Below, piece by piece: positions 1 through 64,000 of a DNA stretch of 64,000 nt; within the stretch, counting starts at the first letter, position 1; every line of letters begins with the position of its first letter. A program made the translations under genes and the position numbers. The notes under the pieces are model-generated. The model saw only the letters and a list, made by a program, of their open reading frames with translations. It ran no database searches and was not told the origin of the DNA. Source of the DNA: a virus. Location of the stretch: positions 1-64,000 of the IMG/VR virus record IMGVR_UViG_3300031758_000043, one strand, 5' to 3'.

Positions 1-1645
1 AGTTGTTAGCTATGGTGATCAAATCATGTTTACCGTTTGAGTCTACTCTAGTTCCGTTTGGGTGGTATATCCTAAACTCATCATAATTTGTGAGAGTTGA
101 ATTTATCTTGATCCCAATGTGAGAATAGCCAGGAACCTTTGTTGACTCTCCTTGGTCCTGTAAGAAAAGAATCCTGCTTTGTCCAAAAAAGAGGCCAAGG
201 TCTATTTTTTTATTAGAGAATCTAAATTGCCCAGTATTCAATTCTTTGACTGATGTGCTAGTAGAAGTCAACGGGTCCACTATGTTGAATGAACTAATAT
301 ATGAAAACTGATCATCATTCAACTTAACAACCAGGAATTCACCTGAATAGCCCGAGTCTGGACTAACAATAGTTATTAGATCGTCAGTCTCATACCCGTG
401 AGAGGTTAGAGAGGCAGTAACCAGGTTACCTGATCTAATAAGCTCAGTTAATCTAGGCGAGGAATAGTCTGGAGTGTACGGATCTGTTAATTTAGGTAGA
501 TAAAGCTTACCGTCCTTATCATTAATATAGGTCAAGTACATTGAATCAAGATCAGAGAATAAATCATTGAATTCTGAGATCTTAAGTTCCAAGTTCTTAT
601 ATGGAATTATTACACCGTCTGGGTTTTCTTGATAGACAGATACCTCATCTGTCTCAAGATAAGTCTTACGAAGCCTAGGAGTATTTTCCCAAGTAAGACG
701 AGTATCGTAACCTCTCTTTAAGTCAATGTCCAGCTTTGATAGCTCAATGGTATTGACGTAAAATCCTACGTATCTATTGAAATCATATTTTTCAGAAGAA
801 TCATCATTAAAGACGAATTCAAGGTTTAGGATGTTCGGAAAGATCACGCCGGTCCTAGAATAGCCATTCGTTATGTTTTCTTCAAAGAATTTTAGAGGAG
901 ATGATGTCCTATAAAAATCATAGAGTAATTCTCCCTTAGATCCAAATGATCCCTCGTTTATTATTATTCCGTTCCACGTAGTAAAATCGTCTTGACCAAA
1001 TGCCACACTGAGCGGGCTTGTAGGAAAATTGATGTCAGTTACGTAATCTCTAATATATTTCCCAGCCTTAGTTTCAGGACGTAAATCAAAGGTTTTAATT
1101 ATCGTTGACTTCTTGAATAGGTCCAGCATGTATTCTCCATTGCTCTGACCTGATTCATAATTCTGACGGATATCATCAAGAGGAAAGTTCGCAGGATCGT
1201 TTATCTTTAAGATCACGAAAAAATTAGGTATCTTATCCCTAAGATATAAGGGAGCTAGATATGAAAGCCTCTCAGTATATTTCTTAGATGCAAGATATTT
1301 TGCTCCACTAAAATAGTGAGAAAAATCAAATTGGTCCTTGAAATTCTTTGAAGTTTTTGTCGTGTCTACGTTTTCAGAAAGATCAAAGATTATTTCGTTA
1401 GGCGTAGTTCCTCCCTTGAAGAAACGAAAGATGTTTAATGGGTGAGAGATGTTAGAATCAATAGGAAACTTTGAATATGAATCCTTTGATAGCTCTTGAT
1501 TTGCTTTTATTGATTCTAACCATAATTCACCAGCCTCGTCTATCGCTATCTTTATGTTTCCTGTTAATTTTGGATTAGTCCTAACTAATCCAAAGCTAGA
1601 GTCATCAGTTAAAAGCTTAGTATAGAGTAAATTGCGATCTCTCAT
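1..1645 (-). CDS. Large virion protein, 3' end outside window
   Basis: The minus-strand frame is open from an ATG at 1645 to the left edge, giving at least 548 residues beginning MRDRNLLYTKLLTDDSS; the C-terminus lies outside the window. No catalytic motif, signal peptide or membrane segment is visible. The composition is rich in Asp, Asn, Ser, Phe and Tyr, like the four large genes upstream, and it is the last visible member of that minus-strand run, 18 bp after the 1192-residue gene. I infer a baseplate or tail-fibre component from size, composition and neighbours only; no family is recognised. Confidence 0.7.
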   Translation of the reverse strand, partial: MRDRNLLYTKLLTDDSSFGLVRTNPKLTGNIKIAIDEAGELWLESIKANQELSKDSYSKFPIDSNISHPLNIFRFFKGGTTPNEIIFDLSENVDTTKTSKNFKDQFDFSHYFSGAKYLASKKYTERLSYLAPLYLRDKIPNFFVILKINDPANFPLDDIRQNYESGQSNGEYMLDLFKKSTIIKTFDLRPETKAGKYIRDYVTDINFPTSPLSVAFGQDDFTTWNGIIINEGSFGSKGELLYDFYRTSSPLKFFEENITNGYSRTGVIFPNILNLEFVFNDDSSEKYDFNRYVGFYVNTIELSKLDIDLKRGYDTRLTWENTPRLRKTYLETDEVSVYQENPDGVIIPYKNLELKISEFNDLFSDLDSMYLTYINDKDGKLYLPKLTDPYTPDYSSPRLTELIRSGNLVTASLTSHGYETDDLITIVSPDSGYSGEFLVVKLNDDQFSYISSFNIVDPLTSTSTSVKELNTGQFRFSNKKIDLGLFFGQSRILFLQDQGESTKVPGYSHIGIKINSTLTNYDEFRIYHPNGTRVDSNGKHDLITIANN

Positions 1646-1663
1646 GAATCATGTAAATTTTTA

Positions 1664-4600
1664 TTAGAAGCTAGATCGAACTCCTCTACTTTGAACTAAT
1701 GGCGAGTCTAATGATGTCTCTTTGATGTATTGAGCATCCACCTTAAGGTCAAAGGAAAAAGGAGACTCATCTTTAATGATGATGTCGATTCCAATCTTCT
1801 TAGAATATTTTATATTAGTTAAAGTAGATGTGGTTCTATATCCACCAACATATCCTAACTTGTCCGACGCTCTAAACTGAAAGAGCACAGGAATGTTTAT
1901 TGAGTTTTCTTCGCCAAACTTGATGATTTTACTTGATCTTGCTGGAAAATTACCCTCAACTGATACTGATTCATAGTTTGTAGGATACATGTAAAGATAT
2001 GCTCCACATGTATACTTTCCTACCAAGTACTTATCATTGTTTTTAAATCCTAGTTTGATTGGATAATGAGAATCGTCTTTATCTGTTACGTTATTTGTAG
2101 GAATGACTGGTGTTGTTCTACTTGCTTGCTTGTAATATTCTACACCAAAGGCATTTGTATTCTCTGAAGTAGAGGTCTCAAAGTGTAGTGCATGAGAAAA
2201 AGGTAAGTATTCCTGGTTAGCGGTTAATGGAATTGCTAAACTCGATCCAAAATCAGGTCTAAACACTTCTGCAATATTACCTATCGCAAAAGAGGGTCCA
2301 CACAATGTTGGAATCTCAGGATGATCTTTACTTACGCAAAACTCAGTAAGATATCCACCGCCGTTTGCTGTGACCGGAATCGCACTAGTCGTTCCATTCC
2401 AAATTCTAGAGTCAGTAGATGTTCCTGTTACACCAGAATATTGTGGATTGAATGGAAGGTAGTGTCCCCAGTTAACCGGCACAAAGTTAGTAGTGTTAAC
2501 TGTTTGTCCCTGATAAGTATAGGCAGCTGTAAAATAAGTACCAAAACCAGTCGAAGGATCGCCTGGAGAATATACTTCTTCAGAAAGTCCATAGTCTCTT
2601 ACTCTTGAATGAATAAACTGACTCATTACCTGACCTGATTGAGCGCCTGCTCTCTGCTTAAAGTTTCCTAGTTGAGGAGTCGGATTTGAGTTTACTCCGA
2701 TAGGAACGATATCGTATCTTCTATTGACATGATAGTCATTGTCTGGGTTACCGCTTGGGTTAGACGTAGTCGAAAGTTGGCCTATTCCTCCAAAGAGAAG
2801 AGAAACTAGTTCTAAGTTAGTAGCAGAAGTGTTTTGTATTGAAACTGCGTACTGTTTAGTAATTATATCTCCCTCATTGTAAATCACAGTCCCACCGGTC
2901 GTGTCCTTAATTAAGTCTTTATAGAATCCTCCAAATAGAGATATTGTATCTCCATTAGAAACGTCTAAGGAGTTTCCTTCAGAATCTATCACCCGAACCT
3001 TTATTGCTCCACGATCAGTAGTGATAGACTGTTGAATTCCATCCAGCGTTGCCTGTAGAGACTTTAGCTTTTGATATAGATCAACGACATTTCCTTCACT
3101 TGTGAAAAAGCCGCTTGATATGTCTTCTGCAATGTGAGAATAAAACTTATCTCCCTGAGTAAATTGATTTGCAGTATGAATATCAAGACCCTTAGAATTC
3201 AAATTATTTTCAAAGTCTATCCTAACCTTTTCAGCAAAAGCTTTTTGTGAGACTAACGTAGCCTCTTCTTCAGATTGAATTGAAGCTGGAAACTGTATTT
3301 GAACTGAATTTGACCATACTGATTCCACTGGATTAGTCGGCCATCCTGCCTCAGAAAGAGACTTTACTTGGATCTCAACTATCTCTCCTTTACGAATAGG
3401 TATGCTTAACTGATTTGTGTTTACTGCGTCTGCGTCATTTAAGATCTCATCTACCCAAACATATAAACCTGTTTCAGGATCCAACTCTTTTACTCGAGGT
3501 CTAGTAAGTTCCTCTGTCCATGGAGAAAAAGTAGCAGTCTTGGTAGCTCCATCGCTATCAATGAATGGCTGCTGAGTAGCATTAGGTTGAGTGCCGCTTA
3601 GACTTAAGTAACGATATCTATACTTGAATTGAACGACTTGTTGAGGTCCATACTTTGTGACCTTTGCGTCTGGAATCTGCCAAAATCCTCGAACTCTATA
3701 TTTTTTCTTTACGATAAATTGAGGAGTCGTTGAAAGTTGTAAACTAATATTATTAACTAGTGTAGAAAGAGCGGTGACTTTTTCATTCCTAGAATTTAGT
3801 GACTGAGTTAACTGTTTTTGTAAACGCTTGGCTTCCTTGTCAGTTTTAGCAACTGTTGTGATGGTTGATTTAATTGAATCAATTTTCTTATTTAATTCAT
3901 CAACTTCTTGCTGTAAAGCCGCTTTTTCTTTTATGTTGTTATTTAACTCTGTGACGTTTTTATCATCTTGAATGTGAGCATCTACCTGTATTACTGAGAA
4001 ATTACTCTCAAATAAGTTTGGAGAAGAAGGAATCTCACCAATGATCGTAGGAACAGTTTTTTCCTTAGCTAAGTTCAATAGAATCAGTCCAAAGTCAGAA
4101 ACAAAATTATTGTAATAGTCCTCTAAAGTAGATGAGCTATTGTCTACTAACGGAATTGTAAGCTCGTTTGTGTATACTCCAAAACCTTTTGAAAAGCCAT
4201 CAATCGTTAAGTTCTTTGCTTTACTTACTGGCTTTACAAATATCACCTCACGTTCGTTGAATCCAACGTTTACTGGAAGCTCAGGAACCCTATATGGAGA
4301 AGGTTTTACTCGTAAAATGCTTGCACCTATCGTGATCGCGTCTGTTCCAAAGATCTTTTCAAGAACGACTTCAGTATCAGTAGTGCTGATTGATGCGACT
4401 CTATATTCAGAATCACCAGTGGTGATTAGTACATCACCAATTGATAGAAACTTTGTGTTTTGTACTCCAGCGACGATATCAGTATAGTTTAGAGTACTAA
4501 GCTTATATCTTCTTCTTACTGTAGAAACAGTCTGTCCACTAGTAAGAGTCTGATTTCCCTCTTCCTCAAGTATCTTTATCACATCGAATGATCCTTGATA

Positions 4601-5242
4601 TCTATTGACTGCTACCGCTAGGTCAACAACAGTATCATCCTCAAAATAATCGATTGCATTTTCATCTAAATCTAGCTTTAACGCATCGACATTGATGTTG
4701 TTACTTCCTTTGTAATTAGTATCAAAGAAAGCAGCTGCATCATCATCATTTGCTGCGTTGATTATGATTCTTTTGACTACGAATTGATCGATATCATCAG
4801 TTAAGATTGAAGTGATATCTACATTCACATAGAGAAGAGGATTCAGGAAAGATTCAAAGAACCAGTTGTTCTTTACTTTAAATGAGTTAGGAACGGTGAA
4901 CGTTGAATTTTGAACCTGCTCTAGGTCTTGTATCAGCTGTGAAGTCTTTTTTAATTCAAACTTACGAACGTCTCCGTTTGAAGACTTGATACCGATCACA
5001 TCACTGTTTGCTGAGATTAAGACATCAAACTTAGAGTTAATGTCTTCGATCTTTCCTTTTAGGTAGCCAAATGATGGAACAGTTATATTCACAGCACTGC
5101 CGTCTGACTTAGTTTGAGAGACCGTTACGTTTTCTGATTGTGACTCAAGGATGTTCTGTAAGCTATACAAGAATGAGTTCATGTTGTCGATGTCAACAAC
5201 AAGTCTCTGTAAAACGTCAGATAGAGTATGTTTAGTATCCAT
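1664..5242 (-). CDS. Giant virion structural protein (1192 aa), probable baseplate/tail fibre
   Basis: A 1192-residue protein of unrecognised family. The N-terminus (MDTKHTLSDVLQRLVVDIDN) looks helical. A Lys/Glu/Gln-rich coiled coil lies near residues 430-500. It is followed by a Pro/Trp-containing beta region with 'AGWPTNPVESVWSNSVQIQF', reminiscent of fibronectin-III-like tail domains. The C-terminal third is rich in Ser, Thr, Asn and Gly, as in fibre or receptor-facing proteins. It starts 8 bp after the stop of the 700-residue gene, so it is co-transcribed in the virion operon. The structural role is inferred from architecture and neighbours, not from a recognised homologue. Confidence 0.75.
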   Translation of the reverse strand: MDTKHTLSDVLQRLVVDIDNMNSFLYSLQNILESQSENVTVSQTKSDGSAVNITVPSFGYLKGKIEDINSKFDVLISANSDVIGIKSSNGDVRKFELKKTSQLIQDLEQVQNSTFTVPNSFKVKNNWFFESFLNPLLYVNVDITSILTDDIDQFVVKRIIINAANDDDAAAFFDTNYKGSNNINVDALKLDLDENAIDYFEDDTVVDLAVAVNRYQGSFDVIKILEEEGNQTLTSGQTVSTVRRRYKLSTLNYTDIVAGVQNTKFLSIGDVLITTGDSEYRVASISTTDTEVVLEKIFGTDAITIGASILRVKPSPYRVPELPVNVGFNEREVIFVKPVSKAKNLTIDGFSKGFGVYTNELTIPLVDNSSSTLEDYYNNFVSDFGLILLNLAKEKTVPTIIGEIPSSPNLFESNFSVIQVDAHIQDDKNVTELNNNIKEKAALQQEVDELNKKIDSIKSTITTVAKTDKEAKRLQKQLTQSLNSRNEKVTALSTLVNNISLQLSTTPQFIVKKKYRVRGFWQIPDAKVTKYGPQQVVQFKYRYRYLSLSGTQPNATQQPFIDSDGATKTATFSPWTEELTRPRVKELDPETGLYVWVDEILNDADAVNTNQLSIPIRKGEIVEIQVKSLSEAGWPTNPVESVWSNSVQIQFPASIQSEEEATLVSQKAFAEKVRIDFENNLNSKGLDIHTANQFTQGDKFYSHIAEDISSGFFTSEGNVVDLYQKLKSLQATLDGIQQSITTDRGAIKVRVIDSEGNSLDVSNGDTISLFGGFYKDLIKDTTGGTVIYNEGDIITKQYAVSIQNTSATNLELVSLLFGGIGQLSTTSNPSGNPDNDYHVNRRYDIVPIGVNSNPTPQLGNFKQRAGAQSGQVMSQFIHSRVRDYGLSEEVYSPGDPSTGFGTYFTAAYTYQGQTVNTTNFVPVNWGHYLPFNPQYSGVTGTSTDSRIWNGTTSAIPVTANGGGYLTEFCVSKDHPEIPTLCGPSFAIGNIAEVFRPDFGSSLAIPLTANQEYLPFSHALHFETSTSENTNAFGVEYYKQASRTTPVIPTNNVTDKDDSHYPIKLGFKNNDKYLVGKYTCGAYLYMYPTNYESVSVEGNFPARSSKIIKFGEENSINIPVLFQFRASDKLGYVGGYRTTSTLTNIKYSKKIGIDIIIKDESPFSFDLKVDAQYIKETSLDSPLVQSRGVRSSF

Positions 5243-5250
5243 TTATCTTC

Positions 5251-7353
5251 TTATCTTATTTTGTCCACTCTAAAGGTGAATAGTGTGCTGTCCAAACAGA
5301 TTATGTCAAAAATAGGGGCATTTTGAGAAGGGGTGAAATCAAGATCAGTAAGGACTGATATTAGGACACCATATTCTCCGTTATTGCTCCTATTTAGAGC
5401 ATCTGTGTATATCTTAACGTCATAGACGCTAGGTTCTAATTGATCTTCAAAGACTAGTCTTAATATCTGACCTTTTCTCCATTCAAACTTAGTATCGTCT
5501 ATGAATATCTGAAGATCTCTTGAAAGAACTATCGGCGTTCCTGAGTTCTGATGAACATAATAGTTCGTGAAAGTAGATAACTCAAGAACATTGTTTGTGA
5601 ACACGTTTCTCAATGAGGTATCAGATATGTTATAGTATTGTGTCGAATTGATTATTCTAGCAATATTTGGAGTTCGACGGTCGACTGATATGCCCAATCC
5701 TGGTCGAATTGCATCTAGATCATATGACACAGTAACATTAGTGTCTCCATTTAAGATAGAATCAAGCTTAGTATTAGTATTGTCTATCATGTTCATGATC
5801 ACACCAGTGTTATCAAATATCGCTTGATTTTCGATTAATGAAGTCTCCAAATCAGTTATCCTAGCTGAAAGTTCAGCTGAATTAGTATCATTGAGCATGA
5901 GATCTTTAAGATTATTGACCTCCTGTTGTAATGACTCTATCTCTAAGAGCTTGTCGTTAAATCTAGTCTGTAACTGTTTAAACTCAGTCAAAACATCAGT
6001 GAATAGCTCTAGAGAAAAGGTAGAGTAATCGTTTATTGACTTCTCTATCTTAGTATCCTCAGCCGACGTGTCAAGCTTGAGATTTAACTTAAATGAAAAG
6101 GCATTACCGTTTGTCTTATTTAGAGGGTCCGGTTTGTACTTAGAAATAGGCGGAATCTCAAATTCTAATCCAGACTGTTGTATTCTATCTAAGAATAGTA
6201 CACCATATAGGTTGGTTCGTATGTCTATTGGAACCCCTGAAGCATCTACGTTATTTGGATCGTATACATCATAGTACACTAAGATCGCATTGAATTCAAA
6301 GTCACGATTTGCTACGTAATCATTGAATTGTGAAAATACTTTTATCTCAGGATTTTCACTGGCTAGTTTGTAATTAGCTAAATCAAAGTCTAGAGATATT
6401 CCGTCTAATGTGGTTCTAGGATATTCGACGGATGTTATTCCTAACTGTTTTAGAACGTATTGATCAGTCGCAACATCGTATACACCAGTGTTATTGTAAT
6501 TATCTGTGTAGTAGGCGTTATTGATCGTCTTATTGAACCAATTACCTGGAGCGTATGCACCAGTATATGAATTTTTAATTTGAGTAAACACGCTCTGATC
6601 GTCAAGATCGTAAAAGGCCTTTATTGAAAGCCCAAATGGGTGAGTCTCATTGTATCTTCTTCCAGAGAGATACTCAATGTTTAGAGGATCAATTGGAGAA
6701 TTAGCAATCGTCATGTTTGGAAAGTAATTGAAATCACTAACTGATTTAAACAGGACGTGAGGCGTTGTACCAACATTCGTTGGCACGTGAATATAGACCT
6801 CAGTGTAAGAGTTGGCAGCCGATGCTAGTGAGTTAACAACGTCAATGTCCCCGATGTATTTTACTACACGGTTATAGGTAGAAGTCGTCTCAGGTTTTTC
6901 AACGAATCTCTTCTCTGTTCCAAGAACATTTATGTTCTTTTCTAAGGTATTTGCATCTTGAAAGCGAACTGCTCCTAATTCTTTTAACCACTTCCAAAAG
7001 ACTCTTTCAGAAACAGTCAGTCTCTCGTTTCTTTTGTATTGTGGCCTACTTAATAATAATGCCTCAAGGTTAAGGGCATAGTTTTGAAAACTCTCAGCTA
7101 AGTTAACGTTATTATCGGGATTTAATCCCTCAATCAGTGGAGTTTCTCCTGGGGCAGCAAACTGTATCTTGTTGTCAGTCGCTAGAGAATTTGGTTCGCC
7201 GATCTCAGGTATTCTTAATAGGGCAAACTTGGAAAAACGTACAGCACCCTCACTGTTACTTAAGGTGATATTAATATCCTCAAGCGCGCTTTGAAAGTTG
7301 TAAAATATTCCCTTTTTATTCTGAACTGGCTTTATTAAAGGAGTTACTGCCAT
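5251..7353 (-). CDS. Virion structural protein (700 aa)
   Basis: A 700-residue protein, not recognised. It begins MAVTPLIKPVQNKKGIFYNF and has a mostly beta, Asn/Asp/Tyr-rich first half. A coiled-coil stretch lies near residues 450-525 (repeated Leu/Glu/Gln heptads around 'LLEIESLQQEVNNLKDLM'), followed by a second beta-rich region. A globular part, a coiled coil and another globular part is a common design for trimeric tail or baseplate proteins. It lies between two other large virion genes with gaps of 8 and 19 bp, implying one transcript. Confidence 0.72.
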   Translation of the reverse strand: MAVTPLIKPVQNKKGIFYNFQSALEDINITLSNSEGAVRFSKFALLRIPEIGEPNSLATDNKIQFAAPGETPLIEGLNPDNNVNLAESFQNYALNLEALLLSRPQYKRNERLTVSERVFWKWLKELGAVRFQDANTLEKNINVLGTEKRFVEKPETTSTYNRVVKYIGDIDVVNSLASAANSYTEVYIHVPTNVGTTPHVLFKSVSDFNYFPNMTIANSPIDPLNIEYLSGRRYNETHPFGLSIKAFYDLDDQSVFTQIKNSYTGAYAPGNWFNKTINNAYYTDNYNNTGVYDVATDQYVLKQLGITSVEYPRTTLDGISLDFDLANYKLASENPEIKVFSQFNDYVANRDFEFNAILVYYDVYDPNNVDASGVPIDIRTNLYGVLFLDRIQQSGLEFEIPPISKYKPDPLNKTNGNAFSFKLNLKLDTSAEDTKIEKSINDYSTFSLELFTDVLTEFKQLQTRFNDKLLEIESLQQEVNNLKDLMLNDTNSAELSARITDLETSLIENQAIFDNTGVIMNMIDNTNTKLDSILNGDTNVTVSYDLDAIRPGLGISVDRRTPNIARIINSTQYYNISDTSLRNVFTNNVLELSTFTNYYVHQNSGTPIVLSRDLQIFIDDTKFEWRKGQILRLVFEDQLEPSVYDVKIYTDALNRSNNGEYGVLISVLTDLDFTPSQNAPIFDIICLDSTLFTFRVDKIR

Positions 7354-7372
7354 TTACTTTTTTTTATTTTTA

Positions 7373-8329
7373 TTAGAATTGCTCCATTCCTACCGCGCCG
7401 GTGATCAAGAGACGATCGTTTGTTAATTCATCTAGGATATAAAGCAGTGAAGCATTACTTCCATACGCAGATAAAGTGGTATTAGGAATCACTGTACTTG
7501 CAGGATTTACTCCCAATGAGAAGCTTCCATCATGTAAGATGATTGGAGAGCTAGTATTTTGATTCGTTCCAGCCTTTATGTAAACCGGTAAGGATGCACC
7601 GTTTACTGCGGTAAGGATTGATGTGAGGTTAACGTCCTCAACAACATCGACGATGTGAATAGTATACCTAGCATTTGGTGCTGGTGGGTTAGTCGCATCG
7701 AAATCAATATAGAGCGCGATATTAGTGATTGTTCCAATGATGTTACCAACTCCATCGTATACTGGAGGTATGTTCGGTGAAGTCACCGCTTTCAACTTAA
7801 CAAATATGTTCTGTCTAGAAGTATTAGTTAATGTGATTGTCGCTTTAGCTTCGGAACCATTTGCAGCAAGGTCCAATACAACAGATTCTTTTGATTCAAT
7901 CACGCTTGACTTAAAGTTCACAGTTGAATTAAACTCAGATGGGCCGTTAAATGATGAAGCGTCTGTCACTATCATGTCGTTAACGTTCAACTCATTTAAG
8001 CTAGTTATCGCATTAACATTAAGCAAGTCAACAGTAAAGATAGATTCGTTTAGACCGTTTTTTTCCAATTTTGCGATAATTTGGTTTGGAGTACCGGTCT
8101 GATAGATGATTCCCTGATCCTGTAGAATGACTGATTGCGTCTTGATAAAATTTATCGCGTTATCAGTTCCTATTGAGAGAGAATTCACGTCTATCTCCAA
8201 GTTATTGATAAGATCCTCTAATTTAGCCTGTAGAAGTAGGTCATTTGCGTTACTGATGGTTGCGATGTCCGTCACAAAATTAGTAAGCAAGATCTCTTGG
8301 ATCGGTAAAGAAACTGGTGTAAATGCCAT
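7373..8329 (-). CDS. Virion structural protein (318 aa), fibre-like
   Basis: A 318-residue protein beginning MAFTPVSLPIQEILLTNFVT. The N-terminal third is helical. The rest is rich in Asn, Thr, Ser, Ile and Val with short beta repeats such as 'LNVNAITSLNELNVNDM', like beta-helical or trimeric fibre segments. The C-terminus ends in a Leu-rich stretch 'LLYILDELTNDRLLI'. It has its own late-promoter-like AATAAATAA 19 bp upstream and heads a run of three large virion genes. The family is not recognised; a short fibre or baseplate accessory role is an inference. Confidence 0.68.
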   Translation of the reverse strand: MAFTPVSLPIQEILLTNFVTDIATISNANDLLLQAKLEDLINNLEIDVNSLSIGTDNAINFIKTQSVILQDQGIIYQTGTPNQIIAKLEKNGLNESIFTVDLLNVNAITSLNELNVNDMIVTDASSFNGPSEFNSTVNFKSSVIESKESVVLDLAANGSEAKATITLTNTSRQNIFVKLKAVTSPNIPPVYDGVGNIIGTITNIALYIDFDATNPPAPNARYTIHIVDVVEDVNLTSILTAVNGASLPVYIKAGTNQNTSSPIILHDGSFSLGVNPASTVIPNTTLSAYGSNASLLYILDELTNDRLLITGAVGMEQF

Positions 8330-8348
8330 TTCAATTAATTATTTTTAG

Positions 8349-8357
8349 TTATTTATT
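8349..8357 (-). promoter_or_regulatory. Late-promoter-like motif AATAAATAA
   Basis: On the minus strand this reads AATAAATAA and ends 19 bp before the ATG of the 318-residue virion gene at 8329. It matches the recurrent (G/A)ATAAATAA element found at similar spacing before many late genes in this window. Confidence 0.55.
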
Positions 8358-8358
8358 A

Positions 8359-11300
8359 TTAGTAAGGCTTGTTCTTTAATAATTGAACTTTCCTTTCGTT
8401 TAATCTTGTTTCTATCTCATTCACGTAACTAGTCTTATTCAAGACTCTAATAAAGTTTTGTACTACAGTCTCGTATTTTGTTTTACGATTGTCGTACACT
8501 TCAACGCTTAATGTAAAATTACCTAAGTCTTTGAACTTCCAAACAAAGAATGGAACTGATCTTACTTTTATTACTTCTTCGCCTGTGATGTCATTTTTTA
8601 AGGTCCATACGAAATCGGATTTTCCGTCTAAGTTATTCACAACAAAGAAGCATATGGCATTCTTAGGAGCAGCAAAGGTGCCGTTAAAAAGTTTTATGTC
8701 GGTTATGTTAAAGACATTTTGGTCTATTGTGGTAGGCAAGTATCCTATCTGCTCATCGTTTACATATTTCCAATATTTCTCGTCCCTCCAAAAGACTGGA
8801 TCCTGTACTGCTCCATTGATCACGTCGCTAGTTTTAGCAAATAGGAATAGGGTTTCCACATCAAAGACTGGTGAGATGGATTGTAAAAAGCTTATTAACG
8901 ACGCTGAGAATACCTTTTTAGGTAGGAAAAAGGTGTACTCATCGTTTTTTCCACCAGCTCCATTACCTCCGCCTCCTGGGCTTGGGCTAAATCCTGGGCT
9001 TGGGCTAAACTGTCCTGGAGAATAGAGCATGTGATACATGATACGGCTTAAGTATTCTGCCTGTGCATGAATGCGACCGTTTATGATCTCATAATTGAAT
9101 AATCTGATGGCTGGATGATTGCTCTCATTGAGTATCGTGATTAGCTCATCAACGGTTGAATAGTTTGGAACAACGTAATCTGAATAAAGAGAGATCTTTA
9201 TTATGCTTCCTGGAGGTGGAACTTTGATGTAAAATCCTGCGTTAAAATCATCAACATAAACTAGATCAGTAAGTCGCATCCAATACATGTCACCGACTCT
9301 AACGTCTCTAAAATCCTTTAGTGTTATGGGTATGTCGTTTTCACCTAATCCCCAAGAAAGCTTTTCTGGATGGGATTGTGCTGGATCTAGGTATGGAACG
9401 AATTGACCTGTGTCTGAATTATATAGCTCTGCCAGATAAAGGTTTTGTCCCAATCCATAGCTATTCTTGTAGAATGAGATCCACTCTAATAGGTTCTTGT
9501 AAACGTTGATCTCCACTGCAGAGTCCTCATTATTGAGAACATTGACCTTTGGATAGTAAATCGGCGATGCTCCAAAATCCTGTAATCTAACGTTACTTAG
9601 GTTTTGTACACTGTACTCAAACTTGTCCTCAAGTCTAGAAAACGCGATGATTTCAGGTTTCATCTGGTCGGAAACAGTCACAAACTTTGAGAATGTGCTC
9701 ACGTTGCCGCAAAAGTCAAAGAGCTCAATGATGACTCTATACTCTCCAGCATAGGGTAAAAAATGAGGTAATATATGCAGGTCAACAAGCTTACCCCTAT
9801 ACTCAAAGTTATAGGGATTTGGAGAGGCTTTTACTATTCTCCAGTTTATCTCATAATAGTTCTTAAAATCTATGTTCTCTAGGGTCCAATATGGATCCAG
9901 TCCAGGAGCGATTGCATCTAGATCGTCTATTCTTACTCCTCGAAGATCGGCTATTGTGAATCGACCAACATCTGCGGTAAGAACCACTGGGGCACCTATC
10001 ACCCTTTGAGGATCGTCACCAAACTCCCAACTTAACCTAGCGTTAAGATCTGGAATTCTTTGGTCACGAATCTCAACATAATATTTTTCTATATAGTCAA
10101 CTATTCCTGGTATCTCTTCCCTAGTGTAAAATTGAAAGGATTCAAATGGATTTTTGCTTGACTCATTGAGTTGAACCACTCCAAAGTCTATTCCATTAGG
10201 CTCGGCCGTTCTGTACAGAGGATCTAGTGATCTTAAAACAAGGTTAGTATCGTTCCCAGGATATAGTGTCACCTTGGCAGGCTCATTGATATCGTAATCT
10301 CTGATCTTAGTAGAATCGCTCCAATAATTGATCGTTAGTTTTTGAAAGTAGATGAACTCCCCTATGATGTCCCTGATCTTTACGTTGATTGGAATGAATT
10401 CATTCTTTAGTTTCTTGCGAAGCAGATCCAACTTATAGAAGATCTCATTAACACTAAAGTCAGTGGTCTCCTGTACGAGAGGAATCCCATCATCGTCAAA
10501 CTCGTCAGTCATTTGAGTAAACTCATAAACTAATGCTAAGAACTCTGTCTTTTTAAACTGACTCCCTTCCTTTAATCCTCTATTTGCATCGACTAGATCT
10601 AGAGTGTCGATCTTGCCGTCATCTAAGTAATCGGTGAGATCCACCATAGTAAGAGTATTAAAGTATGGAGACCTGGGATTTGAATTTATCCAATATTCCT
10701 TTACTCGAAGAACGTCTTTGTATCCAAGAAGATTCACGATATTTGCGAGTCCCCTGTAAGTACCGATGTATGGAAAAACTTCTTCCTTGTTTACTAATAG
10801 GTTCTTTCTTGCGGCATTCAACGCCTCAAGGTCTGGATATGCCTCCTTGATGTCGTAGTCCTTAAGCACGTTTGCGTCCTCGCGTAGGAACTTGATTCCA
10901 AAGTTCTGACACCATACCTTAAATCGATCTTCTTCCTCCTCGCCTTCACCATAGAAGGATATCTCAACTATGAGTTCAGTCACCGCTCCTATCTTTCTAT
11001 GTACAAGCAAGGTCCTTTCGTACCTAGCTTCAGTGTAGGGATTAAATGCGATGTTTGCCTGTAAAGGAAACCTTAAGTCTAGCGGAGAAGAGAGATTTGA
11101 GTAGTCTGAGTGAGCGAATGTCTTGGTCTCTATCTTATTGATAAAGTTTTCCTGTAGTTCTAAATCCCTAATCACATCATAGAGAAAGAACTCATCTGAG
11201 TTTTTAGAATCCTTCCATGAAAATATCAGTGACTCGTTTTGAACTAGAGTCGGAAACTTATAAGCATTACCAACTTTCTCAAGAATAAAGAGGTTCTCAT

Positions 11301-11427
11301 TCTCAAATAGGTATGCTGAAATTGGTTCAAAGTAGATAGCCCCTTTCCAGACTTCGTTAATAGCATCGTACTCTAGGTTCAGGTTCTTTCCGAACTTATC
11401 AAAGAAGTTGAGATTTTGAACATTCAT
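8359..11427 (-). CDS. Large virion protein with PKD-like domains (1022 aa), probable baseplate wedge
   Basis: A 1022-residue protein beginning MNVQNLNFFDKFGKNLNLEY. Two Ig/PKD-like beta-sandwich segments are suggested: one near residues 560-610 ('GEYRVIIELFDFCGNVSTF') and one near the C-terminus around 'FKDLGNFTLSVEVYD'. Between them lies a flexible linker with repeated FSPSPG and a Gly-rich run, near residues 800-830. It is the first large gene of the virion block and has a late-promoter-like motif 21 bp upstream. Size and modular beta domains suggest a baseplate wedge or hub protein, but no specific T4 equivalent can be assigned by eye. Confidence 0.72.
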   Translation of the reverse strand: MNVQNLNFFDKFGKNLNLEYDAINEVWKGAIYFEPISAYLFENENLFILEKVGNAYKFPTLVQNESLIFSWKDSKNSDEFFLYDVIRDLELQENFINKIETKTFAHSDYSNLSSPLDLRFPLQANIAFNPYTEARYERTLLVHRKIGAVTELIVEISFYGEGEEEEDRFKVWCQNFGIKFLREDANVLKDYDIKEAYPDLEALNAARKNLLVNKEEVFPYIGTYRGLANIVNLLGYKDVLRVKEYWINSNPRSPYFNTLTMVDLTDYLDDGKIDTLDLVDANRGLKEGSQFKKTEFLALVYEFTQMTDEFDDDGIPLVQETTDFSVNEIFYKLDLLRKKLKNEFIPINVKIRDIIGEFIYFQKLTINYWSDSTKIRDYDINEPAKVTLYPGNDTNLVLRSLDPLYRTAEPNGIDFGVVQLNESSKNPFESFQFYTREEIPGIVDYIEKYYVEIRDQRIPDLNARLSWEFGDDPQRVIGAPVVLTADVGRFTIADLRGVRIDDLDAIAPGLDPYWTLENIDFKNYYEINWRIVKASPNPYNFEYRGKLVDLHILPHFLPYAGEYRVIIELFDFCGNVSTFSKFVTVSDQMKPEIIAFSRLEDKFEYSVQNLSNVRLQDFGASPIYYPKVNVLNNEDSAVEINVYKNLLEWISFYKNSYGLGQNLYLAELYNSDTGQFVPYLDPAQSHPEKLSWGLGENDIPITLKDFRDVRVGDMYWMRLTDLVYVDDFNAGFYIKVPPPGSIIKISLYSDYVVPNYSTVDELITILNESNHPAIRLFNYEIINGRIHAQAEYLSRIMYHMLYSPGQFSPSPGFSPSPGGGGNGAGGKNDEYTFFLPKKVFSASLISFLQSISPVFDVETLFLFAKTSDVINGAVQDPVFWRDEKYWKYVNDEQIGYLPTTIDQNVFNITDIKLFNGTFAAPKNAICFFVVNNLDGKSDFVWTLKNDITGEEVIKVRSVPFFVWKFKDLGNFTLSVEVYDNRKTKYETVVQNFIRVLNKTSYVNEIETRLNERKVQLLKNKPY
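8974..9009. repeat. Two perfect 18-bp tandem repeats encoding FSPSPG
   Basis: Two identical 18-bp units (TCCTGGGCTTGGGCTAAA on the plus strand) lie back to back, followed by a partial third unit. On the minus strand they encode FSPSPG repeats just ahead of a GGGG linker in the 1022-residue virion protein. Identity at the DNA level suggests recent slippage expansion. Confidence 0.9.
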
Positions 11428-11448
11428 TCGCTTTTTCTTGCCTTTATG

Positions 11449-11457
11449 TTATTTATT
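11449..11457 (-). promoter_or_regulatory. Late-promoter-like motif AATAAATAA
   Basis: The minus strand reads AATAAATAA, 21 bp upstream of the ATG of the 1022-residue virion gene at 11427. It lies in the short gap after the gp55 homologue, so the virion block can be transcribed separately from it. Confidence 0.55.
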
Positions 11458-11468
11458 AAGATTTAGAG

Positions 11469-11867
11469 CTAGATGCTGTAAACTGAACTTTCTCCATTAG
11501 AATTGATAGAGATGAAATCTAGGCTCTCGTCAGAGTCTAAGCCAGTTTTACGGTGTATGCTCTTCCACTGTTTTGCGTAACCGTTTTTACAGATCTGAGT
11601 AAAATAAGCAAAGGCGTTTGGTGTCGCCATTTTGCTCTCGTCAAAGCTCTTCCAATATTTTAGGCAGTCTAATATGGCAGACTGTACGCAGTCTTCCTTG
11701 TCTCGATAGTCCTTAAAGTATAGTCGATCTACTGCTCGGTTTGCGAGTGAGATAAAACAGTTTACTGAGAACTCCGAGAGCTCTCCGTTATTTTTACATT
11801 TAATGATGTCAGCTGTGAATTCCTTATTATTGATATAGTGGGTGTCCCCTCTTCTTTTTCTTGCCAT
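11469..11867 (-). CDS. 55: T4 gp55-like late sigma factor
   Basis: This 132-residue protein resembles T4 gp55, the small sigma-like subunit that directs host RNA polymerase to late promoters and binds the sliding clamp. It has 'YINNKEF' near the N-terminus (T4 'YVNNKEL') and a central 'WKSFDESKMATPNAFAYFTQ' that parallels T4 'LHNFDETKYKNPHAYITQ', followed by a basic helix. The C-terminal 'SLDFIS' resembles the clamp-binding 'SLDFLYE' of T4 gp55. At 132 residues it is shorter than T4 gp55 (185). It sits 10 bp after the RuvC-like gene. The many ATAAATAA motifs in the window are its expected targets. Confidence 0.78.
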   Translation of the reverse strand: MARKRRGDTHYINNKEFTADIIKCKNNGELSEFSVNCFISLANRAVDRLYFKDYRDKEDCVQSAILDCLKYWKSFDESKMATPNAFAYFTQICKNGYAKQWKSIHRKTGLDSDESLDFISINSNGESSVYSI

Positions 11868-11877
11868 TTATCCAAGA

Positions 11878-12537
11878 TTATTTTGAAAGCTGGTAGACCT
11901 TCGCTATTCCTAGATAAGAGTCCACCATGTCAATGATTGGGGAGACTATTCGTTCCCCATCGACTATCCATTTCTCTTGGTTAACGGCTTGAAAAAGATC
12001 AGAGTTCTTTACTGCTTCCATGCCAGGATCCTCTTTAAAACGTTCAAAGATGTCCTTTTTGTTAGCGTTTCCCTTGCAGCCTATCGCGTTCTTTAGCTCG
12101 CTAGGGCTAAAGATAAAGAGTCGGTCGGCTTGACCTTTTAGTACCTTTGTTAAGAGTTCGTGCTTTAAGATTCCTGTTGATTGTGAAATATCGACCAGTG
12201 AGTTTCCTTTAGATCCAAATGAGATGCCTTCTAGAGCAACGATTACTTCATCGTCGCCTACTTCAGATAAGAGTTCAGAGATAATTAAATTGATGAGTTC
12301 TTGGTAGTTTATCAGTTTCGTCCTTTCGGTGATGTGATACTCTGGATGAGTCTTTCGGATAGTGCTAGTCTTTAGGATCTTTATGGCTGGATACTTTTGA
12401 GTAAGGTAGTCCAAGTTAGCTTGATCGGCTTTCTTTAGCTTAGTGTTTACTACAGAAAACCACTTAAACTCTTTTAGGTCCTTACAGACACAGATTCCAG
12501 GATAAAGAATAGAAAAGTCTATGCTGACTATCGTCAT
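11878..12537 (-). CDS. RuvC-like Holliday junction resolvase
   Basis: A 219-residue protein with the RNase H-fold layout of RuvC-type resolvases. Visible acidic residues are D7 in 'VSIDFS', E103 in 'VALEGISFG' and the C-terminal pair D203/D206 in 'IIDMVDSYLG'. A Lys-rich 'CKGNANKKD' near 154-162 would contact DNA. T4 uses an unrelated enzyme (endonuclease VII, gp49) to debranch DNA before packaging, so this looks like a non-orthologous replacement. It is the first gene of the leftward block and is transcribed with gp55. Confidence in the fold is good; substrate specificity is inferred. Confidence 0.72.
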   Translation of the reverse strand: MTIVSIDFSILYPGICVCKDLKEFKWFSVVNTKLKKADQANLDYLTQKYPAIKILKTSTIRKTHPEYHITERTKLINYQELINLIISELLSEVGDDEVIVALEGISFGSKGNSLVDISQSTGILKHELLTKVLKGQADRLFIFSPSELKNAIGCKGNANKKDIFERFKEDPGMEAVKNSDLFQAVNQEKWIVDGERIVSPIIDMVDSYLGIAKVYQLSK

Positions 12538-12608
12538 TCATAACTGATATTTTTTAGATGCTCTAGTTATACTATGCAGCTTTAAAAAAGTTCTTGATTT
12601 CAAAAATA

Positions 12609-12617
12609 TTATTTATC
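12609..12617 (-). promoter_or_regulatory. Late-promoter-like motif GATAAATAA
   Basis: GATAAATAA on the minus strand, 71 bp upstream of the RuvC-like gene start at 12537. The spacing is longer than for other copies, so the assignment is weaker. Confidence 0.4.
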
Positions 12618-12677
12618 TTTGAAAACCTTTGCTATTTTCCCTAGTACAATGGGATGGCGGGTGGGTTACTAGTAGTA

Positions 12678-12720
12678 TTACTTTAATCTTACTTTAATCT
12701 TACTAGATAGTACTCTAGTA
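12678..12720. promoter_or_regulatory. Tandem and inverted repeats in divergent control region
   Basis: The 245-bp gap between the divergent resolvase and UV-endonuclease genes has no supported gene. It contains two perfect copies of TTACTTTAATC (12678-12688 and 12689-12699). Immediately after comes an inverted repeat with 7-bp arms, TACTAGA and TCTAGTA, around TAGTAC (12701-12720). This could be an operator for a DNA-binding protein or a transcript hairpin. Its function is unknown. Confidence 0.45.
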
Positions 12721-12767
12721 TACTCGTGCACACGGAAAAAGCGAAATTTTAAGAATTCCCCTAAATT

Positions 12768-12776
12768 TAGTATAAT
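12768..12776 (+). promoter_or_regulatory. TAGTATAAT promoter element before UV endonuclease gene
   Basis: TAGTATAAT (TATAAT at 12771-12776) ends 6 bp before the ATG at 12783. The same TAGTATAAT or AGTATAAT string precedes other plus-strand genes (25864, 33392, 49697, 50976). The very short distance implies an almost leaderless transcript if it acts as a -10 element. Confidence 0.5.
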
Positions 12777-12782
12777 ATCTCT

Positions 12783-13748
12783 ATGAGATTAGGATACTGT
12801 TGCATCAACCTTAGCCTTAGAGATAAAGGCATTACCGCTAACCGCGGCATGATCAAAAAGACTTGGCAGGAGCAGGGCATGGCCCGAGCCAGCGAGCTTG
12901 CGATCCTTAACTTGACCGATCTGTATGAGATCATCAAGTGGAATATCGAACATGATATCCAAGTCTATCGCATGTCTAGCGATATCTTTCCCTGGATGAG
13001 CGAGTATAGGTTTGAGGAATTACCAAAATACGAAGAGATATGCTCTCTCCTCAAGCGAATAGGCTCGCTAGCCATGCAAAACAATATACGTCTATCCTTT
13101 CATCCTGGCCAGTTTGACGTGCTTGCTTCTCCTAATCCTGACGTGGTTAGTAAGACCATTTATGACTTGGACCAACACGCTAGGATCATGGATCTCATGG
13201 GTCTACCTCAAGACTATCGTTCTCCCATCAACATTCACATCGGTGGATCGTATGGAGACAAGGAAAGCGCTTTGTCTAGGTTCTGTGAAAACTTCAAGCG
13301 ACTCGCCCCCTCCACGCAAGCTAGGCTGGTGGTTGAAAACGACGATAAAGCGAGCCAGTTCTCAGTCAAGGATCTCTACTATGGCGTCTACCGTGTAGTG
13401 GGTTGCCCAGTCACATTCGATCACCTACACCACAGGTTCTGTACAGGTGATCTCTCTGCCAGCGAGGCCGCTCACTTGGCTGCTTCTACCTGGCACGGCT
13501 TTACTCCCATGCAGCACTACTCCAGTTCCAAGTCACTGTATGAGGACTCTTCAGCGATCAACCGTTCCCATGCTGATTACGTCTATGATCTTATTCCAAG
13601 CTATGGTCTTGATGTAGACGTTGAGGTCGAAGCCAAAGCCAAGGACCTAGCCGTTTTAAAATATCGTCAAGATTTAGTATCTAATGACCCAGTATTACAA
13701 AACCCAATTTTATTCGAATTTGAAAGTTATGAAAATGTACAAGATTGA
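12783..13748 (+). CDS. uvsE: UV damage endonuclease (UvdE/UvsE family)
   Basis: A 321-residue TIM-barrel nuclease of the UVDE family, which nicks DNA 5' of UV photoproducts. Family features visible are the N-terminal 'MRLGYCCINLSL', 'VYRMSSDIFPW', 'RLSFHPGQFDVL', 'INIHIGGSYGDKE', 'LVVENDD' and 'VTFDHLHHRFC', which together supply the His/Glu/Asp metal ligands. Length fits the family (about 280-330). It is the first gene of a long rightward operon. Its last 20 bp overlap the next gene. T4 uses DenV for photoproducts, so this is a different solution to the same problem. Confidence 0.92.
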   Translation: MRLGYCCINLSLRDKGITANRGMIKKTWQEQGMARASELAILNLTDLYEIIKWNIEHDIQVYRMSSDIFPWMSEYRFEELPKYEEICSLLKRIGSLAMQNNIRLSFHPGQFDVLASPNPDVVSKTIYDLDQHARIMDLMGLPQDYRSPINIHIGGSYGDKESALSRFCENFKRLAPSTQARLVVENDDKASQFSVKDLYYGVYRVVGCPVTFDHLHHRFCTGDLSASEAAHLAASTWHGFTPMQHYSSSKSLYEDSSAINRSHADYVYDLIPSYGLDVDVEVEAKAKDLAVLKYRQDLVSNDPVLQNPILFEFESYENVQD

Positions 13749-14184
13749 GCTTAATGAGACACAACTAGTAGTGATGCAAGAGGCACTAGAATTCTATTCA
13801 AGGTTCCTACATGGACAGGTCGACCGAATTCCCTTTTCTCTAGACTTTAGGCTAAAGAACGAACATCGTCCTTGCTACAACAACCAGATACTTGATGATG
13901 CCTTTTGGGTCATTAAAAGAGAGATGTTTGGACTTAAGAATCGAGGAGCGTCATATCCGATTGGTGCTAGAACAATAAACACTTTAGAGGAGGACAAGGA
14001 GTTACCTGAACCTCAAATCGCTTACGAAATGTACAAGATGATACTTTACTTATGGCGCCAGGAATCAATCACCAAGGCAATCACAGAGGGCAAGGATCCA
14101 GGCTGGACCGTTCATGATGATCTGCCCTTGCACTATTCGGATCAGCCCTTCATAAAAATCAAAAAAATAGAGCAAAATGGATAA
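13729..14184 (+). CDS. Conserved phage-type protein of unknown function
   Basis: About 151 residues from the ATG at 13729 (an in-frame ATG at 13735 is also possible). The start is inside the end of the UV endonuclease gene, a typical translational-coupling overlap. The sequence begins MKMYKIELNETQLVVMQEAL, a helical 'ELxExQLxVLxxALE' pattern common in small phage proteins. No catalytic motif is evident. It overlaps the next gene by 8 bp. Function is unknown. Confidence 0.65.
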   Translation: MKMYKIELNETQLVVMQEALEFYSRFLHGQVDRIPFSLDFRLKNEHRPCYNNQILDDAFWVIKREMFGLKNRGASYPIGARTINTLEEDKELPEPQIAYEMYKMILYLWRQESITKAITEGKDPGWTVHDDLPLHYSDQPFIKIKKIEQNG

Positions 14185-14770
14185 AATCTTTTTACCCAAG
14201 AACCTAATGAGCCTAGTATCAAAAGGCAGAGAAAGGTTTCTTAGTTTTTCATCAGACTACATGAAGAAGTATGATAGTCGAGAGAAATTTAGAGTAGGAG
14301 TTTCGTGGCACGTTCCCACACAGTTCCTTATCGATCTCATGAAGAAACACTCACCGCTAGTTTCCGTAGGAAGCGGTTTTGCATACACTGAGAGCCTTGC
14401 AATAGAACAGGGAGTCGACATCATACCTACTGATTTATCTCCAAACGTAAATAATAGTTGGTGCAGAGAGGGAAAGTTCTTTTGTGAGGTCGAGGAGATA
14501 GACGCAGTGTTTGCGGTTGACAAGTATAAAGACCGAAATGTGTTTATGGCATGGCCCCCTTACGATACTTCAATGGCATACGATGTTGCCTTTACAATGC
14601 TCCCAGGTCAGTGCTTGATATACATCGGTGAGGGTTACGGAGGATGTAACGGAGACGACCAGTTTTTTGATTACTTAGAGAATCATTTTGAAGAGGTCGA
14701 TCGTTTGACCATTCCTCAATGGTTTGGTCTACATGATTACTGTTCAGTTCACATAAAAAAATCTAAATGA
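14177..14770 (+). CDS. SAM-dependent methyltransferase-like protein
   Basis: A 197-residue protein with a Rossmann-type methyltransferase outline. A possible SAM-binding loop is 'LVSVGSGFAYTE' near residues 60-71, with an acidic residue in 'IIPTDLSP' closing the next strand. A catalytic-loop-like 'WPPYD' lies near 126-130, similar to the (N/D/S)PPY motif of amino-methyltransferases. It overlaps both neighbours by a few bases in the UV-endonuclease operon. A DNA or nucleotide target is possible, but the substrate is unknown and the protein is shorter than most DNA methylases. Confidence 0.5.
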   Translation: MDKIFLPKNLMSLVSKGRERFLSFSSDYMKKYDSREKFRVGVSWHVPTQFLIDLMKKHSPLVSVGSGFAYTESLAIEQGVDIIPTDLSPNVNNSWCREGKFFCEVEEIDAVFAVDKYKDRNVFMAWPPYDTSMAYDVAFTMLPGQCLIYIGEGYGGCNGDDQFFDYLENHFEEVDRLTIPQWFGLHDYCSVHIKKSK

Positions 14771-15339
14771 TGAAAAGTATCAGACTTTGGTGGAAGTTCG
14801 ATGGTCAGTACTATCACAAGGACTTTGCAAACGGCATACTAAACCTATGGAGGTGGTTTCCAACAATTTGGAAAGATCGTAACTGGGATCAGTCCTACAT
14901 ATACAAGATAATAGCTAAAAAGCTAGAGCTTCAAGCGGATTACATCGGTAGTCGCGATTTTCACGTTGACGCTAAACGCGACGCTGAGCGTATGCGGCTA
15001 GTCATTAGACTCATTGAACACCAATTGGAAGACACGTATGAAATCGAATACATGGATTATCATGATATTAAATACGATTTTATTCCAACTGACGAGACTG
15101 AAAAGTGGTATGAGATGAAGGACACTCATATATCTGAAAAGTACGATGAATTTTTTGCAAAGTATCCCCGTCAATATAAAAGAGCTCTTAGTGGAGAGAT
15201 TAGTCGATTCAATAGGAGTGAAGATCCGATTGAGAATAAAAAACTAATAGCAATGGACATATCTCATGAAAACCAAGAGAGGTCTCGTGAGTTATTATTT
15301 AAGATAATGAGCGATCACATCGAGAGATGGTGGGACTAA
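14767..15339 (+). CDS. Hypothetical Trp-rich protein
   Basis: A 190-residue protein of unknown function. Its N-terminal half has an aromatic, basic region, 'NLWRWFPTIWKDRNWDQSY', followed by a helical stretch. The C-terminal half is charged and ends in RWWD. No signal peptide or catalytic motif is visible. It overlaps the methyltransferase-like gene by 4 bp, so it is translated from the same message. Confidence 0.6.
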   Translation: MMKSIRLWWKFDGQYYHKDFANGILNLWRWFPTIWKDRNWDQSYIYKIIAKKLELQADYIGSRDFHVDAKRDAERMRLVIRLIEHQLEDTYEIEYMDYHDIKYDFIPTDETEKWYEMKDTHISEKYDEFFAKYPRQYKRALSGEISRFNRSEDPIENKKLIAMDISHENQERSRELLFKIMSDHIERWWD

Positions 15340-15349
15340 ATAAATCAGC

Positions 15350-15598
15350 ATGGCTTTAAAAATCATAAAATTTGTATTCATTCCAATCATATTGATTCAG
15401 ATACTTGTAGTGATCTATTTTTCTTATAAAAAGAATAATACGTGTGCCACTAGGATCCTAATGAAAGACGGTACCGAATATCTTGTAGTAAGAACCTTTC
15501 ACACAAATGATGGCATGACATGGATGAAGGACTGTGCAGGAAGTGAAAAAAGTTTTCCGACAGTCGATATCAAAACAATTGAACAAATAAATCAATAA
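15350..15598 (+). CDS. Small single-pass membrane protein
   Basis: An 82-residue protein with one strongly hydrophobic segment near residues 6-26 ('FVFIPIILIQILVVIYF') after a short basic N-terminus, then a soluble domain of about 50 residues with two cysteines. The layout suggests an inner-membrane anchor or an uncleaved signal. Function is unknown; it is packed tightly between operon genes. Confidence 0.6.
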   Translation: MALKIIKFVFIPIILIQILVVIYFSYKKNNTCATRILMKDGTEYLVVRTFHTNDGMTWMKDCAGSEKSFPTVDIKTIEQINQ

Positions 15599-15599
15599 T

Positions 15600-16333
15600 A
15601 TGTACACACCTAATGAACTATCAAAGATGGTCTTTTTTGACCTAGAAACCGCACCGGAATTTGAATCACTAGATTCTCTCGCGATTCATAAACCCAAGAT
15701 GGCTGAGCTCTGGTCAAAGCGTTGTGAATACCTACGCTCTAGATTTGAGGAGAACAAGGACCTTACTGACGAGGAACTTTACACGACAAAAGCTGCCTTG
15801 ACTCCCGAGTTTGCACGTATCGTTTGTGCGTCATTCGGTCGAGTGGGTTATAAAGATGGAGAGGCGTCAGTCATCATCAAAAGTTATAGCTCAACTTCTG
15901 AATCTGAAATACTTGACGGTATTGAAAAAGTCTTTACTAATTTCGCAACAATGAAATTTGTAGGACACAACATCAAGCGATTTGATGTGCCGATGATGTG
16001 TAAGAGACTCTTAATCAACAGTCGATCTCTACCGAAAGGGCTACAGATTCAAAACCTAAAACCTTGGGAGATGCCATTCATCGATACTTCAGAGTTATGG
16101 AGTTTTGGCGCTTGGCAAGAAAGCTTTGCTTCCCTTGAGTTACTCGTAACATCAATCGGTCTTGATACTCCAAAGAGCGATATTCGAGGAGAAGAAGTAG
16201 GTCGAGTTTTTTGGGAAGAAATGAATGTTCAACGAATCACGGAATACTGTCAACGCGATGTGCTGGCAACAATTCAAGCTCTTTTAAAACTTTCCGGTCA
16301 ACCGGTAGTAGAAGAGTTTGAATTACAAGCATA

Positions 16334-16334
<1 letters not shown>
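15600..16334 (+). CDS. DEDDy 3'-5' exonuclease related to PolB proofreading domain
   Basis: A 244-residue protein with the three exonuclease motifs of the DnaQ/PolB type: 'VFFDLET' (exo I, DxE, near residues 12-17), 'GHNIKRFDVPMM' (exo II, NxxxFD) and 'YCQRDVLAT' (exo III, YxxxD). Stand-alone PolB-like 3'-5' exonucleases are known in bacteria and phages. It is separate from the polymerase exonuclease encoded near 34.4 kb, so the phage carries two. It overlaps the next nuclease gene by one base, suggesting joint action in repair or host-DNA turnover. Confidence 0.78.
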
Positions 16335-18702
<2,368 letters not shown>

Positions 18703-18711
18703 GATAAATAA
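18703..18711 (+). promoter_or_regulatory. GATAAATAA motif after groEL
   Basis: A perfect GATAAATAA on the plus strand beginning at the groEL stop. A terminator hairpin lies between it and the next gene (18804), so its role as a promoter is uncertain. Confidence 0.3.
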
Positions 18712-18727
18712 ACAAGGTTTAATAAGA

Positions 18728-18755
18728 AAGGAGATAGCTAAACTATCTCCTTTTT
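18728..18755 (+). terminator. Rho-independent terminator after groEL
   Basis: A 10-bp stem (AAGGAGATAG paired with CTATCTCCTT) with a 5-nt loop followed by a T-run. It lies 25 bp after the groEL stop. Confidence 0.8.
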
Positions 18756-18803
18756 GTCTAAAACTATTTTAACTACCTGTGTATAAGCTTTAAAAATAAA
18801 AAA

Positions 18804-19961
18804 ATGTCAAACCAAGACCCATTTAAAATTACCGGAAAATACAACACTTCCGTAAAACTAACAGACGATGACAAGAAGAGTGGAGTAAAAATATTTTGCC
18901 ATGAACCGTATGCTCAAGAGCTATATGATGCAATGGTCAAGTATGAAAAATCAAACTCTAGAATTTCAAAGGACCTTCAAGAAGGAGCCGTCTGTAAAGT
19001 AATAGCAAAAACCATCTCATACGACGATAAGACTATCTATGCAGAAGATATTTCTTCTAGCATGCCAGTCGCGATTCCATTTAGAGAATTCTCAAAGGAC
19101 ATGAGCGCTCTTGCAAACGGAGAAGACCGTGAGTTTTTTGTGATGATTTACAAGTCTACAAAGTTTGGTGAAAACTTCGGGTCAGAGAAGAAAGCCCTTT
19201 CAATATCCTATAAGCAAGAGCTATTTGATCACTTGAATGAGGATCAGTGGTTTGACGTTACAATCACAAAGCTAATTAAAGGAGGATACCTTGCTCTCTA
19301 CAAGAAAGAGATCGAATGTTTTATTCCAGGTTCACACGCAGCAGCCAATATCATTCATAACTTTAATGACATGCTGAATAAGACACTGACTGTCATGGTA
19401 GATAACTATGATCAAGCAAATGACCTATTCATCCTTTCATACAAGAAGTACGTCACTCAATCGATGCCTACTATGATTGAGAATCTAGAGTTCAATAGAG
19501 AATATACTGGTGTACTAACCAGTAAACCTTATGACTTTGGAGTCTTTGTTGAGATTGACGGTTACTTCACAGGTCTTATACATCAGTCTGAATTTGAAGA
19601 CTATGAGATCACTAAGAGAACCTTGAAAACGGGAGACACTCTTCCTGTTTACGTTAAAGATATCACTACAAAAGGTTCGCAGTTTAGAATCGTTCTTACT
19701 CTTAAGTCTGACAACGTTAATTCTGAAAAATTAGCTTGGCAGAACCTAAAAGAGAAGACTCAAAATAAGTGTTTCCCATACGACGTCAATTCTAAAAAGA
19801 ATTCCATTTCTATTGAGATTGACGGTGAAAACTTTGAAGTGTCTCTAAAGCGTAGAGACTTGGACAAGAACCTAAGTCGATACCCATTCGTTAAGGTTTC
19901 TAAGGTAGATTTGATCAATAAGAGCCTAAAATTTGAGTTCGTTGAAGAATCTTCAAATTAA
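18804..19961 (+). CDS. S1-domain RNA-binding protein (phage ribosomal protein S1-like)
   Basis: A 385-residue protein with at least one clear and two weaker S1 (OB-fold) repeats. The clear one spans about residues 231-298, with 'YTGVLTSKPYDFGVFVEID' and 'GLIHQSEF'. Weaker ones lie near 59-118 and 148-214, the second with 'GGYLALYKKEIECFIPGS', the typical S1 strand pattern. Ribosomal S1 binds mRNA and the 30S subunit. A phage copy could redirect translation initiation or act in RNA turnover. It stands between groEL and the ribonucleotide reductase genes. The RNA-binding fold is well supported; the role is inferred. Confidence 0.78.
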   Translation: MSNQDPFKITGKYNTSVKLTDDDKKSGVKIFCHEPYAQELYDAMVKYEKSNSRISKDLQEGAVCKVIAKTISYDDKTIYAEDISSSMPVAIPFREFSKDMSALANGEDREFFVMIYKSTKFGENFGSEKKALSISYKQELFDHLNEDQWFDVTITKLIKGGYLALYKKEIECFIPGSHAAANIIHNFNDMLNKTLTVMVDNYDQANDLFILSYKKYVTQSMPTMIENLEFNREYTGVLTSKPYDFGVFVEIDGYFTGLIHQSEFEDYEITKRTLKTGDTLPVYVKDITTKGSQFRIVLTLKSDNVNSEKLAWQNLKEKTQNKCFPYDVNSKKNSISIEIDGENFEVSLKRRDLDKNLSRYPFVKVSKVDLINKSLKFEFVEESSN

Positions 19962-19995
19962 TTTTACAAGGATGGCTCTCATCAATTCTTGACCT

Positions 19996-20004
19996 GATAA
20001 ATAA
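19996..20004 (+). promoter_or_regulatory. GATAAATAA motif upstream of nrdB
   Basis: A perfect GATAAATAA, 106 bp upstream of the nrdB ATG, in the 149-bp gap after the S1-domain gene. The long spacing makes it a weaker candidate than copies at 14-21 bp. Confidence 0.35.
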
Positions 20005-20063
20005 ATTAGAATCTTAAACGATTTAATCTGGATTAAGCATACAAATAAAAAAATCTAACAATT

Positions 20064-20089
20064 AGCGATGCTGATAGTATAGCCTCGCT
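20064..20089 (+). promoter_or_regulatory. Hairpin in nrdB leader
   Basis: AGCGA pairs with TCGCT and the adjoining GCT with AGC, with one mismatch and an 8-nt loop, ending 21 bp before the nrdB ATG. No T-run follows, so it is not a standard terminator; it may affect nrdB mRNA stability or translation. Confidence 0.35.
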
Positions 20090-20110
20090 GTCTAAAAAAA
20101 CAAGAAGAAA

Positions 20111-21118
20111 ATGGCAAACTCACTCTTTACTGAACGCGTAGAATACAAACCATTCGAATACCCTATCTATTACACTGAAGGCTGGTTAAAGCAAGCTCAA
20201 GCCTTTTGGCTTCACACTGAGATCTCAATGCAGGGAGACATTAAGGACTGGAATGAGCACTTGAGTAAAGCTGAAAAGAATCTAGTAGGTAATATCCTTT
20301 TGGGGTTTGCTCAGACTGAGTGTGCAGTCTCAGACTATTGGACTGGAATGGTATCTAAGTGGTTTCCTAAGCATGAAATAAAGCAGATGGCCATGATCTT
20401 CGGTTCTCAAGAAACCATACACGCGACCGCTTATTCATATTTGAATGAATCACTAGGTTTGGAAGATTTTAAAGCATTTTTACATGAGCCAGCAATCGCT
20501 CAAAAATTTGAATACTTACTAGAGACGAATTACGATTACTCATACACTGATCTTGCTGAATCATCAGATGCCCGTAGAGACGTTGCTCGCTCTCTTGCTA
20601 TATTTTCCGCATTTGCTGAAGGAGTATCCCTCTACTCATCCTTTGCTGTTCTCTATTCTTTTCAAATGCGTAATCTCTTAAAAGGAATAGGCCAGCAAAT
20701 GAAATGGTCAGTTCGCGATGAGTCTTTACACTCTAAGATGGGATGTCAATTATTTAGACACATGTGCGAAGAATATCCAGAACTAAAAGAAGCGGTTCGA
20801 TCTCAAGTTGAAGAGGCCGCTGCTATCATGGTAGAGATGGAGTTGACATTTATCGATAAGATGTTTGAGATGGGAGATCTTGAGAACCTAAAATCCAACG
20901 ATCTTAAGGAATTCATCAAGAAGAGAGCTAATGAGAAACTTAATGAGTTAGGTTATGAGTCAATATTTAATTATGACGAATATCTAGCTTCTGAACTTGA
21001 CTGGTTTTATCATCTTACTGGAGGACACACTCACACAGATTTCTTTGCGATCCGACCTACTGATTATGCAAAGGCTGGCGAAAACGAAGATTGGGACGAA
21101 GACTCACTTTTTAGTTAA
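20111..21118 (+). CDS. nrdB: Class I ribonucleotide reductase beta subunit
   Basis: A 335-residue ferritin-like radical-generating subunit. Metal-ligand motifs are visible: an acidic residue in 'FAQTECAVSDYW', 'QETIHATAYSY' (Glu, His and the radical Tyr four residues after His), 'FAEGVSLYSSF' (Glu) and 'RDESLHSKMG' (Glu, His). The C-terminus 'DEDSLFS' resembles the acidic C-terminal motif ending gp32 and the helicase here, and may also be the tail that docks on NrdA. Its stop overlaps the next ATG. It supplies deoxyribonucleotides for replication together with nrdA downstream. Confidence 0.95.
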   Translation: MANSLFTERVEYKPFEYPIYYTEGWLKQAQAFWLHTEISMQGDIKDWNEHLSKAEKNLVGNILLGFAQTECAVSDYWTGMVSKWFPKHEIKQMAMIFGSQETIHATAYSYLNESLGLEDFKAFLHEPAIAQKFEYLLETNYDYSYTDLAESSDARRDVARSLAIFSAFAEGVSLYSSFAVLYSFQMRNLLKGIGQQMKWSVRDESLHSKMGCQLFRHMCEEYPELKEAVRSQVEEAAAIMVEMELTFIDKMFEMGDLENLKSNDLKEFIKKRANEKLNELGYESIFNYDEYLASELDWFYHLTGGHTHTDFFAIRPTDYAKAGENEDWDEDSLFS

Positions 21119-21327
21119 TGGAAAAATCAGTATTACAACTATGGGAAGAGTATTGCGAGTCGGCTCATGCCAAGAGCATAGATTCTCCCTACATCATCGT
21201 CAGTGAAGAGTTATCAAAAAAAATAAGAGAGATAAATGGAAGAATTAGAAAAAGAGATAGAAGTTTGCTTGGGAGTGGGCACAAATCAAATATTTCCCGA
21301 GATCATAAAGATCAAAGTACCAATTAA
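21118..21327 (+). CDS. Small protein between nrdB and nrdA
   Basis: A 69-residue frame starting at the last base of the nrdB stop codon (TAATG), which favours coupled translation. It begins MEKSVLQLWEEYCESAHAKS. The last third (from about residue 40) is read in a different frame from the next small gene, which overlaps it for 92 bp. The N-terminal part looks more protein-like than the C-terminal part. Function is unknown. Confidence 0.45.
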   Translation: MEKSVLQLWEEYCESAHAKSIDSPYIIVSEELSKKIREINGRIRKRDRSLLGSGHKSNISRDHKDQSTN

Positions 21328-21382
21328 CTTTAATCCGGATCACGCTTGGGAAAGAGTAGAAGAAGAATCAAATAAACAATAA
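21236..21382 (+). CDS. 48-aa protein upstream of nrdA
   Basis: A short frame from ATG 21236 to TAA 21382, ending 2 bp before the nrdA start. It encodes MEELEKEIEVCLGVGTNQIF and continues to EEESNKQ, a plausible acidic protein. It overlaps the preceding small frame out of phase, so at least one of the two may be shortened or spurious. The position directly before nrdA supports expression. Confidence 0.5.
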   Translation: MEELEKEIEVCLGVGTNQIFPEIIKIKVPINFNPDHAWERVEEESNKQ

Positions 21383-21384
21383 AA

Positions 21385-23190
21385 ATGGAAGAGACTGAAA
21401 TAAATCACGGAGCAGAACATGGATGGGAAGTCGGAGTTCATTTTCCAGTATGGGCAAACACTGAAGTCTATGTCAAAACTGTATCTAAAGGCTACTTATT
21501 AGAGGGTGAAACACCAAAGGACTCTTATTGGAGAGTGGCAAGCGCAGTAGCTAAAAGACTTAAACGACCTGAACTTGCTTCTAAGTTCTTTGATTATATG
21601 TGGCGCGGCTGGCTAAACTTAGCTACTCCAGTTTTTTCAAACACTGGAACTGAAAGAGGTTTACCTATTTCATGTTTTGGAATCGACGTTGCCGATTCTA
21701 TCGCAGACATTGGAGGCAAAAACCTAGAGCTAATGCTCCTTGCTAAGCACGGCGGAGGAGTCGGAATTGGAATCAATCAAGTTCGACCTGCAGGTTCAAC
21801 TATATCTCAAAACGGAACTTCTGATGGAGTCGTTCCTTTTTGTAAGATCTATGATTCATCAGTCTTGGCTACCAATCAAGGAAATGTTCGTAGGGGAGCA
21901 GCGTCAGTAAACATAGACATTGAGCATGGAGACTTTTGGGACTGGCTAGAGATCAGGGAGCCTAAAGGAGAGATCAATCGCCAGTGTCTAAACTTACACC
22001 AATGTGTAGTAGTCTCAGACGATTTCATGCAAAAACTAGAGCATGGCGACAAGGAAGCGCGTCGACGTTGGACTGCTGTGATCAGAAAAAGAAAGGCCAC
22101 TGGCGAACCTTACATCATGTACAAAGGAAACGTTAATCGTCAAAGTCCAGAAGCATACAAAAAGAACGGTCTTAAAGTGTATATGACCAATATTTGTTCG
22201 GAGATCACCTTGCATACTGATGAGAACCATTCATTCGTTTGCTGTCTTTCTTCGCTAAACCTTGCAAAATATGAGGAGTGGAAGGATACTGACTTGATCT
22301 ATACTGCTACTTGGTTTTTGGATGGAGTCCTAGAAGAGTTTATTCATCGTTCTAAATACATGAGAGGTTTTGAAAACTCAGTACGTTCAGCAGAAAAGGG
22401 TAGAGCTTTAGGTTTGGGAGTATTGGGCTGGCACACTTATTTACAAAACAAAAATATTCCATTCGATTCCCTAACTGCTCAGTTTGAGACTCGAAAGATA
22501 TTCTCACAACTTAAGATTGAGAGCGAGAGAGCGAGTCGAGACCTTGCTAAAGAGTTCGGCGAGCCGTTATGGTGTGTTGGTACTGGAATGAGAAACTCTC
22601 ACCTTAGAGCCATTGCTCCTACTGTTTCTAACTCTAAATTAGCAGGAAATGTTTCAGCTGGAATTGAGCCATGGGCAGCAAACGTATTCACTGAACAGAC
22701 AGCTAAAGGTACATTCATTCGTAAAAATCCTTCGCTAGAGAAAGTACTAGACAAGATCGGTCATAATACTAAAGAGGTTTGGGATCAGATATTAGCAGAC
22801 GGTGGATCAGTTCAAGGACTCGATTTTATGGATAACTATCGAGTAAAATTAGGAGAAGTTAGCTTTCCTATAACTTTAACTAAGTGGTCAAAGCTTCCTG
22901 ATGTAGAGCAAGCCAATTATCTCCCTCTTAAGGAGGTTTACTTGACCTTCAAGGAGATAAATCAGTTAGAATTAGTAAGACAGGCTGGAGTTCGTCAACA
23001 GTACATCGATCAAGCAGTCTCTCTAAACCTGGCCTTTCCTAGTGAAGCTGAACCTAAGTTTATCAATCAAGTTCACCTAGAAGCCTATAATGCTGGAATC
23101 AAGACTTTATATTACATGAGAACTGAGTCTGTTTTAAGAGGAGACATCGCGACTAGGGCAATGACAGATTGCCTAGCATGCGACGGATAA
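21385..23190 (+). CDS. nrdA: Class I ribonucleotide reductase alpha subunit
   Basis: A 601-residue catalytic subunit. Active-site residues are visible: C97 in 'LPISCFG', the 'TNICSE' motif (N269, C271, E273), the partner cysteine in 'FVCCLSSLN' near 286-287, and the Tyr-Tyr radical relay in 'TLYYMR'. A C-terminal 'DCLACDG' supplies the redox-active cysteine pair. It lacks the roughly 90-residue N-terminal ATP-cone, so overall activity should not be switched off by dATP. It forms one operon with nrdB. Confidence 0.96.
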   Translation: MEETEINHGAEHGWEVGVHFPVWANTEVYVKTVSKGYLLEGETPKDSYWRVASAVAKRLKRPELASKFFDYMWRGWLNLATPVFSNTGTERGLPISCFGIDVADSIADIGGKNLELMLLAKHGGGVGIGINQVRPAGSTISQNGTSDGVVPFCKIYDSSVLATNQGNVRRGAASVNIDIEHGDFWDWLEIREPKGEINRQCLNLHQCVVVSDDFMQKLEHGDKEARRRWTAVIRKRKATGEPYIMYKGNVNRQSPEAYKKNGLKVYMTNICSEITLHTDENHSFVCCLSSLNLAKYEEWKDTDLIYTATWFLDGVLEEFIHRSKYMRGFENSVRSAEKGRALGLGVLGWHTYLQNKNIPFDSLTAQFETRKIFSQLKIESERASRDLAKEFGEPLWCVGTGMRNSHLRAIAPTVSNSKLAGNVSAGIEPWAANVFTEQTAKGTFIRKNPSLEKVLDKIGHNTKEVWDQILADGGSVQGLDFMDNYRVKLGEVSFPITLTKWSKLPDVEQANYLPLKEVYLTFKEINQLELVRQAGVRQQYIDQAVSLNLAFPSEAEPKFINQVHLEAYNAGIKTLYYMRTESVLRGDIATRAMTDCLACDG

Positions 23191-23194
23191 ATAA
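23186..23194 (+). promoter_or_regulatory. GATAAATAA motif after nrdA
   Basis: GATAAATAA overlapping the nrdA stop, ending 6 bp before the ATG at 23201. It marks the start of the late-type tagged-protein cluster. Confidence 0.45.
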
Positions 23195-23200
23195 AGATAT

Positions 23201-23425
23201 ATGAAATACATCATGACATACACAGAATTATTTGAAGACGTTAGAAAGGTCGGAAACAGATATTGTGTGTATATCGATGATAAGGTATTAAAAAAGAACA
23301 AGAAGCCTGGTGAGAGACTTGGAGCTACTCGTAAGACCAAATCTGGAAAGATTAAAATGAAGAGTGCTGCATGTCATCCGACTCGTAAAAAAGCCAATAA
23401 TCACATGGCAGCCGTAATGCAATAA
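23201..23425 (+). CDS. Small basic protein with candidate capsid-targeting tag
   Basis: A 74-residue, very Lys/Arg-rich protein. The N-terminus MKYIMTYTELFE|D aligns with MKYLLNYTRWVALYE|A of the kinase-like protein near 30.2 kb, which supports the start at 23201 over the in-frame ATG at 23213. The tag ends in L-F-E, compatible with T4 gp21-type cleavage after (L/I)xE. The rest is basic, with cysteines and 'KTKSGKIKMKSAA', and could bind DNA inside the head. Function is unknown. Confidence 0.55.
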   Translation: MKYIMTYTELFEDVRKVGNRYCVYIDDKVLKKNKKPGERLGATRKTKSGKIKMKSAACHPTRKKANNHMAAVMQ

Positions 23426-23428
23426 GAT

Positions 23429-23848
23429 ATGATACTAAATGACTTTAACCAATTCGTAAATGAGGCCAACTCAGCCGACTCTTGTCCAAGAGCAGCAAAA
23501 GATTTAAAGCTAAATACTAAAAATCGTAATCATGCGATCAAAGCTGAACACATCGAGTACGGTCCACTAAACCTTTCTGATGAGGGATATTGGGAGCACA
23601 TCGCTGAACACTGGAAGACCACAGTAAAAGTTGCTAAGAAATCAACTTGTGGAAATTGTGCCGCCTTTGACGTCTCACCTAGAATGGATAAATGTATGCC
23701 TGGAAAGCTAGAAGATAAAGACGGTAGGCTTGGGTATTGTTGGATGCATGACTTCAAATGTCACTCAGCTAGAACCTGTTATACTTGGGCGGCAGGCGGG
23801 CCAATCAAAAAAGATTCTACTTCCTTAAGCTGGCAGAAGAAAAAATAA
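23429..23848 (+). CDS. Cys-rich protein with capsid-targeting-like N-terminus
   Basis: A 139-residue protein beginning MILNDFNQFVNE|A, which resembles the T4 capsid-targeting tag MKTYQEFIAE|A. The body has a cysteine pattern typical of a small metal or Fe-S binding domain: 'CGNCAAFDVSPRMDKC', then 'GYCWMHDFKCHSARTC'. Similar Cys-rich phage proteins exist but have no assigned activity that I can name. It lies in the late-type cluster with two other tagged proteins downstream and is followed by a terminator hairpin. Confidence 0.62.
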   Translation: MILNDFNQFVNEANSADSCPRAAKDLKLNTKNRNHAIKAEHIEYGPLNLSDEGYWEHIAEHWKTTVKVAKKSTCGNCAAFDVSPRMDKCMPGKLEDKDGRLGYCWMHDFKCHSARTCYTWAAGGPIKKDSTSLSWQKKK

Positions 23849-23869
23849 AAGAGACCTACTCTTAATTAC

Positions 23870-23896
23870 GAGCAATAGGAAACTATTGCTCTTTTT
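23870..23896 (+). terminator. Rho-independent terminator
   Basis: A 9-bp stem GAGCAATAG / CTATTGCTC with a GAAA loop followed by TTTTT, about 20 bp after the Cys-rich gene. Confidence 0.85.
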
Positions 23897-23901
23897 ATTT
23901 A

Positions 23902-23910
23902 GATAAATAA
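23902..23910 (+). promoter_or_regulatory. Late-promoter-like motif GATAAATAA
   Basis: A perfect GATAAATAA ending 16 bp before the ATG at 23927, directly after a terminator hairpin. This is the clearest plus-strand copy of the element seen upstream of minus-strand late genes. Confidence 0.65.
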
Positions 23911-23926
23911 TAAAAAATCCATTTTC

Positions 23927-24196
23927 ATGCTGAATAATTTCAACCAGTTCATAAACGAAAGCAAAGAGGATGAATTTAATTCCATAGTAAAAGGTGATAT
24001 CGTATTACATAGAGGACACCGATGTAAAGTTTTATCCGTCATGAAAGACAAAGAAGGAATCGTTTATTCTATTAAAATAGATCCTATTGAAAGGAAGGAA
24101 GCTTCAAAATTTGATAGATCATTAAATCTTTCTCAATTTAAACAACAGGTATCTGGAGTAATTAAAAAAGAAAAAACTGAGGAAGATGAGGACTAA
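23927..24196 (+). CDS. Tagged small protein (candidate internal head protein)
   Basis: An 89-residue protein beginning MLNNFNQFINE|S, very like T4 MKTYQEFIAE|A, with an I-N-E site for a gp21-type prohead protease. The mature part is about 78 residues with an SH3-like beta stretch ('VKGDIVLHRGHRCKVLSVMK') and a charged Lys/Glu tail. It overlaps the next gene by 11 bp. The late-type promoter directly upstream fits a virion protein. Function after cleavage is unknown. Confidence 0.65.
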   Translation: MLNNFNQFINESKEDEFNSIVKGDIVLHRGHRCKVLSVMKDKEGIVYSIKIDPIERKEASKFDRSLNLSQFKQQVSGVIKKEKTEEDED

Positions 24197-24683
24197 GCAC
24201 ATCAAGCAATATTATGACTTTCTCTTAGAACAAGACATGATGGCTGGCGTTCCGGGTGCTCCAGGAGGAGCCCCTGCTCCTAAGCTTGAGAAGTATAAAT
24301 TCATTTTTCTAGTAAAACCTGAAGATCCTTCAGTTCCAAGCAGAAAATATCCAGATGGAAGCATTATAGCAAAATACCCATGTTACTCCATAACTCTTCC
24401 TGACTTGGAAAAATGGGTTAATTCTAATGTGATTTCAACCGATAAATTAGAACTTAATCCTTCCGAATTAGAACTAAAAAGAAAGAACATAGTACAGATA
24501 GTAAAAGGAGATAAAACGAACGTGACAAAAGACGATAAGTCATTTATTGAAAAGCTTAAAAACTCAATAGCTAGTGATATAATAGGAAAGAGAGAAGTAG
24601 ATATTGAAGTTGTCTATGCAACTGATCGTAATCCGACTACTGAACACATTGATGTTACTTTCATAAAACTTCCAGAAAAATGA
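24186..24683 (+). CDS. Tagged protein of unknown function (165 aa)
   Basis: The N-terminus MRTKHIKQYYDFLLE|Q has the same aromatic-plus-L-x-E pattern as its neighbours' tags. A Gly/Ala/Pro-rich linker ('GVPGAPGGAPAP') follows, then a domain of about 130 residues with no recognised motif. The linker after the presumed cleavage site suggests a flexible N-terminal arm. It overlaps both flanking tagged genes, indicating one translational unit. Confidence 0.6.
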   Translation: MRTKHIKQYYDFLLEQDMMAGVPGAPGGAPAPKLEKYKFIFLVKPEDPSVPSRKYPDGSIIAKYPCYSITLPDLEKWVNSNVISTDKLELNPSELELKRKNIVQIVKGDKTNVTKDDKSFIEKLKNSIASDIIGKREVDIEVVYATDRNPTTEHIDVTFIKLPEK

Positions 24684-25429
24684 TAAAATCGTTCTTAGAA
24701 TTTATAAATGAAAGCATGGAAAACAACGTAGAGTTTCTTAAAAAGCTTACTATCGACATCATAGCAAAGCTTAGGGAATCTTCTAAGGAAGAAAGTTCCA
24801 GCTATGCGACATTCTCTGGGATGGAATTCACGGAACCGTTCATGTTTGATCTCATATTAAAGGTTCGTAGAGAAACTGATCCTGATCTTAGACGAGACCC
24901 TCACTTCAATGATCTTTCTTGGGAAAAATTAAATTATGACAACCTTGGATATTCAATAGATGCGAATACTCGAATGAGTAAATCAAAAGCGGCTGTGCCA
25001 AAGATAACAATGCACTTAATCTTAAATCCAAAAAAGGAGCCAATCCTTTATGAAAAGCTCTACGCTAGGCTATTAGATATTTTAGTGCATGAGACGAATC
25101 ACCTAGACCAGTTAGGAATAAACCGTGATCCATTCAACGTAAAAGTCTCAGATCCAAGAGAAAGAGCAAAGGCTAAAAAGAGCCACAAATACTTTCTTTT
25201 ATCTGATGAAGTTGAATCCATGATAGAGGGAATGTACGTTAGATCAAAGGAACAGAGAATTCCACTAGATAAAGTCTTTCTAGAATATTTAACTCCTTTT
25301 CTTGAGACTAGATACATCAGTAGTTCAGAATTTCAAAAAGTAATGTTCACATGGATAACCAGATCCTTAGAGCTTTATCCTGATGCTGAATTTTCACCCT
25401 CTGCTAAAAAAATAATAGACTCAATCTAA
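24680..25429 (+). CDS. Tagged HExxH zinc metalloprotease candidate
   Basis: A 249-residue protein beginning MIKSFLEFINE|S, a capsid-targeting-like tag. It contains 'DILVHETNHLDQ', an HExxH zincin motif (H137, E138, H141), and about 36-40 residues later 'LLSDEVESMIEG', where E177 or E179 could be the third zinc ligand as in gluzincins. If both readings are right, this is a protease packaged in the head and delivered to the host. It ends the tagged cluster, starting 4 bp inside the previous gene. Target and activity are unknown. Confidence 0.6.
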   Translation: MIKSFLEFINESMENNVEFLKKLTIDIIAKLRESSKEESSSYATFSGMEFTEPFMFDLILKVRRETDPDLRRDPHFNDLSWEKLNYDNLGYSIDANTRMSKSKAAVPKITMHLILNPKKEPILYEKLYARLLDILVHETNHLDQLGINRDPFNVKVSDPRERAKAKKSHKYFLLSDEVESMIEGMYVRSKEQRIPLDKVFLEYLTPFLETRYISSSEFQKVMFTWITRSLELYPDAEFSPSAKKIIDSI

Positions 25430-25475
25430 AACTTTTATCTAATTCTTAGTAGAAGATTAGAAAAATTTTAGAATA

Positions 25476-25754
25476 ATGAATCAATTCGAAGAACTTAAAG
25501 CAGAGATTGCTGCCGCTCAAGAGGCAATTTTTGGACCTCTTAACTCGCTGATTACTGCAGCGGAAGACGACGCTTCAAAATACTATGATAAAGGCGTAAA
25601 AAGTGCTGGTAACAGACTAAAGAAAAAAATGCAAGAGATTCGTAAGGTGATCAAGCATCCAGTGACTAAGGCTCACATGACAAAAATCCAAAACATGGCA
25701 AAGGACGCTCGTCAAGCTCTTACTGATGAGATTTCAGCTAAAGCTACCGCTTAA
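25476..25754 (+). CDS. Histone H1-like DNA-binding protein
   Basis: A 92-residue, Lys/Ala-rich helical protein. 'FEELKAEIAAA', 'DDASKYYDKGVKSAGNRLKK' and 'KMQEIRKVIK' closely follow the Bacteroidota histone H1-like (Hc1) pattern, in which a short helix is followed by 'KFYxKGNKAAGTRxRK'. Such proteins coat DNA. The phage copy may compact phage or host DNA. It lies just before gp32 and is followed by a strong terminator. The match is to an abundant host-type family and is a clue to a Bacteroidota host. Confidence 0.68.
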   Translation: MNQFEELKAEIAAAQEAIFGPLNSLITAAEDDASKYYDKGVKSAGNRLKKKMQEIRKVIKHPVTKAHMTKIQNMAKDARQALTDEISAKATA

Positions 25755-25772
25755 TTAAACTTATAATTCATT

Positions 25773-25803
25773 TGAAAAATGCCTCTTTTTGAGGCATTTT
25801 TTT
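25773..25803 (+). terminator. Rho-independent terminator
   Basis: Stem AAAAATGCCTC / GAGGCATTTTT with a TTTTT loop and a T-run, downstream of the H1-like gene and upstream of the gp32 promoter. Confidence 0.88.
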
Positions 25804-25834
25804 TGTTTTCTAAAAACTTTTAACTTTAAAGAAG

Positions 25835-25840
25835 TATAAT
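25835..25840 (+). promoter_or_regulatory. TATAAT promoter element before gp32 gene
   Basis: AGTATAAT ends 23 bp before the gp32 ATG and follows the terminator, so gp32 has its own promoter. It resembles the elements before 33392, 49697 and 50976. Confidence 0.5.
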
Positions 25841-25863
25841 ATTATAAAAAATAACTATTTATT

Positions 25864-26874
25864 ATGACAGATTTTTTCGATTTACCGGAAGATGGTTTTT
25901 CAAAACAAAAATCATCCTCCTTAGGTAAAAAAGTGGATCCAAACGTTTACGATCCAGATCCTAATGCTTACAACGGTTCTTACAAATCGGTTTTTCGATT
26001 TATTCCGTATGTGTTCGATAAGAGCAAGAGCAAGTACATCAAGTACACAGCAAAATTTTGGAATCCTCTAACTAAGGAATCTCTTTTTGTTGATTGTCCA
26101 TCAAATGTTGAAAAACCTTCGATTCTTTGGACGATCGAATCTACATTAAGAGGTCTTAGGAAAGAAGAACCTGAATTAGTTGGTGAAATTGATAAGCAAT
26201 TCTCTCGATGGAGCACATATCATTCAGCCGTTTACATTAAGAAGGATCCACAACGTCCTGACTTAGAAGGATCAATCAAGATCTTTAAGTTTAGAAATCA
26301 GATTGACATGTTGATTGATCAACTTGTAAATCCTGAAGAGGTTGATGGAATCTCTCTAAGTAAAAAAGTCAATCCTTATCACCTATTAGAAGGAAAAGAT
26401 TTCCTATGTGTAGTAGGTAAGAAGACTCAGCAATTTAGAGACTGGTCAAAATGTAAGTTTATGGATGAAGTAACTCCTTTAATCTTTAAGATTGGCGACA
26501 CACAAGTAGCCGTTGAGAACAGTGAAAAATCAGTAAAACTTGTGAATGAGTTCTTGACTAAGAACACTCCAAAAATGGATGAGTATTATCATCAAGAGTG
26601 GACTGATGATACTTTTAATAAAGTTGCTGAAGCAATCGTTGCTGCAATTCCTCAAAAGGAAATCTTAGAGATGATCTTAGGTCGAAGCAAAGACACTCGA
26701 ATGAATGAGCTTGTTCGTGCTAGAATGGGAGGAGCTTCAAGAGCGGCTAGACCTGCTCAAAAAGTTGATGAGGATCTAGAATTCACATCATCTAAAACAG
26801 CAAGTGAGCCAGTTACTGAATCTACTTCTTCTGACTCAGATGATGAATACGATTCACTATTTTCTGATCTATAA
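25864..26874 (+). CDS. 32: Single-stranded DNA-binding protein gp32
   Basis: A 336-residue protein resembling T4 gp32, the cooperative ssDNA-binding protein of the replisome. It has the basic N-terminal region, an OB-fold core with an aromatic-rich stretch ('FRFIPYVFDKSKSKYIKYT', 'KFWNP') and a long acidic, Ser-rich C-terminal tail ending 'DDEYDSLFSDL', the region that binds replisome partners in T4. A nearly identical tail ends the gp41-like helicase ('DDDYDSLF'). It lies upstream of the 5' nuclease gene, as in T4. Confidence 0.85.
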   Translation: MTDFFDLPEDGFSKQKSSSLGKKVDPNVYDPDPNAYNGSYKSVFRFIPYVFDKSKSKYIKYTAKFWNPLTKESLFVDCPSNVEKPSILWTIESTLRGLRKEEPELVGEIDKQFSRWSTYHSAVYIKKDPQRPDLEGSIKIFKFRNQIDMLIDQLVNPEEVDGISLSKKVNPYHLLEGKDFLCVVGKKTQQFRDWSKCKFMDEVTPLIFKIGDTQVAVENSEKSVKLVNEFLTKNTPKMDEYYHQEWTDDTFNKVAEAIVAAIPQKEILEMILGRSKDTRMNELVRARMGGASRAARPAQKVDEDLEFTSSKTASEPVTESTSSDSDDEYDSLFSDL

Positions 26875-26888
26875 AAAAATAAAGTAAT

Positions 26889-27167
26889 ATGGAAAACAAC
26901 GAATCTGAAGTATCAGTAGAAAAAAACGACGTGTCTGCTGAGAATCCAAAAAATGTTCTTTTTGGAACTATAACGTATGCTGATGACGATGCATATGAGA
27001 ACTTTATTGCTAACTTGGACATAAATCAATCAATATTCATCCTAGTCGCTTCTGCTAATTTTGCACAAGCTAAAGGAGCTTTCAATATTCTTGAATCAGA
27101 AGTCCTATCGTCAGCAATAAGAGTCATTAGAAAAAACTCTAAGCCTTCTCAAAAAGACGGCGAATAA
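26889..27167 (+). CDS. Hypothetical protein between gp32 and 5' nuclease
   Basis: A 92-residue acidic protein with an N-terminal Glu/Asn-rich arm and a core around 'IFILVASANFAQAKGAFNIL'. In T4 the gp32-rnh interval holds genes 59 and 33; this protein is too different for me to assign to either. It begins 14 bp after gp32 and ends 9 bp before the nuclease gene, so it probably has a replication or late-transcription role by context only. Confidence 0.6.
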   Translation: MENNESEVSVEKNDVSAENPKNVLFGTITYADDDAYENFIANLDINQSIFILVASANFAQAKGAFNILESEVLSSAIRVIRKNSKPSQKDGE

Positions 27168-27176
27168 AACAACGGT

Positions 27177-28316
27177 ATGGACTTAATAATAGATGGAAAT
27201 GCCTTTATCAACATTGCGATAAGTGTCACCAAGTCTCTTTCTCAAAAGGATAAGAGAGTGGGTGAAGCTTATTACGTTAATGATCTGTTCAGCGACGGCG
27301 GATTCATCTTAAAGGATCAAGTTAAAGTAGCTTTTAAGAATTTTTGTTTTACTTACTTGAATTCTCTGATTGCGCCAATCTCATCAAGTCCAGAAAAGAT
27401 ACACATCGTCTTTGATTCTACGAGTTGGAGAAAAGATTACACTGATCGATTCTTCAGAAATTCTGAATTCAAGACTAGCTCAGCACCAACTGAATTTAAG
27501 TATAAGGGTAATCGCAAATATGATGACCACCAATACTTATTCTTTGACTATTTTCAACAAGTGATCATGTCAGCTCTAACTCAAAGGGCTGGCATAAATC
27601 ACTACAAATTCAAAGGCACTGAAGGTGATGACATAATAGCTTACTTGTGTGACGTTATTGAGGGTGATATCCTGATCTACTCAGTCGATCAGGATCTAAA
27701 ACAATTGACTGGGCACTCTAAAAAGAATGTCCTATTGATAACTCCAAAACAAATGGCCAAGACCAAGAGACTCTTTGTACCTGCTCAATTGGTTCCAACC
27801 GCCGCCGATGACGAAGTAGATAATTTCTTTTCTTTGAATGATGTTCACATAACTGGAGCAACCATTGAAAAGACTATATCTAATCTCACAAGTAAAGATT
27901 ATGTAGAGCATAAAGTAGACTTCGTGGATGATATCTTAAGCAAGATCCTTTTAGGAGACAAGTCGGATAACATTCCAAAGATCACAAATATTTCTCCATC
28001 TAAAGCAAAAAAAGTAATATCTTCGATTCAGGAAAGATTTGGAGAAAATCTTATCGAGCAATTAGATGATCTAAATGAGGAACTGATCTTAGGAATAGTG
28101 AATGAGATCAAGATAGTAAATAAGATAAAGGACCAGGATAAATTAGATGAGGTTAGAGAGCATCTTCTCTTTAATACTAAGCTAATACGTCTTTCAGTTA
28201 AAGTGTTTCCTAAGGAAATCAGAGATCTCCTAGATGAATTCTTTAGCACATACGAAAGCACAACCTTTAATCAAAAAGAATTTAACAATTTAAAAAATAA
28301 CTTATCGCTCTTATGA
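27177..28316 (+). CDS. rnh: 5'-3' nuclease of the T4 RNase H / FEN family
   Basis: A 379-residue FEN-like 5' nuclease that in T4 removes RNA primers from Okazaki fragments. Metal-binding acidic motifs are visible: 'LIIDGNAF' at the N-terminus, 'IHIVFDST', 'GTEGDDIIAYL', 'YSVDQDLKQL' and the helix-hairpin-helix entry 'LLGDKSDNIPKI'. It is longer than T4 RNase H (305) with a charged C-terminal extension. It overlaps the groES gene by 4 bp and follows gp32, matching T4 gene order. Confidence 0.85.
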   Translation: MDLIIDGNAFINIAISVTKSLSQKDKRVGEAYYVNDLFSDGGFILKDQVKVAFKNFCFTYLNSLIAPISSSPEKIHIVFDSTSWRKDYTDRFFRNSEFKTSSAPTEFKYKGNRKYDDHQYLFFDYFQQVIMSALTQRAGINHYKFKGTEGDDIIAYLCDVIEGDILIYSVDQDLKQLTGHSKKNVLLITPKQMAKTKRLFVPAQLVPTAADDEVDNFFSLNDVHITGATIEKTISNLTSKDYVEHKVDFVDDILSKILLGDKSDNIPKITNISPSKAKKVISSIQERFGENLIEQLDDLNEELILGIVNEIKIVNKIKDQDKLDEVREHLLFNTKLIRLSVKVFPKEIRDLLDEFFSTYESTTFNQKEFNNLKNNLSLL

Positions 28317-28612
28317 AGCCATTATATGAAAGAATTCTGGTAAAACCCAGAGAAAAAGAGATCAGAACTAAGCAAGGAATACTTCTTCCTGAAAAAGCCG
28401 TAAAGAAACCAAATATCGGTGTTGTTATCTCATGCGGAGACGGAACTCCTAATAATCCAATGAAAGTTTCTCCAGGAGACAAAGTTCTATTCAATCGATA
28501 TGCTGGAGTAGAATTAAACTTTAGAGGAGAAAAACACTATGTGATACTCTCAAATGAAGTAATTGGAGTCTTAGAAGACTTTGATGATATCTCTTTAGAG
28601 GATTTTGAATAA
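28313..28612 (+). CDS. groS: Co-chaperonin GroES
   Basis: A 99-residue protein with GroES hallmarks: the N-terminal 'MKPLYERILVKP', a mobile-loop region 'TKQGILLPEKAVKKPNIGVV', 'GDKVLFNRYAG' and 'YVILSNEVIGVL'. It looks like an ordinary bacterial GroES more than the diverged T4 gp31. A GroEL gene is also present at 17.1-18.7 kb, not adjacent. Together they could form a phage-specific folding chamber. Its start overlaps the upstream nuclease gene. Confidence 0.9.
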   Translation: MKPLYERILVKPREKEIRTKQGILLPEKAVKKPNIGVVISCGDGTPNNPMKVSPGDKVLFNRYAGVELNFRGEKHYVILSNEVIGVLEDFDDISLEDFE

Positions 28613-28640
28613 AAAAAAGGAGCTTTAAAGCTCCTTTTTT
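28611..28640. terminator. Bidirectional terminator between convergent genes
   Basis: A perfect palindrome, GGAGCTTTAAAGCTCC, flanked by an A-run and a T-run, lies between the convergent groES and cell-wall-enzyme-like genes and can stop transcription from both sides. Confidence 0.88.
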
Positions 28641-29247
28641 ATTTAATATCAGTTGATTCCAATAGTGTATATGAAAAAGCATTTCCATGAATCTTAGAGG
28701 CTTTTCTACAAATAGCCATAAAAGCATCAAAATCCTTCACTCTTTTAAATACTTGACACCCTTCTGACCAGTTTTCTACCCAAGTAGAATCTTGTCCAGC
28801 CTTATGGATGTTTATTCCAAACATTCCAGTATCAGTCGTATTTTCCTCAAACACTAAATCGCGATTAGCGTCTCTCCAAACAGTCACGTTTCCGTTTCTT
28901 TGACAAAGAGCATCATACTTTCCTTGATGTTTGTCAATCTTCCATACTCCTCGATACTGTCCAGGAACAAGCCTAGCGACTCCTTTTTTATTATGGAACT
29001 CCTGAACTCCCTTTTTTCCAGGATCACAAGTTGCCATCCAACAGAAAAACTGCTTTACTCCATTTTCATCTTTATATGAAATCGTCAAGTGATCATCAAA
29101 TACGTTAGTTACCTTTTTGTATACTGCTGGAGAGGTGTTTCTTACTCCAATAATGTTCACGTCATAAGTCTTGTTTGAAGCATCCTCAAACCACTTATAG
29201 CCTTTTGCTTTGACTGCGGCCTCGACCTGTTCTCTTGTATAGCACAT
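28639..29247 (-). CDS. L,D-transpeptidase-like cell-wall enzyme candidate (possible endolysin)
   Basis: A 202-residue protein. Near the C-terminus 'GINIHKAG' (H148) is followed by 'NWSEGCQVF' (S161, G163, C164). This His...S-x-G-C arrangement resembles the catalytic site of YkuD-type L,D-transpeptidases (H...S-H/R-G-C). No signal peptide is visible, as in many endolysins. It has its own late-promoter-like motif 14 bp upstream and lies beside other late genes. It may cut or remodel peptidoglycan during lysis. The assignment rests on the motif alone. Confidence 0.5.
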   Translation of the reverse strand: MCYTREQVEAAVKAKGYKWFEDASNKTYDVNIIGVRNTSPAVYKKVTNVFDDHLTISYKDENGVKQFFCWMATCDPGKKGVQEFHNKKGVARLVPGQYRGVWKIDKHQGKYDALCQRNGNVTVWRDANRDLVFEENTTDTGMFGINIHKAGQDSTWVENWSEGCQVFKRVKDFDAFMAICRKASKIHGNAFSYTLLESTDIK

Positions 29248-29261
29248 AATTTAATTGCGTT

Positions 29262-29270
29262 TTATTTATT
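29262..29270 (-). promoter_or_regulatory. Late-promoter-like motif AATAAATAA
   Basis: The minus strand reads AATAAATAA, 14 bp upstream of the ATG at 29247. Confidence 0.55.
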
Positions 29271-29276
29271 TATTTG

Positions 29277-30209
29277 TTAAAGAGCGGTGATTCCAGCAGC
29301 AGACTCAGCTCTACCTGTACCAGCATCCCTAGAATTGATTATTCTATTGGGTTTTACCCAATCTTTTAGCCCAATGTAAAATCCATCCTTAAGCGAATCG
29401 GTGACTTCAAATTTATTTAAGATTTCTTCTGTATTTGAGTACCCTGCCTCTTCTAACTTAGATTTAATCTCGTCACTGGTGTATTTCTTATCATCAAGGT
29501 CAGGTTCGTCTACCGCCTGGTACCAGTCAAGATATTGATAGATGCCTGACTCCTGATCAGATGTATCTATGTGTTCTGTAGTATTTTCACTATTGTTACG
29601 GGAGATGATGTTTTCTAAGTATTTATCAAGAGGTGTAAAGATGAGTACGTCCTTGATTTTATCTGAGTCGTAATAGTTTTTAATAGCATCACCTACATCA
29701 TCAAAAAGAATGGTCTTGGCAGAGAGTAATGCTGCTGCCCATGCCATTGCGCTAACTCGACCGTCTCCCTGTCTGCCACCCATTTTTCTTATGGTTGACT
29801 TGCACTTTTCTGGATCGTATCCTGCGATCCTCTCGATCTCCTCATACTTTGATTTTTCTTCTGGGCTTGCCTCTTCTTCCCATTCCTTAAACTTATCATC
29901 GTATAATTTTATCACGTGAGGAGAGTCTGTCTCAGCTGCGATTTTAGCAAGAGTCGGCATTCCGGCTTCTTCTACCAGTTTGATGAAGGCTGGTCCTACT
30001 TCAGGATTATTAAAGTTATCAGTTCCGACTAATACTGTTTCAGCATCAAGATCATCATACCAGTGCTTCGCACCCAATTGATTCATTGCAAAATAAGTCT
30101 TGCCTGATGCACTTGGACCTGAGAGCAATATAAGATCCTTTTGATCTAAATTAAACTCACGAGCTTCATATAATGCTACCCACCTAGTGTAATTTAATAA
30201 GTACTTCAT
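29277..30209 (-). CDS. Tagged P-loop kinase-like protein (candidate delivered effector)
   Basis: A 310-residue protein beginning MKYLLNYTRWVALYE|A, the capsid-targeting-like tag ending in L-Y-E. It then has a Walker A motif 'LLSGPSASGKTYF' (G31-T38), as in polynucleotide kinases and zeta-toxin-type kinases that phosphorylate nucleotide sugars. Later features are 'LFDDVGD' (Walker-B-like) and an Asp/Glu-rich C-terminal half, ending GRAESAAGITAL. A tagged ATP-dependent kinase would be a good candidate for a protein injected with the genome. It lies directly downstream of the sheath gene, after a terminator. The substrate is unknown. Confidence 0.6.
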   Translation of the reverse strand: MKYLLNYTRWVALYEAREFNLDQKDLILLSGPSASGKTYFAMNQLGAKHWYDDLDAETVLVGTDNFNNPEVGPAFIKLVEEAGMPTLAKIAAETDSPHVIKLYDDKFKEWEEEASPEEKSKYEEIERIAGYDPEKCKSTIRKMGGRQGDGRVSAMAWAAALLSAKTILFDDVGDAIKNYYDSDKIKDVLIFTPLDKYLENIISRNNSENTTEHIDTSDQESGIYQYLDWYQAVDEPDLDDKKYTSDEIKSKLEEAGYSNTEEILNKFEVTDSLKDGFYIGLKDWVKPNRIINSRDAGTGRAESAAGITAL

Positions 30210-30228
30210 TTTCTAGTCAATTTTAATA

Positions 30229-30256
30229 AAAAAGGAGACCCAAAGATCTCCTTTCA
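30229..30256 (-). terminator. Terminator after tail sheath gene
   Basis: On the minus strand AAAGGAGA pairs with TCTCCTTT across an 8-nt loop and is followed by a T-run, between the sheath stop (30276) and the kinase-like gene start (30209). Confidence 0.8.
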
Positions 30257-30275
30257 TATTTATAAGCAATAGTCA

Positions 30276-33275
30276 TTAGAAGCTCGGTATAAATCCAGTA
30301 GAATCTGAACTTAACGTTCCTCCAACTCTTGTGATAGTGATTCGGTTGATGAACTTTTGAATTCCTCTTGGGAAGTCTACTCGAATATCAATGATTGCTG
30401 CATTTGCAGAGATCACCTCGTTCGTATTATTTGAAGAATCAAATATCACTTCAAAAGAGTTGACTCCTCGGGCATTCAATACTGCCGTCATGTAGTTTTC
30501 AACGATAGTTCTTACTCTTAGTCTTGTGATCTCATCATTGAAATCAAACAAGAAGTTGAACAAGATCTTCTCAATGTCTCTCTCGATAGTCGATAAGTTA
30601 TCTCTAACGTGAGCGTTGTTAAGAGCTGAATTGATTCTTTGGTATGCAGTGTTATTAGAGAATAGGATGATTCCAAATCCTCTACGTTTAACTGTCAAGT
30701 TGAATCCAGCTGGCTCCAAGTAATCTCTGTCCTCGTCAGTAAGATCGTATTCTAATCCTACTACTTCAGGATCTGTGATTGCTCCACGTTTTCCTCCAGC
30801 TACGATCAAGAAAGGAGTTCCGTTCTTGAATTTTCTAACGTATAAGTTAGAGATGTAACCAGCTTGTGGAACCGAGATGTTCTTGCTTCCACTTCTAACT
30901 ATCAAGTTAGGGAAGTGATAAGAAGCATAAGAAGATAGAGGAACTCCCTTAACATCCTCTTCAGCAAACTTAAACGTGAAGCTTGGATTTAAAGAAAGAT
31001 CTCCACCTTGAGAGATATACTCAGTTGAAACCAATTTAGTAGTTCTATTGATGAAGCTAGGATCTACTGATTTCTCAAACTGCTGAACAGATGGAGCGTT
31101 TAGTAGAGCCATTGCTTGGCCGTTAAGAGCAGCTAACTTAGCTAAGTGATACTTAGAAGATGCAGAGATTGTTCCAGCATAAGAGTCAACCACGTATCTA
31201 AAGTCTACAACTTCTCCGTTTGCTAAGGTCTGTGGAATTGAAGTCGAAGTGAAAAGGTAATCTAAGATTCCGCCTGTTCCTTCAAGTCTTTCAGCAGTTC
31301 CATTAGGAAGAAGATCATTACGAAGAGCAAAAGGTTTCAAGTTTTGTCCCTTTAAGCTTGTCGCAAAGTTATAGATTCCTTTGTAAACTGAAACCTCATT
31401 TCCAGTTGTGTCTAGTCCTTGAACCTCATCTACACTAGGTGCCATTGTAGTCACAGTGTAAGTCAAAGTATAAGGGCTAAGCTCCTCAGCTTGAGAGACT
31501 GAGATGATTTTTAGCAATCGTGGACGAACTGATCCGGTGATCTTTGCTTTGATAAAGTTATTCACCTTAATGAATTCGTCGATCTTAGCTTTGTTTGCTG
31601 TGTTCGCAGTATTGATTCCCAAAATCAGCTTATTAGGCTGTATGATATCGTAGCTAGTAAAGAAGTTAGTATCAGTAAGATCAAAAATGTGCTTGAATTC
31701 TTCACCAGAATCTAAAATGATCTTTACATAGTCTTCTGTGTCAGGTCCAGTGTAATAGTTAACACTCACTTGATTCAATAAAGAAATGTCTTGGAAGATA
31801 AGAATCTTAATATAAGGAATGGTTCCATTCAAGAAGTTATCAAGCACTTTAACATAATAAGTGTTAGATCCATCGACCATTTCATCACCAGTCTGAATGA
31901 ATCCCATCATGTACGACTCATATAACTTACTTCCTTTAGTCGCAACTAAGTAAGAATCACCAACGAGTGGAGTCACTTCATAAAGGTCTCCTTCTTGGAT
32001 AGGAAGAGTGTTTCCGTTATCCTGGAATCCAGCGTTGAATGAAGATTCATTTAATACTCCGACTACCGATGGATTATTTGATAACATAAAGATAAGCTCT
32101 CCATCAGAAGGCTTAGCGTAACTTAATGTGTTAATCAATGGAGTTGAAAGCTGAGTAGTTAAGTCAGTATCGTATCCAAAATCATCAGCTGCATAAGAAT
32201 CTAGTGAATCTAATTCATCAAATCCGTGTCCAACTAAGTCAATTCTATGAGTAGTGACGTCTTGATCAGCGAATGACGTGTTAGTCAAGTCAATCAAGTC
32301 TAGTTTTTCAATGTCTAATGCACAAAGAATTCCAGTAGTAGGATATGCACGATTTACTAATCTATCGATAGAAACAGTAACTCCGCTCTGGTCTCTAAAA
32401 TCAGGAATTAAACATCCGATTGTTCTTGTAATTACTTTGATCTCTCTTAATGCAAAGAAATCAGATGCTTTAGCAGATTTTAGTCCTACTGAATCAAAAA
32501 ACTGGCTGTATACTGGGTCTTTTGAAAGTTTCAAATAATTAGACCAGTCACCGCTAATCATGATTACTTCAACGAAATAATCAGCGATAAAATCATCAGG
32601 GTGAACAAATTCAGGAAATTCTGTTCCTGCGCCAGCAACATTTGAATACCATTCTTTTGCAGTTACGTCATATCCTGTAATAGCTGCTTTTCTTACCCAA
32701 ATCGTAGCATTATTGTATCCTAAGTTAGCAAAGGAAAGAATTTTATTCGCATCAATTGAAGTTATTCCAAATCCTCCAGGGTTAGTGATGTAATCATCAC
32801 CTAAGGAAATATTCTTTGACTTGTTTAACTCATCAGCAGATGCAAACCATAATCTTTGACGATTAAAGAAGTTAACCGCTGGCCATGCATCAGGTACAGC
32901 ATCCGAGTTATTTGAAGAAGCTTCAGTATTGAACGTAGTGTAATACGCTAGGTCCAAGTTTAACGCAGGATCTTCCTCAATGTCTAAAGGCATAACGTTT
33001 AGAGCAAAAACAGGTCCTTCTCTAAGAGCGACTTCAATCGTTCTATGGAAGTAACTTCCTGCTTTTTCTAGTTTTGGATCGATCTCTCCAAATACTGCTT
33101 TTAGGGTTCTAACGTCGTTAATTAACACAACAGTATTGTAGGGTCCTACTCGGCTAGATCCGACAACAAGTCGGCCGGTCGTAAGAGGCAAGACGATGTT
33201 CTCGCTCGCGTCTATCTCAACCGTGTAAACACCGCTTGACTTGTAATTGTTCAGGTTTATCCTTGGTTCAGCCAT
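30276..33275 (-). CDS. 18: Tail sheath protein gp18
   Basis: A 999-residue contractile tail sheath protein. The N-terminus, with 'SSGVYTVEIDASE' and 'GRLVVGSSRVGPYNTVVLI', follows the conserved sheath start. The C-terminal part contains 'YISNLYVRKFKNGTPFLIVAGG' and 'LNNAHVRDNLSTIERDIEKIL', matching the sheath C-terminal domain that wraps the tube. T4 gp18 has 659 residues, so this carries about 340 extra residues, probably as surface-exposed insertions in the middle. It has its own late-promoter motif 21 bp upstream. Confidence 0.88.
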   Translation of the reverse strand: MAEPRINLNNYKSSGVYTVEIDASENIVLPLTTGRLVVGSSRVGPYNTVVLINDVRTLKAVFGEIDPKLEKAGSYFHRTIEVALREGPVFALNVMPLDIEEDPALNLDLAYYTTFNTEASSNNSDAVPDAWPAVNFFNRQRLWFASADELNKSKNISLGDDYITNPGGFGITSIDANKILSFANLGYNNATIWVRKAAITGYDVTAKEWYSNVAGAGTEFPEFVHPDDFIADYFVEVIMISGDWSNYLKLSKDPVYSQFFDSVGLKSAKASDFFALREIKVITRTIGCLIPDFRDQSGVTVSIDRLVNRAYPTTGILCALDIEKLDLIDLTNTSFADQDVTTHRIDLVGHGFDELDSLDSYAADDFGYDTDLTTQLSTPLINTLSYAKPSDGELIFMLSNNPSVVGVLNESSFNAGFQDNGNTLPIQEGDLYEVTPLVGDSYLVATKGSKLYESYMMGFIQTGDEMVDGSNTYYVKVLDNFLNGTIPYIKILIFQDISLLNQVSVNYYTGPDTEDYVKIILDSGEEFKHIFDLTDTNFFTSYDIIQPNKLILGINTANTANKAKIDEFIKVNNFIKAKITGSVRPRLLKIISVSQAEELSPYTLTYTVTTMAPSVDEVQGLDTTGNEVSVYKGIYNFATSLKGQNLKPFALRNDLLPNGTAERLEGTGGILDYLFTSTSIPQTLANGEVVDFRYVVDSYAGTISASSKYHLAKLAALNGQAMALLNAPSVQQFEKSVDPSFINRTTKLVSTEYISQGGDLSLNPSFTFKFAEEDVKGVPLSSYASYHFPNLIVRSGSKNISVPQAGYISNLYVRKFKNGTPFLIVAGGKRGAITDPEVVGLEYDLTDEDRDYLEPAGFNLTVKRRGFGIILFSNNTAYQRINSALNNAHVRDNLSTIERDIEKILFNFLFDFNDEITRLRVRTIVENYMTAVLNARGVNSFEVIFDSSNNTNEVISANAAIIDIRVDFPRGIQKFINRITITRVGGTLSSDSTGFIPSF

Positions 33276-33296
33276 TTCTGTGTAGATATTTTTAGT

Positions 33297-33305
33297 TTAT
33301 TTATC
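33297..33305 (-). promoter_or_regulatory. Late-promoter-like motif GATAAATAA (tail sheath)
   Basis: GATAAATAA on the minus strand, 21 bp before the sheath ATG. It precedes a gene certain to be late, making it one of the most persuasive copies. Confidence 0.68.
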
Positions 33306-33366
33306 TAAATTTATAGCAACAAATCCAAAAAATTTGAAAAATTAAGATCCTCTGGCCCGTTTCTAG

Positions 33367-33372
33367 TATAAT
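33367..33372 (+). promoter_or_regulatory. TATAAT promoter element before dCTPase gene
   Basis: TAGTATAAT ends 19 bp before the ATG at 33392, divergent from the sheath late promoter. Early and late units thus diverge from this 116-bp gap. Confidence 0.5.
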
Positions 33373-33391
33373 ATAACAAATACTGTGTATA

Positions 33392-33859
33392 ATGGCAAAC
33401 GTAGACAACACTTGTGCTGACTTAGAGATTGAAGATCTTTACTCAAAAAGCACCGATACTTTAGGCGACATCATGGCTCTCCAAAAGGACACTCAAAACA
33501 ACGTTTATGGATGGGATTTTGAGGGCATGACTCTTCGAGAGATCATGTCATTTTGGCACGCAAATACTCACGCAATGGTCGATGAGATTCATGAAGCGAC
33601 TGATGCATTGGGAGGAATCAAAGACGGAAGCGGAAACGCCATTTGGAAATATTGGAAGAAGGACTTTGAAAAGTACAGTTTCATGAAATTCTCAGATCTT
33701 TCCGAGACTGATCAGCTTGAAGCAAAATTTGAAATCATTGACATGCTTCATTTTTTTATGAATTACGCAATCTCAATCGGAATGACTCCTCAGGAGATGT
33801 ACAACATGTACATGTCTAAGAATAAGGAGAACAGAGATCGTCAATCTAGAGGCTATTAA
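33392..33859 (+). CDS. 56: dCTP/dUTP pyrophosphatase gp56
   Basis: A 155-residue all-alpha NTP pyrophosphatase resembling T4 gp56, which hydrolyses dCTP and dUTP to the monophosphates. The metal-binding helices are visible in 'VDEIHEATDALGG' and 'AKFEIIDMLHFFMN'. The C-terminal 'YMSKNKENRDRQSRGY' is very close to T4 'YLKNKENFARQDNGY'. In T4 this keeps unmodified dCTP out of DNA and makes dCMP for hydroxymethylation. A dCMP hydroxymethylase-like gene and dCMP deaminase lie in the same rightward block. Confidence 0.85.
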   Translation: MANVDNTCADLEIEDLYSKSTDTLGDIMALQKDTQNNVYGWDFEGMTLREIMSFWHANTHAMVDEIHEATDALGGIKDGSGNAIWKYWKKDFEKYSFMKFSDLSETDQLEAKFEIIDMLHFFMNYAISIGMTPQEMYNMYMSKNKENRDRQSRGY

Positions 33860-33901
33860 TTTTAATAGTTACCATAAATTTAGTAAAATAACCCCAATAC
33901 A

Positions 33902-34132
33902 ATGGATACAATCCCAGGCGGAGGTGGACAACCTCAATTAAACATTAACTTAGCTGATGCTCCATACATGGAGTGTGAAGAGTGTCAAGGAAAGCTTTTT
34001 GAAGAAAAGATGATGATCAAAAAGGTTTCTAAATTCATGACTGGCTCCGATCAGGACTCAATCGTCCCAATTCCAGTCATCGCTTGCGCTAAGTGTGGAC
34101 ACGTAAACGAATTATTTAAACCAAAAGTATGA
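33902..34132 (+). CDS. Small zinc-ribbon protein
   Basis: A 76-residue protein with two CxxC pairs, 'MECEECQGKLF' and 'IACAKCGHVN', spaced about 40 residues apart, a likely zinc ribbon. An N-terminal Gly/Pro-rich arm precedes it. It overlaps the polymerase gene start by 4 bp (ATGA), so it is translated with it. A nucleic-acid or protein adaptor role is possible; function is not known. Confidence 0.62.
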   Translation: MDTIPGGGGQPQLNINLADAPYMECEECQGKLFEEKMMIKKVSKFMTGSDQDSIVPIPVIACAKCGHVNELFKPKV

Positions 34133-35547
34133 TAGTAGGATCTGAAGTATTGAATGATGGAACTTTTCTAGTCTCTTATTATGATGAGAACGGTAAAACC
34201 GCTTTCATGAAGAAGAGGTTAGCTGACCATGAGCTCTATAACTGGGTCGAATCTTCTAATCCAACTGCTACTCGCAATTGGGATGGGAAGTTCGTCAAAC
34301 GTGGAATGAGCGCCGGCCAATACATCAATCAATTTAGGATCCAAGAACTAATTCGTGAAAAACTCACAGCCGAGGAGATCGCAGCAGTCTATAACCAAGA
34401 TAACTTTCCTAAAAAGACTTACCTCGATATCGAGATCAAGCTAATAGACGATAGCTTTCCAGAACCAGATAAAGCTCGAATGCCAGTAGGTCTTATCTCC
34501 TTTTGTAATGAGGATAACGTCACCTACATTCTTTCTATTCTTAACTCTGAAGATCAGCCTGACGGTTTGACTCAAGATCAGATAACTCAGATGGAAAAGG
34601 ACGTGAACGATTACTTTAGAAAGACCGTTCCTCTTAGAGAAGCCGACCGTGCACTATTTGAGCAAGATTTTAAGATCAAATACAAGTTCTTCAAGACTGA
34701 GGAAGAGTTAATGGAATTCTATTTTCATCGAATCATGCCGCATTTCTCATTTGTTACTGGATGGAATGTGACTGAATTTGACTGGAAGTATCTCATGAAT
34801 CGAGCCAAAAACATCAAAGTCGATGCAATGGCAACCATGCCGACTAAATCTACTTTCTCAAAGGTAAAGATACCAACTCACCTAGGAGTTCTCGATTACA
34901 TGCAAGTCTTTGAAAAGCTCAAGCCTTATAAAGTCGTTGAGAATTACAAGTTAGACTATATTGCAGAACTCGTCCTAGGTACCGCCAAATTGAAGCACGA
35001 TTACTCATCATTCATAGAGTTTCAAAAAGATACTTATCTCTTTACTATGTATAACGTGATTGACGTCATCCTAGTAAAACTAATTGAAGATAAGCTTTCA
35101 ATCCTAGATGTTGCCTTTGAGATGTCTAACGTTGCCCAAGTCGATGTGAATAAAGTATTTAGTCCAGTACACATTGCAGAGCTTCTAATGTGTCGTGAAT
35201 TTCTAAATAAGAATCTTAAAATGATGAAGCTCCCTTGGGGAGAAGAGGTACTCGATGCGACCTATGCTGGTGCATACGTTAAGGATCCTATTCCAGGTTA
35301 CTATAACGCGATCGCATGTTATGACTTCTCTTCAATGTATCCAAACATTCAGATTCAATTCAATATCTCACCAGACACTTATTTAGGCAAGATTGATAAA
35401 GTAAAGAAGGATGGAACCGAGATCCATACTAAAAACGATACCATGTTTTCAAGCAAATCAGACTCTGTTGCTCGAACAATACTGACTCGACTCTATGATG
35501 AAAGAATCAAGACACAAGGGGAGATCAAAAAACTTAAAAACTCATAA
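34129..35547 (+). CDS. 43: Family B DNA polymerase, N-terminal half (split gp43)
   Basis: A 472-residue protein matching the first half of T4 gp43. The proofreading exonuclease is intact: DIE (100-102, exo I), 'TGWNVTEFDWKYL' (N213/D218, exo II) and 'YNVID' (Y308/D312, exo III). Polymerase motif A is present as 'YDFSSMYPN' with D399. The protein then stops at residue 472, about 70 residues after motif A. Motif B (KxxxNxxYG) and motif C (DTD), which form the rest of the active site, are absent. T4 gp43 has 898 residues. No C-terminal half occurs in any frame downstream or elsewhere in the window. Split gp43 genes are known in some T4 relatives and in Rhodothermus phage RM378. Confidence 0.88.
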   Translation: MIVGSEVLNDGTFLVSYYDENGKTAFMKKRLADHELYNWVESSNPTATRNWDGKFVKRGMSAGQYINQFRIQELIREKLTAEEIAAVYNQDNFPKKTYLDIEIKLIDDSFPEPDKARMPVGLISFCNEDNVTYILSILNSEDQPDGLTQDQITQMEKDVNDYFRKTVPLREADRALFEQDFKIKYKFFKTEEELMEFYFHRIMPHFSFVTGWNVTEFDWKYLMNRAKNIKVDAMATMPTKSTFSKVKIPTHLGVLDYMQVFEKLKPYKVVENYKLDYIAELVLGTAKLKHDYSSFIEFQKDTYLFTMYNVIDVILVKLIEDKLSILDVAFEMSNVAQVDVNKVFSPVHIAELLMCREFLNKNLKMMKLPWGEEVLDATYAGAYVKDPIPGYYNAIACYDFSSMYPNIQIQFNISPDTYLGKIDKVKKDGTEIHTKNDTMFSSKSDSVARTILTRLYDERIKTQGEIKKLKNS

Positions 35548-35548
35548 A

Positions 35549-35776
35549 ATGGCAAAACCTATACTAGTAGTTGCATTTCCAGTACAAGTAGAGCTAGATG
35601 AAATATCTGCAGTAATCATACCTCTTGAACGTAGGCTCACTGATTACCACGTCATCGCATATCGAGCATCAGACATAACTGAATTAAATCTTAAAGTTCT
35701 CAATCCTGGAGAGTCTTCTGATCTTGATATTGAGGCTCTTAAAAAACAAATCAAAGAAAAAATCTTTAAACAATAA
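35549..35776 (+). CDS. Hypothetical protein after split polymerase
   Basis: A 75-residue protein from ATG 35549, one base after the polymerase half's stop codon. An upstream in-frame extension into the polymerase gene is possible but less likely. It begins MAKPILVVAFPVQVELDEIS and ends in a Lys-rich helix. No motif is recognised. It occupies the point where gp43 is interrupted, but shows no endonuclease motif. Confidence 0.6.
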   Translation: MAKPILVVAFPVQVELDEISAVIIPLERRLTDYHVIAYRASDITELNLKVLNPGESSDLDIEALKKQIKEKIFKQ

Positions 35777-35778
35777 AT

Positions 35779-36084
35779 ATGAACACACCAGAAAATTTTA
35801 TCAATTGGCTTGAGGGATTCCTCGATGCATGTAAAAACAAACCAACTGCTCCTCAAATCAAGGAGATCAGAAAGAAGATATCAGATATCAAACCCTCAAG
35901 TGGTGATACTTATCAAGCTCTTTGGAATCCAAATGTTGAACCCATGCCTATGAATAGTTTCCCAACTATAGGACTAGTTCAACCAGACAGTATTGAACCA
36001 AATAATGGCCCACTAGATGAAGCGTTTATGGCAGAAATTGAAAAAAGAAAGTCCGCTACTACAATGGACGAGCTTTTTGACTAA
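35779..36084 (+). CDS. Hypothetical protein with acidic C-terminal LFD
   Basis: A 101-residue protein with a helical N-terminal domain ('FINWLEGFLDACKNKPT') and a flexible Pro/Asn-rich middle. It ends 'TTMDELFD', an acidic-hydrophobic tail like those ending gp32 and the helicase in this phage. It starts 2 bp after the previous gene's stop. Function is unknown; the tail may bind a replisome partner. Confidence 0.6.
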   Translation: MNTPENFINWLEGFLDACKNKPTAPQIKEIRKKISDIKPSSGDTYQALWNPNVEPMPMNSFPTIGLVQPDSIEPNNGPLDEAFMAEIEKRKSATTMDELFD

Positions 36085-36100
36085 AAAAAATAAGAAGAAG

Positions 36101-36748
36101 ATGAATGAGGATAAGTTGATTTCTCTTATGGAGAACTTCACTGGTCAGAAATTCCAGTGGATCAAAACAAATAGACCTGAACTTTTAGGTAAGGTCGTGA
36201 CTTGTAGAAATATTGAGCCTAGAGGAGATCGCTTTTTTGCTCAATTTGATGATGGGTCATCAGTGGACACCGCTCAATTAAACTCTAATCTTTTAATGAT
36301 TAGCGGTGACATGCATCCTTTAACTAAAGCGGAAGTCGAGGCGATTTCAGGTCCACGTCGACCCACTACTTCTCCTGCCCAACAAAGACATTCTGCCGCA
36401 CAACCTGCATCACAACAGACTTCTCCACACATGGGAGCTCAGCCTGCGAATCAGCCAGTCTCTCATGCAGGCCCTAAAGCCAATATGTTTGACATGTTTA
36501 GTTCAGAAAACAGTCAGATCAGTCTAAGCCTTCTAGTAAAGCTTCCAGACAAGAAGCTATTAAAGCTTATGTACACTAACGCTGAAGACAAGGAGAAGTT
36601 TTTAGAAGAACTTTCTGAGTACGTTTTTCGTGAGATAAATAAAACTGTAGTGAAGGAAGCCGTTTCTTCTATAGTAGTTCCTCCTGGACAGACTAAAAGA
36701 GAACGCACTGGACCTACTATAACAGTGAACGAGATCCATGAAACTTGA
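36101..36748 (+). CDS. Hypothetical protein with Pro/Gln linker and MFDMF motif
   Basis: A 215-residue protein from ATG 36101; an upstream in-frame start inside the previous gene is unlikely. It has an SH3-like N-terminal domain ('LLGKVVTCRNIEPRGDRFFAQFDDG') and a linker rich in Pro, Gln, Ala and Ser. Next comes 'NMFDMFSSE', resembling the clamp-binding FDMF at the T4 gp43 C-terminus, then a helical C-terminal domain. It overlaps the next gene by 11 bp. It may be a replisome accessory protein, an inference from motif and place. Confidence 0.55.
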   Translation: MNEDKLISLMENFTGQKFQWIKTNRPELLGKVVTCRNIEPRGDRFFAQFDDGSSVDTAQLNSNLLMISGDMHPLTKAEVEAISGPRRPTTSPAQQRHSAAQPASQQTSPHMGAQPANQPVSHAGPKANMFDMFSSENSQISLSLLVKLPDKKLLKLMYTNAEDKEKFLEELSEYVFREINKTVVKEAVSSIVVPPGQTKRERTGPTITVNEIHET

Positions 36749-37295
36749 TGCTTTTAACCAGACTGAAGAATACTCTGACGGAACCTATAAGGTTTTAAAC
36801 TTTACCGGAGATAAGGGAAAATTCAAAAGAATTTCTTGTTCAAAGGAAGCAATATGTTTGCTTCCTTTTGACGTTAATGAAGACGGTAAGATCAAGAATG
36901 TGTATCTTGCTAAATACCATGACTATGTCCTAGATGGACAGAACCACCGGTGTATCACAACTAGCCTGGAGCCTGATGATTTTGAGACCTATCATGATTC
37001 TTTGATCAGCTGTATTGACCGTGAGTTAGGATTAGATGACGTTGAAGTCAATGACTTATATTATTTAGGCCAAGTTAGACACACTATCCCATTTACTAAG
37101 AATTATAAGTGTTACGCAGTAAATGTGACTAATTATTCAGAAGATCCTACTGGATTTACTCCTAAGCTATCGGATCCAACTGATAAGCTTCACTCTATCG
37201 ATAAGGTACGATTTAGCAGAGTCATTAATGGAGAGATCTGTGATTCTTTAACTTTGTCCTGTGCGATTTTACTCATTTCTTACCTTTCTGAGTAG
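36738..37295 (+). CDS. Possible Nudix-fold protein
   Basis: A 185-residue protein. The segment 'DSLISCIDRELGLDDVEVND' followed by 'LYYLGQVRHTIPFTKNYKCY' recalls the helix and following strand of a Nudix hydrolase (REL...G), but the full Nudix box with its paired glutamates is not present. It may be a degenerate or structural member. It sits immediately upstream of uvsX. The assignment is tentative. Confidence 0.4.
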   Translation: MKLDAFNQTEEYSDGTYKVLNFTGDKGKFKRISCSKEAICLLPFDVNEDGKIKNVYLAKYHDYVLDGQNHRCITTSLEPDDFETYHDSLISCIDRELGLDDVEVNDLYYLGQVRHTIPFTKNYKCYAVNVTNYSEDPTGFTPKLSDPTDKLHSIDKVRFSRVINGEICDSLTLSCAILLISYLSE

Positions 37296-37339
37296 AACTT
37301 TTATCCTTTTTTAAGTAAAAGATAAAAAAATAGATAAAC

Positions 37340-38536
37340 ATGGCAAAAGTGAATGACGCTATCTCAGCGTTCAACAAATTCAATGACCTCCTTGAAAAGA
37401 AAGTAAAATCGAAAGTTTCCTTAATGGGATTTTCGGACATCGATGAGTACATTCCTACTGGAAACTATTTACTAAATGCTCAAATCTCAGGTTCAGTATT
37501 TGGCGGTTATCCAAACACACGTAGCATAGGCATTGCTGGTGATTCTGGCGCAGGAAAGACTTTCTTGTGTCTAAACGCTGTACGAGAGCTTCAAAAGAAA
37601 GATTATTTCGTCTTTTATATAGATACTGAGGGAGCAATCGACAGATCAGACTACATCAAGTTTGGAGTAGACCTAGAGAAATTAAAGTATCTTCGTATGG
37701 GTCTAATCAGCGACGTCAAGTTCTTTATCAATGACTTTATTGATACGATGAAGGAGAACCCTGGACTTAAAGCAGCAATCTTTGTTGATTCAGTTGGAAT
37801 GCTTGATACTGATAAAAGCAAGAGAGACATGGACGCTGGTAAAAATGCAGCAGACATGGGACTAAGATCTAAGGAGCTTCGTGCGATGTTTAAGTCATTT
37901 ACCCTAGATCTTTCAAACTTGAAAGTTCCATTCCTGTTTACCAATCATACGTATGCCTCAATGGATCAGTATACTCCTAAAGGAATGTCTGGAGGAGGCG
38001 GTCCTGAGTTTTCAGCCTCAATCATCTTGATGTTAAGTAAAGGAACTTTGCGTGATGAGACCAAGACTACTACTGGAATCATTGTTAGATCCAAGACTAG
38101 AAAGAATCGATTAGCTAAGCCTATCGATATCGAGTTTCACATCTCCTTTCATAAGGGAATGAATCAATTTGTCGGCCTTGAGCAATTCGTGAGTTGGGAA
38201 AACTGTGGAGTAGGTAGAGGAAATAAACTTACTGAAAAGGAGTTCTCAAAACTTAAACCTGATGAGCAGTCTCTCTGTTCAGAGTTCGACGTCGATGGAG
38301 AAAAGTTTTATTTTCTTCCTAAGAAGCTAGGAAAGAACTATGTGATTCGACACAATGGTGACTTAGTACCAGTAAAAGATTTCTTTTCAGCTCGTCTCTT
38401 TACTCAAGAGGTCTTACAGGAATTAGATGAAAAAGTAATCAAGCCAACTTTTAAGTTTCCTGAATCTCAAGACGAAATAGATCTTTTAGAGAATGATGAA
38501 CTTGGAAATTTGACCGACGATGAGGACTCGCTCTAA
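37340..38536 (+). CDS. uvsX: RecA-like recombinase UvsX
   Basis: A 398-residue strand-exchange protein. Walker A 'GDSGAGKT' lies at 67-74 and Walker B at 'AAIFVDSVGML'. 'FTNHTYAS...SGGGGPEFSAS' matches the RecA/UvsX L2 region. Length equals T4 UvsX (about 391). The tail 'NLTDDEDSL' is acidic like those of gp32 and the helicase. It overlaps the next gene by 17 bp. It acts with gp32 and gp46/47 in recombination-dependent replication. Confidence 0.92.
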   Translation: MAKVNDAISAFNKFNDLLEKKVKSKVSLMGFSDIDEYIPTGNYLLNAQISGSVFGGYPNTRSIGIAGDSGAGKTFLCLNAVRELQKKDYFVFYIDTEGAIDRSDYIKFGVDLEKLKYLRMGLISDVKFFINDFIDTMKENPGLKAAIFVDSVGMLDTDKSKRDMDAGKNAADMGLRSKELRAMFKSFTLDLSNLKVPFLFTNHTYASMDQYTPKGMSGGGGPEFSASIILMLSKGTLRDETKTTTGIIVRSKTRKNRLAKPIDIEFHISFHKGMNQFVGLEQFVSWENCGVGRGNKLTEKEFSKLKPDEQSLCSEFDVDGEKFYFLPKKLGKNYVIRHNGDLVPVKDFFSARLFTQEVLQELDEKVIKPTFKFPESQDEIDLLENDELGNLTDDEDSL

Positions 38537-38852
38537 TCTTCCTATAAAGTACTATTTAGGGCTTCATAATGAGGAAGGACTAAGTGATAAGTTTTCCATT
38601 CTTTTTGAGATCTCACAATACTTAATTAGGGTCCATGAATCCAAAGGAAAGACTCTTGATATAGAATCAATGAAGTTCTCGTCTAAATCTCTAAAATATG
38701 TTTTTGGAGATAGGATAAAAGATGAAACCTTTAAGTTAACTCTAGTTAAATCATTAAAGGAACTTATTTCTGACGAGTATATTAGACCTCAGGGAGATTT
38801 CATGTTCTTTACTAAAAAAAGCATAACACATTTTTACATCATAAATGATTGA
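38520..38852 (+). CDS. Small protein between uvsX and helicase
   Basis: A 110-residue basic protein overlapping uvsX at its 5' end and the helicase at its 3' end. The pattern of helices followed by 'DEYIRPQGDFMFFTKKS' could be a winged-helix fold. T4 has gene 40 in the same uvsX-41 interval, but I cannot see sequence homology, so only the position is shared. Confidence 0.6.
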   Translation: MRTRSNLPIKYYLGLHNEEGLSDKFSILFEISQYLIRVHESKGKTLDIESMKFSSKSLKYVFGDRIKDETFKLTLVKSLKELISDEYIRPQGDFMFFTKKSITHFYIIND

Positions 38853-40326
38853 TTTTACCGAAAATATCGACTCTTTAGAGCTAATGGTTTGGAACTTTGT
38901 CCTGAATCCCAATAACGATTCAAGTGAGCTTCGTCCATCTAACCATGATTCTCTAAGAAGAGAGGAACTGATCACAATGATCAAGCCAAACTATTTTAAT
39001 GATGACGATCGGTTAGAATCATTCAAAGCAGCGTTAAAGTTTTTTAGGGAATATGAAAAGATTCCAAATCGAAAAGAACTAAGAAGCTATTTAGACTTGA
39101 TCCATGTGAACCTAACAGAGGATGAGTTTGAAAACCTGTACTCATTCAACCTAAAAGAATACAATTATGACTATCTATATAGTTACGTCAGAGCCTTTAT
39201 TCTTCTGAGGAATCTAAATCTTACTGTTCAGGATCTATTTACTTATTTAAAGACGACTGTGATCGATCCTAAAAACATCGATAAAGTATCAGAAAAAGTT
39301 AGGAATGATATTTCAAACAAGCTAGCGCTAAACTTTTCTAGTGCAGATACTGGCCTAAACTTCTTTAATCCAGACTCTCACATTCAAATCTCAAAAGAAG
39401 GAAGCCCTACCGGTTTTCCTTTTCTAGACAAGGTGCAAGGTGGTGGCTGGAATTCAAAGTCGCTAGTCGTTTTCCAGGGAAGACCAAAGGTTGGTAAGTC
39501 AATGGTATTAGGAAACATCGCAGCACGATCCTTTCTTTCAGGCAATGTTACTGGCTTGGTGACAGTGGAATTAGCTGACCGTGCCTACATGAAAAGAATC
39601 GGCTCAAACATCCTAAGTATCAAATCTGAGGATTATGCAAAGGTGACTGACTCTCAAGCGGCCGTCTTAATTCAACAAAAGATCGAAGAACTTCGTCTTT
39701 CTGGTAGACATGTTGGTGAACTGATAGTAAAGGAATTTCCTACTGGAGGAGCGACTGCTATTGACATTGAGAATTACTTTATTAGACTTGAACAAAAACT
39801 AAATAAGAAATTTAAGGTCATAGTGGTCGATTACTTGAATCTACTTAAACCCATCAACAATCAGAATGGTCTCTATGAAAAGATCAAAGCAATCTCCGAG
39901 GAACTTAGAGGAGTCGCGATGAGAAACGAATGGTGTATAATCAGTGCCACTCAAATTCGTAGAGAGGACATTGATAACTTTGACTTAGGCATGGATTCAG
40001 TCGCAGAGTCCTTTGGATTGATCCACACAGTGGACGCCCTATTTGGTCTAATGCGAAGCCCTCTTGAGAGCAGGATGAAGATCAAAGTAATAGCGAATAG
40101 AGATAACGGCTATGAAGAAAGCTATAAGTTCTATACGATGCACAAAGATTACTTTAGGCTTTCTGAAGAGAATGGAGTAAATAGTGAATTCTACAGCGAC
40201 GACGAAGAAGTTAGTCGACTTGCTGATGAATTAAGAAATGAATATTCTGAATTGAATACAAACTCAACGTCACCAGTCAATACCCCATCGGATGATGACT
40301 ATGACTCCCTATTCAATTCAATCTAA
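38845..40326 (+). CDS. 41: Replicative DnaB-type helicase gp41
   Basis: A 493-residue hexameric helicase. Walker A 'FQGRPKVGKSMV', Walker B 'VIVVDYLNLLK' and 'ISATQIRRED' (RecA-fold sensor) are visible in the C-terminal domain, and the N-terminal domain is helical. Length is close to T4 gp41 (475). It ends 'DDDYDSLFNSI', nearly the same as the gp32 tail. It lies directly after uvsX, as in T4. Confidence 0.9.
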   Translation: MIDFTENIDSLELMVWNFVLNPNNDSSELRPSNHDSLRREELITMIKPNYFNDDDRLESFKAALKFFREYEKIPNRKELRSYLDLIHVNLTEDEFENLYSFNLKEYNYDYLYSYVRAFILLRNLNLTVQDLFTYLKTTVIDPKNIDKVSEKVRNDISNKLALNFSSADTGLNFFNPDSHIQISKEGSPTGFPFLDKVQGGGWNSKSLVVFQGRPKVGKSMVLGNIAARSFLSGNVTGLVTVELADRAYMKRIGSNILSIKSEDYAKVTDSQAAVLIQQKIEELRLSGRHVGELIVKEFPTGGATAIDIENYFIRLEQKLNKKFKVIVVDYLNLLKPINNQNGLYEKIKAISEELRGVAMRNEWCIISATQIRREDIDNFDLGMDSVAESFGLIHTVDALFGLMRSPLESRMKIKVIANRDNGYEESYKFYTMHKDYFRLSEENGVNSEFYSDDEEVSRLADELRNEYSELNTNSTSPVNTPSDDDYDSLFNSI

Positions 40327-40342
40327 AAATAATCGAACATGA

Positions 40343-40900
40343 ATGACGATAGACGATTTTACAGAAGAATTTGAAAACGAAGAGACCCAGAGTTTTGAGA
40401 TTCGCGAAGATAAAATATTTAACAATAGCTATTATAACGGCGATAAACTAAAGGATTCTGATGAATATGAGTTTTCAAAAAAGATATCAGTCGCATCGGA
40501 CTACTCAGATAACTACTTAAAGGACCTTTATGATTATGAAGAGCAGCTAGAATCAAAGTTCATACTTGATGCGATCTTTGATCTATTTCAAACGGACGAG
40601 ATATTATTAACCTATACCTCTGCCCTTTCTAAGGACAAGAACTTGCCGAAGGTGAAACTCTCAAAAGAGGACATCAATCTCATCTTCAATACAGTTCATG
40701 AAAACTTGGATTTGGCTGCACATGGAATAAGTTTCTACAGTCCAATTTACATATTGGAAGCAATCTCATCAATCTCTTCAATGGAATATAAAAAGATATT
40801 TGATGCCTTGGAAACAGACACTCAAGAAATCCTAATAATTGAACTAAATAAGAAATACCGATTCCTAGACGGAAAGATGAACAAAAAAAAGATACACTAA
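40343..40900 (+). CDS. Hypothetical acidic protein
   Basis: A 185-residue protein, strongly acidic in its first 60 residues and helical afterwards, with a basic KMNKKKIH end. No motif is recognised. It begins 16 bp after the helicase and overlaps the next start by one base. The place suggests a replication-module accessory, with no direct evidence. Confidence 0.6.
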   Translation: MTIDDFTEEFENEETQSFEIREDKIFNNSYYNGDKLKDSDEYEFSKKISVASDYSDNYLKDLYDYEEQLESKFILDAIFDLFQTDEILLTYTSALSKDKNLPKVKLSKEDINLIFNTVHENLDLAAHGISFYSPIYILEAISSISSMEYKKIFDALETDTQEILIIELNKKYRFLDGKMNKKKIH

Positions 40901-41127
40901 TGACTTGGATAAAATTTACTCACACTGGTGGAACTTCATATCTTAATCTTGACCAGTACTATACTTTTGAGGAGACTGCACCCGCAGTTTTGACTTTCTA
41001 TGATGCTGGTTCAGGATCGGCCACTAACTACACTTTCTCTTCAGCTTCTGCTTTGGCAACATTTGTTAAGAAACTTGAGAGCCTTTCTAGAGTAATTGAT
41101 ATTGATCAGTTATCTATACAAGCATGA
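40900..41127 (+). CDS. Small beta-rich protein
   Basis: A 75-residue protein with alternating Thr/Ser/Tyr strands ('YLNLDQYYTFEETAPAVLTF') and a C-terminal helix. It overlaps the gp47 start by 4 bp. No family is recognised. Confidence 0.6.
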   Translation: MTWIKFTHTGGTSYLNLDQYYTFEETAPAVLTFYDAGSGSATNYTFSSASALATFVKKLESLSRVIDIDQLSIQA

Positions 41128-42230
41128 CATTAAAAGGAGTTCGCAAAATATTTGTCTTGGGTGATCTTCACCTAGGCGTAAGAAATAACTCGTTAGAGTG
41201 GTCGGAAATACAAAGCGATTTTCTTCTGGACTTTTTCTTAAAGAAAGTAGATGAAGAAGGATTTGATCCTGAACAGGACATACTCGTACAGGTAGGGGAT
41301 TGGAATCACGTCAGAGAATCTACTAATACTAGAATCTATAAGCTTTCCTTGAAGATTGCTGAAAAGTTGACCTCCAAGTTCAAGAGAGGCGTTTTTGTGA
41401 TCTTGGGAAATCATGATGTGTATTATAAAGATCGAACTGATACTCACTCACTAGAGGGATTTGATAAGATTTATGAAAACTTTCACGTATTCGAAGAGCC
41501 TGAGACACTGACGATAAACTCCCATCGATTCTTAATGATGCCTTGGGTGGAAAACTTGGAAGATCTCAAGAAAAAGGTTTCATCTAGACCAGCAGACTTT
41601 GTTTTTTGTCATGCTGACATCAAGGGATTTAGCTTGAATTCCTTTCAAAAGCTTGAACACGGCCTAGAGGGAAAGGACTTGAGTCCATTCAAGAGAATTT
41701 ATTCAGGTCACATCCACATTCGACAAGAGAAGGGTAACGTGCTCTATGTCGGCACTCCATACGAGATGGACAGGGGAGATCGAGGAAACACTAAAGGCTT
41801 CTACGTACTAGACGTTAGCGGAAAAGAGGTTTCTGAAAAGTTCATTGAGAATACAGTATCCCCTAGACACGTAAAACACGACGTGTATGATCTTCTAAAC
41901 TTAAACTTGGAAGAGATCGCTGAACTATTTAAGAACAACTTTGTGGATCTTACTATCGAGTCCTCTTTTTCTCAAAGATTTCCAATGTCTCAGTTTACTG
42001 AGATGATCAAGGATCTTGGGCATCGTCGAGCTGAATTTTTCTCCTATTCTAGAGAACAGCTTAAAAAGAACAGTGAGGTTGAGATAGATTCAAGCTATGA
42101 GTATAACATCTTTACAATACTAGATGAGAATCTTCGTGAAATGAACCTACCTGACAGTCAGGCATCTCTGATAAGCTCCACATTCAAGGAGATCTATGAT
42201 TCTTTAAAAAACACTAAACAATACGATTAA
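41124..42230 (+). CDS. 47: Recombination nuclease subunit gp47 (Mre11/SbcD-like)
   Basis: A 368-residue calcineurin-like phosphoesterase. Metal motifs appear in order: 'LGDLHLGVRN' (DxH), 'QVGDWNHV' (GD), 'ILGNHDVYY' (GNHD), 'FCHAD' and 'SGHIHIR' (GHxH). It pairs with gp46 to resect DNA ends for recombination-dependent replication, as in T4. It overlaps gp46 by one base (TAATG). Confidence 0.93.
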   Translation: MTLKGVRKIFVLGDLHLGVRNNSLEWSEIQSDFLLDFFLKKVDEEGFDPEQDILVQVGDWNHVRESTNTRIYKLSLKIAEKLTSKFKRGVFVILGNHDVYYKDRTDTHSLEGFDKIYENFHVFEEPETLTINSHRFLMMPWVENLEDLKKKVSSRPADFVFCHADIKGFSLNSFQKLEHGLEGKDLSPFKRIYSGHIHIRQEKGNVLYVGTPYEMDRGDRGNTKGFYVLDVSGKEVSEKFIENTVSPRHVKHDVYDLLNLNLEEIAELFKNNFVDLTIESSFSQRFPMSQFTEMIKDLGHRRAEFFSYSREQLKKNSEVEIDSSYEYNIFTILDENLREMNLPDSQASLISSTFKEIYDSLKNTKQYD

Positions 42231-43897
42231 TGAGGTTACAGGAATTTTCTTATAAGAACATCATATCCTATGGAAACAAGCTTCAGACTTTTAAGTTTGA
42301 TGACGGTCCTCGCCTCATTCTAGTGGAGGGAGAAAACGGTGCTGGAAAGTCTTCTATCAAAGAAGCTCTGACCGTTTCAATATACGGCAGATCAGCTATT
42401 CGAAAGATGAAGGATATTCCAAACTGGATAAATCGAAACGCTTACACTAACGTAAAATTCGTCACTAATTCAGGAGAATCTATCGAAATAGACAGAGGAA
42501 TCGATCCAAATTTTAGTGACATCAAGATAAACGGTGCTCACTTCAATCTTCCAGACAAGAGAAAGGTCGATGAATTCATTGAGGAAGAACTAGTAAAGAT
42601 CCCATTTACAGTCTTTTGTAATACAATCTCTCTTTCCTTTGATGACTTTAAGTCCTTTGCTAACTTAAGCAAGGACGATAAGAGAAAGATCATAGACCGA
42701 ATATTTGGGATAGACATCCTAAGCGATATGCGAGCTAAGGTCAAGGACAAGCTTAGGGAAAACAAGTCAGAGCTTGACCTTCTTGAACTTGCGACTTCAC
42801 GAAACGAATCAAATCTTTCTAATTATCGGGACCAGCTGGATTCCCTAAAGAATAGGCTTGCTAAAAAGAAAGAAGAACTCACTGAGAAGCTTCAAGCAGA
42901 GATTAAATCAAAAAAGAAAGAGGTAGACTCTGCACTACAAAAAAAGAACGATCACCAAACCAAGATAAAAGACAATGCTGCTCTGCTTACCAGTGCAAAA
43001 CAGGACAGAGATAAGATGAAATCTTCTATTTCTGATCTTTCCTCTAAGTTAAATCTCTACTCAAAGAATAGGTGCCCTCATTGTCTAAATGACCTTCACT
43101 CTGACTCCTCAGTTGAGATAAAAGAAAAGATTGAACAGAAATTAGACGCTCTAAAAAAGAGTCTTCCTGATGCTCAGAAGAAGGTGGAAGATCTAGATGA
43201 GCTTGCGACTTCTCTTCTTTTTGATAAAGGCGATATCGATTCAGACTACTTCAATCGAAAGGCTGAACTGAGCGGATTGGAGAACTCACTCGAGGCTGCT
43301 CAGGAGACAGACAATCCGGAAGAAGTGTCTTCAATCACCAAGATCATAACTGATCTAGAGACTCAAATGAAGACTGATCAGAACTCCTCTTACTCTTTGA
43401 CTGAATCTCGTAATCTTTATCTTAGGCTAGACGATCTCCTCTCTGATTCCGGAATAAAGAAATCAATGATCGACAAGATCATCCCTACCCTAAATAGTAG
43501 GATACTTGAGATTTCAGAAAAATTAGAATTTAAGTTTCAATTTGAGTTCAATAATGAGTTTGATCCGGTCATCACCTATTTAGGAATGCAGGTCTCACCA
43601 GACAGCCTCTCTAGCGGTCAGCGAAAAAAGATGAATCTAATCATCCTACTCGCTTTTATTGAGATCATCAAAATGAAACACAATCACATGAACGTGATGT
43701 TTTTAGATGAAATCTTTAGTTCTTTAGACAAGATCAATGTGTATAAAGCGATCGAGATCCTTAAAGAATACGCGATAAAATACAACATGACCATTTTTGT
43801 TGTGTCGCATGAAGCTTTACCTGAAGAGTTCTTTGATTATAAAATCATGGTGAATCAAGTAGATCATTTTTCTGAGATGGAAATAATTAAAATCTAA
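42230..43897 (+). CDS. 46: Recombination nuclease subunit gp46 (Rad50/SbcC-like)
   Basis: A 555-residue SMC-like ATPase. Walker A 'VEGENGAGKSS' lies near residues 34-44, two coiled-coil arms flank a zinc hook 'NRCPHCLND' near 284, and the C-terminal part has signature 'DSLSSGQRKKM', Walker B 'MFLDEIFSSLD' and the H-loop 'VVSHEALP'. Length matches T4 gp46 (560). With gp47 it makes the end-processing complex. Confidence 0.93.
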   Translation: MRLQEFSYKNIISYGNKLQTFKFDDGPRLILVEGENGAGKSSIKEALTVSIYGRSAIRKMKDIPNWINRNAYTNVKFVTNSGESIEIDRGIDPNFSDIKINGAHFNLPDKRKVDEFIEEELVKIPFTVFCNTISLSFDDFKSFANLSKDDKRKIIDRIFGIDILSDMRAKVKDKLRENKSELDLLELATSRNESNLSNYRDQLDSLKNRLAKKKEELTEKLQAEIKSKKKEVDSALQKKNDHQTKIKDNAALLTSAKQDRDKMKSSISDLSSKLNLYSKNRCPHCLNDLHSDSSVEIKEKIEQKLDALKKSLPDAQKKVEDLDELATSLLFDKGDIDSDYFNRKAELSGLENSLEAAQETDNPEEVSSITKIITDLETQMKTDQNSSYSLTESRNLYLRLDDLLSDSGIKKSMIDKIIPTLNSRILEISEKLEFKFQFEFNNEFDPVITYLGMQVSPDSLSSGQRKKMNLIILLAFIEIIKMKHNHMNVMFLDEIFSSLDKINVYKAIEILKEYAIKYNMTIFVVSHEALPEEFFDYKIMVNQVDHFSEMEIIKI

Positions 43898-43949
43898 TCG
43901 AATCTTTGTATATTTATTCAAATCGTGAAACTTTTTTACGATCACTGAA

Positions 43950-43955
43950 TATAAT
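43950..43955 (+). promoter_or_regulatory. TATAAT promoter element with very short leader
   Basis: TATAAT ends 7 bp before the ATG at 43963, similar to the 6-bp spacing at the UV endonuclease gene. It would give a leaderless or nearly leaderless message. Confidence 0.4.
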
Positions 43956-43962
43956 ATATAGC

Positions 43963-44199
43963 ATGAAGACAAAGATTCACATCAATCAACATCATATTAG
44001 ATCTAATAAGACCAGCGGTACTGATCTTCCTGTTGTGACTATAAAGCAGGGAAAGAAGAACACCTACTGCAATGAAGTGGAGATCATGGGACCTAGTAAA
44101 ATAGTCTATGGTGGTCATGGGTGTGATGCAAAAGCTTTACTTAGTTGTGGAGCTAGAGTAATTATTGAGACTGAAAGCGAAATTAAAATACTAAGATAA
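43963..44199 (+). CDS. Conserved small phage-type protein
   Basis: 78 residues from ATG 43963 (MKTKIHINQHHIRSNKTSGT). A longer in-frame start at 43906 would include the TATAAT element and is disfavoured. The sequence is a compact beta protein with 'PVVTIKQGKKNTYCNEVEIM' and 'GARVIIETES'. Proteins with this start are common in phages and have no known function. It stops 1 bp before the next gene. Confidence 0.65.
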   Translation: MKTKIHINQHHIRSNKTSGTDLPVVTIKQGKKNTYCNEVEIMGPSKIVYGGHGCDAKALLSCGARVIIETESEIKILR

Positions 44200-44200
44200 C

Positions 44201-45073
44201 ATGATAATCTATCAATCAAGAGGATTTGCAGAAGTATATGAGGAAGCTCTTTACGATCTAATCAAGCATCCTGAGTATACTACTCAACCTAGAGACATGA
44301 AGATCAAGGAGAACTGTGACGTTGCTCTAGTAATTGAGGATCCTCTCTCTTGTCTATACACAAATCCAGAAAGGTCTTCCCAATCTAAATACATCGCTGC
44401 CGAGCTCCTATGGTATTTTATGGGCAGAAATGATGTTGAGTACATCTCAAAGTTTGCCAAGTTTTGGGAATCGATCAAAAACGATGATGATACTGTAAAC
44501 TCATCGTATGGAAACCTTCTCTTTACTAACAAGAATGAGCATGGGTTAACTCAATATCAATGGGCATTAGAATCATTAGTTAAGGACAAGGATTCACGAC
44601 AAGCGATCCTGCACTTTAACTTGCCTATCCATCAGAGATACGGTAATAAGGATTTTGTTTGCACAGTATATGGGATCTTTCAGATTAGGAACAATAAGCT
44701 AAACTTTACCGTTCACATGCGCAGCAATGACGTGATCTTAGGTCTTCCGACTGATGTTGCTTTCTTTGCGACTCTGCAGAGTCAGATGTTAAAACATCTA
44801 AGACACGAAGGTGGATATACTAATTTAGAGTTAGGCATATACACTCACATCGCGAACTCATTCCACGTTTACGAGAGACACTTTGATCTTGTTGAGCGAA
44901 TGATCAAGCATAAGTTTGAGCCGGACTCAATTCCAAAAGTTGAGTGTAACTTAATTAAAACAGATGGCGCTCCGACATCAGCATTCAGTTACCTGTTTGA
45001 TGTACAGGACAGGATCGTTGCAGCAACCGGCGATGACCTATTTGATTGGATCCTAACTAATTTGAACTCATGA
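44201..45073 (+). CDS. 42: ThyA-family enzyme, probable dCMP hydroxymethylase
   Basis: A 290-residue thymidylate-synthase-fold enzyme. Catalytic C154 is in 'DFVCTVYGIF', and the 'HMRSNDVILGLPTDVAFF' region and 'SFHVYERHFDLV' are clear. E. coli ThyA has Asn177 eight residues after the Asp of 'RSxD', where it recognises dUMP. Here the same place is D185 ('LPTDVA'), as in T4 gp42 ('RNDYA', Asp179), which acts on dCMP. Both resemble each other in 'MRSNDV'. The enzyme therefore probably makes 5-hydroxymethyl-dCMP (or 5-methyl-dCMP). A gp56-like dCTPase and dCMP deaminase nearby support this. Plain thymidylate synthase is the alternative. Confidence 0.8.
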   Translation: MIIYQSRGFAEVYEEALYDLIKHPEYTTQPRDMKIKENCDVALVIEDPLSCLYTNPERSSQSKYIAAELLWYFMGRNDVEYISKFAKFWESIKNDDDTVNSSYGNLLFTNKNEHGLTQYQWALESLVKDKDSRQAILHFNLPIHQRYGNKDFVCTVYGIFQIRNNKLNFTVHMRSNDVILGLPTDVAFFATLQSQMLKHLRHEGGYTNLELGIYTHIANSFHVYERHFDLVERMIKHKFEPDSIPKVECNLIKTDGAPTSAFSYLFDVQDRIVAATGDDLFDWILTNLNS

Positions 45074-45327
45074 AGAATCACATTAAAAGAATACTGATCA
45101 CGATAGCTACGCTATCTTTAATCGCCTTAATATGTAACCTAACCTATGATTGGTCGGGACTGGACAAAAAGTTTGGAATGGAGTTCTCTTTCTTTCAATG
45201 GTATGCGATGGTGATACTCGCGAATCTACTCTTTCCAGGCAAAGACATTTTTAAACAACAAGAAGAAAAAAAAGATGACAACAAAGGACCTAAAATACCA
45301 CGTGACATACCTTCGCATGGCCTCTGA
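45070..45327 (+). CDS. Small membrane protein
   Basis: An 85-residue protein with two hydrophobic segments, about residues 8-24 ('ILITIATLSLIALICNL') and 40-55 ('FFQWYAMVILANLLF'), and a charged cytoplasmic-type tail. It overlaps the hydroxymethylase-like gene by 4 bp and the deaminase gene by 53 bp. Function is unknown. Confidence 0.55.
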   Translation: MKNHIKRILITIATLSLIALICNLTYDWSGLDKKFGMEFSFFQWYAMVILANLLFPGKDIFKQQEEKKDDNKGPKIPRDIPSHGL

Positions 45328-45694
45328 GTGGGCATCACTCTCTTGCTGTAAGCGAAAAAAGGTAGGCGCACTAATCGTTAAGGACGGTACGATAATCTCA
45401 GACGGATTTAATGGAACTCCTAAGGGGTTTCCAAATGACTGTGAAGACGCAGACGGCAACACTCATTGGTATGTTCTACACGCTGAGGCGAATGCCATGC
45501 TAAAGGTTGCTCGCTCTACTCAAAGCACGGAAGGTGCGACCTTATATGTTACCTACTCTCCTTGTAAAGAGTGTTCAAAGATGATAGTCCAGTCTGGAAT
45601 CAAGCGAGTGATCTATCGAGAGGAATACCGGGACCTTTCAGGAGTAAAGATATTAAGAGAGGCAGGAATAGATGTCGTTCAACTTTCAGTGTAA
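45275..45694 (+). CDS. cd: dCMP deaminase
   Basis: A 139-residue zinc deaminase. 'VLHAEANAML' (HAE) and 'SPCKECSKMI' (PCxxC) supply the zinc ligands and catalytic Glu. It converts dCMP to dUMP for thymidylate synthesis, and T4 carries the same enzyme. It lies two genes after the dCMP hydroxymethylase-like enzyme, with which it would compete for dCMP. Confidence 0.9.
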   Translation: MTTKDLKYHVTYLRMASEWASLSCCKRKKVGALIVKDGTIISDGFNGTPKGFPNDCEDADGNTHWYVLHAEANAMLKVARSTQSTEGATLYVTYSPCKECSKMIVQSGIKRVIYREEYRDLSGVKILREAGIDVVQLSV

Positions 45695-46116
45695 TGGAAA
45701 AGAGAAACATGGACATAATATTTGTTAAAGACTATAAGAGCTTCATTCAGAACTTTGGACAGAAAGAAAAGGATAACTACGTTCTAAATGTGAGCAAGTT
45801 GATCAAAGATAAATTTAGCACAAAATTCATAGTCCCAAACAAAGTACAGTCATTTCTCTTAAATTATGAGATAAAAAAGCTGCTAGACAAGGCAATCACG
45901 CTAAAGAATGATAAGTACACAAAGATAGTTTACTTGAATTCAAACTTATCCGCTGCTACCATCCTAAACACAATAGATTTTATTGAGGATGAGTACTCAG
46001 ATTTTAAGTTTTCTTACTTCTTAGTGAATTCAGAAGAGTTAGGAATTGAAGACCTTGGAGAGTCAGTCAAGATAATAAATGGAGATCAATCGTCTCCCCA
46101 CTCGTCTCCTAAGTAG
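45694..46116 (+). CDS. Hypothetical protein, convergent with late genes
   Basis: 140 residues from ATG 45694, which overlaps the deaminase stop (TAATG). It is a Lys-rich alpha/beta protein with no motif. Its last 31 bp overlap the 3' end of the minus-strand gene at 46086, with no terminator between the convergent units. Confidence 0.6.
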   Translation: MEKRNMDIIFVKDYKSFIQNFGQKEKDNYVLNVSKLIKDKFSTKFIVPNKVQSFLLNYEIKKLLDKAITLKNDKYTKIVYLNSNLSAATILNTIDFIEDEYSDFKFSYFLVNSEELGIEDLGESVKIINGDQSSPHSSPK

Positions 46117-46853
46117 TCAACAACGTCTTCTACTTTGTCCTTCCAGCTTTCTGGAAAAAATCCAGCTTCAAACTCATCCCAATTAGGTTCTTCAGAATCC
46201 TCTTCTTCATCGTATTCATCTTCAGAATAACTCTCTTCGGGATACATTCCTGCATCCATCATGGCCGGTTCTTCGCTTGGATTCATTCCATACCCAAAAT
46301 AGTCATCGCTAGGATTTGCACCGGCTTGAATGTTCTTTAACCATTTAAGGTCTTCTTTACTAGGCTGCCCAAACTCAGTAGGAAGCTCGGCAAGCATGGC
46401 TTTCATCTCCGCGTCCTCTTCTCCCTCTTCACCTGGGTTTGCGCCAGCCTCGTAAGATCTTAATTCGTCCTCAATCTCAGATAGAGACTTTTCCTCGTTG
46501 ACGAATCTTTTGAATGATTCATATGATTTACCCTCACTAGTTGGATCGTATTCGATCACAGGAACAGCTGTCCTGTATGGGTCTGTATACTTAAATGGTT
46601 TCTTGTTCTCCTGCTTGTAGACCAAATCGTGAGTCATTGCCTTGTAAGTAGGATTGTACACCTGGTTAGAGAATGCAGGATCCCTTTCAACAGTTCGTTG
46701 ATAATCTGCTAATTTAGGATTCTTGTTGATCTTTCTTCCTCTTTCGTCCCTTAGGGCGATCGCAGAAGAAGGACCTCCGAATCCAGGTTTCTTTAGATCC
46801 ATGTAGTTATCAAAATCCATGATGTCTCTACGATGAGCGTTGAACATTTCCAT
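46086..46853 (-). CDS. Acidic protein after tail tube gene
   Basis: 255 residues from the ATG at 46853, preceded by TTGAGG; a longer in-frame start at 46958 lies inside the tail tube gene and is disfavoured. The N-terminal part is basic and Pro-rich ('GFGGPSSAIALRDERGRKINK'). The C-terminal 100 residues are very rich in Glu and Asp, with repeated 'AGANP'. The polar, acidic build would suit a prohead core or tail assembly chaperone, but no homologue is recognised. Confidence 0.6.
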   Translation of the reverse strand: MEMFNAHRRDIMDFDNYMDLKKPGFGGPSSAIALRDERGRKINKNPKLADYQRTVERDPAFSNQVYNPTYKAMTHDLVYKQENKKPFKYTDPYRTAVPVIEYDPTSEGKSYESFKRFVNEEKSLSEIEDELRSYEAGANPGEEGEEDAEMKAMLAELPTEFGQPSKEDLKWLKNIQAGANPSDDYFGYGMNPSEEPAMMDAGMYPEESYSEDEYDEEEDSEEPNWDEFEAGFFPESWKDKVEDVVDYLGDEWGDD

Positions 46854-46869
46854 CCTCAATCTTAATTTT

Positions 46870-47448
46870 TTATACGATAATCTCGCCGATTCTAGTTTCT
46901 CGCCAGTAGTCAGCTCGATATGTTGCACTAACTCCAAAAAGAGTGGTTCCTCCAGCATAATCTAGAGAAAGCTCACTCAGCTTAGTCGTCGGAAACACGG
47001 ATGGAAACTTCCATTCTCTAAAGATGTCTCCTCGTTTGTTGAATACCACACATGCGATCTCACCAACATACTCTCTCTTGAGTCCTTGTGAACCCGTTTG
47101 AGGGTTGTACATGATATCGTTCCATGCTCTAAGGATGTTGTAAACGTATGCGTCGTTCTCCTCGTTCAAGTTGACTGTGAAGTCTATCACTAGATCAGCA
47201 GTCGTCTTGTCAGGAACTGCTCCAGCGTAGCTTCTACTAGCGAACTTATACTTTTGTTCAACCACTGTACCTGATGACTGGATCTCAGGCAAACCTGTGA
47301 TCTTGGTCACGTGTTCTACTAAAAGAGCAACATTCGGCCCTCCGATCACTGCCGGCGGAGTTATTACCACCTCAAATTGGTTCTGATATATGGGTTCGTA
47401 GTAGTTAACTGCTGCTACTGAATTGGTCCAATACGGTAAACCTGCCAT
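46870..47448 (-). CDS. 19: Tail tube protein gp19
   Basis: A 192-residue protein resembling T4 gp19 (163 residues), the inner tail tube. The N-terminal 'YEPIYQNQFEVVITPP', the central 'ASRSYAGAVPDKTTADLVIDF' and the C-terminal 'FPTTKLSELSLDYAGGTTLF' follow the tube fold shared with gp54/Hcp-type proteins. Its late-promoter-like motif lies 19 bp upstream. It leads into the acidic protein gene downstream. Confidence 0.85.
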   Translation of the reverse strand: MAGLPYWTNSVAAVNYYEPIYQNQFEVVITPPAVIGGPNVALLVEHVTKITGLPEIQSSGTVVEQKYKFASRSYAGAVPDKTTADLVIDFTVNLNEENDAYVYNILRAWNDIMYNPQTGSQGLKREYVGEIACVVFNKRGDIFREWKFPSVFPTTKLSELSLDYAGGTTLFGVSATYRADYWRETRIGEIIV

Positions 47449-47463
47449 TTCGTAATGATTATT

Positions 47464-48585
47464 TTAGTTATTTATTCGCGGAGAAGGCGGATTCTCATCA
47501 GCATCCTCTTCTTCCTGTTTAGTCTCTAGCTCTTCTCCCTCTTCTGGTTCTTCTACTGGAGTCGTCTTATTTAGATCAGGCTCAAATAGAGAATCAAAGT
47601 TGATGGTTGACTTGATTGCCACCTGAGACGAACGATTTGAATAAGTGTCGATCTGCACGGCGTCTCCTTTGAATTCCAATGATAAGGAAGGTAGAATAGT
47701 CTTGAATATCTGCTCATTCACGTTCTCAATCGGATCGTACACGATGATCTTAGAGATCGGTGGCTCACTCTTTTCGTCAATGATAAAGTTGTTAGTGAGT
47801 CCGCCAGACACAGCCACACTGAAGCCCTCCCAGCTGTTTATCTCAGCTCCATCCAAGGTTGTCACCATTCCAGTAGAAAGCTTAAGAGTCACTCTAGGAT
47901 TACCTGAATCTATACCGCTAGTCGAGACCTCACGTAAGACAGTTCGATTTGTGGTGAACCTCACGCTGAATCTAGTTCCACTAAAGTATCGATCATTTAA
48001 TTCCTTTCTTTGGGCTGCAGTCAGGTAAGTTGTTCTTGCGGATTCTCCTATAGGTTTAGGTAATCCTTTTTGTCCAGGATTTAGTTGGTCTTGGCCCTTG
48101 TCTAATTGAGGCTGACCTTGATCCAATTGACCTTGACCGGCATCCAATCCTTCTTGTCCTTTACCCAATCCTTTTTGAGGTTCAGGCAAACCTGGTACTT
48201 CAGGATTCTTAGGTTCTTCGGGTTCTTCGGTTTTTTCAGGTTCAGTCTCCGGAGGCAAAGGTTCTCCTGCAATCACTGCTTCGAAAGCCGCAGCATAATC
48301 AGGATTGATCCTTTTCTTGATCTCCTCGTTTGCCAAGTCAATCTTTCTCTTTAGGAGATTTACCTCGCTTAGGATAACATAGGTCAGGGTAGCATAGCCT
48401 TCTTGAAATTTCATGTCAGGAAAGGCGTCCACTTGATGTAGCCTAGCCGAAACATCCTTCTGGTCAAAGACGGTTTCTCCGTCAACTATTGCCCACAAAA
48501 GGTCATAGCTTAGGATTGCCTGGAAGATGAATCCTCCGTCCCTAAGTCTGATTTCGTCTGATTCTGCCTCAAATATGCTATCCAT
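47464..48585 (-). CDS. Virion-type protein with GQ-rich hexapeptide repeats
   Basis: A 373-residue protein with three parts: an N-terminal helical domain of about 100 residues, a Glu/Pro linker followed by an unusual repeat region (residues about 137-177, units like GQGQLD and GQPQLD), and a beta-rich C-terminal domain with an acidic Glu-rich tail. The repeat keeps Leu every 6-7 residues. No enzyme motif is present. It is the gene before the tail tube and is likely a tail or head structural protein; the assignment is by context. Confidence 0.62.
   Translation of the reverse strand: MDSIFEAESDEIRLRDGGFIFQAILSYDLLWAIVDGETVFDQKDVSARLHQVDAFPDMKFQEGYATLTYVILSEVNLLKRKIDLANEEIKKRINPDYAAAFEAVIAGEPLPPETEPEKTEEPEEPKNPEVPGLPEPQKGLGKGQEGLDAGQGQLDQGQPQLDKGQDQLNPGQKGLPKPIGESARTTYLTAAQRKELNDRYFSGTRFSVRFTTNRTVLREVSTSGIDSGNPRVTLKLSTGMVTTLDGAEINSWEGFSVAVSGGLTNNFIIDEKSEPPISKIIVYDPIENVNEQIFKTILPSLSLEFKGDAVQIDTYSNRSSQVAIKSTINFDSLFEPDLNKTTPVEEPEEGEELETKQEEEDADENPPSPRINN
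47468..47476 (-). promoter_or_regulatory. Late-promoter-like motif AATAAATAA (tail tube)
   Basis: The minus strand reads AATAAATAA, 19 bp upstream of the tail tube ATG and overlapping the end of the upstream gene. Confidence 0.62.
48055..48177 (-). repeat. Region encoding imperfect GQxxLD hexapeptide repeats
   Basis: A coding repeat of about 41 residues with units GQEGLDA, GQGQLDQ, GQPQLDK, GQDQLNP and GQKGLPK. The units are degenerate at the DNA level, so the expansion is old or selected for protein sequence. Confidence 0.85.
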
Positions 48586-48836
48586 TACTTGCGATCTCTG
48601 ACTCGTTTATAGTTTTTCCAAAGCTCATTATAGATATTACATGAGGCGCCTAAGAAGTTGATGATTCCAACAAACTTCTTTTTTTCTTCGCCCTCCATGT
48701 TAGCGACCTTTACTCCAATCTTCTTGGCGTCATTAACTGTGAGTTCCTCGTCCTCGTCCTTACCTACTAACTTCTTTAGATCGCCCTTCTTTTCTAATAG
48801 AGCATATCTTTGAAAGCTTGTGATTGCTCTCTTCAT
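48585..48836 (-). CDS. Small protein with capsid-targeting-like N-terminus
   Basis: An 83-residue basic and acidic mixed protein beginning MKRAITSFQRYALLE|K, which ends in L-L-E like the other tags. The rest is charged and helical with 'DEDEELTVNDAKKIGVKVAN'. T4 prohead core proteins of similar size are also processed by gp21, so a core role is possible. Its stop touches the start of the next gene. Confidence 0.52.
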   Translation of the reverse strand: MKRAITSFQRYALLEKKGDLKKLVGKDEDEELTVNDAKKIGVKVANMEGEEKKKFVGIINFLGASCNIYNELWKNYKRVRDRK

Positions 48837-48845
48837 CGGTTTAGA

Positions 48846-49085
48846 TTATTTACGTTTTCCTCCGCCTACGATGTTCTTGTTCTTAGCCGTAGTCATGTAC
48901 TGCTTAGTGTACTTATCGATGTGTGGAGTTCCTTTACCTTTAACTGGTCCTTCAATCAATCCTTGGTTGATCTTCATAGATCCATTCTTATCGTTTGCAG
49001 AAACGTTTGCTTTTCCACGGTACCCGCTTTCAGCCTTTTTGAATGCTGCCATAAACTGGTTGTAGTTCATAACTGGATTTGCCAT
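48846..49085 (-). CDS. Small basic protein, head- or virion-associated candidate
   Basis: A 79-residue, very basic protein (MANPVMNYNQFMAAFKKAES, ending GGGKRK). 'MNYNQF' resembles the aromatic core of the tags, but a clear hydrophobic-x-Glu site is not present. Its late-promoter-like motif lies 18 bp upstream. The basic, Gly-rich sequence could bind DNA. Confidence 0.52.
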   Translation of the reverse strand: MANPVMNYNQFMAAFKKAESGYRGKANVSANDKNGSMKINQGLIEGPVKGKGTPHIDKYTKQYMTTAKNKNIVGGGKRK

Positions 49086-49103
49086 TGTTACTTAATTTTT
49101 TTA

Positions 49104-49112
49104 TTATTTATC
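49104..49112 (-). promoter_or_regulatory. Late-promoter-like motif GATAAATAA
   Basis: GATAAATAA on the minus strand, 18 bp before the ATG at 49085. Confidence 0.6.
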
Positions 49113-49173
49113 TTACTTTAAAAGAAAAAACCGAAAATGTCTTGACATAATCTAATCAGATATTCTAAAAATA

Positions 49174-49202
49174 AAAAACCCCACTTTATCAGCGGGGTTT
49201 TT
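49174..49202 (-). terminator. Terminator after tagged 130-aa gene
   Basis: AAAAACCCC pairs with GGGGTTTTT around a 10-nt loop that can form two further pairs; on the minus strand it ends in a T-run just after the gene that stops at 49220. Confidence 0.85.
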
Positions 49203-49219
49203 ATACTTTATTTAAAAAT

Positions 49220-49612
49220 TTATCCCTTAGGAAAAAATTGCTTTTTTAATTTAACTGCATACGCAACAGCGTCTGTCGCGGCCTTTTTAACTTCTGCATC
49301 TGTTCCATTTGGCCATCCAAATTCCTTCTTGTTTTTATTGCCATCTGAGTAAACAACATATTTCCAAGGATCAGTTAACTTTGAGTTAAGAAAAAGATTG
49401 ACTCCTGTATTATGATCAGGATAACAAAAGTATCCCTTACCATATGATGAAAATCCAGACACATTTGGTTCATCAATGTATTTGAATCCAGCTGCAGCCA
49501 TTCCTGGTTTTACAATTTGACCAAAGTGATCAAAATCCTTAACTCGCTCCATTTCAGCTTCTTCAGATTCATGAAGCTTACGCCAATTACTAAAATTTAA
49601 AACATTTCCCAT
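49220..49612 (-). CDS. Tagged protein of unknown function (130 aa)
   Basis: It begins MGNVLNFSNWRKLHE|S, a capsid-targeting-like tag ending in L-H-E and close to the tags at 50.9 and 52.9 kb. The mature part, about 115 residues, has aromatic and Gly-rich strands ('GFSSYGKGYFCYPDHNTG') and a Lys-rich C-terminus. No enzymatic motif is visible. The late-promoter motif 19 bp upstream, own terminator and tag all suggest an internal head protein. Confidence 0.65.
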   Translation of the reverse strand: MGNVLNFSNWRKLHESEEAEMERVKDFDHFGQIVKPGMAAAGFKYIDEPNVSGFSSYGKGYFCYPDHNTGVNLFLNSKLTDPWKYVVYSDGNKNKKEFGWPNGTDAEVKKAATDAVAYAVKLKKQFFPKG

Positions 49613-49631
49613 ATTTTAAAAATATTTTTTA

Positions 49632-49640
49632 TTATTTATC
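49632..49640 (-). promoter_or_regulatory. Late-promoter-like motif GATAAATAA
   Basis: GATAAATAA on the minus strand, 19 bp before the ATG at 49612, in a gap that also holds a divergent TATAAT element. Confidence 0.65.
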
Positions 49641-49664
49641 TTTTTAAAGGAGAGATTTTTATAG

Positions 49665-49670
49665 TATAAT
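49665..49670 (+). promoter_or_regulatory. TATAAT element of duplicated secreted-protein cassette
   Basis: TAGTATAAT lies 26 bp before the ATG at 49697. From 49662 to 49709 the sequence is almost identical to 50941-50988. Confidence 0.6.
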
Positions 49671-49696
49671 AGACTTAACTACATAAATTAAACGCC

Positions 49697-50149
49697 ATGA
49701 AAAAGTTAGTAATTCTTTTAGTTCTATTGGTTTTAGCCGCTAAAGCCTTCTCTCAAACGATCACAATCGATGTTAAAGAAGCACAGTCTTACATTGATAT
49801 AGGTCAGACCGACTTCCAAAGCGTTCTTGATGAACCTGATTGGGAAGACTTTCCTAGAACAACTAACTGTCGATATGTGATCGATTTACAGGACAGCACT
49901 TCAACCTTTTACCGAGATGGAAAATTCGTAAGTGAGGTAAAGATTGACTATACTGAAGTATCTCCAGGTAAATACGTGATGACTACATACGACACTGCTG
50001 TTGAGTCTCACCGCTCATCAATATCAGCACAAATGGTATTGGATACTAACGAGAAAACCGAAGAGTTTTTGTACAGCTACTATGACTTTATGGACGATAA
50101 GACGTATGTCGACATCCTAACTAAGTTCACGATAGTTCGACCTGTATAA
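49697..50149 (+). CDS. Secreted protein of unknown function
   Basis: A 150-residue protein with a classical signal peptide, MKKLVILLVLLVLAAKAFSQ, with cleavage expected before or near the Gln, the pattern common in Bacteroidota. The mature 130 residues form a predicted beta-rich domain ('NCRYVIDLQDSTSTFYRDGK') without recognised motif. Promoter and signal region are shared with the gene at 50976. A role at the host envelope, such as exclusion or lysis timing, is possible but unproven. Confidence 0.65.
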   Translation: MKKLVILLVLLVLAAKAFSQTITIDVKEAQSYIDIGQTDFQSVLDEPDWEDFPRTTNCRYVIDLQDSTSTFYRDGKFVSEVKIDYTEVSPGKYVMTTYDTAVESHRSSISAQMVLDTNEKTEEFLYSYYDFMDDKTYVDILTKFTIVRPV

Positions 50150-50165
50150 TATCTCTAAAGACAAG

Positions 50166-50192
50166 AAAAGCTCCTCAATTGAGGAGCTTTTT
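50166..50192. terminator. Bidirectional terminator between convergent genes
   Basis: A perfect palindrome, AAAAGCTCCTCAATTGAGGA continuing to GCTTTT, followed by a T-run, lies between the secreted-protein gene and the tagged minus-strand gene ending at 50213. Confidence 0.9.
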
Positions 50193-50212
50193 TAGTTTTA
50201 TAAGGAAAGTAA

Positions 50213-50893
50213 TTAAGGCTTTTGAGTAGGAGTTGCCTTAGCTCTTTCCGTAGCAAGAAAATTACTTAGGAGAGAATGATCCTTTGAATACTTAACGTTG
50301 CCGTCTCCTCTAGGAACTCCGAAAGCTGCCGCAGCGTTACCGCCAGCCTCTCCAAGTTCTTTTTGTGAGATGATCGTCGCGATCCCTGCTGCAATCTGAG
50401 CCGCGTCACCATCGTTTGAAGGTTCTGCTCCAGATTGCACATCTAATTCATAATTTTTATCAGGTCCAATAGACATGATTTGTGACCATGAGCCATGACC
50501 TTTTAACACAACATCTCCGGCTAAATACTGAACACCATTCTTATAAACCAACGCTCTTAATACTCCGTTTTCTGCAGAGAATATCGCTTTTATGGTATTC
50601 ACCTTTTTAGATTTATCAGCAGGGTCGAGTGAAGTCTTAAAGCTAATCACCTTGTAAGGTTGTCCAGTCTGTAGACCCATTTGTGTTGTGGTACCGGTAG
50701 TGGTTCCTACCATAGTCGTTAGTGTTTCAGCCTTTCCAGAATTTGTTCCAATTCGATTGAACGCTTTTGCGCTTTGTTCAGCTACAAATTGAATCTTATC
50801 AAGAGCTGCAAGATCAGCTGGAGTCGAACCTGTACCGGTCTCATCAGACTCGTATACTCTATACCAATTTCTAAAATTTAAAACGTGTGACAT
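50213..50893 (-). CDS. Tagged protein of unknown function (226 aa)
   Basis: It begins MSHVLNFRNWYRVYE|S, a tag ending in V-Y-E. A Thr/Gly-rich linker follows ('MVGTTTGTTTQMGLQTGQ'), then a beta domain and an Ala/Gly-rich C-terminal segment. No catalytic motif is recognised. Late-type promoter 17 bp upstream and the tag suggest an internal head protein. Confidence 0.63.
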   Translation of the reverse strand: MSHVLNFRNWYRVYESDETGTGSTPADLAALDKIQFVAEQSAKAFNRIGTNSGKAETLTTMVGTTTGTTTQMGLQTGQPYKVISFKTSLDPADKSKKVNTIKAIFSAENGVLRALVYKNGVQYLAGDVVLKGHGSWSQIMSIGPDKNYELDVQSGAEPSNDGDAAQIAAGIATIISQKELGEAGGNAAAAFGVPRGDGNVKYSKDHSLLSNFLATERAKATPTQKP

Positions 50894-50910
50894 ACTAAAA
50901 ATCTTTTTTG

Positions 50911-50919
50911 TTATTTATC
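50911..50919 (-). promoter_or_regulatory. Late-promoter-like motif GATAAATAA
   Basis: GATAAATAA on the minus strand, 17 bp before the ATG at 50893, divergent from a TATAAT element. Confidence 0.65.
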
Positions 50920-50943
50920 TTTAAAAGTTAGCAACTTTTTTAG

Positions 50944-50949
50944 TATAAT
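50944..50949 (+). promoter_or_regulatory. TATAAT element, second copy of cassette
   Basis: TAGTATAAT lies 26 bp before the ATG at 50976; the flanking 48 bp match those at 49662-49709 with only a few differences. Confidence 0.6.
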
Positions 50950-50975
50950 AGACTTAACCACATAAATTAAACACC

Positions 50976-51515
50976 ATGAAAAAGTTAGCAATCATCTTGA
51001 TCTTATTAGTAGTAGCATTCGAGTCTTTCTCTCAAGTTCAATATGTAGAATCTTCAAAGTTAGATTCCCTAGTTTGGCATCGAATCAACTCTTACCTAGT
51101 CTCACTGGGCAAGACTCCAATCAAACACTTTGAGGACAGTCTCTCTCGAGAATACAGTTATGAAGTCACTAGAGTAAATGCTGACGCTGAGATGATCGCC
51201 CACAGCAAGAACGTAGGATTGGTGACCACTGCTGAGTGCATCTATCAAGAGACTCACCGAGGCATGAATAGCGAGTTACAAGTGATGATTGATAAAAAAG
51301 AATATGATAAGATAGCAAAGCTTATCGTTGACTCTTGGATCGCTTCTGAGACCCATCGAAACCTGATCTCAATAAACAATTATGCTGCGACTACTGTGAC
51401 TACTGTCCTGAAATACGATAAGACCGGAAAGATCGCATCAGTCACCGCATCATGGCACGCAATCGACGATCCTAAGATCTGGACCACACGCAGCGGATAT
51501 GTTTTTCGACCATAA
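50976..51515 (+). CDS. Secreted CAP-domain-like protein
   Basis: A 179-residue protein with signal peptide MKKLAIILILLVVAFESFSQ. The mature region resembles the CAP (SCP/PR-1) superfamily: an N-terminal helix with 'LDSLVWHRINSYLVSLGKTP', then 'ADAEMIAHSKN' and the C-terminal 'DSWIASETHRNLISINNY', which follows the CAP 'W..S..HR..L' motif. CAP proteins are usually extracellular. A phage-encoded one secreted from the host could act in the periplasm or outside. It stops at a strong bidirectional terminator. Confidence 0.58.
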   Translation: MKKLAIILILLVVAFESFSQVQYVESSKLDSLVWHRINSYLVSLGKTPIKHFEDSLSREYSYEVTRVNADAEMIAHSKNVGLVTTAECIYQETHRGMNSELQVMIDKKEYDKIAKLIVDSWIASETHRNLISINNYAATTVTTVLKYDKTGKIASVTASWHAIDDPKIWTTRSGYVFRP

Positions 51516-51516
51516 C

Positions 51517-51545
51517 AAAAAAGGAGAGCAATTGCTCTCCTTTTT
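51517..51545. terminator. Bidirectional terminator between convergent genes
   Basis: AAGGAGAGCAATTGCTCTCC with flanking A- and T-runs forms a palindromic hairpin between 51515 (plus) and 51565 (minus). Confidence 0.9.
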
Positions 51546-51564
51546 CTATTTTAATAAGTAAGTA

Positions 51565-52896
51565 TTATTTCTTACCTACTGGCCTCTTTGCGCTAAAGTA
51601 ATAAACTAGACATTCCATTGCTTCTTTACCTCCTCTAGTAGAACCTGCAGTAGCAGTACTTCCAACTTTAGTTCCAACCTTTTCGATCTTAGGTTTTTGC
51701 TCGTTTGTTGCCAAGTTCAAGTCAACGAATCGACCGTTATTGTTAGGTCCTCCGGTAGATGCGATCTTCCACGTGATGGTGTAATCTTGGAAACCTGCAT
51801 GACCTTGACCTGCCAATTGAGTGTTTAGCTCAGTCATGAAAGAGACTCCTCTGTCGTATGCTAATTTCTTGTTTTTAGCAGAGTCAGTTGTTCCTACTCC
51901 AGGATCAGTTGTTCCAGTAGTTACATCGTAACTCTTTTCCCAACCCGTAACGTTTTTGATCGCGCCGTATTCTGGGCTTGCTGAAGATATCAAATTAAAT
52001 CCTGTAACAGTCTGGCCTTTAAACTTCTCAAGAATAGTCTTAGCAAGTTCTGCTACTTGCGTCTTACCTGCAGCAGTTAGGATAGATGATCCTACTTCAA
52101 ATCCTACGTCTGCTTGAGTCTTATCTGCACTCACTCCTGCTGTAACTTTAGTCACATCAGTCTCAGTTCTAGTTGTAGTTGATCCTGAAGTGAGCTGAGG
52201 AATAAAGAAGATCACAGGATCATCGACTCCTCCTGCTCCTGGAGTCAAGCTAATATCGAAAAATCCATCTGTGAAGTTATCTTCCTTCCCATTATACTGA
52301 CCTGTGCTTGATCCAAATGCCTTTGATTTTATGTTATATGAATTCATCGCTCTGATTGCATGTTCATATGACATGAATGCGTCATCGCCAACATTTCTTG
52401 CACTAATTACGCTGCCGCCAAAATACCAATCGCCTTTAGATGCGACATAACCTTCGTCTGGAGTAAATTTTACAGTATATCCAGCATCAGTGAATGATAT
52501 TGAATTTGGGTCAAGCATTTCAAATTCTTTTTCAGTAAACTGACCGGTAGCCGCTGTTAATAGCGTGGTTAGCAGAGTTGCTCCTACTTTTTCTATACTG
52601 CCGGCTTCAAGATTACCTCCATATTCTGTTACTGTTGATCCGCCGAGCAAACCAGAATGGCCTCCATTTTGATTAGAGATGCTCTTTAGTGAATTTGCAA
52701 TTTTAACAATATTTTGATTCTTATCATTAGCTGCAATAAATCCTCTTGCAAAGCCCCCATCAAAGATGATGTCCCTTAGATCAAGTTTATTAGCAATAGT
52801 AAGCTCTTGCTTAGGTAGCATCGGGTCGTTCTTTCCCTCAAAGATGGCAGCTTCATGTACAGCTCTCCACTTCTTGTAATTTAAAATGTATCCCAT
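51565..52896 (-). CDS. Tagged protein with OmpA-like domain
   Basis: A 443-residue protein beginning MGYILNYKKWRAVHE|A, a tag ending in V-H-E. The C-terminal half resembles the OmpA-like peptidoglycan-binding fold: 'VGSSILTAAGKTQVAELAKT', then 'NKKLAYDRGVSFMTELN' and 'GRFVDLNLA', parallel to 'LSxxRAxxV' and 'DRRVEI' of OmpA, with the key Arg kept but the first Asp not obvious. There is no signal peptide. A head-borne protein with a cell-wall-binding domain is unusual. Late-type motif 18 bp upstream. Confidence 0.6.
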   Translation of the reverse strand: MGYILNYKKWRAVHEAAIFEGKNDPMLPKQELTIANKLDLRDIIFDGGFARGFIAANDKNQNIVKIANSLKSISNQNGGHSGLLGGSTVTEYGGNLEAGSIEKVGATLLTTLLTAATGQFTEKEFEMLDPNSISFTDAGYTVKFTPDEGYVASKGDWYFGGSVISARNVGDDAFMSYEHAIRAMNSYNIKSKAFGSSTGQYNGKEDNFTDGFFDISLTPGAGGVDDPVIFFIPQLTSGSTTTRTETDVTKVTAGVSADKTQADVGFEVGSSILTAAGKTQVAELAKTILEKFKGQTVTGFNLISSASPEYGAIKNVTGWEKSYDVTTGTTDPGVGTTDSAKNKKLAYDRGVSFMTELNTQLAGQGHAGFQDYTITWKIASTGGPNNNGRFVDLNLATNEQKPKIEKVGTKVGSTATAGSTRGGKEAMECLVYYFSAKRPVGKK

Positions 52897-52914
52897 TTTT
52901 TAGTTAGTTTTTAG

Positions 52915-52923
52915 TTATTTATT
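52915..52923 (-). promoter_or_regulatory. Late-promoter-like motif AATAAATAA
   Basis: AATAAATAA on the minus strand, 18 bp before the ATG at 52896. Confidence 0.6.
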
Positions 52924-52960
52924 CTTTAAAGCGGTCAAATTTTTTAGTATTTTATCTAAT

Positions 52961-53755
52961 ATGCCAGAATTAGCAGAGATAAAGATAATGGCGGACTACA
53001 TCAATAAAGTCTGTCAGGAGAAGGATTTTACGAGCATCTCTTTCTCGGAGAGCGCACAGAGTAGAAAGTTAGGAATCACTCAACCCACTGACCTACAGAT
53101 ATTTAGGATTTCAGCTGAGTCTAGGGGCAAGGAGCTCATGCTCAGTCTCATTCAAGGAGGCGAAGTCTTTATGAAGATCTCCTTCTCAATGGGAATGTCG
53201 GGTCACTGGAGAGAGGTTCCTCCAGGATTTGAGCCTCCTAAGCACACGCATCTCCTATTTAATTACATAGGATTCGGATCCTTGTGCCTAGTTGACGTAC
53301 GTCGATTCGCCAGATGGAAAGTAGTTGAAGACTGGTCCCAAAACCGTGGGCCCTGTCCAGTACACGATTTTACTGAGTTCAAGCACAACATCCTAGGAAA
53401 CTTAGAGAAGCGAGAGTTTAATAAACCAATCCATCTTGTGCTCATGAATCAAAAGTATTTTAATGGAATAGGAAACTATCTCCGAGCCGAGATCCTCTTT
53501 CACGCCGATCAGGACCCTTTCATGGACGCTCGTACCGCTCTCTCAACAAATCCCGCAATCATTGAGCTTTGCGAAAGGCTTCCTAAAGAAGCATACGTTC
53601 TTGGAGGAGGTCAGCTAAAGGACTGGGAAAACCCATTTGAGGCCCCAGCTGGAGGATTTAATGAGTGGATGCAATGCTACGGTCGATCCAACCATATTGT
53701 GGACAAGAACGGTCGAACCTTATGGTATCATGATTCCCAAGTCAAAACCAGTTAG
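52961..53755 (+). CDS. Fpg/Nei-family DNA glycosylase with zincless finger
   Basis: A 264-residue base-excision glycosylase. The catalytic N-terminus MPELAE (P2, E3), K57 in 'SRGKEL' and the helix-two-turn-helix 'YFNGIGNYLRAEILF' are all present. The C-terminal zinc finger normally has four cysteines; here only one remains ('MQCYGRSNHIVDKNGRTLWY') while the DNA-contacting Arg of 'NGRT' is kept, so it is a zincless-finger type. It removes oxidised bases in known members. It begins a rightward operon with a DinG/XPD-like helicase. Confidence 0.88.
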   Translation: MPELAEIKIMADYINKVCQEKDFTSISFSESAQSRKLGITQPTDLQIFRISAESRGKELMLSLIQGGEVFMKISFSMGMSGHWREVPPGFEPPKHTHLLFNYIGFGSLCLVDVRRFARWKVVEDWSQNRGPCPVHDFTEFKHNILGNLEKREFNKPIHLVLMNQKYFNGIGNYLRAEILFHADQDPFMDARTALSTNPAIIELCERLPKEAYVLGGGQLKDWENPFEAPAGGFNEWMQCYGRSNHIVDKNGRTLWYHDSQVKTS

Positions 53756-53792
53756 GATTCTAGAGTTCTATACTATGTCTTAAACTTTTACC

Positions 53793-53966
53793 ATGATTAA
53801 ACGATTGATTAGGAAGAGATTGACTCGAAGAGAAAAGATCATCACACAAGTATGTTGTATTCAGATCTTAGATGCAATGAAAAAGAGGGAAGCTGAGCTT
53901 AGTGATATCGAAAGAGAAGTCCTTCCTGAGATAGAGATGATAATCAAAAAACTCGAAGTAAAATAA
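53793..53966 (+). CDS. Small charged helical protein
   Basis: A 57-residue frame from ATG 53793 to TAA 53966, whose last base starts the helicase ATG (TAATG). It encodes MIKRLIRKRLTRREKIITQV and a Glu-rich helix. Coupling to the helicase supports it as real. Function is unknown. Confidence 0.5.
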   Translation: MIKRLIRKRLTRREKIITQVCCIQILDAMKKREAELSDIEREVLPEIEMIIKKLEVK

Positions 53967-55561
53967 TGAGTGAAATCACACTGGGCTTTGAGCCTCGCCC
54001 ACAACAGGTTCAGATCCTGGACTTTGTGAAAGAATCCATCAAGGATAAGAAAAAATTCATCATGATTGACGCTCCCACTGGAGTAGGCAAGTCATATGCG
54101 GCCATCATGATCGCGGACTGGTACCGAAAGGAAATCACCAAAAAGGCCAAGGTAGACATAGTCACAAATACTAAGATCTTACAGGATCAGTATATTAAAG
54201 ACTTTGAGTTTGCTGCAAACCTAAAGGGTAAGAACAATTATTGGTGTCGTCGTCAGGGTATGGGCTGCGGAGATGCACAGATCATAAATAAAGCAAACGA
54301 GAACAAGTGCGAGCCCTGTCCACACAGGATGGCCCAGTCCAAGTTTCTACGCAGCCCCTTGAGTCTCACTAACTTTCACCTCATCACTACCTACTCGATG
54401 TACTCGCCTGAGATGATGATCCAACGCAAGTCTAGGTTACTCATAATCGACGAGGCACACGCCTTTGAGGAGACCTATTGTGACTTCATCTCTTCAGTCT
54501 ATTCTGAACGTAGCATCAGGTTACTAGACGTCTGGAGAGACTGGATGGAAAAGGACTTAGATGGAATCACCTCTCTCAACGAGCTTTCAGAGTGGACTAG
54601 AACAGTCCTGGTTCCATTACTCGCACAGAAGGCTGAAGAGTTACTAAGCGAGGCTAAGGAAACTCGAATAAAGAAGAAAAAGATAGACTTGATCAAGAAA
54701 GCCGACCATGTCGACAAGTCGATGTGTAAGTATAACAGGTTCGTCAATGATAAGGAAAACTACAAGACTAACTGGACTTTTGAAAAGGACTTAGATCAGC
54801 ATGGCAAGACTAGAATCTTAGTCGAACCTATCTGGGGAAACATCTACCTAAAGGACATGTTTTGGAACCAGTACGATCATGTGATATTCATGTCAGGTAC
54901 GCTACTTGATAGGGAACTTATCTCATTCATCATGGGAGTCAATGAAGAAGAATCATCTTACATGGCTCTTCCATGTCCGTTCAAGGCTGAGAAGAGACCT
55001 GTGATCTACTTAAAATTCGGCAAGATGTCCTATTACCATAAGAAAGAGACCTTTGCTAGAGCAGTGCCGGTGATCTCTAGGATACTTGAGAAAAACCATG
55101 AGGTAAAGGGAATCATCCACACTGCAAACTACGAGTTTAGTAACTGGATCAAGGCCTCAATCAAGGACAAACGACTCATATTTCACGACTCGGCCACTAG
55201 AGAGAAGTCATTAGAGAATCACCTTACTTCCAAGTTAGAGACTGTCCTAGTCTCTCCGTCAATGATAAATGGAGTCGACTTGAAGGATGAACTCTCCCGT
55301 TTTCAGGTGATCCTAAAGGTTCCCTTTCCTAACCTAGTGAGCACCAAGATCAAGAAGAGGCTTGAATCCAAGCCAGAATGGTACAATTGGAAGACTCTAG
55401 TCGACCTCTTACAGGCATATGGTAGATCAATTAGAAACGACGAGGACTGGGCAGAAACGTTCATCTTAGACGAATGCTTCGATCAGGTGTTAAATAATAA
55501 AACGGTGCCCAAATATTTTTTAGAGGCACTAAAAATTAAAAAGCTAGGAAACAAGGCATGA
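53966..55561 (+). CDS. DinG/XPD-like superfamily 2 helicase
   Basis: A 531-residue helicase. Walker A 'APTGVGKS' is at 36-43 and the DEAH box at 162-165. Between them C94, C101, C115 and C118 ('WCRRQGMGCGD', 'KCEPCPHR') match the Fe-S cluster of XPD/DinG enzymes, which unwind 5'-3' and clear roadblocks such as R-loops. C-terminal motifs 'LVSPSMINGVDLK' and 'LQAYGRSIRNDED' (QxxGRxxR) close the second RecA domain. It overlaps the next gene by 4 bp. Confidence 0.85.
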   Translation: MSEITLGFEPRPQQVQILDFVKESIKDKKKFIMIDAPTGVGKSYAAIMIADWYRKEITKKAKVDIVTNTKILQDQYIKDFEFAANLKGKNNYWCRRQGMGCGDAQIINKANENKCEPCPHRMAQSKFLRSPLSLTNFHLITTYSMYSPEMMIQRKSRLLIIDEAHAFEETYCDFISSVYSERSIRLLDVWRDWMEKDLDGITSLNELSEWTRTVLVPLLAQKAEELLSEAKETRIKKKKIDLIKKADHVDKSMCKYNRFVNDKENYKTNWTFEKDLDQHGKTRILVEPIWGNIYLKDMFWNQYDHVIFMSGTLLDRELISFIMGVNEEESSYMALPCPFKAEKRPVIYLKFGKMSYYHKKETFARAVPVISRILEKNHEVKGIIHTANYEFSNWIKASIKDKRLIFHDSATREKSLENHLTSKLETVLVSPSMINGVDLKDELSRFQVILKVPFPNLVSTKIKKRLESKPEWYNWKTLVDLLQAYGRSIRNDEDWAETFILDECFDQVLNNKTVPKYFLEALKIKKLGNKA

Positions 55562-56733
55562 AATACTTAAGAATAAGTTATCCACAGCTTAGAACAGAGG
55601 TCTTGTCTGGGCTTACTATCTCAACTGCGCTGGTTCCTGAAGCAATCTCATTTGCTCTACTCATTGGAGTGTCTCCAACTGCTGGTATATGGGCAGCCTT
55701 CTTCATGGCATTATCCACTTCCCTTTTTGGAGGCAGGCCTGCCATAATAAGCGGTGCGACTGGCGCGACTGCAGTCATACTAGCGGCCCTTGTTTCTCTT
55801 CATGGAGAAGATAATCTATACCTTGCTGTGATTTTAGCTGGAGTGATCCAGTTAATCTTGTGGATTAGCGGAGGTTGGAAAGTATTCAAGACGGTTCCTA
55901 AGATCGTAATTTCCGGATTCCTAATTTCACTATCGATACTAATACTTCAAAGTCAATTCAAGTATTTTAAGATAGGTGGACTTTCGAGTATCCAACAGGT
56001 AATAATGGTAGGGATAGTTGTAGTATCAGCCGGCTCAATGTATGTTTCCAGTAAAAGATTCAAATTTCCTCCAGCAATCGCCGCAATATTGATGGGATCA
56101 GTTCTTAGTTCTTTCTTTGCTCTTCCTCTAATACAGGATCTTTCTGCTATATCAAATCGTTTACCTGAATTAGTCACTCCATCAGTTTCATTAGAGTCTT
56201 TATTACTAGTCTTGCCGTATTCATTAGGTATGGCAATTTCCGGTCTTACTGAATCTCTAATCGCAGTAGATGAAGTCTGTCATAAACTAGGAACCCCAAA
56301 GGGAAAAGATCCAAAGTCTAAAGAAACCTTTGCTCAAGGCATAGGTAATATAGTGAGCGGCTTTTTTACTTCAATTGGAGGCTGTGTCCTCGTAGGTCAG
56401 ACTAATTTAAACGTCGCAGCTGGCGCAAAATATCGAGTATCATCCCTAATTGCGAGCCTAGGTCTCTTATTGATCATACTCATTTTTGGAAAGTATATTC
56501 AGCTAATTCCTTTAGCTGGACTCATAGGAGTAATGATAATTGTAGTCTATGAAACTGGCGATTGGTCAAAACTTAAGGATAAAAATAGAGTAAATATAGC
56601 AACTCTTATCGTGACGATAGCCGCTTCGCTAATCACTCACAATCTTGCGGTAGGAGTCTTGTTTGGAAGTATCACATACTACGCAATAAAAAAGTTAGTA
56701 AAGAATAATGGCAAAGAAAAAGATCGAGGATAA
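55558..56733 (+). CDS. SulP-family anion transporter
   Basis: A 391-residue membrane protein with about 10-12 hydrophobic segments. The N-terminal 'RTEVLSGLTISTALVPEAI' and 'GVSPTAGIWAAFF...GGRPAIISGATGA' are the SulP (SLC26-like) signature, with 'GIGNIVSGFFTSIGGC' further on. Family members move sulfate, bicarbonate or other anions; the C-terminal STAS regulatory domain is absent. It overlaps the helicase by 4 bp and the topoisomerase gene by 26 bp, so it is part of a replication operon and not a stray insertion. I know of no common role for SulP in T4-like phages. Confidence 0.88.
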   Translation: MKYLRISYPQLRTEVLSGLTISTALVPEAISFALLIGVSPTAGIWAAFFMALSTSLFGGRPAIISGATGATAVILAALVSLHGEDNLYLAVILAGVIQLILWISGGWKVFKTVPKIVISGFLISLSILILQSQFKYFKIGGLSSIQQVIMVGIVVVSAGSMYVSSKRFKFPPAIAAILMGSVLSSFFALPLIQDLSAISNRLPELVTPSVSLESLLLVLPYSLGMAISGLTESLIAVDEVCHKLGTPKGKDPKSKETFAQGIGNIVSGFFTSIGGCVLVGQTNLNVAAGAKYRVSSLIASLGLLLIILIFGKYIQLIPLAGLIGVMIIVVYETGDWSKLKDKNRVNIATLIVTIAASLITHNLAVGVLFGSITYYAIKKLVKNNGKEKDRG

Positions 56734-58579
56734 GTATCAAAAGCTAACAGATACTGAACACGTTCTTCTTAGACCCTCAATGTATATCGGATCAGTTGCG
56801 ATCCACACCGGTGAGCAGCACTTATATGACGGTGAAAAGGTCTGGATAGAAGAAGTCAATTACAATCCAGGTTTCATAAAGATATTTGATGAGATCGTCT
56901 CAAACTCAGTTGACGAACACAGAAGAAATCCAAAACTAAACGAGATTAGAGTCACAATCGACCTAGATAAGGCCCATATCTCTATTTGGGACAACGGTGG
57001 AATCCCAGTTGAGAAACATAAGGTCCACAAGGAATGGATCCCAGAGATGATCTTCTCAAACCTTAAGGCAGGATCCAATTTTGATGACTCAGAGCAGCGC
57101 ACAGTCGCTGGAACCAATGGAGTAGGGTCGACTTTAACTAACATATTCAGTAAAAAGTTCACGGTTTCAACCTGTGACGGCAAGAATCGCTTCGATCAGG
57201 TCTTTACTGATAACATGGGTAAGAGGACTGTTGCCAAAGTATCCCCAGCCAAGCGAGGATTCACAGAAATCTCATTCTTTCCCGACCTAGAGCGTTTTAA
57301 GATGAGAAGGATCGACGAAAAGTCCTTTGGAATACTCTTTAAACGTTGTTTGGACCTAGTTGCATGTAACAATAAGCTTACCCTAAAGCTAACTAAGATT
57401 CTGGACGGAAAAAAGAGCGATTTTGTGCTTAAATTTAAGAGCTTTGAGGAATATATTGCTCTCTACTCGCAAGATTACTTCTTTGAGGAGACTAAAGATT
57501 GGAAAATAGGTTTTGCAAGGTCAGAAAACGGCTTTCAAAACGTAAGTTTCGTCAATTCTGTTCATACTAAGGACGGCGGAACTCACGTTGAGTACATAAC
57601 CAATCAGCTCATAGCCCAACTGAGGGAAATGATCAAGAAGAAACATAAAGTAGACGTAAAACCTAGCGATATTCGTAATCATCTCTATGTTTTTATCGAT
57701 TCTACGATAGTAAACTCATTTTTTAGCTCCCAGACCAAGGAAAAGCTCATCACTGAGGTCAAGGATTTCGGAACCAAGCATGAAGTTACTGATAAGTTAG
57801 CAAAATTAGTGTTTAAGTCCGAAATAATCCAATCTGTGCTAGACTGGGTGGAGAAAAAGGCCCTAGCTCAAGAAAGAGCTGAGCTTCGAAAGCTAAATAA
57901 GGACTTAGACAAGACAAAAATCCCAAAACTGATCGACGCACAGAAAAAAGGTGATCGTGGACCTTGTATTTTAGGAATCTACGAAGGATTAAGTGCAGTA
58001 TCAGCAGTTCGTAAGTTTAGGGACACTCAGACAATAGGTGCTTTCCCTCTAAAGGGTAAATTCATCAACGTAAGTGAGATGAAGAGCTCCGAAATCATTA
58101 AAAACGACGAAGCTGTGCAACTAATGGCCTCACTTGGACTAAAACTAGGAGAAGAGCCTAAAGGATTACGATACGGTCGCATCTATATCTATACTGATGC
58201 GGATCCAGACGGTAGCCACATCGCTGCAACCCTAATAAACTTCTTCGATCGCTTCTGGCCGGAGCTTTTTGAGCAAGGTAGGGTCTACAAGGTGATGACT
58301 CCTCTTGTAGTGGCTAAAAAGGGTAAAGATTCCCTAAACTTCTACACCAATGAGGAGTTTGACGCTTGGGAGAAGAAAACCAAGACCTCAGGTTGGGAGA
58401 TTGAGTACAAGAAGGGACTTGGAGCCCTTGAGGACGCAGAATACGAAGAAATAATAAAGAATCCTTACTTAGTACAGATAAAGAACGATAAGGATTACAA
58501 GGGATCGCTAGAATCTTGGTTTGGGAGAGATTCTCAACCTAGGAAGGAAAAGATCCTCGGAAATAACGAAGAGAGATGA
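56708..58579 (+). CDS. 39: DNA topoisomerase II large subunit (gp39/60)
   Basis: A 623-residue ATPase subunit. GHKL motifs are 'DEIVSNSVDEH' (N-box), 'SIWDNGGIP' and 'AGTNGVGSTLTN'. The TOPRIM part has 'YIYTDADPDGSHIAATLINFF' with the DPDGSHI signature. T4 splits this into gp39 and gp60; here it is one gene, as in most relatives. The stop overlaps the small membrane protein start (ATGA). It works with gp52 downstream in origin and fork topology. Confidence 0.93.
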   Translation: MAKKKIEDKYQKLTDTEHVLLRPSMYIGSVAIHTGEQHLYDGEKVWIEEVNYNPGFIKIFDEIVSNSVDEHRRNPKLNEIRVTIDLDKAHISIWDNGGIPVEKHKVHKEWIPEMIFSNLKAGSNFDDSEQRTVAGTNGVGSTLTNIFSKKFTVSTCDGKNRFDQVFTDNMGKRTVAKVSPAKRGFTEISFFPDLERFKMRRIDEKSFGILFKRCLDLVACNNKLTLKLTKILDGKKSDFVLKFKSFEEYIALYSQDYFFEETKDWKIGFARSENGFQNVSFVNSVHTKDGGTHVEYITNQLIAQLREMIKKKHKVDVKPSDIRNHLYVFIDSTIVNSFFSSQTKEKLITEVKDFGTKHEVTDKLAKLVFKSEIIQSVLDWVEKKALAQERAELRKLNKDLDKTKIPKLIDAQKKGDRGPCILGIYEGLSAVSAVRKFRDTQTIGAFPLKGKFINVSEMKSSEIIKNDEAVQLMASLGLKLGEEPKGLRYGRIYIYTDADPDGSHIAATLINFFDRFWPELFEQGRVYKVMTPLVVAKKGKDSLNFYTNEEFDAWEKKTKTSGWEIEYKKGLGALEDAEYEEIIKNPYLVQIKNDKDYKGSLESWFGRDSQPRKEKILGNNEER

Positions 58580-58689
58580 AATATCATAATGAACACCAAA
58601 GAGCTCCCAAATTTATCCTTATTTGGGTCATAATCCTAGTTGGATTCTTCGCTGGAATGACAGCAATCATCTCAACCGCAATAAAATAG
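58576..58689 (+). CDS. 37-aa single-pass membrane peptide
   Basis: A short frame, ATG 58576 overlapping the topoisomerase stop to TAG 58689, between the two topoisomerase genes. It encodes MKYHNEHQRAPKFILIWVII followed by further hydrophobic residues ending STAIK, i.e. a short cytoplasmic start and one transmembrane helix. Overlap-coupled position supports it. Function unknown. Confidence 0.55.
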   Translation: MKYHNEHQRAPKFILIWVIILVGFFAGMTAIISTAIK

Positions 58690-58695
58690 AGAAGA

Positions 58696-60069
58696 ATGGC
58701 AAAACCCATCATAAAAACAGTAACTGACTACTTAGACAACGATTATAAGGAATATGCAGTCTATGTTGTCGAAGAGAGAGCAATACCTTCAGTGATTGAC
58801 GGGTTCAAGCCCACTCAACGTAAGGTGATATTCATTGCCAATAAGGTATGGAGAAACGGGAGTGAGAAACCACTAAAGATATTTCAGTTAGCCGGTAGAG
58901 TCGCAGCAGACGCCTTTTATCACCATGGAGACGGATCCTTAAACTCTGCGATCATTGGAATGGCTCAAAGATTCAAAAACTCTATGCCTGTCCTAGAAGA
59001 TATTGGACAGTTCGGTTCTTTGCGATCGCCGGAGGCGGCCGCTCCTCGATATATCGCAACTAGATTACATAAGAACTTTAGACTTCTATACAAGGACTTT
59101 GAGCTTCTTGAATCTAGACACGAGGAGGGCAATGAGATCGAACCTAAATACTTTTTACCCATAATTCCTACTGTTCTCCTAAATGGAGGTAGCGGAATCG
59201 CAGTCGGCTTCTCAACCAACATCCTAAATAGAAACCCTTTGCACCTAATTGATGCCTGCTTAAAGTCGCTGGAAGGTAAAAAATATACTGAGCCTGCACC
59301 ATGGTATCAGGAATTTAGAGGAACATGTCAGCTATTAGATACTCCTGATGCTAAGTTCTCATGGCTATTTTCAGGCAAGTATGAGGTAAGGAACACATCC
59401 ACTGTCACGATCAGCGATCTTCCTCCTTCCGTTACCTATGAGAAGTTTGATCAATATCTAATAGATCTTGAGGATTCTCGTAGGATTGTGAGCTATGAAA
59501 ACAACTGTAAGTCGAACATAAGTTATACTATAAAGTTCAGAAGAGAGGACCTAAAAGCTCTTTCTGATTCTTCCAGGCTAAACCGATTCCTAAAGATGGA
59601 GGAGAAGCAGACTGAAAACTTCACAGTATTAGATGAGTTCGGCAAGCTTAAAGTATTTACTTCAGCCAGTGAGATCATTGAGTATTTCGTCAGCTTTAGG
59701 CTCTCTTTCTACGATAAGCGTAAGCAGTACCTAATAGACAAAGCAGAACAAGAATTATTAGTCCTTTCAAACAAGGCCAGGTTCATCAAGGATATTATTG
59801 ATGGCAAACTAAAGGTGAACAATGTTCCTCGTAAGGAGATAGTTCTGTATTTACAGACTGCTGATTTTGATGAGGTAAACGGATCGTATCAGTATCTACT
59901 TTCTCTTCCTATCTATACTCTTACTAAGGAGACGTATGAGGAATTGATCGAAGCTGAAAAGCAAAAAATTGAGGAAATCACTAGGCTAAAAGCGATGGAA
60001 CCTAAACAAATGTATAGGGAAGATTTACAAGAATTGAAAAAAGCCCTACAAAAGGAGTATAATAACTAA
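58696..60069 (+). CDS. 52: DNA topoisomerase II medium subunit gp52
   Basis: A 457-residue cleavage-rejoining subunit. 'RAIPSVIDGFKPTQRKV', 'YHHGDGSLNSAIIGMAQ' and 'GSLRSPEAAAPRYIATRL' match the type IIA breakage domain, with Y119 the catalytic tyrosine next to R118 (T4 gp52 Tyr116). A C-terminal coiled coil precedes the end. Length is close to T4 gp52 (442). It acts with the large subunit 117 bp upstream. Confidence 0.92.
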   Translation: MAKPIIKTVTDYLDNDYKEYAVYVVEERAIPSVIDGFKPTQRKVIFIANKVWRNGSEKPLKIFQLAGRVAADAFYHHGDGSLNSAIIGMAQRFKNSMPVLEDIGQFGSLRSPEAAAPRYIATRLHKNFRLLYKDFELLESRHEEGNEIEPKYFLPIIPTVLLNGGSGIAVGFSTNILNRNPLHLIDACLKSLEGKKYTEPAPWYQEFRGTCQLLDTPDAKFSWLFSGKYEVRNTSTVTISDLPPSVTYEKFDQYLIDLEDSRRIVSYENNCKSNISYTIKFRREDLKALSDSSRLNRFLKMEEKQTENFTVLDEFGKLKVFTSASEIIEYFVSFRLSFYDKRKQYLIDKAEQELLVLSNKARFIKDIIDGKLKVNNVPRKEIVLYLQTADFDEVNGSYQYLLSLPIYTLTKETYEELIEAEKQKIEEITRLKAMEPKQMYREDLQELKKALQKEYNN

Positions 60070-60072
60070 AAT

Positions 60073-60312
60073 ATGGCAGAATTCTCAAAACAATACTGTG
60101 AAAGAAAGTTTCCTGAGATGCCAGGAGACTTTGATATCCTGGAAATGGCTAAGGATCTTTCTAACGGCAACTATGTTCCCATGATCTGTGAGGGTTATGG
60201 ATTCATCGCTATAGGTAAGGACGAGACTGGATCGATAGTGCTCGCATTTCCTGAAGATTCTAACCCGACTCCATCAGCGATTTGGAAACCTTATGAGGAA
60301 GTCGTAGTTTAA
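60073..60312 (+). CDS. Hypothetical small protein
   Basis: A 79-residue protein (MAEFSKQYCERKFPEMPGDF) with an acidic core and a beta segment 'GYGFIAIGKDETGSIVLAF'. It begins 3 bp after gp52. No family recognised. Confidence 0.6.
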   Translation: MAEFSKQYCERKFPEMPGDFDILEMAKDLSNGNYVPMICEGYGFIAIGKDETGSIVLAFPEDSNPTPSAIWKPYEEVVV

Positions 60313-60328
60313 TAGAAAAACTTAAACG

Positions 60329-60595
60329 ATGAAGCTTCTTACTTTACTTACTTTTTTCACAAGCATGGGTATAGCCTTATCCCAGGAACCCATCATAAAT
60401 GATTATGTCGTGGCTACGCCAGACAGATCTAAAGTCTGGATAATAAACAATCCGACTGGTCAATTAATATACGACAACTGGCAACAGAATCCAGAATACA
60501 ATGGAATTAGGCCAAGTGTTGCCCTAGTTGAGGACCTGGAACCATATCGTAGGAGGGTAAAAAAGATGACTAAAAATTCTAAAAAAAGCAAATAA
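60329..60595 (+). CDS. Small secreted protein
   Basis: An 88-residue protein with signal peptide MKLLTLLTFFTSMGIALSQ, cleaved near Gln as in the other two secreted proteins here, and a mature part of about 70 residues ending in a very basic KKMTKNSKKSK. Function unknown; envelope location expected. Confidence 0.58.
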   Translation: MKLLTLLTFFTSMGIALSQEPIINDYVVATPDRSKVWIINNPTGQLIYDNWQQNPEYNGIRPSVALVEDLEPYRRRVKKMTKNSKKSK

Positions 60596-60596
60596 T

Positions 60597-61025
60597 ATGA
60601 CTATTGCACAAGCATTAAAAGAAAAGAACAAAAAGGTGACTAAGTTATCTAGTATGTGGGACAGACTTCAGCGTTACAACGTGGTGAATGAGGGAGAGGC
60701 TAAACCGTATACTAGCGAAAATACTTGGGAGGAGATCAATCGATTAACTAGCGAACTGATAGAATTAAAGACTAGAATTCATGCGGCGTCTGAGCCTGTT
60801 CGAGCTAAGATCTTTATGCTTTCTGAACTAAAGAGCAAGGCACAACGACTAAAGGGTATGAACACAAACAATGGAACCTATAGAGATCGTTATTCTGAAA
60901 CAACTATCTCACAAGTAGCAGAGTTTGATGTGCTTTGGAAGGACGGAATGGTTGAACTTATCGAAATGGAAATAGAAACTATTCAGGAAGAACTAGATAA
61001 GTTTAACCATACAACGAACATCTAG
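60597..61025 (+). CDS. DIP1984-like helical protein
   Basis: A 142-residue helical protein. The start 'MTIAQALKEKNKKVTKLSSMWDRL' and 'NEGEAKP', followed by 'EINRLTSELIELKTRIHAAS', resemble the small DIP1984 family of bacterial and phage proteins whose role is not settled. It is the last gene of the rightward unit; the RNA candidate begins at its stop codon. Confidence 0.5.
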   Translation: MTIAQALKEKNKKVTKLSSMWDRLQRYNVVNEGEAKPYTSENTWEEINRLTSELIELKTRIHAASEPVRAKIFMLSELKSKAQRLKGMNTNNGTYRDRYSETTISQVAEFDVLWKDGMVELIEMEIETIQEELDKFNHTTNI

Positions 61026-61218
61026 GGCGGGCCCAAGACTAGGGAGCGGACTATTAGTATGTGAAGCAGCAAAGCTTTGTACAACTTCTAGACTTTAAAG
61101 GATGTTAGATGGTGATTGTGAGGGTCAAGATTCAAGATTCATAATGGTTCAACACTCTTCTGTCAAACATCAAAACTCTGGATTACTTTTAGACCATCAC
61201 TTTTCACGGGCTTGCCCT
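61024..61218 (+). ncRNA. Structured RNA candidate (about 195 nt)
   Basis: The 234-bp gap between the DIP1984-like gene and the next terminator has no supported gene. Its ends pair: AGGGCGGGCCC (61024-61034) with GGGCTTGCCCT (61208-61218), an 11-bp helix with two G-U pairs, in AT-rich DNA. Inside are GAAG/CTTC around a CAAAGCTTTG palindrome, and two interlocking pairs, GATGTT (61101-61106) with AACATC (61166-61171) and GATGGT (61108-61113) with ACCATC (61193-61198), a possible pseudoknot. A terminator hairpin follows. The plus strand fits because the terminator is downstream, but the other strand is not excluded. No known RNA family recognised. Confidence 0.5.
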
Positions 61219-61228
61219 CCTATATATA

Positions 61229-61258
61229 GAAGAAGAGGATCTTTCGATCCTCTTCTTT
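61229..61258. terminator. Terminator after RNA candidate
   Basis: A 10-bp stem GAAGAGGATC / GATCCTCTTC with a TTTC loop, flanked by A-rich and T-rich ends, between the plus-strand unit and the minus-strand gene ending at 61260. Confidence 0.88.
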
Positions 61259-61259
61259 G

Positions 61260-62189
61260 TTATAATATGATTTCTAAGATCTTTTCAGCGACGCTAATAA
61301 ATTGATCACTAGTTAATACTGGTTCTCCAGGCTGAGTCGAAACTAATGCATACACGATTCTGCTTCTATCTGAGATTCCTATTACTGCATGATCATCGTT
61401 ATCGTTACTATCTCCTCCATCGTCGTCTTCAAATTCGTGAGTTATGCCATCCGAACTTCCTGGAATCAAGATCAGGTGATTTATCGTAGGGTCTGTGTCC
61501 AATGGATCTTCCAAATTAGTCTTATAGAAAAGGGTCCAGCCAGGTATGACTTCTTCAATTGATCCGCCATTAACCGTGTCTTCATCTGAACCTACATTAC
61601 CTGTTATCGAAAATTCTGATACTGATGTATTGTCAGCAACCATCACAAAGAGTCCAGGATACATGTTTGTGAAGTACTTTGATCCTGGTCCAAAGTAAGA
61701 GTTTCCGTCGCTTACTATACCATCCATTGGAGGACTTGTGTATTCGTTCTCATCATCTTCATTATCAGCCTGAGTGTGAGTGTACGGTATGCTGGTTGCT
61801 GCTAATGGATTATCCTCGTCTATCCCACCTTCTTTAATGATATCATACAGATTAGTCAAGTTAGTGTTCAAGTAGTTTCCACCGTCGTACATATCGTCTC
61901 CTCCGTCGTTTATTCCTGGCAAAGGATCGCCAGTCTCCCCGCTCGTAGTGTAATCGTCCCAAAAAAGATAGATGTTCGGCACAAGAGCAGTGATTTCAGA
62001 ATACTTAGCATTCAATTTACTTAAAGCTAGATCTATCCACTCGCTAGTTTGGATTCTGCTGCCGCCTCCTACTCCTCCTTGAGCTTGAAGTCTCATGCGC
62101 ATTGCTTGCTCATATAGAGCCTGTTGTTCAAAGAAAGATCGCAAGTCCTTTTGTTCTCTGCTCTCTTCTCCCCAATTTATAAATGACAT
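61260..62189 (-). CDS. Virion-associated protein, acidic (309 aa)
   Basis: A 309-residue acidic protein with a Gln/Arg helical N-terminus ('REQKDLRSFFEQQALYEQAM'), a Gly-rich linker, and a large Asp/Gly/Asn-rich beta region with many 'DD' clusters. It is next to the ferritin-like gene and the major capsid gene. A decoration or head-neck protein is possible. No family recognised. Confidence 0.58.
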   Translation of the reverse strand: MSFINWGEESREQKDLRSFFEQQALYEQAMRMRLQAQGGVGGGSRIQTSEWIDLALSKLNAKYSEITALVPNIYLFWDDYTTSGETGDPLPGINDGGDDMYDGGNYLNTNLTNLYDIIKEGGIDEDNPLAATSIPYTHTQADNEDDENEYTSPPMDGIVSDGNSYFGPGSKYFTNMYPGLFVMVADNTSVSEFSITGNVGSDEDTVNGGSIEEVIPGWTLFYKTNLEDPLDTDPTINHLILIPGSSDGITHEFEDDDGGDSNDNDDHAVIGISDRSRIVYALVSTQPGEPVLTSDQFISVAEKILEIIL

Positions 62190-62198
62190 AATAAAAGA

Positions 62199-62561
62199 TT
62201 ATTTTAGTGTAAGCAAGTATTTTAGCTTATTTACTGCAGCAAGCAGCTCATCTCTCAGGTTTAAGAGATCACTATCTCGTTGAGGATTTAACTGATTATT
62301 AAGAGACAATAGGAAATCTGTAATAGTCTCTAAGAACTCATCCTGGTTCATCTCGCCGATGTTTGATAAGATAATTTGATCATCCTTTTCTACTGCAAGA
62401 CGTCCATATTTTCCCATGTATATCTCTACGAAATCATCAGTCAGAGCGCTAAATGTATCGTATGCTTCTCCATATGCTTGGTGTCGTGCGTAGGATTGGG
62501 TCTGCCAGTGTAGTACTTTAAACTGTGACTGTATGCCCAAGAACATTGATATGATTGTCAT
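62199..62561 (-). CDS. Ferritin-like (DUF5856-type) conserved phage protein
   Basis: A 120-residue four-helix protein. The N-terminal 'MFLGIQSQFKVLHWQTQSYARHQAYGEAYD' and 'VEIYMGKYGRL' match a phage family (DUF5856-type) with a ferritin/Dps-like look: His, Asp and Glu at metal-ligand-like positions. Biochemical role not established. Late-promoter motif 14 bp upstream, next to the capsid gene, suggests a virion or late protein. Confidence 0.62.
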   Translation of the reverse strand: MTIISMFLGIQSQFKVLHWQTQSYARHQAYGEAYDTFSALTDDFVEIYMGKYGRLAVEKDDQIILSNIGEMNQDEFLETITDFLLSLNNQLNPQRDSDLLNLRDELLAAVNKLKYLLTLK

Positions 62562-62575
62562 CTTGTGAGTTTTTA

Positions 62576-62584
62576 TTATTTATC
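62576..62584 (-). promoter_or_regulatory. Late-promoter-like motif GATAAATAA
   Basis: GATAAATAA on the minus strand, 14 bp before the ATG at 62561 and after the capsid-gene terminator. Confidence 0.6.
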
Positions 62585-62596
62585 TCTATAAACAAA

Positions 62597-62623
62597 AAAA
62601 GAGGACTCTTACGAATCCTCTTT
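62597..62623 (-). terminator. Terminator after major capsid gene
   Basis: On the minus strand AAAGAGGA pairs with TCCTCTTT, followed by a T-run, about 20 bp after the capsid stop. Confidence 0.75.
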
Positions 62624-62644
62624 CTATATTTGCTTTTATTCAGA

Positions 62645-64000
62645 TTAGCTGAATGAAGGAGCAACACCACCAGTAAGAACTGCGATATCACCTTGGATAT
62701 CCATGTTCACATACTGAGTTTCAGGATGCCATCCACCCTCTGTGATCGCGTAACGAGATTTCATACCGATCTTAGGAGAGAATGTTCCTTCAGAGATAGT
62801 CTGAAGAGATTCAGCCATGATGTACGGCATGAATTTAACTCCAGGCTCCTCGTCTGCACCTTTACGTCCGATACAGATTCTTGGATCTCCCCAAGATAAG
62901 TTAGGATCAACGTAAACTTGTACACCGTAAACTTTACCAGCTGGGTAAAGGTTACCTGCAACACCGCCCATATCAGTAGGTACAGTTGCAATAGAGTAAC
63001 CAGCAACGTCAGCCAAAGCAGAAGCAAGGCGACCGTTGGTTACCATGAATGTACCAGCACCGAAACGACCTCTGTGGTAGATTAGGTTAGCAAGTTCAAG
63101 AACTTTAGTAACCAATCTTCTTTGCAATGTAGAAACGTTTTCGAATCCACCTGCACCAGCAGCTAGGTCAAGAGTAGTGATTCCAGCACCCTCAACTAGC
63201 GCGATCTCACCGTTGTGATAATCAGCCAATTGGAATACTCGGTCAACCAATCTCTTATTGATAGATTGAGCAAGCTCGTTAACTGCTACGTTCTCTAACA
63301 TAGAGATAACGTCGTAGTTCCAAACTCTGTTCAAGTCTTGGATCTGCTCAACAGTTGCAGAGATTGATACTTGATCAGTCTCAGCTTCAACGAACTTAGT
63401 GAACATTCTAAGACCCATTTGACGGAACTTAGAGTTCTCACCAGCTTCTCTCTTCATTGATCCAGGAACGTTTCCTGTACCAGGAAGGTAAGAACCATTG
63501 AATTGGCTGCTAGTTGAAGATGTACCAGCATCCCAGTAATCAGCATCAGAAACTGATGTGAAACCAGAAATGTGGTTCTCTAAAGCAGAAACCAACTGAA
63601 CGTTAGCTGGAACAATTGCAGCAGAAGTATCACCAGCAATAGTGAAAGTAACACCATTCAACTGAGTTGCAAGAGAATCACTAGTTCCATCGTCTTCAAG
63701 GATACGAACAATTGCCGTTCCGTCTACACGAGAGAATCCAACGAAATCTGCAGATCCACCCCAACCTGCACCACCGGGAGTAACAGCGTCACCCGCAACA
63801 GCACTGTTGAAAGTAGAGTAGTCAAAACCTACAAGTTTAACCAAGTAAGGTTCGAACTCAGAACCAGAAGTACGACCTCCAGCATATAGATAATCCAAGT
63901 AAGGAAGGAATCCAACTGGAGAATCCATAGGGATAACTGGAACTAGGTCGAAACCAATAGTTTTTGCTGCTACTTGAATAGCAACTGGTAAAAGTGATGG
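62645..64000 (-). CDS. 23: Major capsid protein gp23, 5' end outside window
   Basis: The frame is open from the stop at 62645 to the right edge, giving 451 residues without its start. The first visible part, 'TIGFDLVPVIPMDSPVGFL', corresponds to the conserved gp23 'DLVPVVPM.GP.GL' region. 'LRMFTKFVEAETDQVSIS', 'QDLNRVWNYDVISMLENVAVNELAQSIN' region and the C-terminal 'MKSRYAITEGGWHPETQYVN' fit the HK97-fold capsid proteins of T4-like phages. An internal ATG at 63928 is not the true start because homologous sequence continues upstream. T4 gp23 needs gp31/GroEL to fold, which connects it with the GroEL/GroES genes here. Confidence 0.93.
   Translation of the reverse strand, partial: PSLLPVAIQVAAKTIGFDLVPVIPMDSPVGFLPYLDYLYAGGRTSGSEFEPYLVKLVGFDYSTFNSAVAGDAVTPGGAGWGGSADFVGFSRVDGTAIVRILEDDGTSDSLATQLNGVTFTIAGDTSAAIVPANVQLVSALENHISGFTSVSDADYWDAGTSSTSSQFNGSYLPGTGNVPGSMKREAGENSKFRQMGLRMFTKFVEAETDQVSISATVEQIQDLNRVWNYDVISMLENVAVNELAQSINKRLVDRVFQLADYHNGEIALVEGAGITTLDLAAGAGGFENVSTLQRRLVTKVLELANLIYHRGRFGAGTFMVTNGRLASALADVAGYSIATVPTDMGGVAGNLYPAGKVYGVQVYVDPNLSWGDPRICIGRKGADEEPGVKFMPYIMAESLQTISEGTFSPKIGMKSRYAITEGGWHPETQYVNMDIQGDIAVLTGGVAPSFS

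What the first reader, a model, noticed from the sequence alone, without database searches (positions are those of the whole stretch)
55558..56733. SulP anion transporter inside a phage replication operon
A clear SulP-family permease, lacking the STAS domain, overlaps the DinG-like helicase gene on one side and topoisomerase on the other. Overlap on both sides shows it is integrated and maintained. Possible substrates are sulfate or bicarbonate. It may support host metabolism during infection, an auxiliary metabolic gene of an unusual type.
Basis: partly seen in the sequence, partly recalled or inferred. Interest (0 to 1): 0.75.

Follow-up and report, generated by a model that had tools for sequence, protein, structure and literature searches.

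The report
Phage-borne SulP transporter without STAS domain
Some large T4-like phages carry their own trimmed anion transporter, a distinct viral branch of the SulP family that has lost its usual regulatory domain and has been slotted into the phage topoisomerase region more than once, so the phage probably changes what its host can take up during infection.

Summary
Window 55558-56733 (+) is an intact 391-aa SulP permease (PF00916, 7.8e-37) with no STAS domain. It overlaps the DinG-like helicase by 4 nt and the topoisomerase large subunit by 26 nt, in a contig with a T4-type Gp23 capsid gene. A predicted structure (pLDDT 90) covers the whole transport fold and best matches SLC26Dg.

It belongs to a phage-only clade (100/100 support). 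Eleven other IMG/VR contigs carry members, including ~271-kb genomes. All complete members are 371-391 aa and STAS-less; their Bacteroidota and Verrucomicrobiota relatives, 31-40% identical, run past 500 aa, with STAS in the three scanned. PHROGs has no such family, and I found no paper on one.

The overlaps do not prove long maintenance. The gene sits in three different slots. The 35 nearest topoisomerase relatives lack it, and a 17/19-nt copy of the ancestral dinG tail at its 3' end marks an insertion. Purifying selection (dN/dS 0.10-0.27) argues against decay.

[quoted passage not shown] Best reading: an H+-coupled small-anion importer, perhaps for dicarboxylates, acting as a mobile auxiliary metabolic gene. 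The substrate is unproven.

The parts
55558..56733 (+). sulP: STAS-less SulP/SLC26 transporter, 391 aa
   Evidence: PF00916 7.8e-37; AF2 model pLDDT 90.3, Z 47.8/47.7 to SLC26Dg; phage-only clade 100/100
53966..55561 (+). DinG-like helicase gene upstream, overlaps sulP by 4 nt
   Evidence: PHROG 2488 4.1e-95, Helicase_C_2 1.5e-16
56708..58579 (+). T4-type topoisomerase II large subunit (topB), start overlaps sulP by 26 nt
   Evidence: PHROG 543 1.1e-194
58696..60069 (+). Topoisomerase II medium subunit (topA); the topB/topA gap is the slot used by sulP in the ~271-kb relatives
   Evidence: PHROG 551 1.3e-143
56687..56705 (+). Insertion scar: 19-nt remnant of the dinG 3' tail inside the sulP 3' end, 17/19 identical to the dinG end of relative L003; a diverged copy ends the window's own dinG
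   Evidence: local alignment score 15, reached by 0 of 1020 window stretches; the 3' ends of other phage sulP genes score 8-10; flanking 20-mers match 16/20, 0 of 300 random pairs
52961..53755 (+). Fpg/Nei-like DNA glycosylase upstream in the same cluster, for context
   Evidence: Fapy_DNA_glyco 1.8e-12

Best explanation
A phage-carried transporter gene of the SulP/SLC26 family, one member of a phage-only, STAS-less clade that passes among large T4-like phages and is inserted in gaps of their topoisomerase region. Shown here: family, complete 7+7 transport fold, loss of STAS, phage-only clade, three different slots, an insertion scar in the window, purifying selection. Inferred: it is expressed with the replication genes through the ATGA overlap, sits in the host inner membrane, and works by the SLC26 elevator movement as an H+-coupled symporter using Glu232 (TM8) and Glu28 (TM1). 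Its most likely cargo is a small carboxylate such as fumarate or another dicarboxylate, imported to feed host metabolism during phage replication. Because the STAS domain, on which transport by the studied relatives depends, is missing, the viral protein probably runs without host control through STAS.
For: PF00916 7.8e-37, no STAS; no STAS protein elsewhere in nine sulP-bearing phage records, although the same search rings in 10 of 14 control genomes. Complete model, pLDDT 90.3; best match SLC26Dg. Phage clade 100/100; complete members 371-391 aa, Bacteroidota and Verrucomicrobiota homologs over 500 aa, STAS confirmed in the three Bacteroidota homologs scanned. Three slots: dinG/topB in the window, topB/topA in the ~271-kb phages, nuclease/glycosyltransferase cluster in L094. 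dN/dS 0.10-0.27 in all 21 pairs. TM8 Glu, TM1 Glu and the TM10 Gly-Gln as in SLC26Dg; Glu at the TM8 position drives H+ coupling in AtSULTR4;1 (PMC8298490).
Against: No transport or expression data. Removing STAS from SLC26Dg leaves it transport-incompetent (PMC6497670), so the phage protein might not transport as its relative does. Phage-specific changes near the site (TM10 AMIGQS to VLVGQT, TM3 GAIAV to GATAV) could alter the cargo. The dinG/topB slot is seen in one contig only. Neighbours of the bacterial homologs are not consistent and give no substrate clue.
Confidence: 0.5

Rival explanations
1. A sulfate importer that supplies sulfur for protein synthesis during infection, as the family name suggests.
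For: Family name and Pfam model; H+-coupling glutamate shared with AtSULTR4;1.
Against: Of the four side chains whose alanine mutants lost almost all activity in AtSULTR4;1 (Gln112, Tyr116, Ser392, Arg393; PMC8298490), Gln112, Ser392 and Arg393 are Glu28, Gly280 and Gln281 here. No sulfur-assimilation gene among the window proteins scanned (not all ORFs were scanned). Some bacterial SulPs may move sulfate with other site residues, so this is not excluded.
Confidence: 0.15
2. A bicarbonate importer that supports carboxylation steps in nucleotide synthesis.
For: Best NCBIfam matches include BicA at 5e-34; the phage makes nucleotides (ribonucleotide reductase and thymidylate synthase), which needs bicarbonate.
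Against: BicA match of 117.7 bits is far under its cut-off of 880; BicA's TM8 Asp, TM1 PMAL and TM10 ATMGT differ; no carbonic anhydrase was recognised beside the bacterial homologs, by eye.
Confidence: 0.15
3. Not a nutrient importer: a leak, channel or membrane-level factor (ion or pH balance, exclusion of other phages, or part of surface modification).
For: STAS loss makes SLC26Dg transport-incompetent (PMC6497670); in L068 the gene lies beside an LpxH-like phosphoesterase and a family-2 glycosyltransferase, and in L094 beside glycosyltransferases and sugar-nucleotide genes.
Against: Coupling and binding-site positions are kept and dN/dS is low. The glycosyltransferase link is loose: L065 and L070 have sulP without those genes, L064 has them without sulP, and the window has none beside it.
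Confidence: 0.15
4. A passing host gene or an assembly chimera, with no lasting role.
For: Absent from the closest relatives; insertion scar.
Against: Eleven other contigs from about ten data sets carry the same clade, two of them closed by identical 126-127-nt ends; the nearest cellular homologs found are only about 40% identical; purifying selection.
Confidence: 0.05

Closest known systems
SLC26Dg (Deinococcus geothermalis SulP, PDB 5da0/5iof), H+-coupled fumarate transporter
   Same: 31-32% identity over the whole transport domain, same fold (Z 47.8/47.7), same residues at the TM1, TM8 and TM10 sites compared
   Different: SLC26Dg has a C-terminal STAS domain that its transport depends on (PMC6497670); the phage protein ends at the transport domain, and it is viral
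SLC26Dg-type SulP proteins of Bacteroidota, Verrucomicrobiota and Actinomycetota
   Same: 31-40% identity, shared GGC-x(3)-GQ[ST] TM10 motif
   Different: Bacteroidota and Verrucomicrobiota ones are 508 aa or longer (those complete), STAS confirmed in the three scanned; cellular; outside the phage clade. Two Nocardioides homologs of 408-411 aa are also short
BicA (PDB 6ki1), Na+/bicarbonate symporter
   Same: Same fold (Z 43.8)
   Different: Other TM1, TM8 and TM10 residues; NCBIfam equivalog cut-off not reached
AtSULTR4;1 (PDB 7lhv), H+/sulfate symporter
   Same: Same fold (Z 40.6) and the H+-coupling glutamate of TM8
   Different: Three of four sulfate-site side chains replaced
STAS-domain SulP-like protein of a Megaviridae environmental sample (A0A5J6VHZ5)
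   Same: Only other viral SulP-like structure found in BFVD (E 2.2e-4)
   Different: Giant virus of eukaryotes, 707 aa with STAS, 11% identity

Membership tests
SulP / SLC26 anion transporters | Sulfate_transp (PF00916) transport domain above curated cut-off | tested here: met
   127.4 bits against 23.2
SulP / SLC26 anion transporters | 7+7 inverted-repeat transport fold | tested here: met
   AF2 model pLDDT 90.3; Z 47.7, 2.8 A over 369 residues to 5iof_A
SulP / SLC26 anion transporters | C-terminal STAS domain (usual, not universal) | tested here: not met
   No STAS hit in the window protein or in the three other phage copies scanned; none elsewhere in nine phage records
SulP / SLC26 anion transporters | Full-length bacterial sulP subfamily model TIGR00815 cut-off | tested here: not met
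   121.4 bits against 380.45; the match covers only the transport part of the model
SLC26Dg-type H+-coupled carboxylate transporter | TM8 glutamate, TM1 glutamate and TM10 GQ motif | tested here: met
   Glu232, Glu28, Gly280-Gln281
SLC26Dg-type H+-coupled carboxylate transporter | H+-driven fumarate transport | not testable with these tools
   needs a transport assay
BicA bicarbonate transporter | NCBIfam equivalog NF050096 cut-off | tested here: not met
   117.7 bits against 880
BicA bicarbonate transporter | Aspartate at the Na+ position of TM8 | tested here: not met
   Glu232 instead of Asp
Plant-type H+/sulfate symporter (AtSULTR4;1) | Sulfate-site side chains Gln112, Tyr116, Ser392, Arg393 | tested here: not met
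   Glu28, Phe32, Gly280, Gln281; residues from PMC8298490
DauA C4-dicarboxylate transporter | NCBIfam equivalog NF008660 cut-off | tested here: not met
   91.8 bits against 614
Phage auxiliary metabolic gene | Metabolic gene lying inside a genuine phage genome, with relatives in other phages | tested here: met
   Gp23 capsid gene in the same contigs; eleven other contigs
Phage auxiliary metabolic gene | Changes host metabolism during infection | not testable with these tools
   needs infection experiments

The most novel reading that the evidence does not exclude
The phage clade is a transporter that has become independent of the STAS domain on which its cellular relatives depend: a constitutively active, control-free SulP that phages exchange as a cassette and use to force anion import into infected cells, possibly with a cargo not known for the family.
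Probability: 0.3. Interest if true: 0.75.

Novelty: new variant of a known kind. Interest (0 to 1): 0.5.

Why it matters
SulP/SLC26 transporters are found throughout life and in human disease, yet no bacteriophage branch appears in PHROGs, and none was seen in the BFVD search or in the papers searched. If this clade works without STAS, it is a natural test of an open question: what the STAS domain is for, and which changes let the transport domain run alone, since cutting STAS off SLC26Dg disables it (PMC6497670). It would also add anion import to the list of host functions that large phages bring with them.

Tried and rejected
(1) Hits in the 'phages' collection (Acinetobacter, Listeria, Staphylococcus and Enterococcus phage records) were set aside as probable host DNA: several are annotated ychM or lie in short unannotated fragments, at 26-41% identity; I did not check each. 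(2) Single-protein scans of viral and genome contigs found nothing; only the alignment of phage copies did. (3) Gene neighbours of the Bacteroidota homologs were read for a substrate hint (carbonic anhydrase, sulfur genes); nothing consistent. (4) Origin of the phage clade: the tree puts it weakly with SLC26Dg and Nocardioides (80/89); sister to Bacteroidota is not rejected (p-AU 0.239), sister to Verrucomicrobiota is disfavoured (p-AU 0.03). The host of origin stays open, and only three phyla were sampled for the tree. (5) A link with glycosyltransferases was considered and dropped as inconsistent. (6) STAS supplied by a separate protein: none found. (8) Plasmid SulPs are no closer (best 39.8%). 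(9) Foldseek/VIA lists also hold SLC4 and SLC23 relatives at lower Z, as expected from the shared fold.

Full report
What is there. The ORF at 55558-56733 (+) encodes a 391-aa SulP transporter (PF00916 7.8e-37). It overlaps the upstream DinG-like helicase by 4 nt (ATGA) and the downstream topoisomerase large subunit by 26 nt. The contig is a 78,257-base virus record with T4-type genes: Gp23 capsid, a gp32-like protein, a RecA/UvsX-like recombinase, DnaB-like helicase, SbcC-like protein, ribonucleotide reductase and thymidylate synthase. An AlphaFold2 model from an alignment of 29 sequences is confident (mean pLDDT 90.3, pTM 0.87) and covers the whole transport domain; its best solved match is SLC26Dg (Z 47.8/47.7, 31-32% identity).

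A phage-only clade. Searching with an alignment of the window gene and copies found beside topB gave eleven other viral contigs, four of them 270-271 kb; two of the contigs have identical 126-127-nt ends, as expected for closed genomes. In a maximum-likelihood tree the phage copies form one clade (100/100). The closest cellular homologs found are about 40% identical. All complete phage copies are 371-391 aa. The complete Bacteroidota and Verrucomicrobiota homologs of the same subfamily are 508 aa or longer, and the three Bacteroidota proteins scanned have STAS; two short Nocardioides homologs (408-411 aa) show that STAS-less forms also exist in cells. No STAS protein was found elsewhere in nine sulP-bearing phage records.

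Movement. The gene occupies different slots: dinG/topB in the window; topB/topA in the ~271-kb phages and in L101/L102; after a PD-(D/E)XK nuclease and before glycosyltransferases in L094. On the topB tree the presence of sulP needs at least six changes by parsimony; the window's 36-member clade holds it once. Some absences in the table may come from contigs that end before the slot (L063, L069), and two of the six changes could reflect that; L064, L072, L074 and L079 do span the slot and lack the gene. In relatives the dinG stop touches the topB start (TAATGG). In the window the last 19 nt or so of sulP before topB match the dinG tail of relatives at 17 of 19 positions (score 15; 0 of 1020 other window stretches reach it), whereas the sulP ends of other phages do not (scores 8-10). 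The window's own dinG keeps a diverged copy of the same tail, and the two flanks match 16/20 (0 of 300 random pairs). So sulP entered an existing dinG/topB junction. One copy (L103/L070) looks like a recombinant of two phage sulP types, with the switch near nucleotide 900-975 of the codon alignment.

Selection. Pairwise dN/dS (NG86) is 0.10-0.27 for all 21 pairs of phage copies. Synonymous sites are saturated in the distant pairs; the closest pairs (dS 0.2-0.5) give 0.11-0.27. The gene is kept as a protein in the clade. This says nothing on how long it has been in the window's own lineage. The gene's third-position G+C (0.31) is below its neighbours' (0.41-0.56), which also fits a later arrival.

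Mechanism. SULTR4;1 residues map onto the phage protein as Gln112-Glu28, Tyr116-Phe32, Glu347-Glu232, Ser392-Gly280, Arg393-Gln281. [quoted passage not shown] its equivalent is kept. Three of the four sulfate-site side chains are replaced. SLC26Dg has the same residues as the phage protein at the aligned TM1, TM8 and TM10 positions, and is described as an H+-coupled fumarate transporter (PMC8298490). BicA differs at all three sites. I therefore favour an H+-coupled small carboxylate importer. The cargo is inference from one characterised relative at about 32% identity. STAS removal makes SLC26Dg transport-incompetent without preventing dimers (PMC6497670), so a working STAS-less phage protein would need compensating changes; this is the most interesting testable point.

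Novelty. PHROGs has no matching family, BFVD only one SulP-like viral protein, from a giant virus, and full-text searches of open papers found no phage SulP. Subscription papers were not searched. The family is known; the phage clade without STAS is a new variant.

Limits. One contig for the dinG/topB slot; no reads, no expression data, host unknown.

Noticed in passing
L026, L059, L070: topA after codon 79: The topoisomerase medium subunit gene is interrupted at the same codon (about 79) in three phages by inserts of roughly 1.4 kb; the one read in L059 holds an ORF that looks endonuclease-like. Likely homing elements.
   Followed up: partly
L009: 3517-6769: dinG is interrupted after about codon 39 by roughly 1.7 kb in one relative.
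   Followed up: no
window 34129-36748: The family-B DNA polymerase ORF stops at 472 aa with only part of the polymerase domain, followed by several short ORFs; possibly a split gene.
   Followed up: no
window 17095-18702: The phage encodes a full-length Cpn60-type chaperonin (PF00118, 2e-63).
   Followed up: no
window 12783-13748: UV-damage endonuclease UvdE (2.3e-57), and an Fpg/Nei-like glycosylase at 52961-53755: phage-borne DNA repair genes.
   Followed up: no
L103/L070 sulP: This sulP resembles L099 over most of its length and L095 at the 3' end, so it seems a phage-phage recombinant inside the gene.
   Followed up: partly
L064, L068, L070, L079: between topB and topA: The slot holds varying sets of genes: LpxH-like phosphoesterase, family-2 glycosyltransferase, two L,D-transpeptidase-like proteins, a conserved ORF of about 125 aa.
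   Followed up: partly
L101: 3202-3636 and 8808-9764: Ribose-5-phosphate isomerase B and ribose-phosphate pyrophosphokinase genes flank the topB-sulP-topA cluster of this phage.
   Followed up: no
phages collection, e.g. CAKLQH020000012.1, OR849862.1: Several records labelled as phage carry what look like host SulP genes (ychM), probably bacterial contamination.
   Followed up: no

Follow-up and report, generated by a model that had tools for sequence, protein, structure and literature searches.

A structured RNA with a periodic UYAA array that follows a DIP1984-like gene in phages and in bacterial RNA-repair operons

The window that we analysed, a stretch of 64,000 nt, comprises positions 1-64,000 of the IMG/VR record IMGVR_UViG_3300031758_000043, a virus record of 78 kb that carries genes for a T4-type capsid protein and topoisomerase II; comparison of its DNA with annotated phages returned chance matches only. 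On the plus strand, which also carries the RNA features described here for the window, a gene at 60597-61025 encodes a 142-aa coiled-coil protein that resembles DIP1984/DUF6847 by profile and fold, and it is followed by a structured RNA at 61024-61218, a rod with a closing helix and an apical domain, for which the covariance-model match reaches from 61021 to 61226. The closing helix P1 pairs AGGGCGGGCCC at 61024-61034 with GGGCUUGCCCU at 61208-61218 over 11 bp, two G-U pairs among them, and it covaries in relatives. A helix of this kind (11 bp, at least 8 G-C pairs, a span of 150-250 nt) occurred only once in the window, at 61024-61218, and not at all in 20 local dinucleotide shuffles of the window, which bears out a preliminary description of the locus where a GC-rich 11-bp helix was said to join the ends of the region. 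The folding of 61024-61218 likewise surpassed that of dinucleotide shuffles (z = -2.8; 1 of 200 was equally good).

The same description had placed the RNA in a gene-free region of 195 nt with a terminator behind it. Searches at 61024-61218 brought up no conserved gene and no tRNA, tmRNA or Rfam family, but the first two bases of P1 fall within the stop codon of gene 60597-61025, so that the RNA continues directly from the 3' end of this gene. No convincing promoter was found between the two. A terminator-like hairpin of 13 bp does lie at 61229-61258; it falls short of the strict T-tail criterion applied when scanning for terminators but is placed between convergent genes. The convergent neighbour gene (61260-62189) has only its first 30-45 residues kept in several relatives and differs in the remainder, as if one N-terminal anchor were combined with exchangeable domains.

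With Rfam 15, no match above the gathering threshold was obtained at the RNA in the window, in 20 phage loci or in 18 further loci, and lax thresholds yielded only chance matches at the window RNA. Identities as tRNA, tmRNA, 6S RNA or riboswitch were dropped for want of a family match: Rfam gave no 6S match, and neither ARAGORN nor Rfam recognised a tRNA-like fold. No tRNA or tmRNA was called anywhere in the window; for the RNA region itself, the preliminary description had also stated that none could be recognised.

Relatives were obtained by collecting capsid-related contigs and mapping orthologs of the 142-aa protein on them. In these, the ~190 nt directly after the stop codon are non-coding, recognisably alike (GGGCGA...GAGCCCACCA in one group) and followed by a terminator; they fold into the same rod-like RNA, laid out as helices, apical hairpins and then a UYAA motif every 7-8 nt. 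A covariance model built from eight phage RNAs with the window RNA left out (R1) recovered the window RNA at full length (E 0.014) together with many others at the expected place, and a phage-only model detected the bacterial loci L163-L165 with E-values of 5e-4 to 6e-3 (E-values are approximate because the calibration was short). In an alignment of 16 sequences (A4), 24 of the 28 pairs displayed double changes, with 65 double-change cells as compared to 20.3 ± 3.9 after shuffling and 10-16 when the helices were slid. The structural alignments came from Infernal and are biased towards the model; in a sequence-only control, a plain MAFFT alignment that was not fitted to the model (A1), 10 double-change cells remained versus 3.4 in shuffles and at most 4 with slid helices. 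The proposal of an undescribed structured RNA, for which covariation in relatives and covariance-model searches for known families had been named as checks, has thus stood on both counts: compensatory changes are abundant, no Rfam 15 family matches at gathering scores, and the RNAs form a covariation-supported structured family that is new to Rfam. The pseudoknot that had been thought possible is not required by the covariation-supported structure.

The individual helices show the same pattern of changing sequence and maintained pairing. The P6 hairpin, UGUGAAGC-AGCAAA-GCUUUGUA at 61060-61081, lies outside the covariance models and has counterparts at the corresponding site of relatives, where the stems differ yet remain complementary (UGAC/GUCA, AGAC/GUCU, CAAC/GUUG, GAAACC/GGUUUU and UAGAAC/GUUCUA) and the loop sequence is variable. 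The P7 hairpin, GAUUGUGA-GGG-UCAAGAUU at 61114-61132, contains a helix that is conserved and covarying in alignments A3 and A4; its register in the window is borrowed from relatives, as the single-sequence minimum-free-energy fold pairs this segment otherwise. Closing helices are wholly different between lineages yet kept, as in the window (AGGGCGGGCCC/GGGCTTGCCCT), L163 (AGAAGTCGTTTAC/GTAAGCGGCTTCT), L176 (GAGAAGCGGCTGCACTT/AAGTGCAGTTGCTTCTC) and L196 (AGGCAGCGGCG/CGCCGCTGCCT). When loci were folded individually with crude boundaries, end-to-end pairing exceeded 95% of shuffles in 28 of 55 loci; the window RNA did not reach this level, its value being attained by 7 of 60 shuffles.

The apical strand carries an array of UYAA motifs, which in the window spans 61125-61173, with UCAA at 61125, 61132, 61149, 61163 and 61170 and UCAU at 61139. 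UCAA was enriched at 4.07 per 200 nt versus 1.75 expected, and over 59 loci the distances between UYAA motifs peaked at 7, 14-15, 22, 29 and 36 nt, with 106 pairs at 7 nt (6.5 expected) and 65 at 22 nt (6.8 expected). The mean chain length was 3.6 as compared to 1.19 ± 0.06 in shuffles, and seven motifs in register were found in L111, L171, L176, L177 and L191. Because the loci share descent, these counts are not independent. The period is common to phages, Bacteroidetes and Lentisphaerae; the array is absent from L196. We infer, without binding data, that each UYAA motif takes up one protein protomer.

The candidate for such a protomer is the 142-aa protein. The NCBIfam model NF038048 (DIP1984) matched all 15 aligned members below its curated cutoff, with E-values down to 5.6e-11, and the window protein scored 35.2 bits (E 1.2e-8), short of the cutoff of 70 bits; its match to Pfam PF20935 was weak. 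Judged by its sequence, the protein is a distant DIP1984 relative and no member of that family by the NF038048 cutoff. Superposition of an AlphaFold model of the protein (pLDDT 92) on PDB 3kdq covered 140 of the 142 residues at Z 13.1 and an rmsd of 2.2, clearly ahead of the other full-length hits, and as far as this prediction goes, the protein has the 3kdq fold. The latter structure belongs to a protein from C. diphtheriae whose function is unknown; it was released in 2009 without an assigned role, and in the literature searched we found no link of DIP1984 or DUF6847 to RNA.

A protein profile search extended the set to 80 loci, down to 37% identity, plus 18 loci in bacterial assemblies. Diverged versions of the RNA follow the gene in nearly all profile-found loci, and in two huge phages the protein is present with a similar sequence downstream. 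Outside the training set, in 61 loci, 35 of 36 matches of a further covariance model (R2) lay immediately after the partner gene; the one R2 match that does not adjoin it (L152:2183-2324, E 2.1) is probably due to chance. Whole-record searches of 12 phages always placed the best match at the partner gene, with a single leading match in 11 of them. In 37 sources, mostly MCP loci without a detected ortholog, in which the window and the overlapping L080 were contained as positive controls, only the window RNA and one match with E 2.1 were returned; a second RNA copy at L080:8793-8938 was considered and, at E 2.1, taken as chance. The RNA is thus constantly placed after the DIP1984-like gene. Two phage contigs carry further RNA genes at this site, one a complete tmRNA gene just 3' of the RNA (L106:3208-3578) and the other four tRNA genes immediately 5' of the protein gene and its RNA (L140:56-378).

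Genomes of Bacteroidetes and of Lentisphaerae/Verrucomicrobiota likewise contain the pair, which is rare in bacteria: we found the protein in 3 of 295 genomes of a sample from one Bacteroidetes class and in 8 of 194 from the phylum of the Lentisphaerae genome. A plasmid search with the Lentisphaerae protein gave no match. As R2 scores for the Lentisphaerae/Verrucomicrobiota RNAs were weak or nil, these RNAs are judged kin only by their position, their closing helix and their UYAA array. At L195, a canonical DIP1984 locus away from RtcB, no RNA was found by model or by eye.

Seven bacterial loci adjoin RtcB and/or RtcR (L171, L177, L188, L191, L193, L196 and L201). The gene order is DIP1984-like gene, RNA, RtcB in all of these except L191, and RtcR lies divergently upstream in L171, L177, L188 and L191. 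Each of the four RtcR loci has, between RtcR and the operon, the sigma-54 promoter motif TGGCACGCnnTTTGCT, a pattern with a background frequency of 0.04 per kb in the loci examined. In L177, a Ro60 gene is located between this motif and the DIP1984-like gene. The 600 nt between motif and Ro60 gene (L177:740-1340) are non-coding and may hold Y RNAs, and no Rfam match was found in them; in the RtcR-controlled operon of L188, a tRNA-Asn gene (L188:1213-1287) lies between the motif and the DIP1984-like gene. The flanks read of the Bacteroidetes copies L161 and L162 contained no RtcB, and neither did any of the 19 phage records searched, which are fragments; T4-type RNA ligases are patchy among phages. 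The linkage to RNA repair hence consists of RtcB or RtcR in seven bacterial loci, four of them with the sigma-54 motif, and is absent in the phage records searched; any role of the pair in phages, where RtcB was not found and T4-type ligases are patchy, need not be repair. We cannot exclude a prior mention of the DIP1984-like gene in RtcB operons. The preliminary description, right as to the structured RNA, had overlooked that one neighbour gene is constant, and likewise the UYAA array and this RNA-repair context.

We propose that the DIP1984-like protein and the RNA form a ribonucleoprotein with UYAA-bound protomers that serves in RNA repair and in phage counter-defence, a reading for and against which we see the balance as even, binding and function being inferred. 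The 142-aa protein and the ~195-nt RNA would be made from one transcript (inferred, as there are no transcript data), the GC-rich rod would close the RNA to give a stable particle, and a protein oligomer would bind the apical UYAA strand. In bacteria, the particle may work with RtcB under RtcR control as a scaffold, substrate adaptor or decoy in the repair of cleaved tRNA. Phages would use the pair alone to blunt or reverse an RNA-cleaving defence, an inference made without phenotype data; since they have the pair and no RtcB, the particle would act there with a host ligase, with a T4-type ligase or with none.

The position of the RNA also suits another account, in which it stays in the mRNA as a cis-acting 3' UTR element that protects the 3' end, and the protein autoregulates by binding it. 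The RNA begins within or a few nucleotides after the stop codon, the gene-RNA interval lacks a convincing promoter and a terminator-like hairpin comes next; however, protecting an mRNA would hardly call for anything as elaborate as a rod of 195 nt with a periodic array, and in RtcB operons the RNA sits between two operon genes, and we regard this account as unlikely, if worth keeping in mind. The RNA is widespread in phages without RtcB and would thus be useful without a ligase, as expected of a decoy whose structured loops sequester RNA-cleaving enzymes of the host's defence, or a defence protein that binds RNA, while the DIP1984-like protein merely stabilises it. The tRNA or tmRNA genes that adjoin some loci are in line with such a decoy, which we nonetheless hold to be rather improbable, given that no tRNA-like fold was recognised and that the P6 loop sequence is not constant. 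An imperfect long rod of ~195 nt further recalls regulatory RNAs, acting 6S-like on RNA polymerase or by base-pairing with host RNAs; there is, however, no 6S or sRNA family match, and a constant protein partner and a UYAA array are foreign to 6S RNA, leaving this with very little to recommend it.

We return to the ribonucleoprotein and consider that the RNA and its protein are probably a new helper pair in RNA repair, in the absence of binding, transcript and phenotype data. A broader proposal, which we make more tentatively and judge slightly less likely to be right than wrong, is a class of protein-templating RNAs in which a closed rod presents UYAA at a 7.3-nt pitch to a DIP1984-like oligomer, as a third RNA-repair platform beside Ro60/Y RNA and Band-7/tRNA-like RNA and as a counter-defence particle spread by phages. 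DIP1984/DUF6847, a family of unknown function, here gains a concrete candidate RNA partner and pathway, and one RNA family is added to phages and RNA-repair operons. The covariance model, together with the rule for UYAA repeats, makes it directly testable whether the two bind, in what stoichiometry, and whether they act against RNA-cleaving defences.

Among known systems, Burroughs and Aravind reportedly described in 2016 an SPFH/Band-7 protein with a tRNA-like RNA in RNA-repair systems. The concept of a scaffold protein with a cognate RNA is shared, whereas the protein is unrelated and the present RNA is not tRNA-like by ARAGORN or Rfam. With DIP1984/DUF6847 (PDB 3kdq), the partner protein shares the predicted fold and a weak profile match, below the curated family cutoff. 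Like the ornate RNAs GOLLD and ROOL, the present RNA is a structured RNA of phages and bacteria, but it is much smaller, protein-linked and without an Rfam match to them (PMC12286853). RtcB operons that are controlled by RtcR and include Ro60 and Y RNAs (rsr-yrlBA-rtcBA) respond to damaged tRNA (PMC7790460). The likeness to Ro60 (Rsr)/Y RNA is that a small, structured RNA without coding function accompanies a dedicated protein in an RNA-repair operon with RtcR and RtcB. On the features tested, the RNA is no Y RNA: its constant neighbour is DIP1984-like rather than Ro60/Rsr, with Ro60 only at L177, and no YrlA-type tRNA-like domain was recognised, as neither a tRNA nor a tmRNA was called in the window and the phage and bacterial RNAs had no Rfam match. 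It further differs from Ro60/Y RNA in the DIP1984-like fold of its partner, the UYAA array and its mostly phage-borne occurrence without RtcB. By analogy, the RNA may nevertheless work like Ro60/Y RNA, a function that we infer, and the L177 operon itself includes Ro60.
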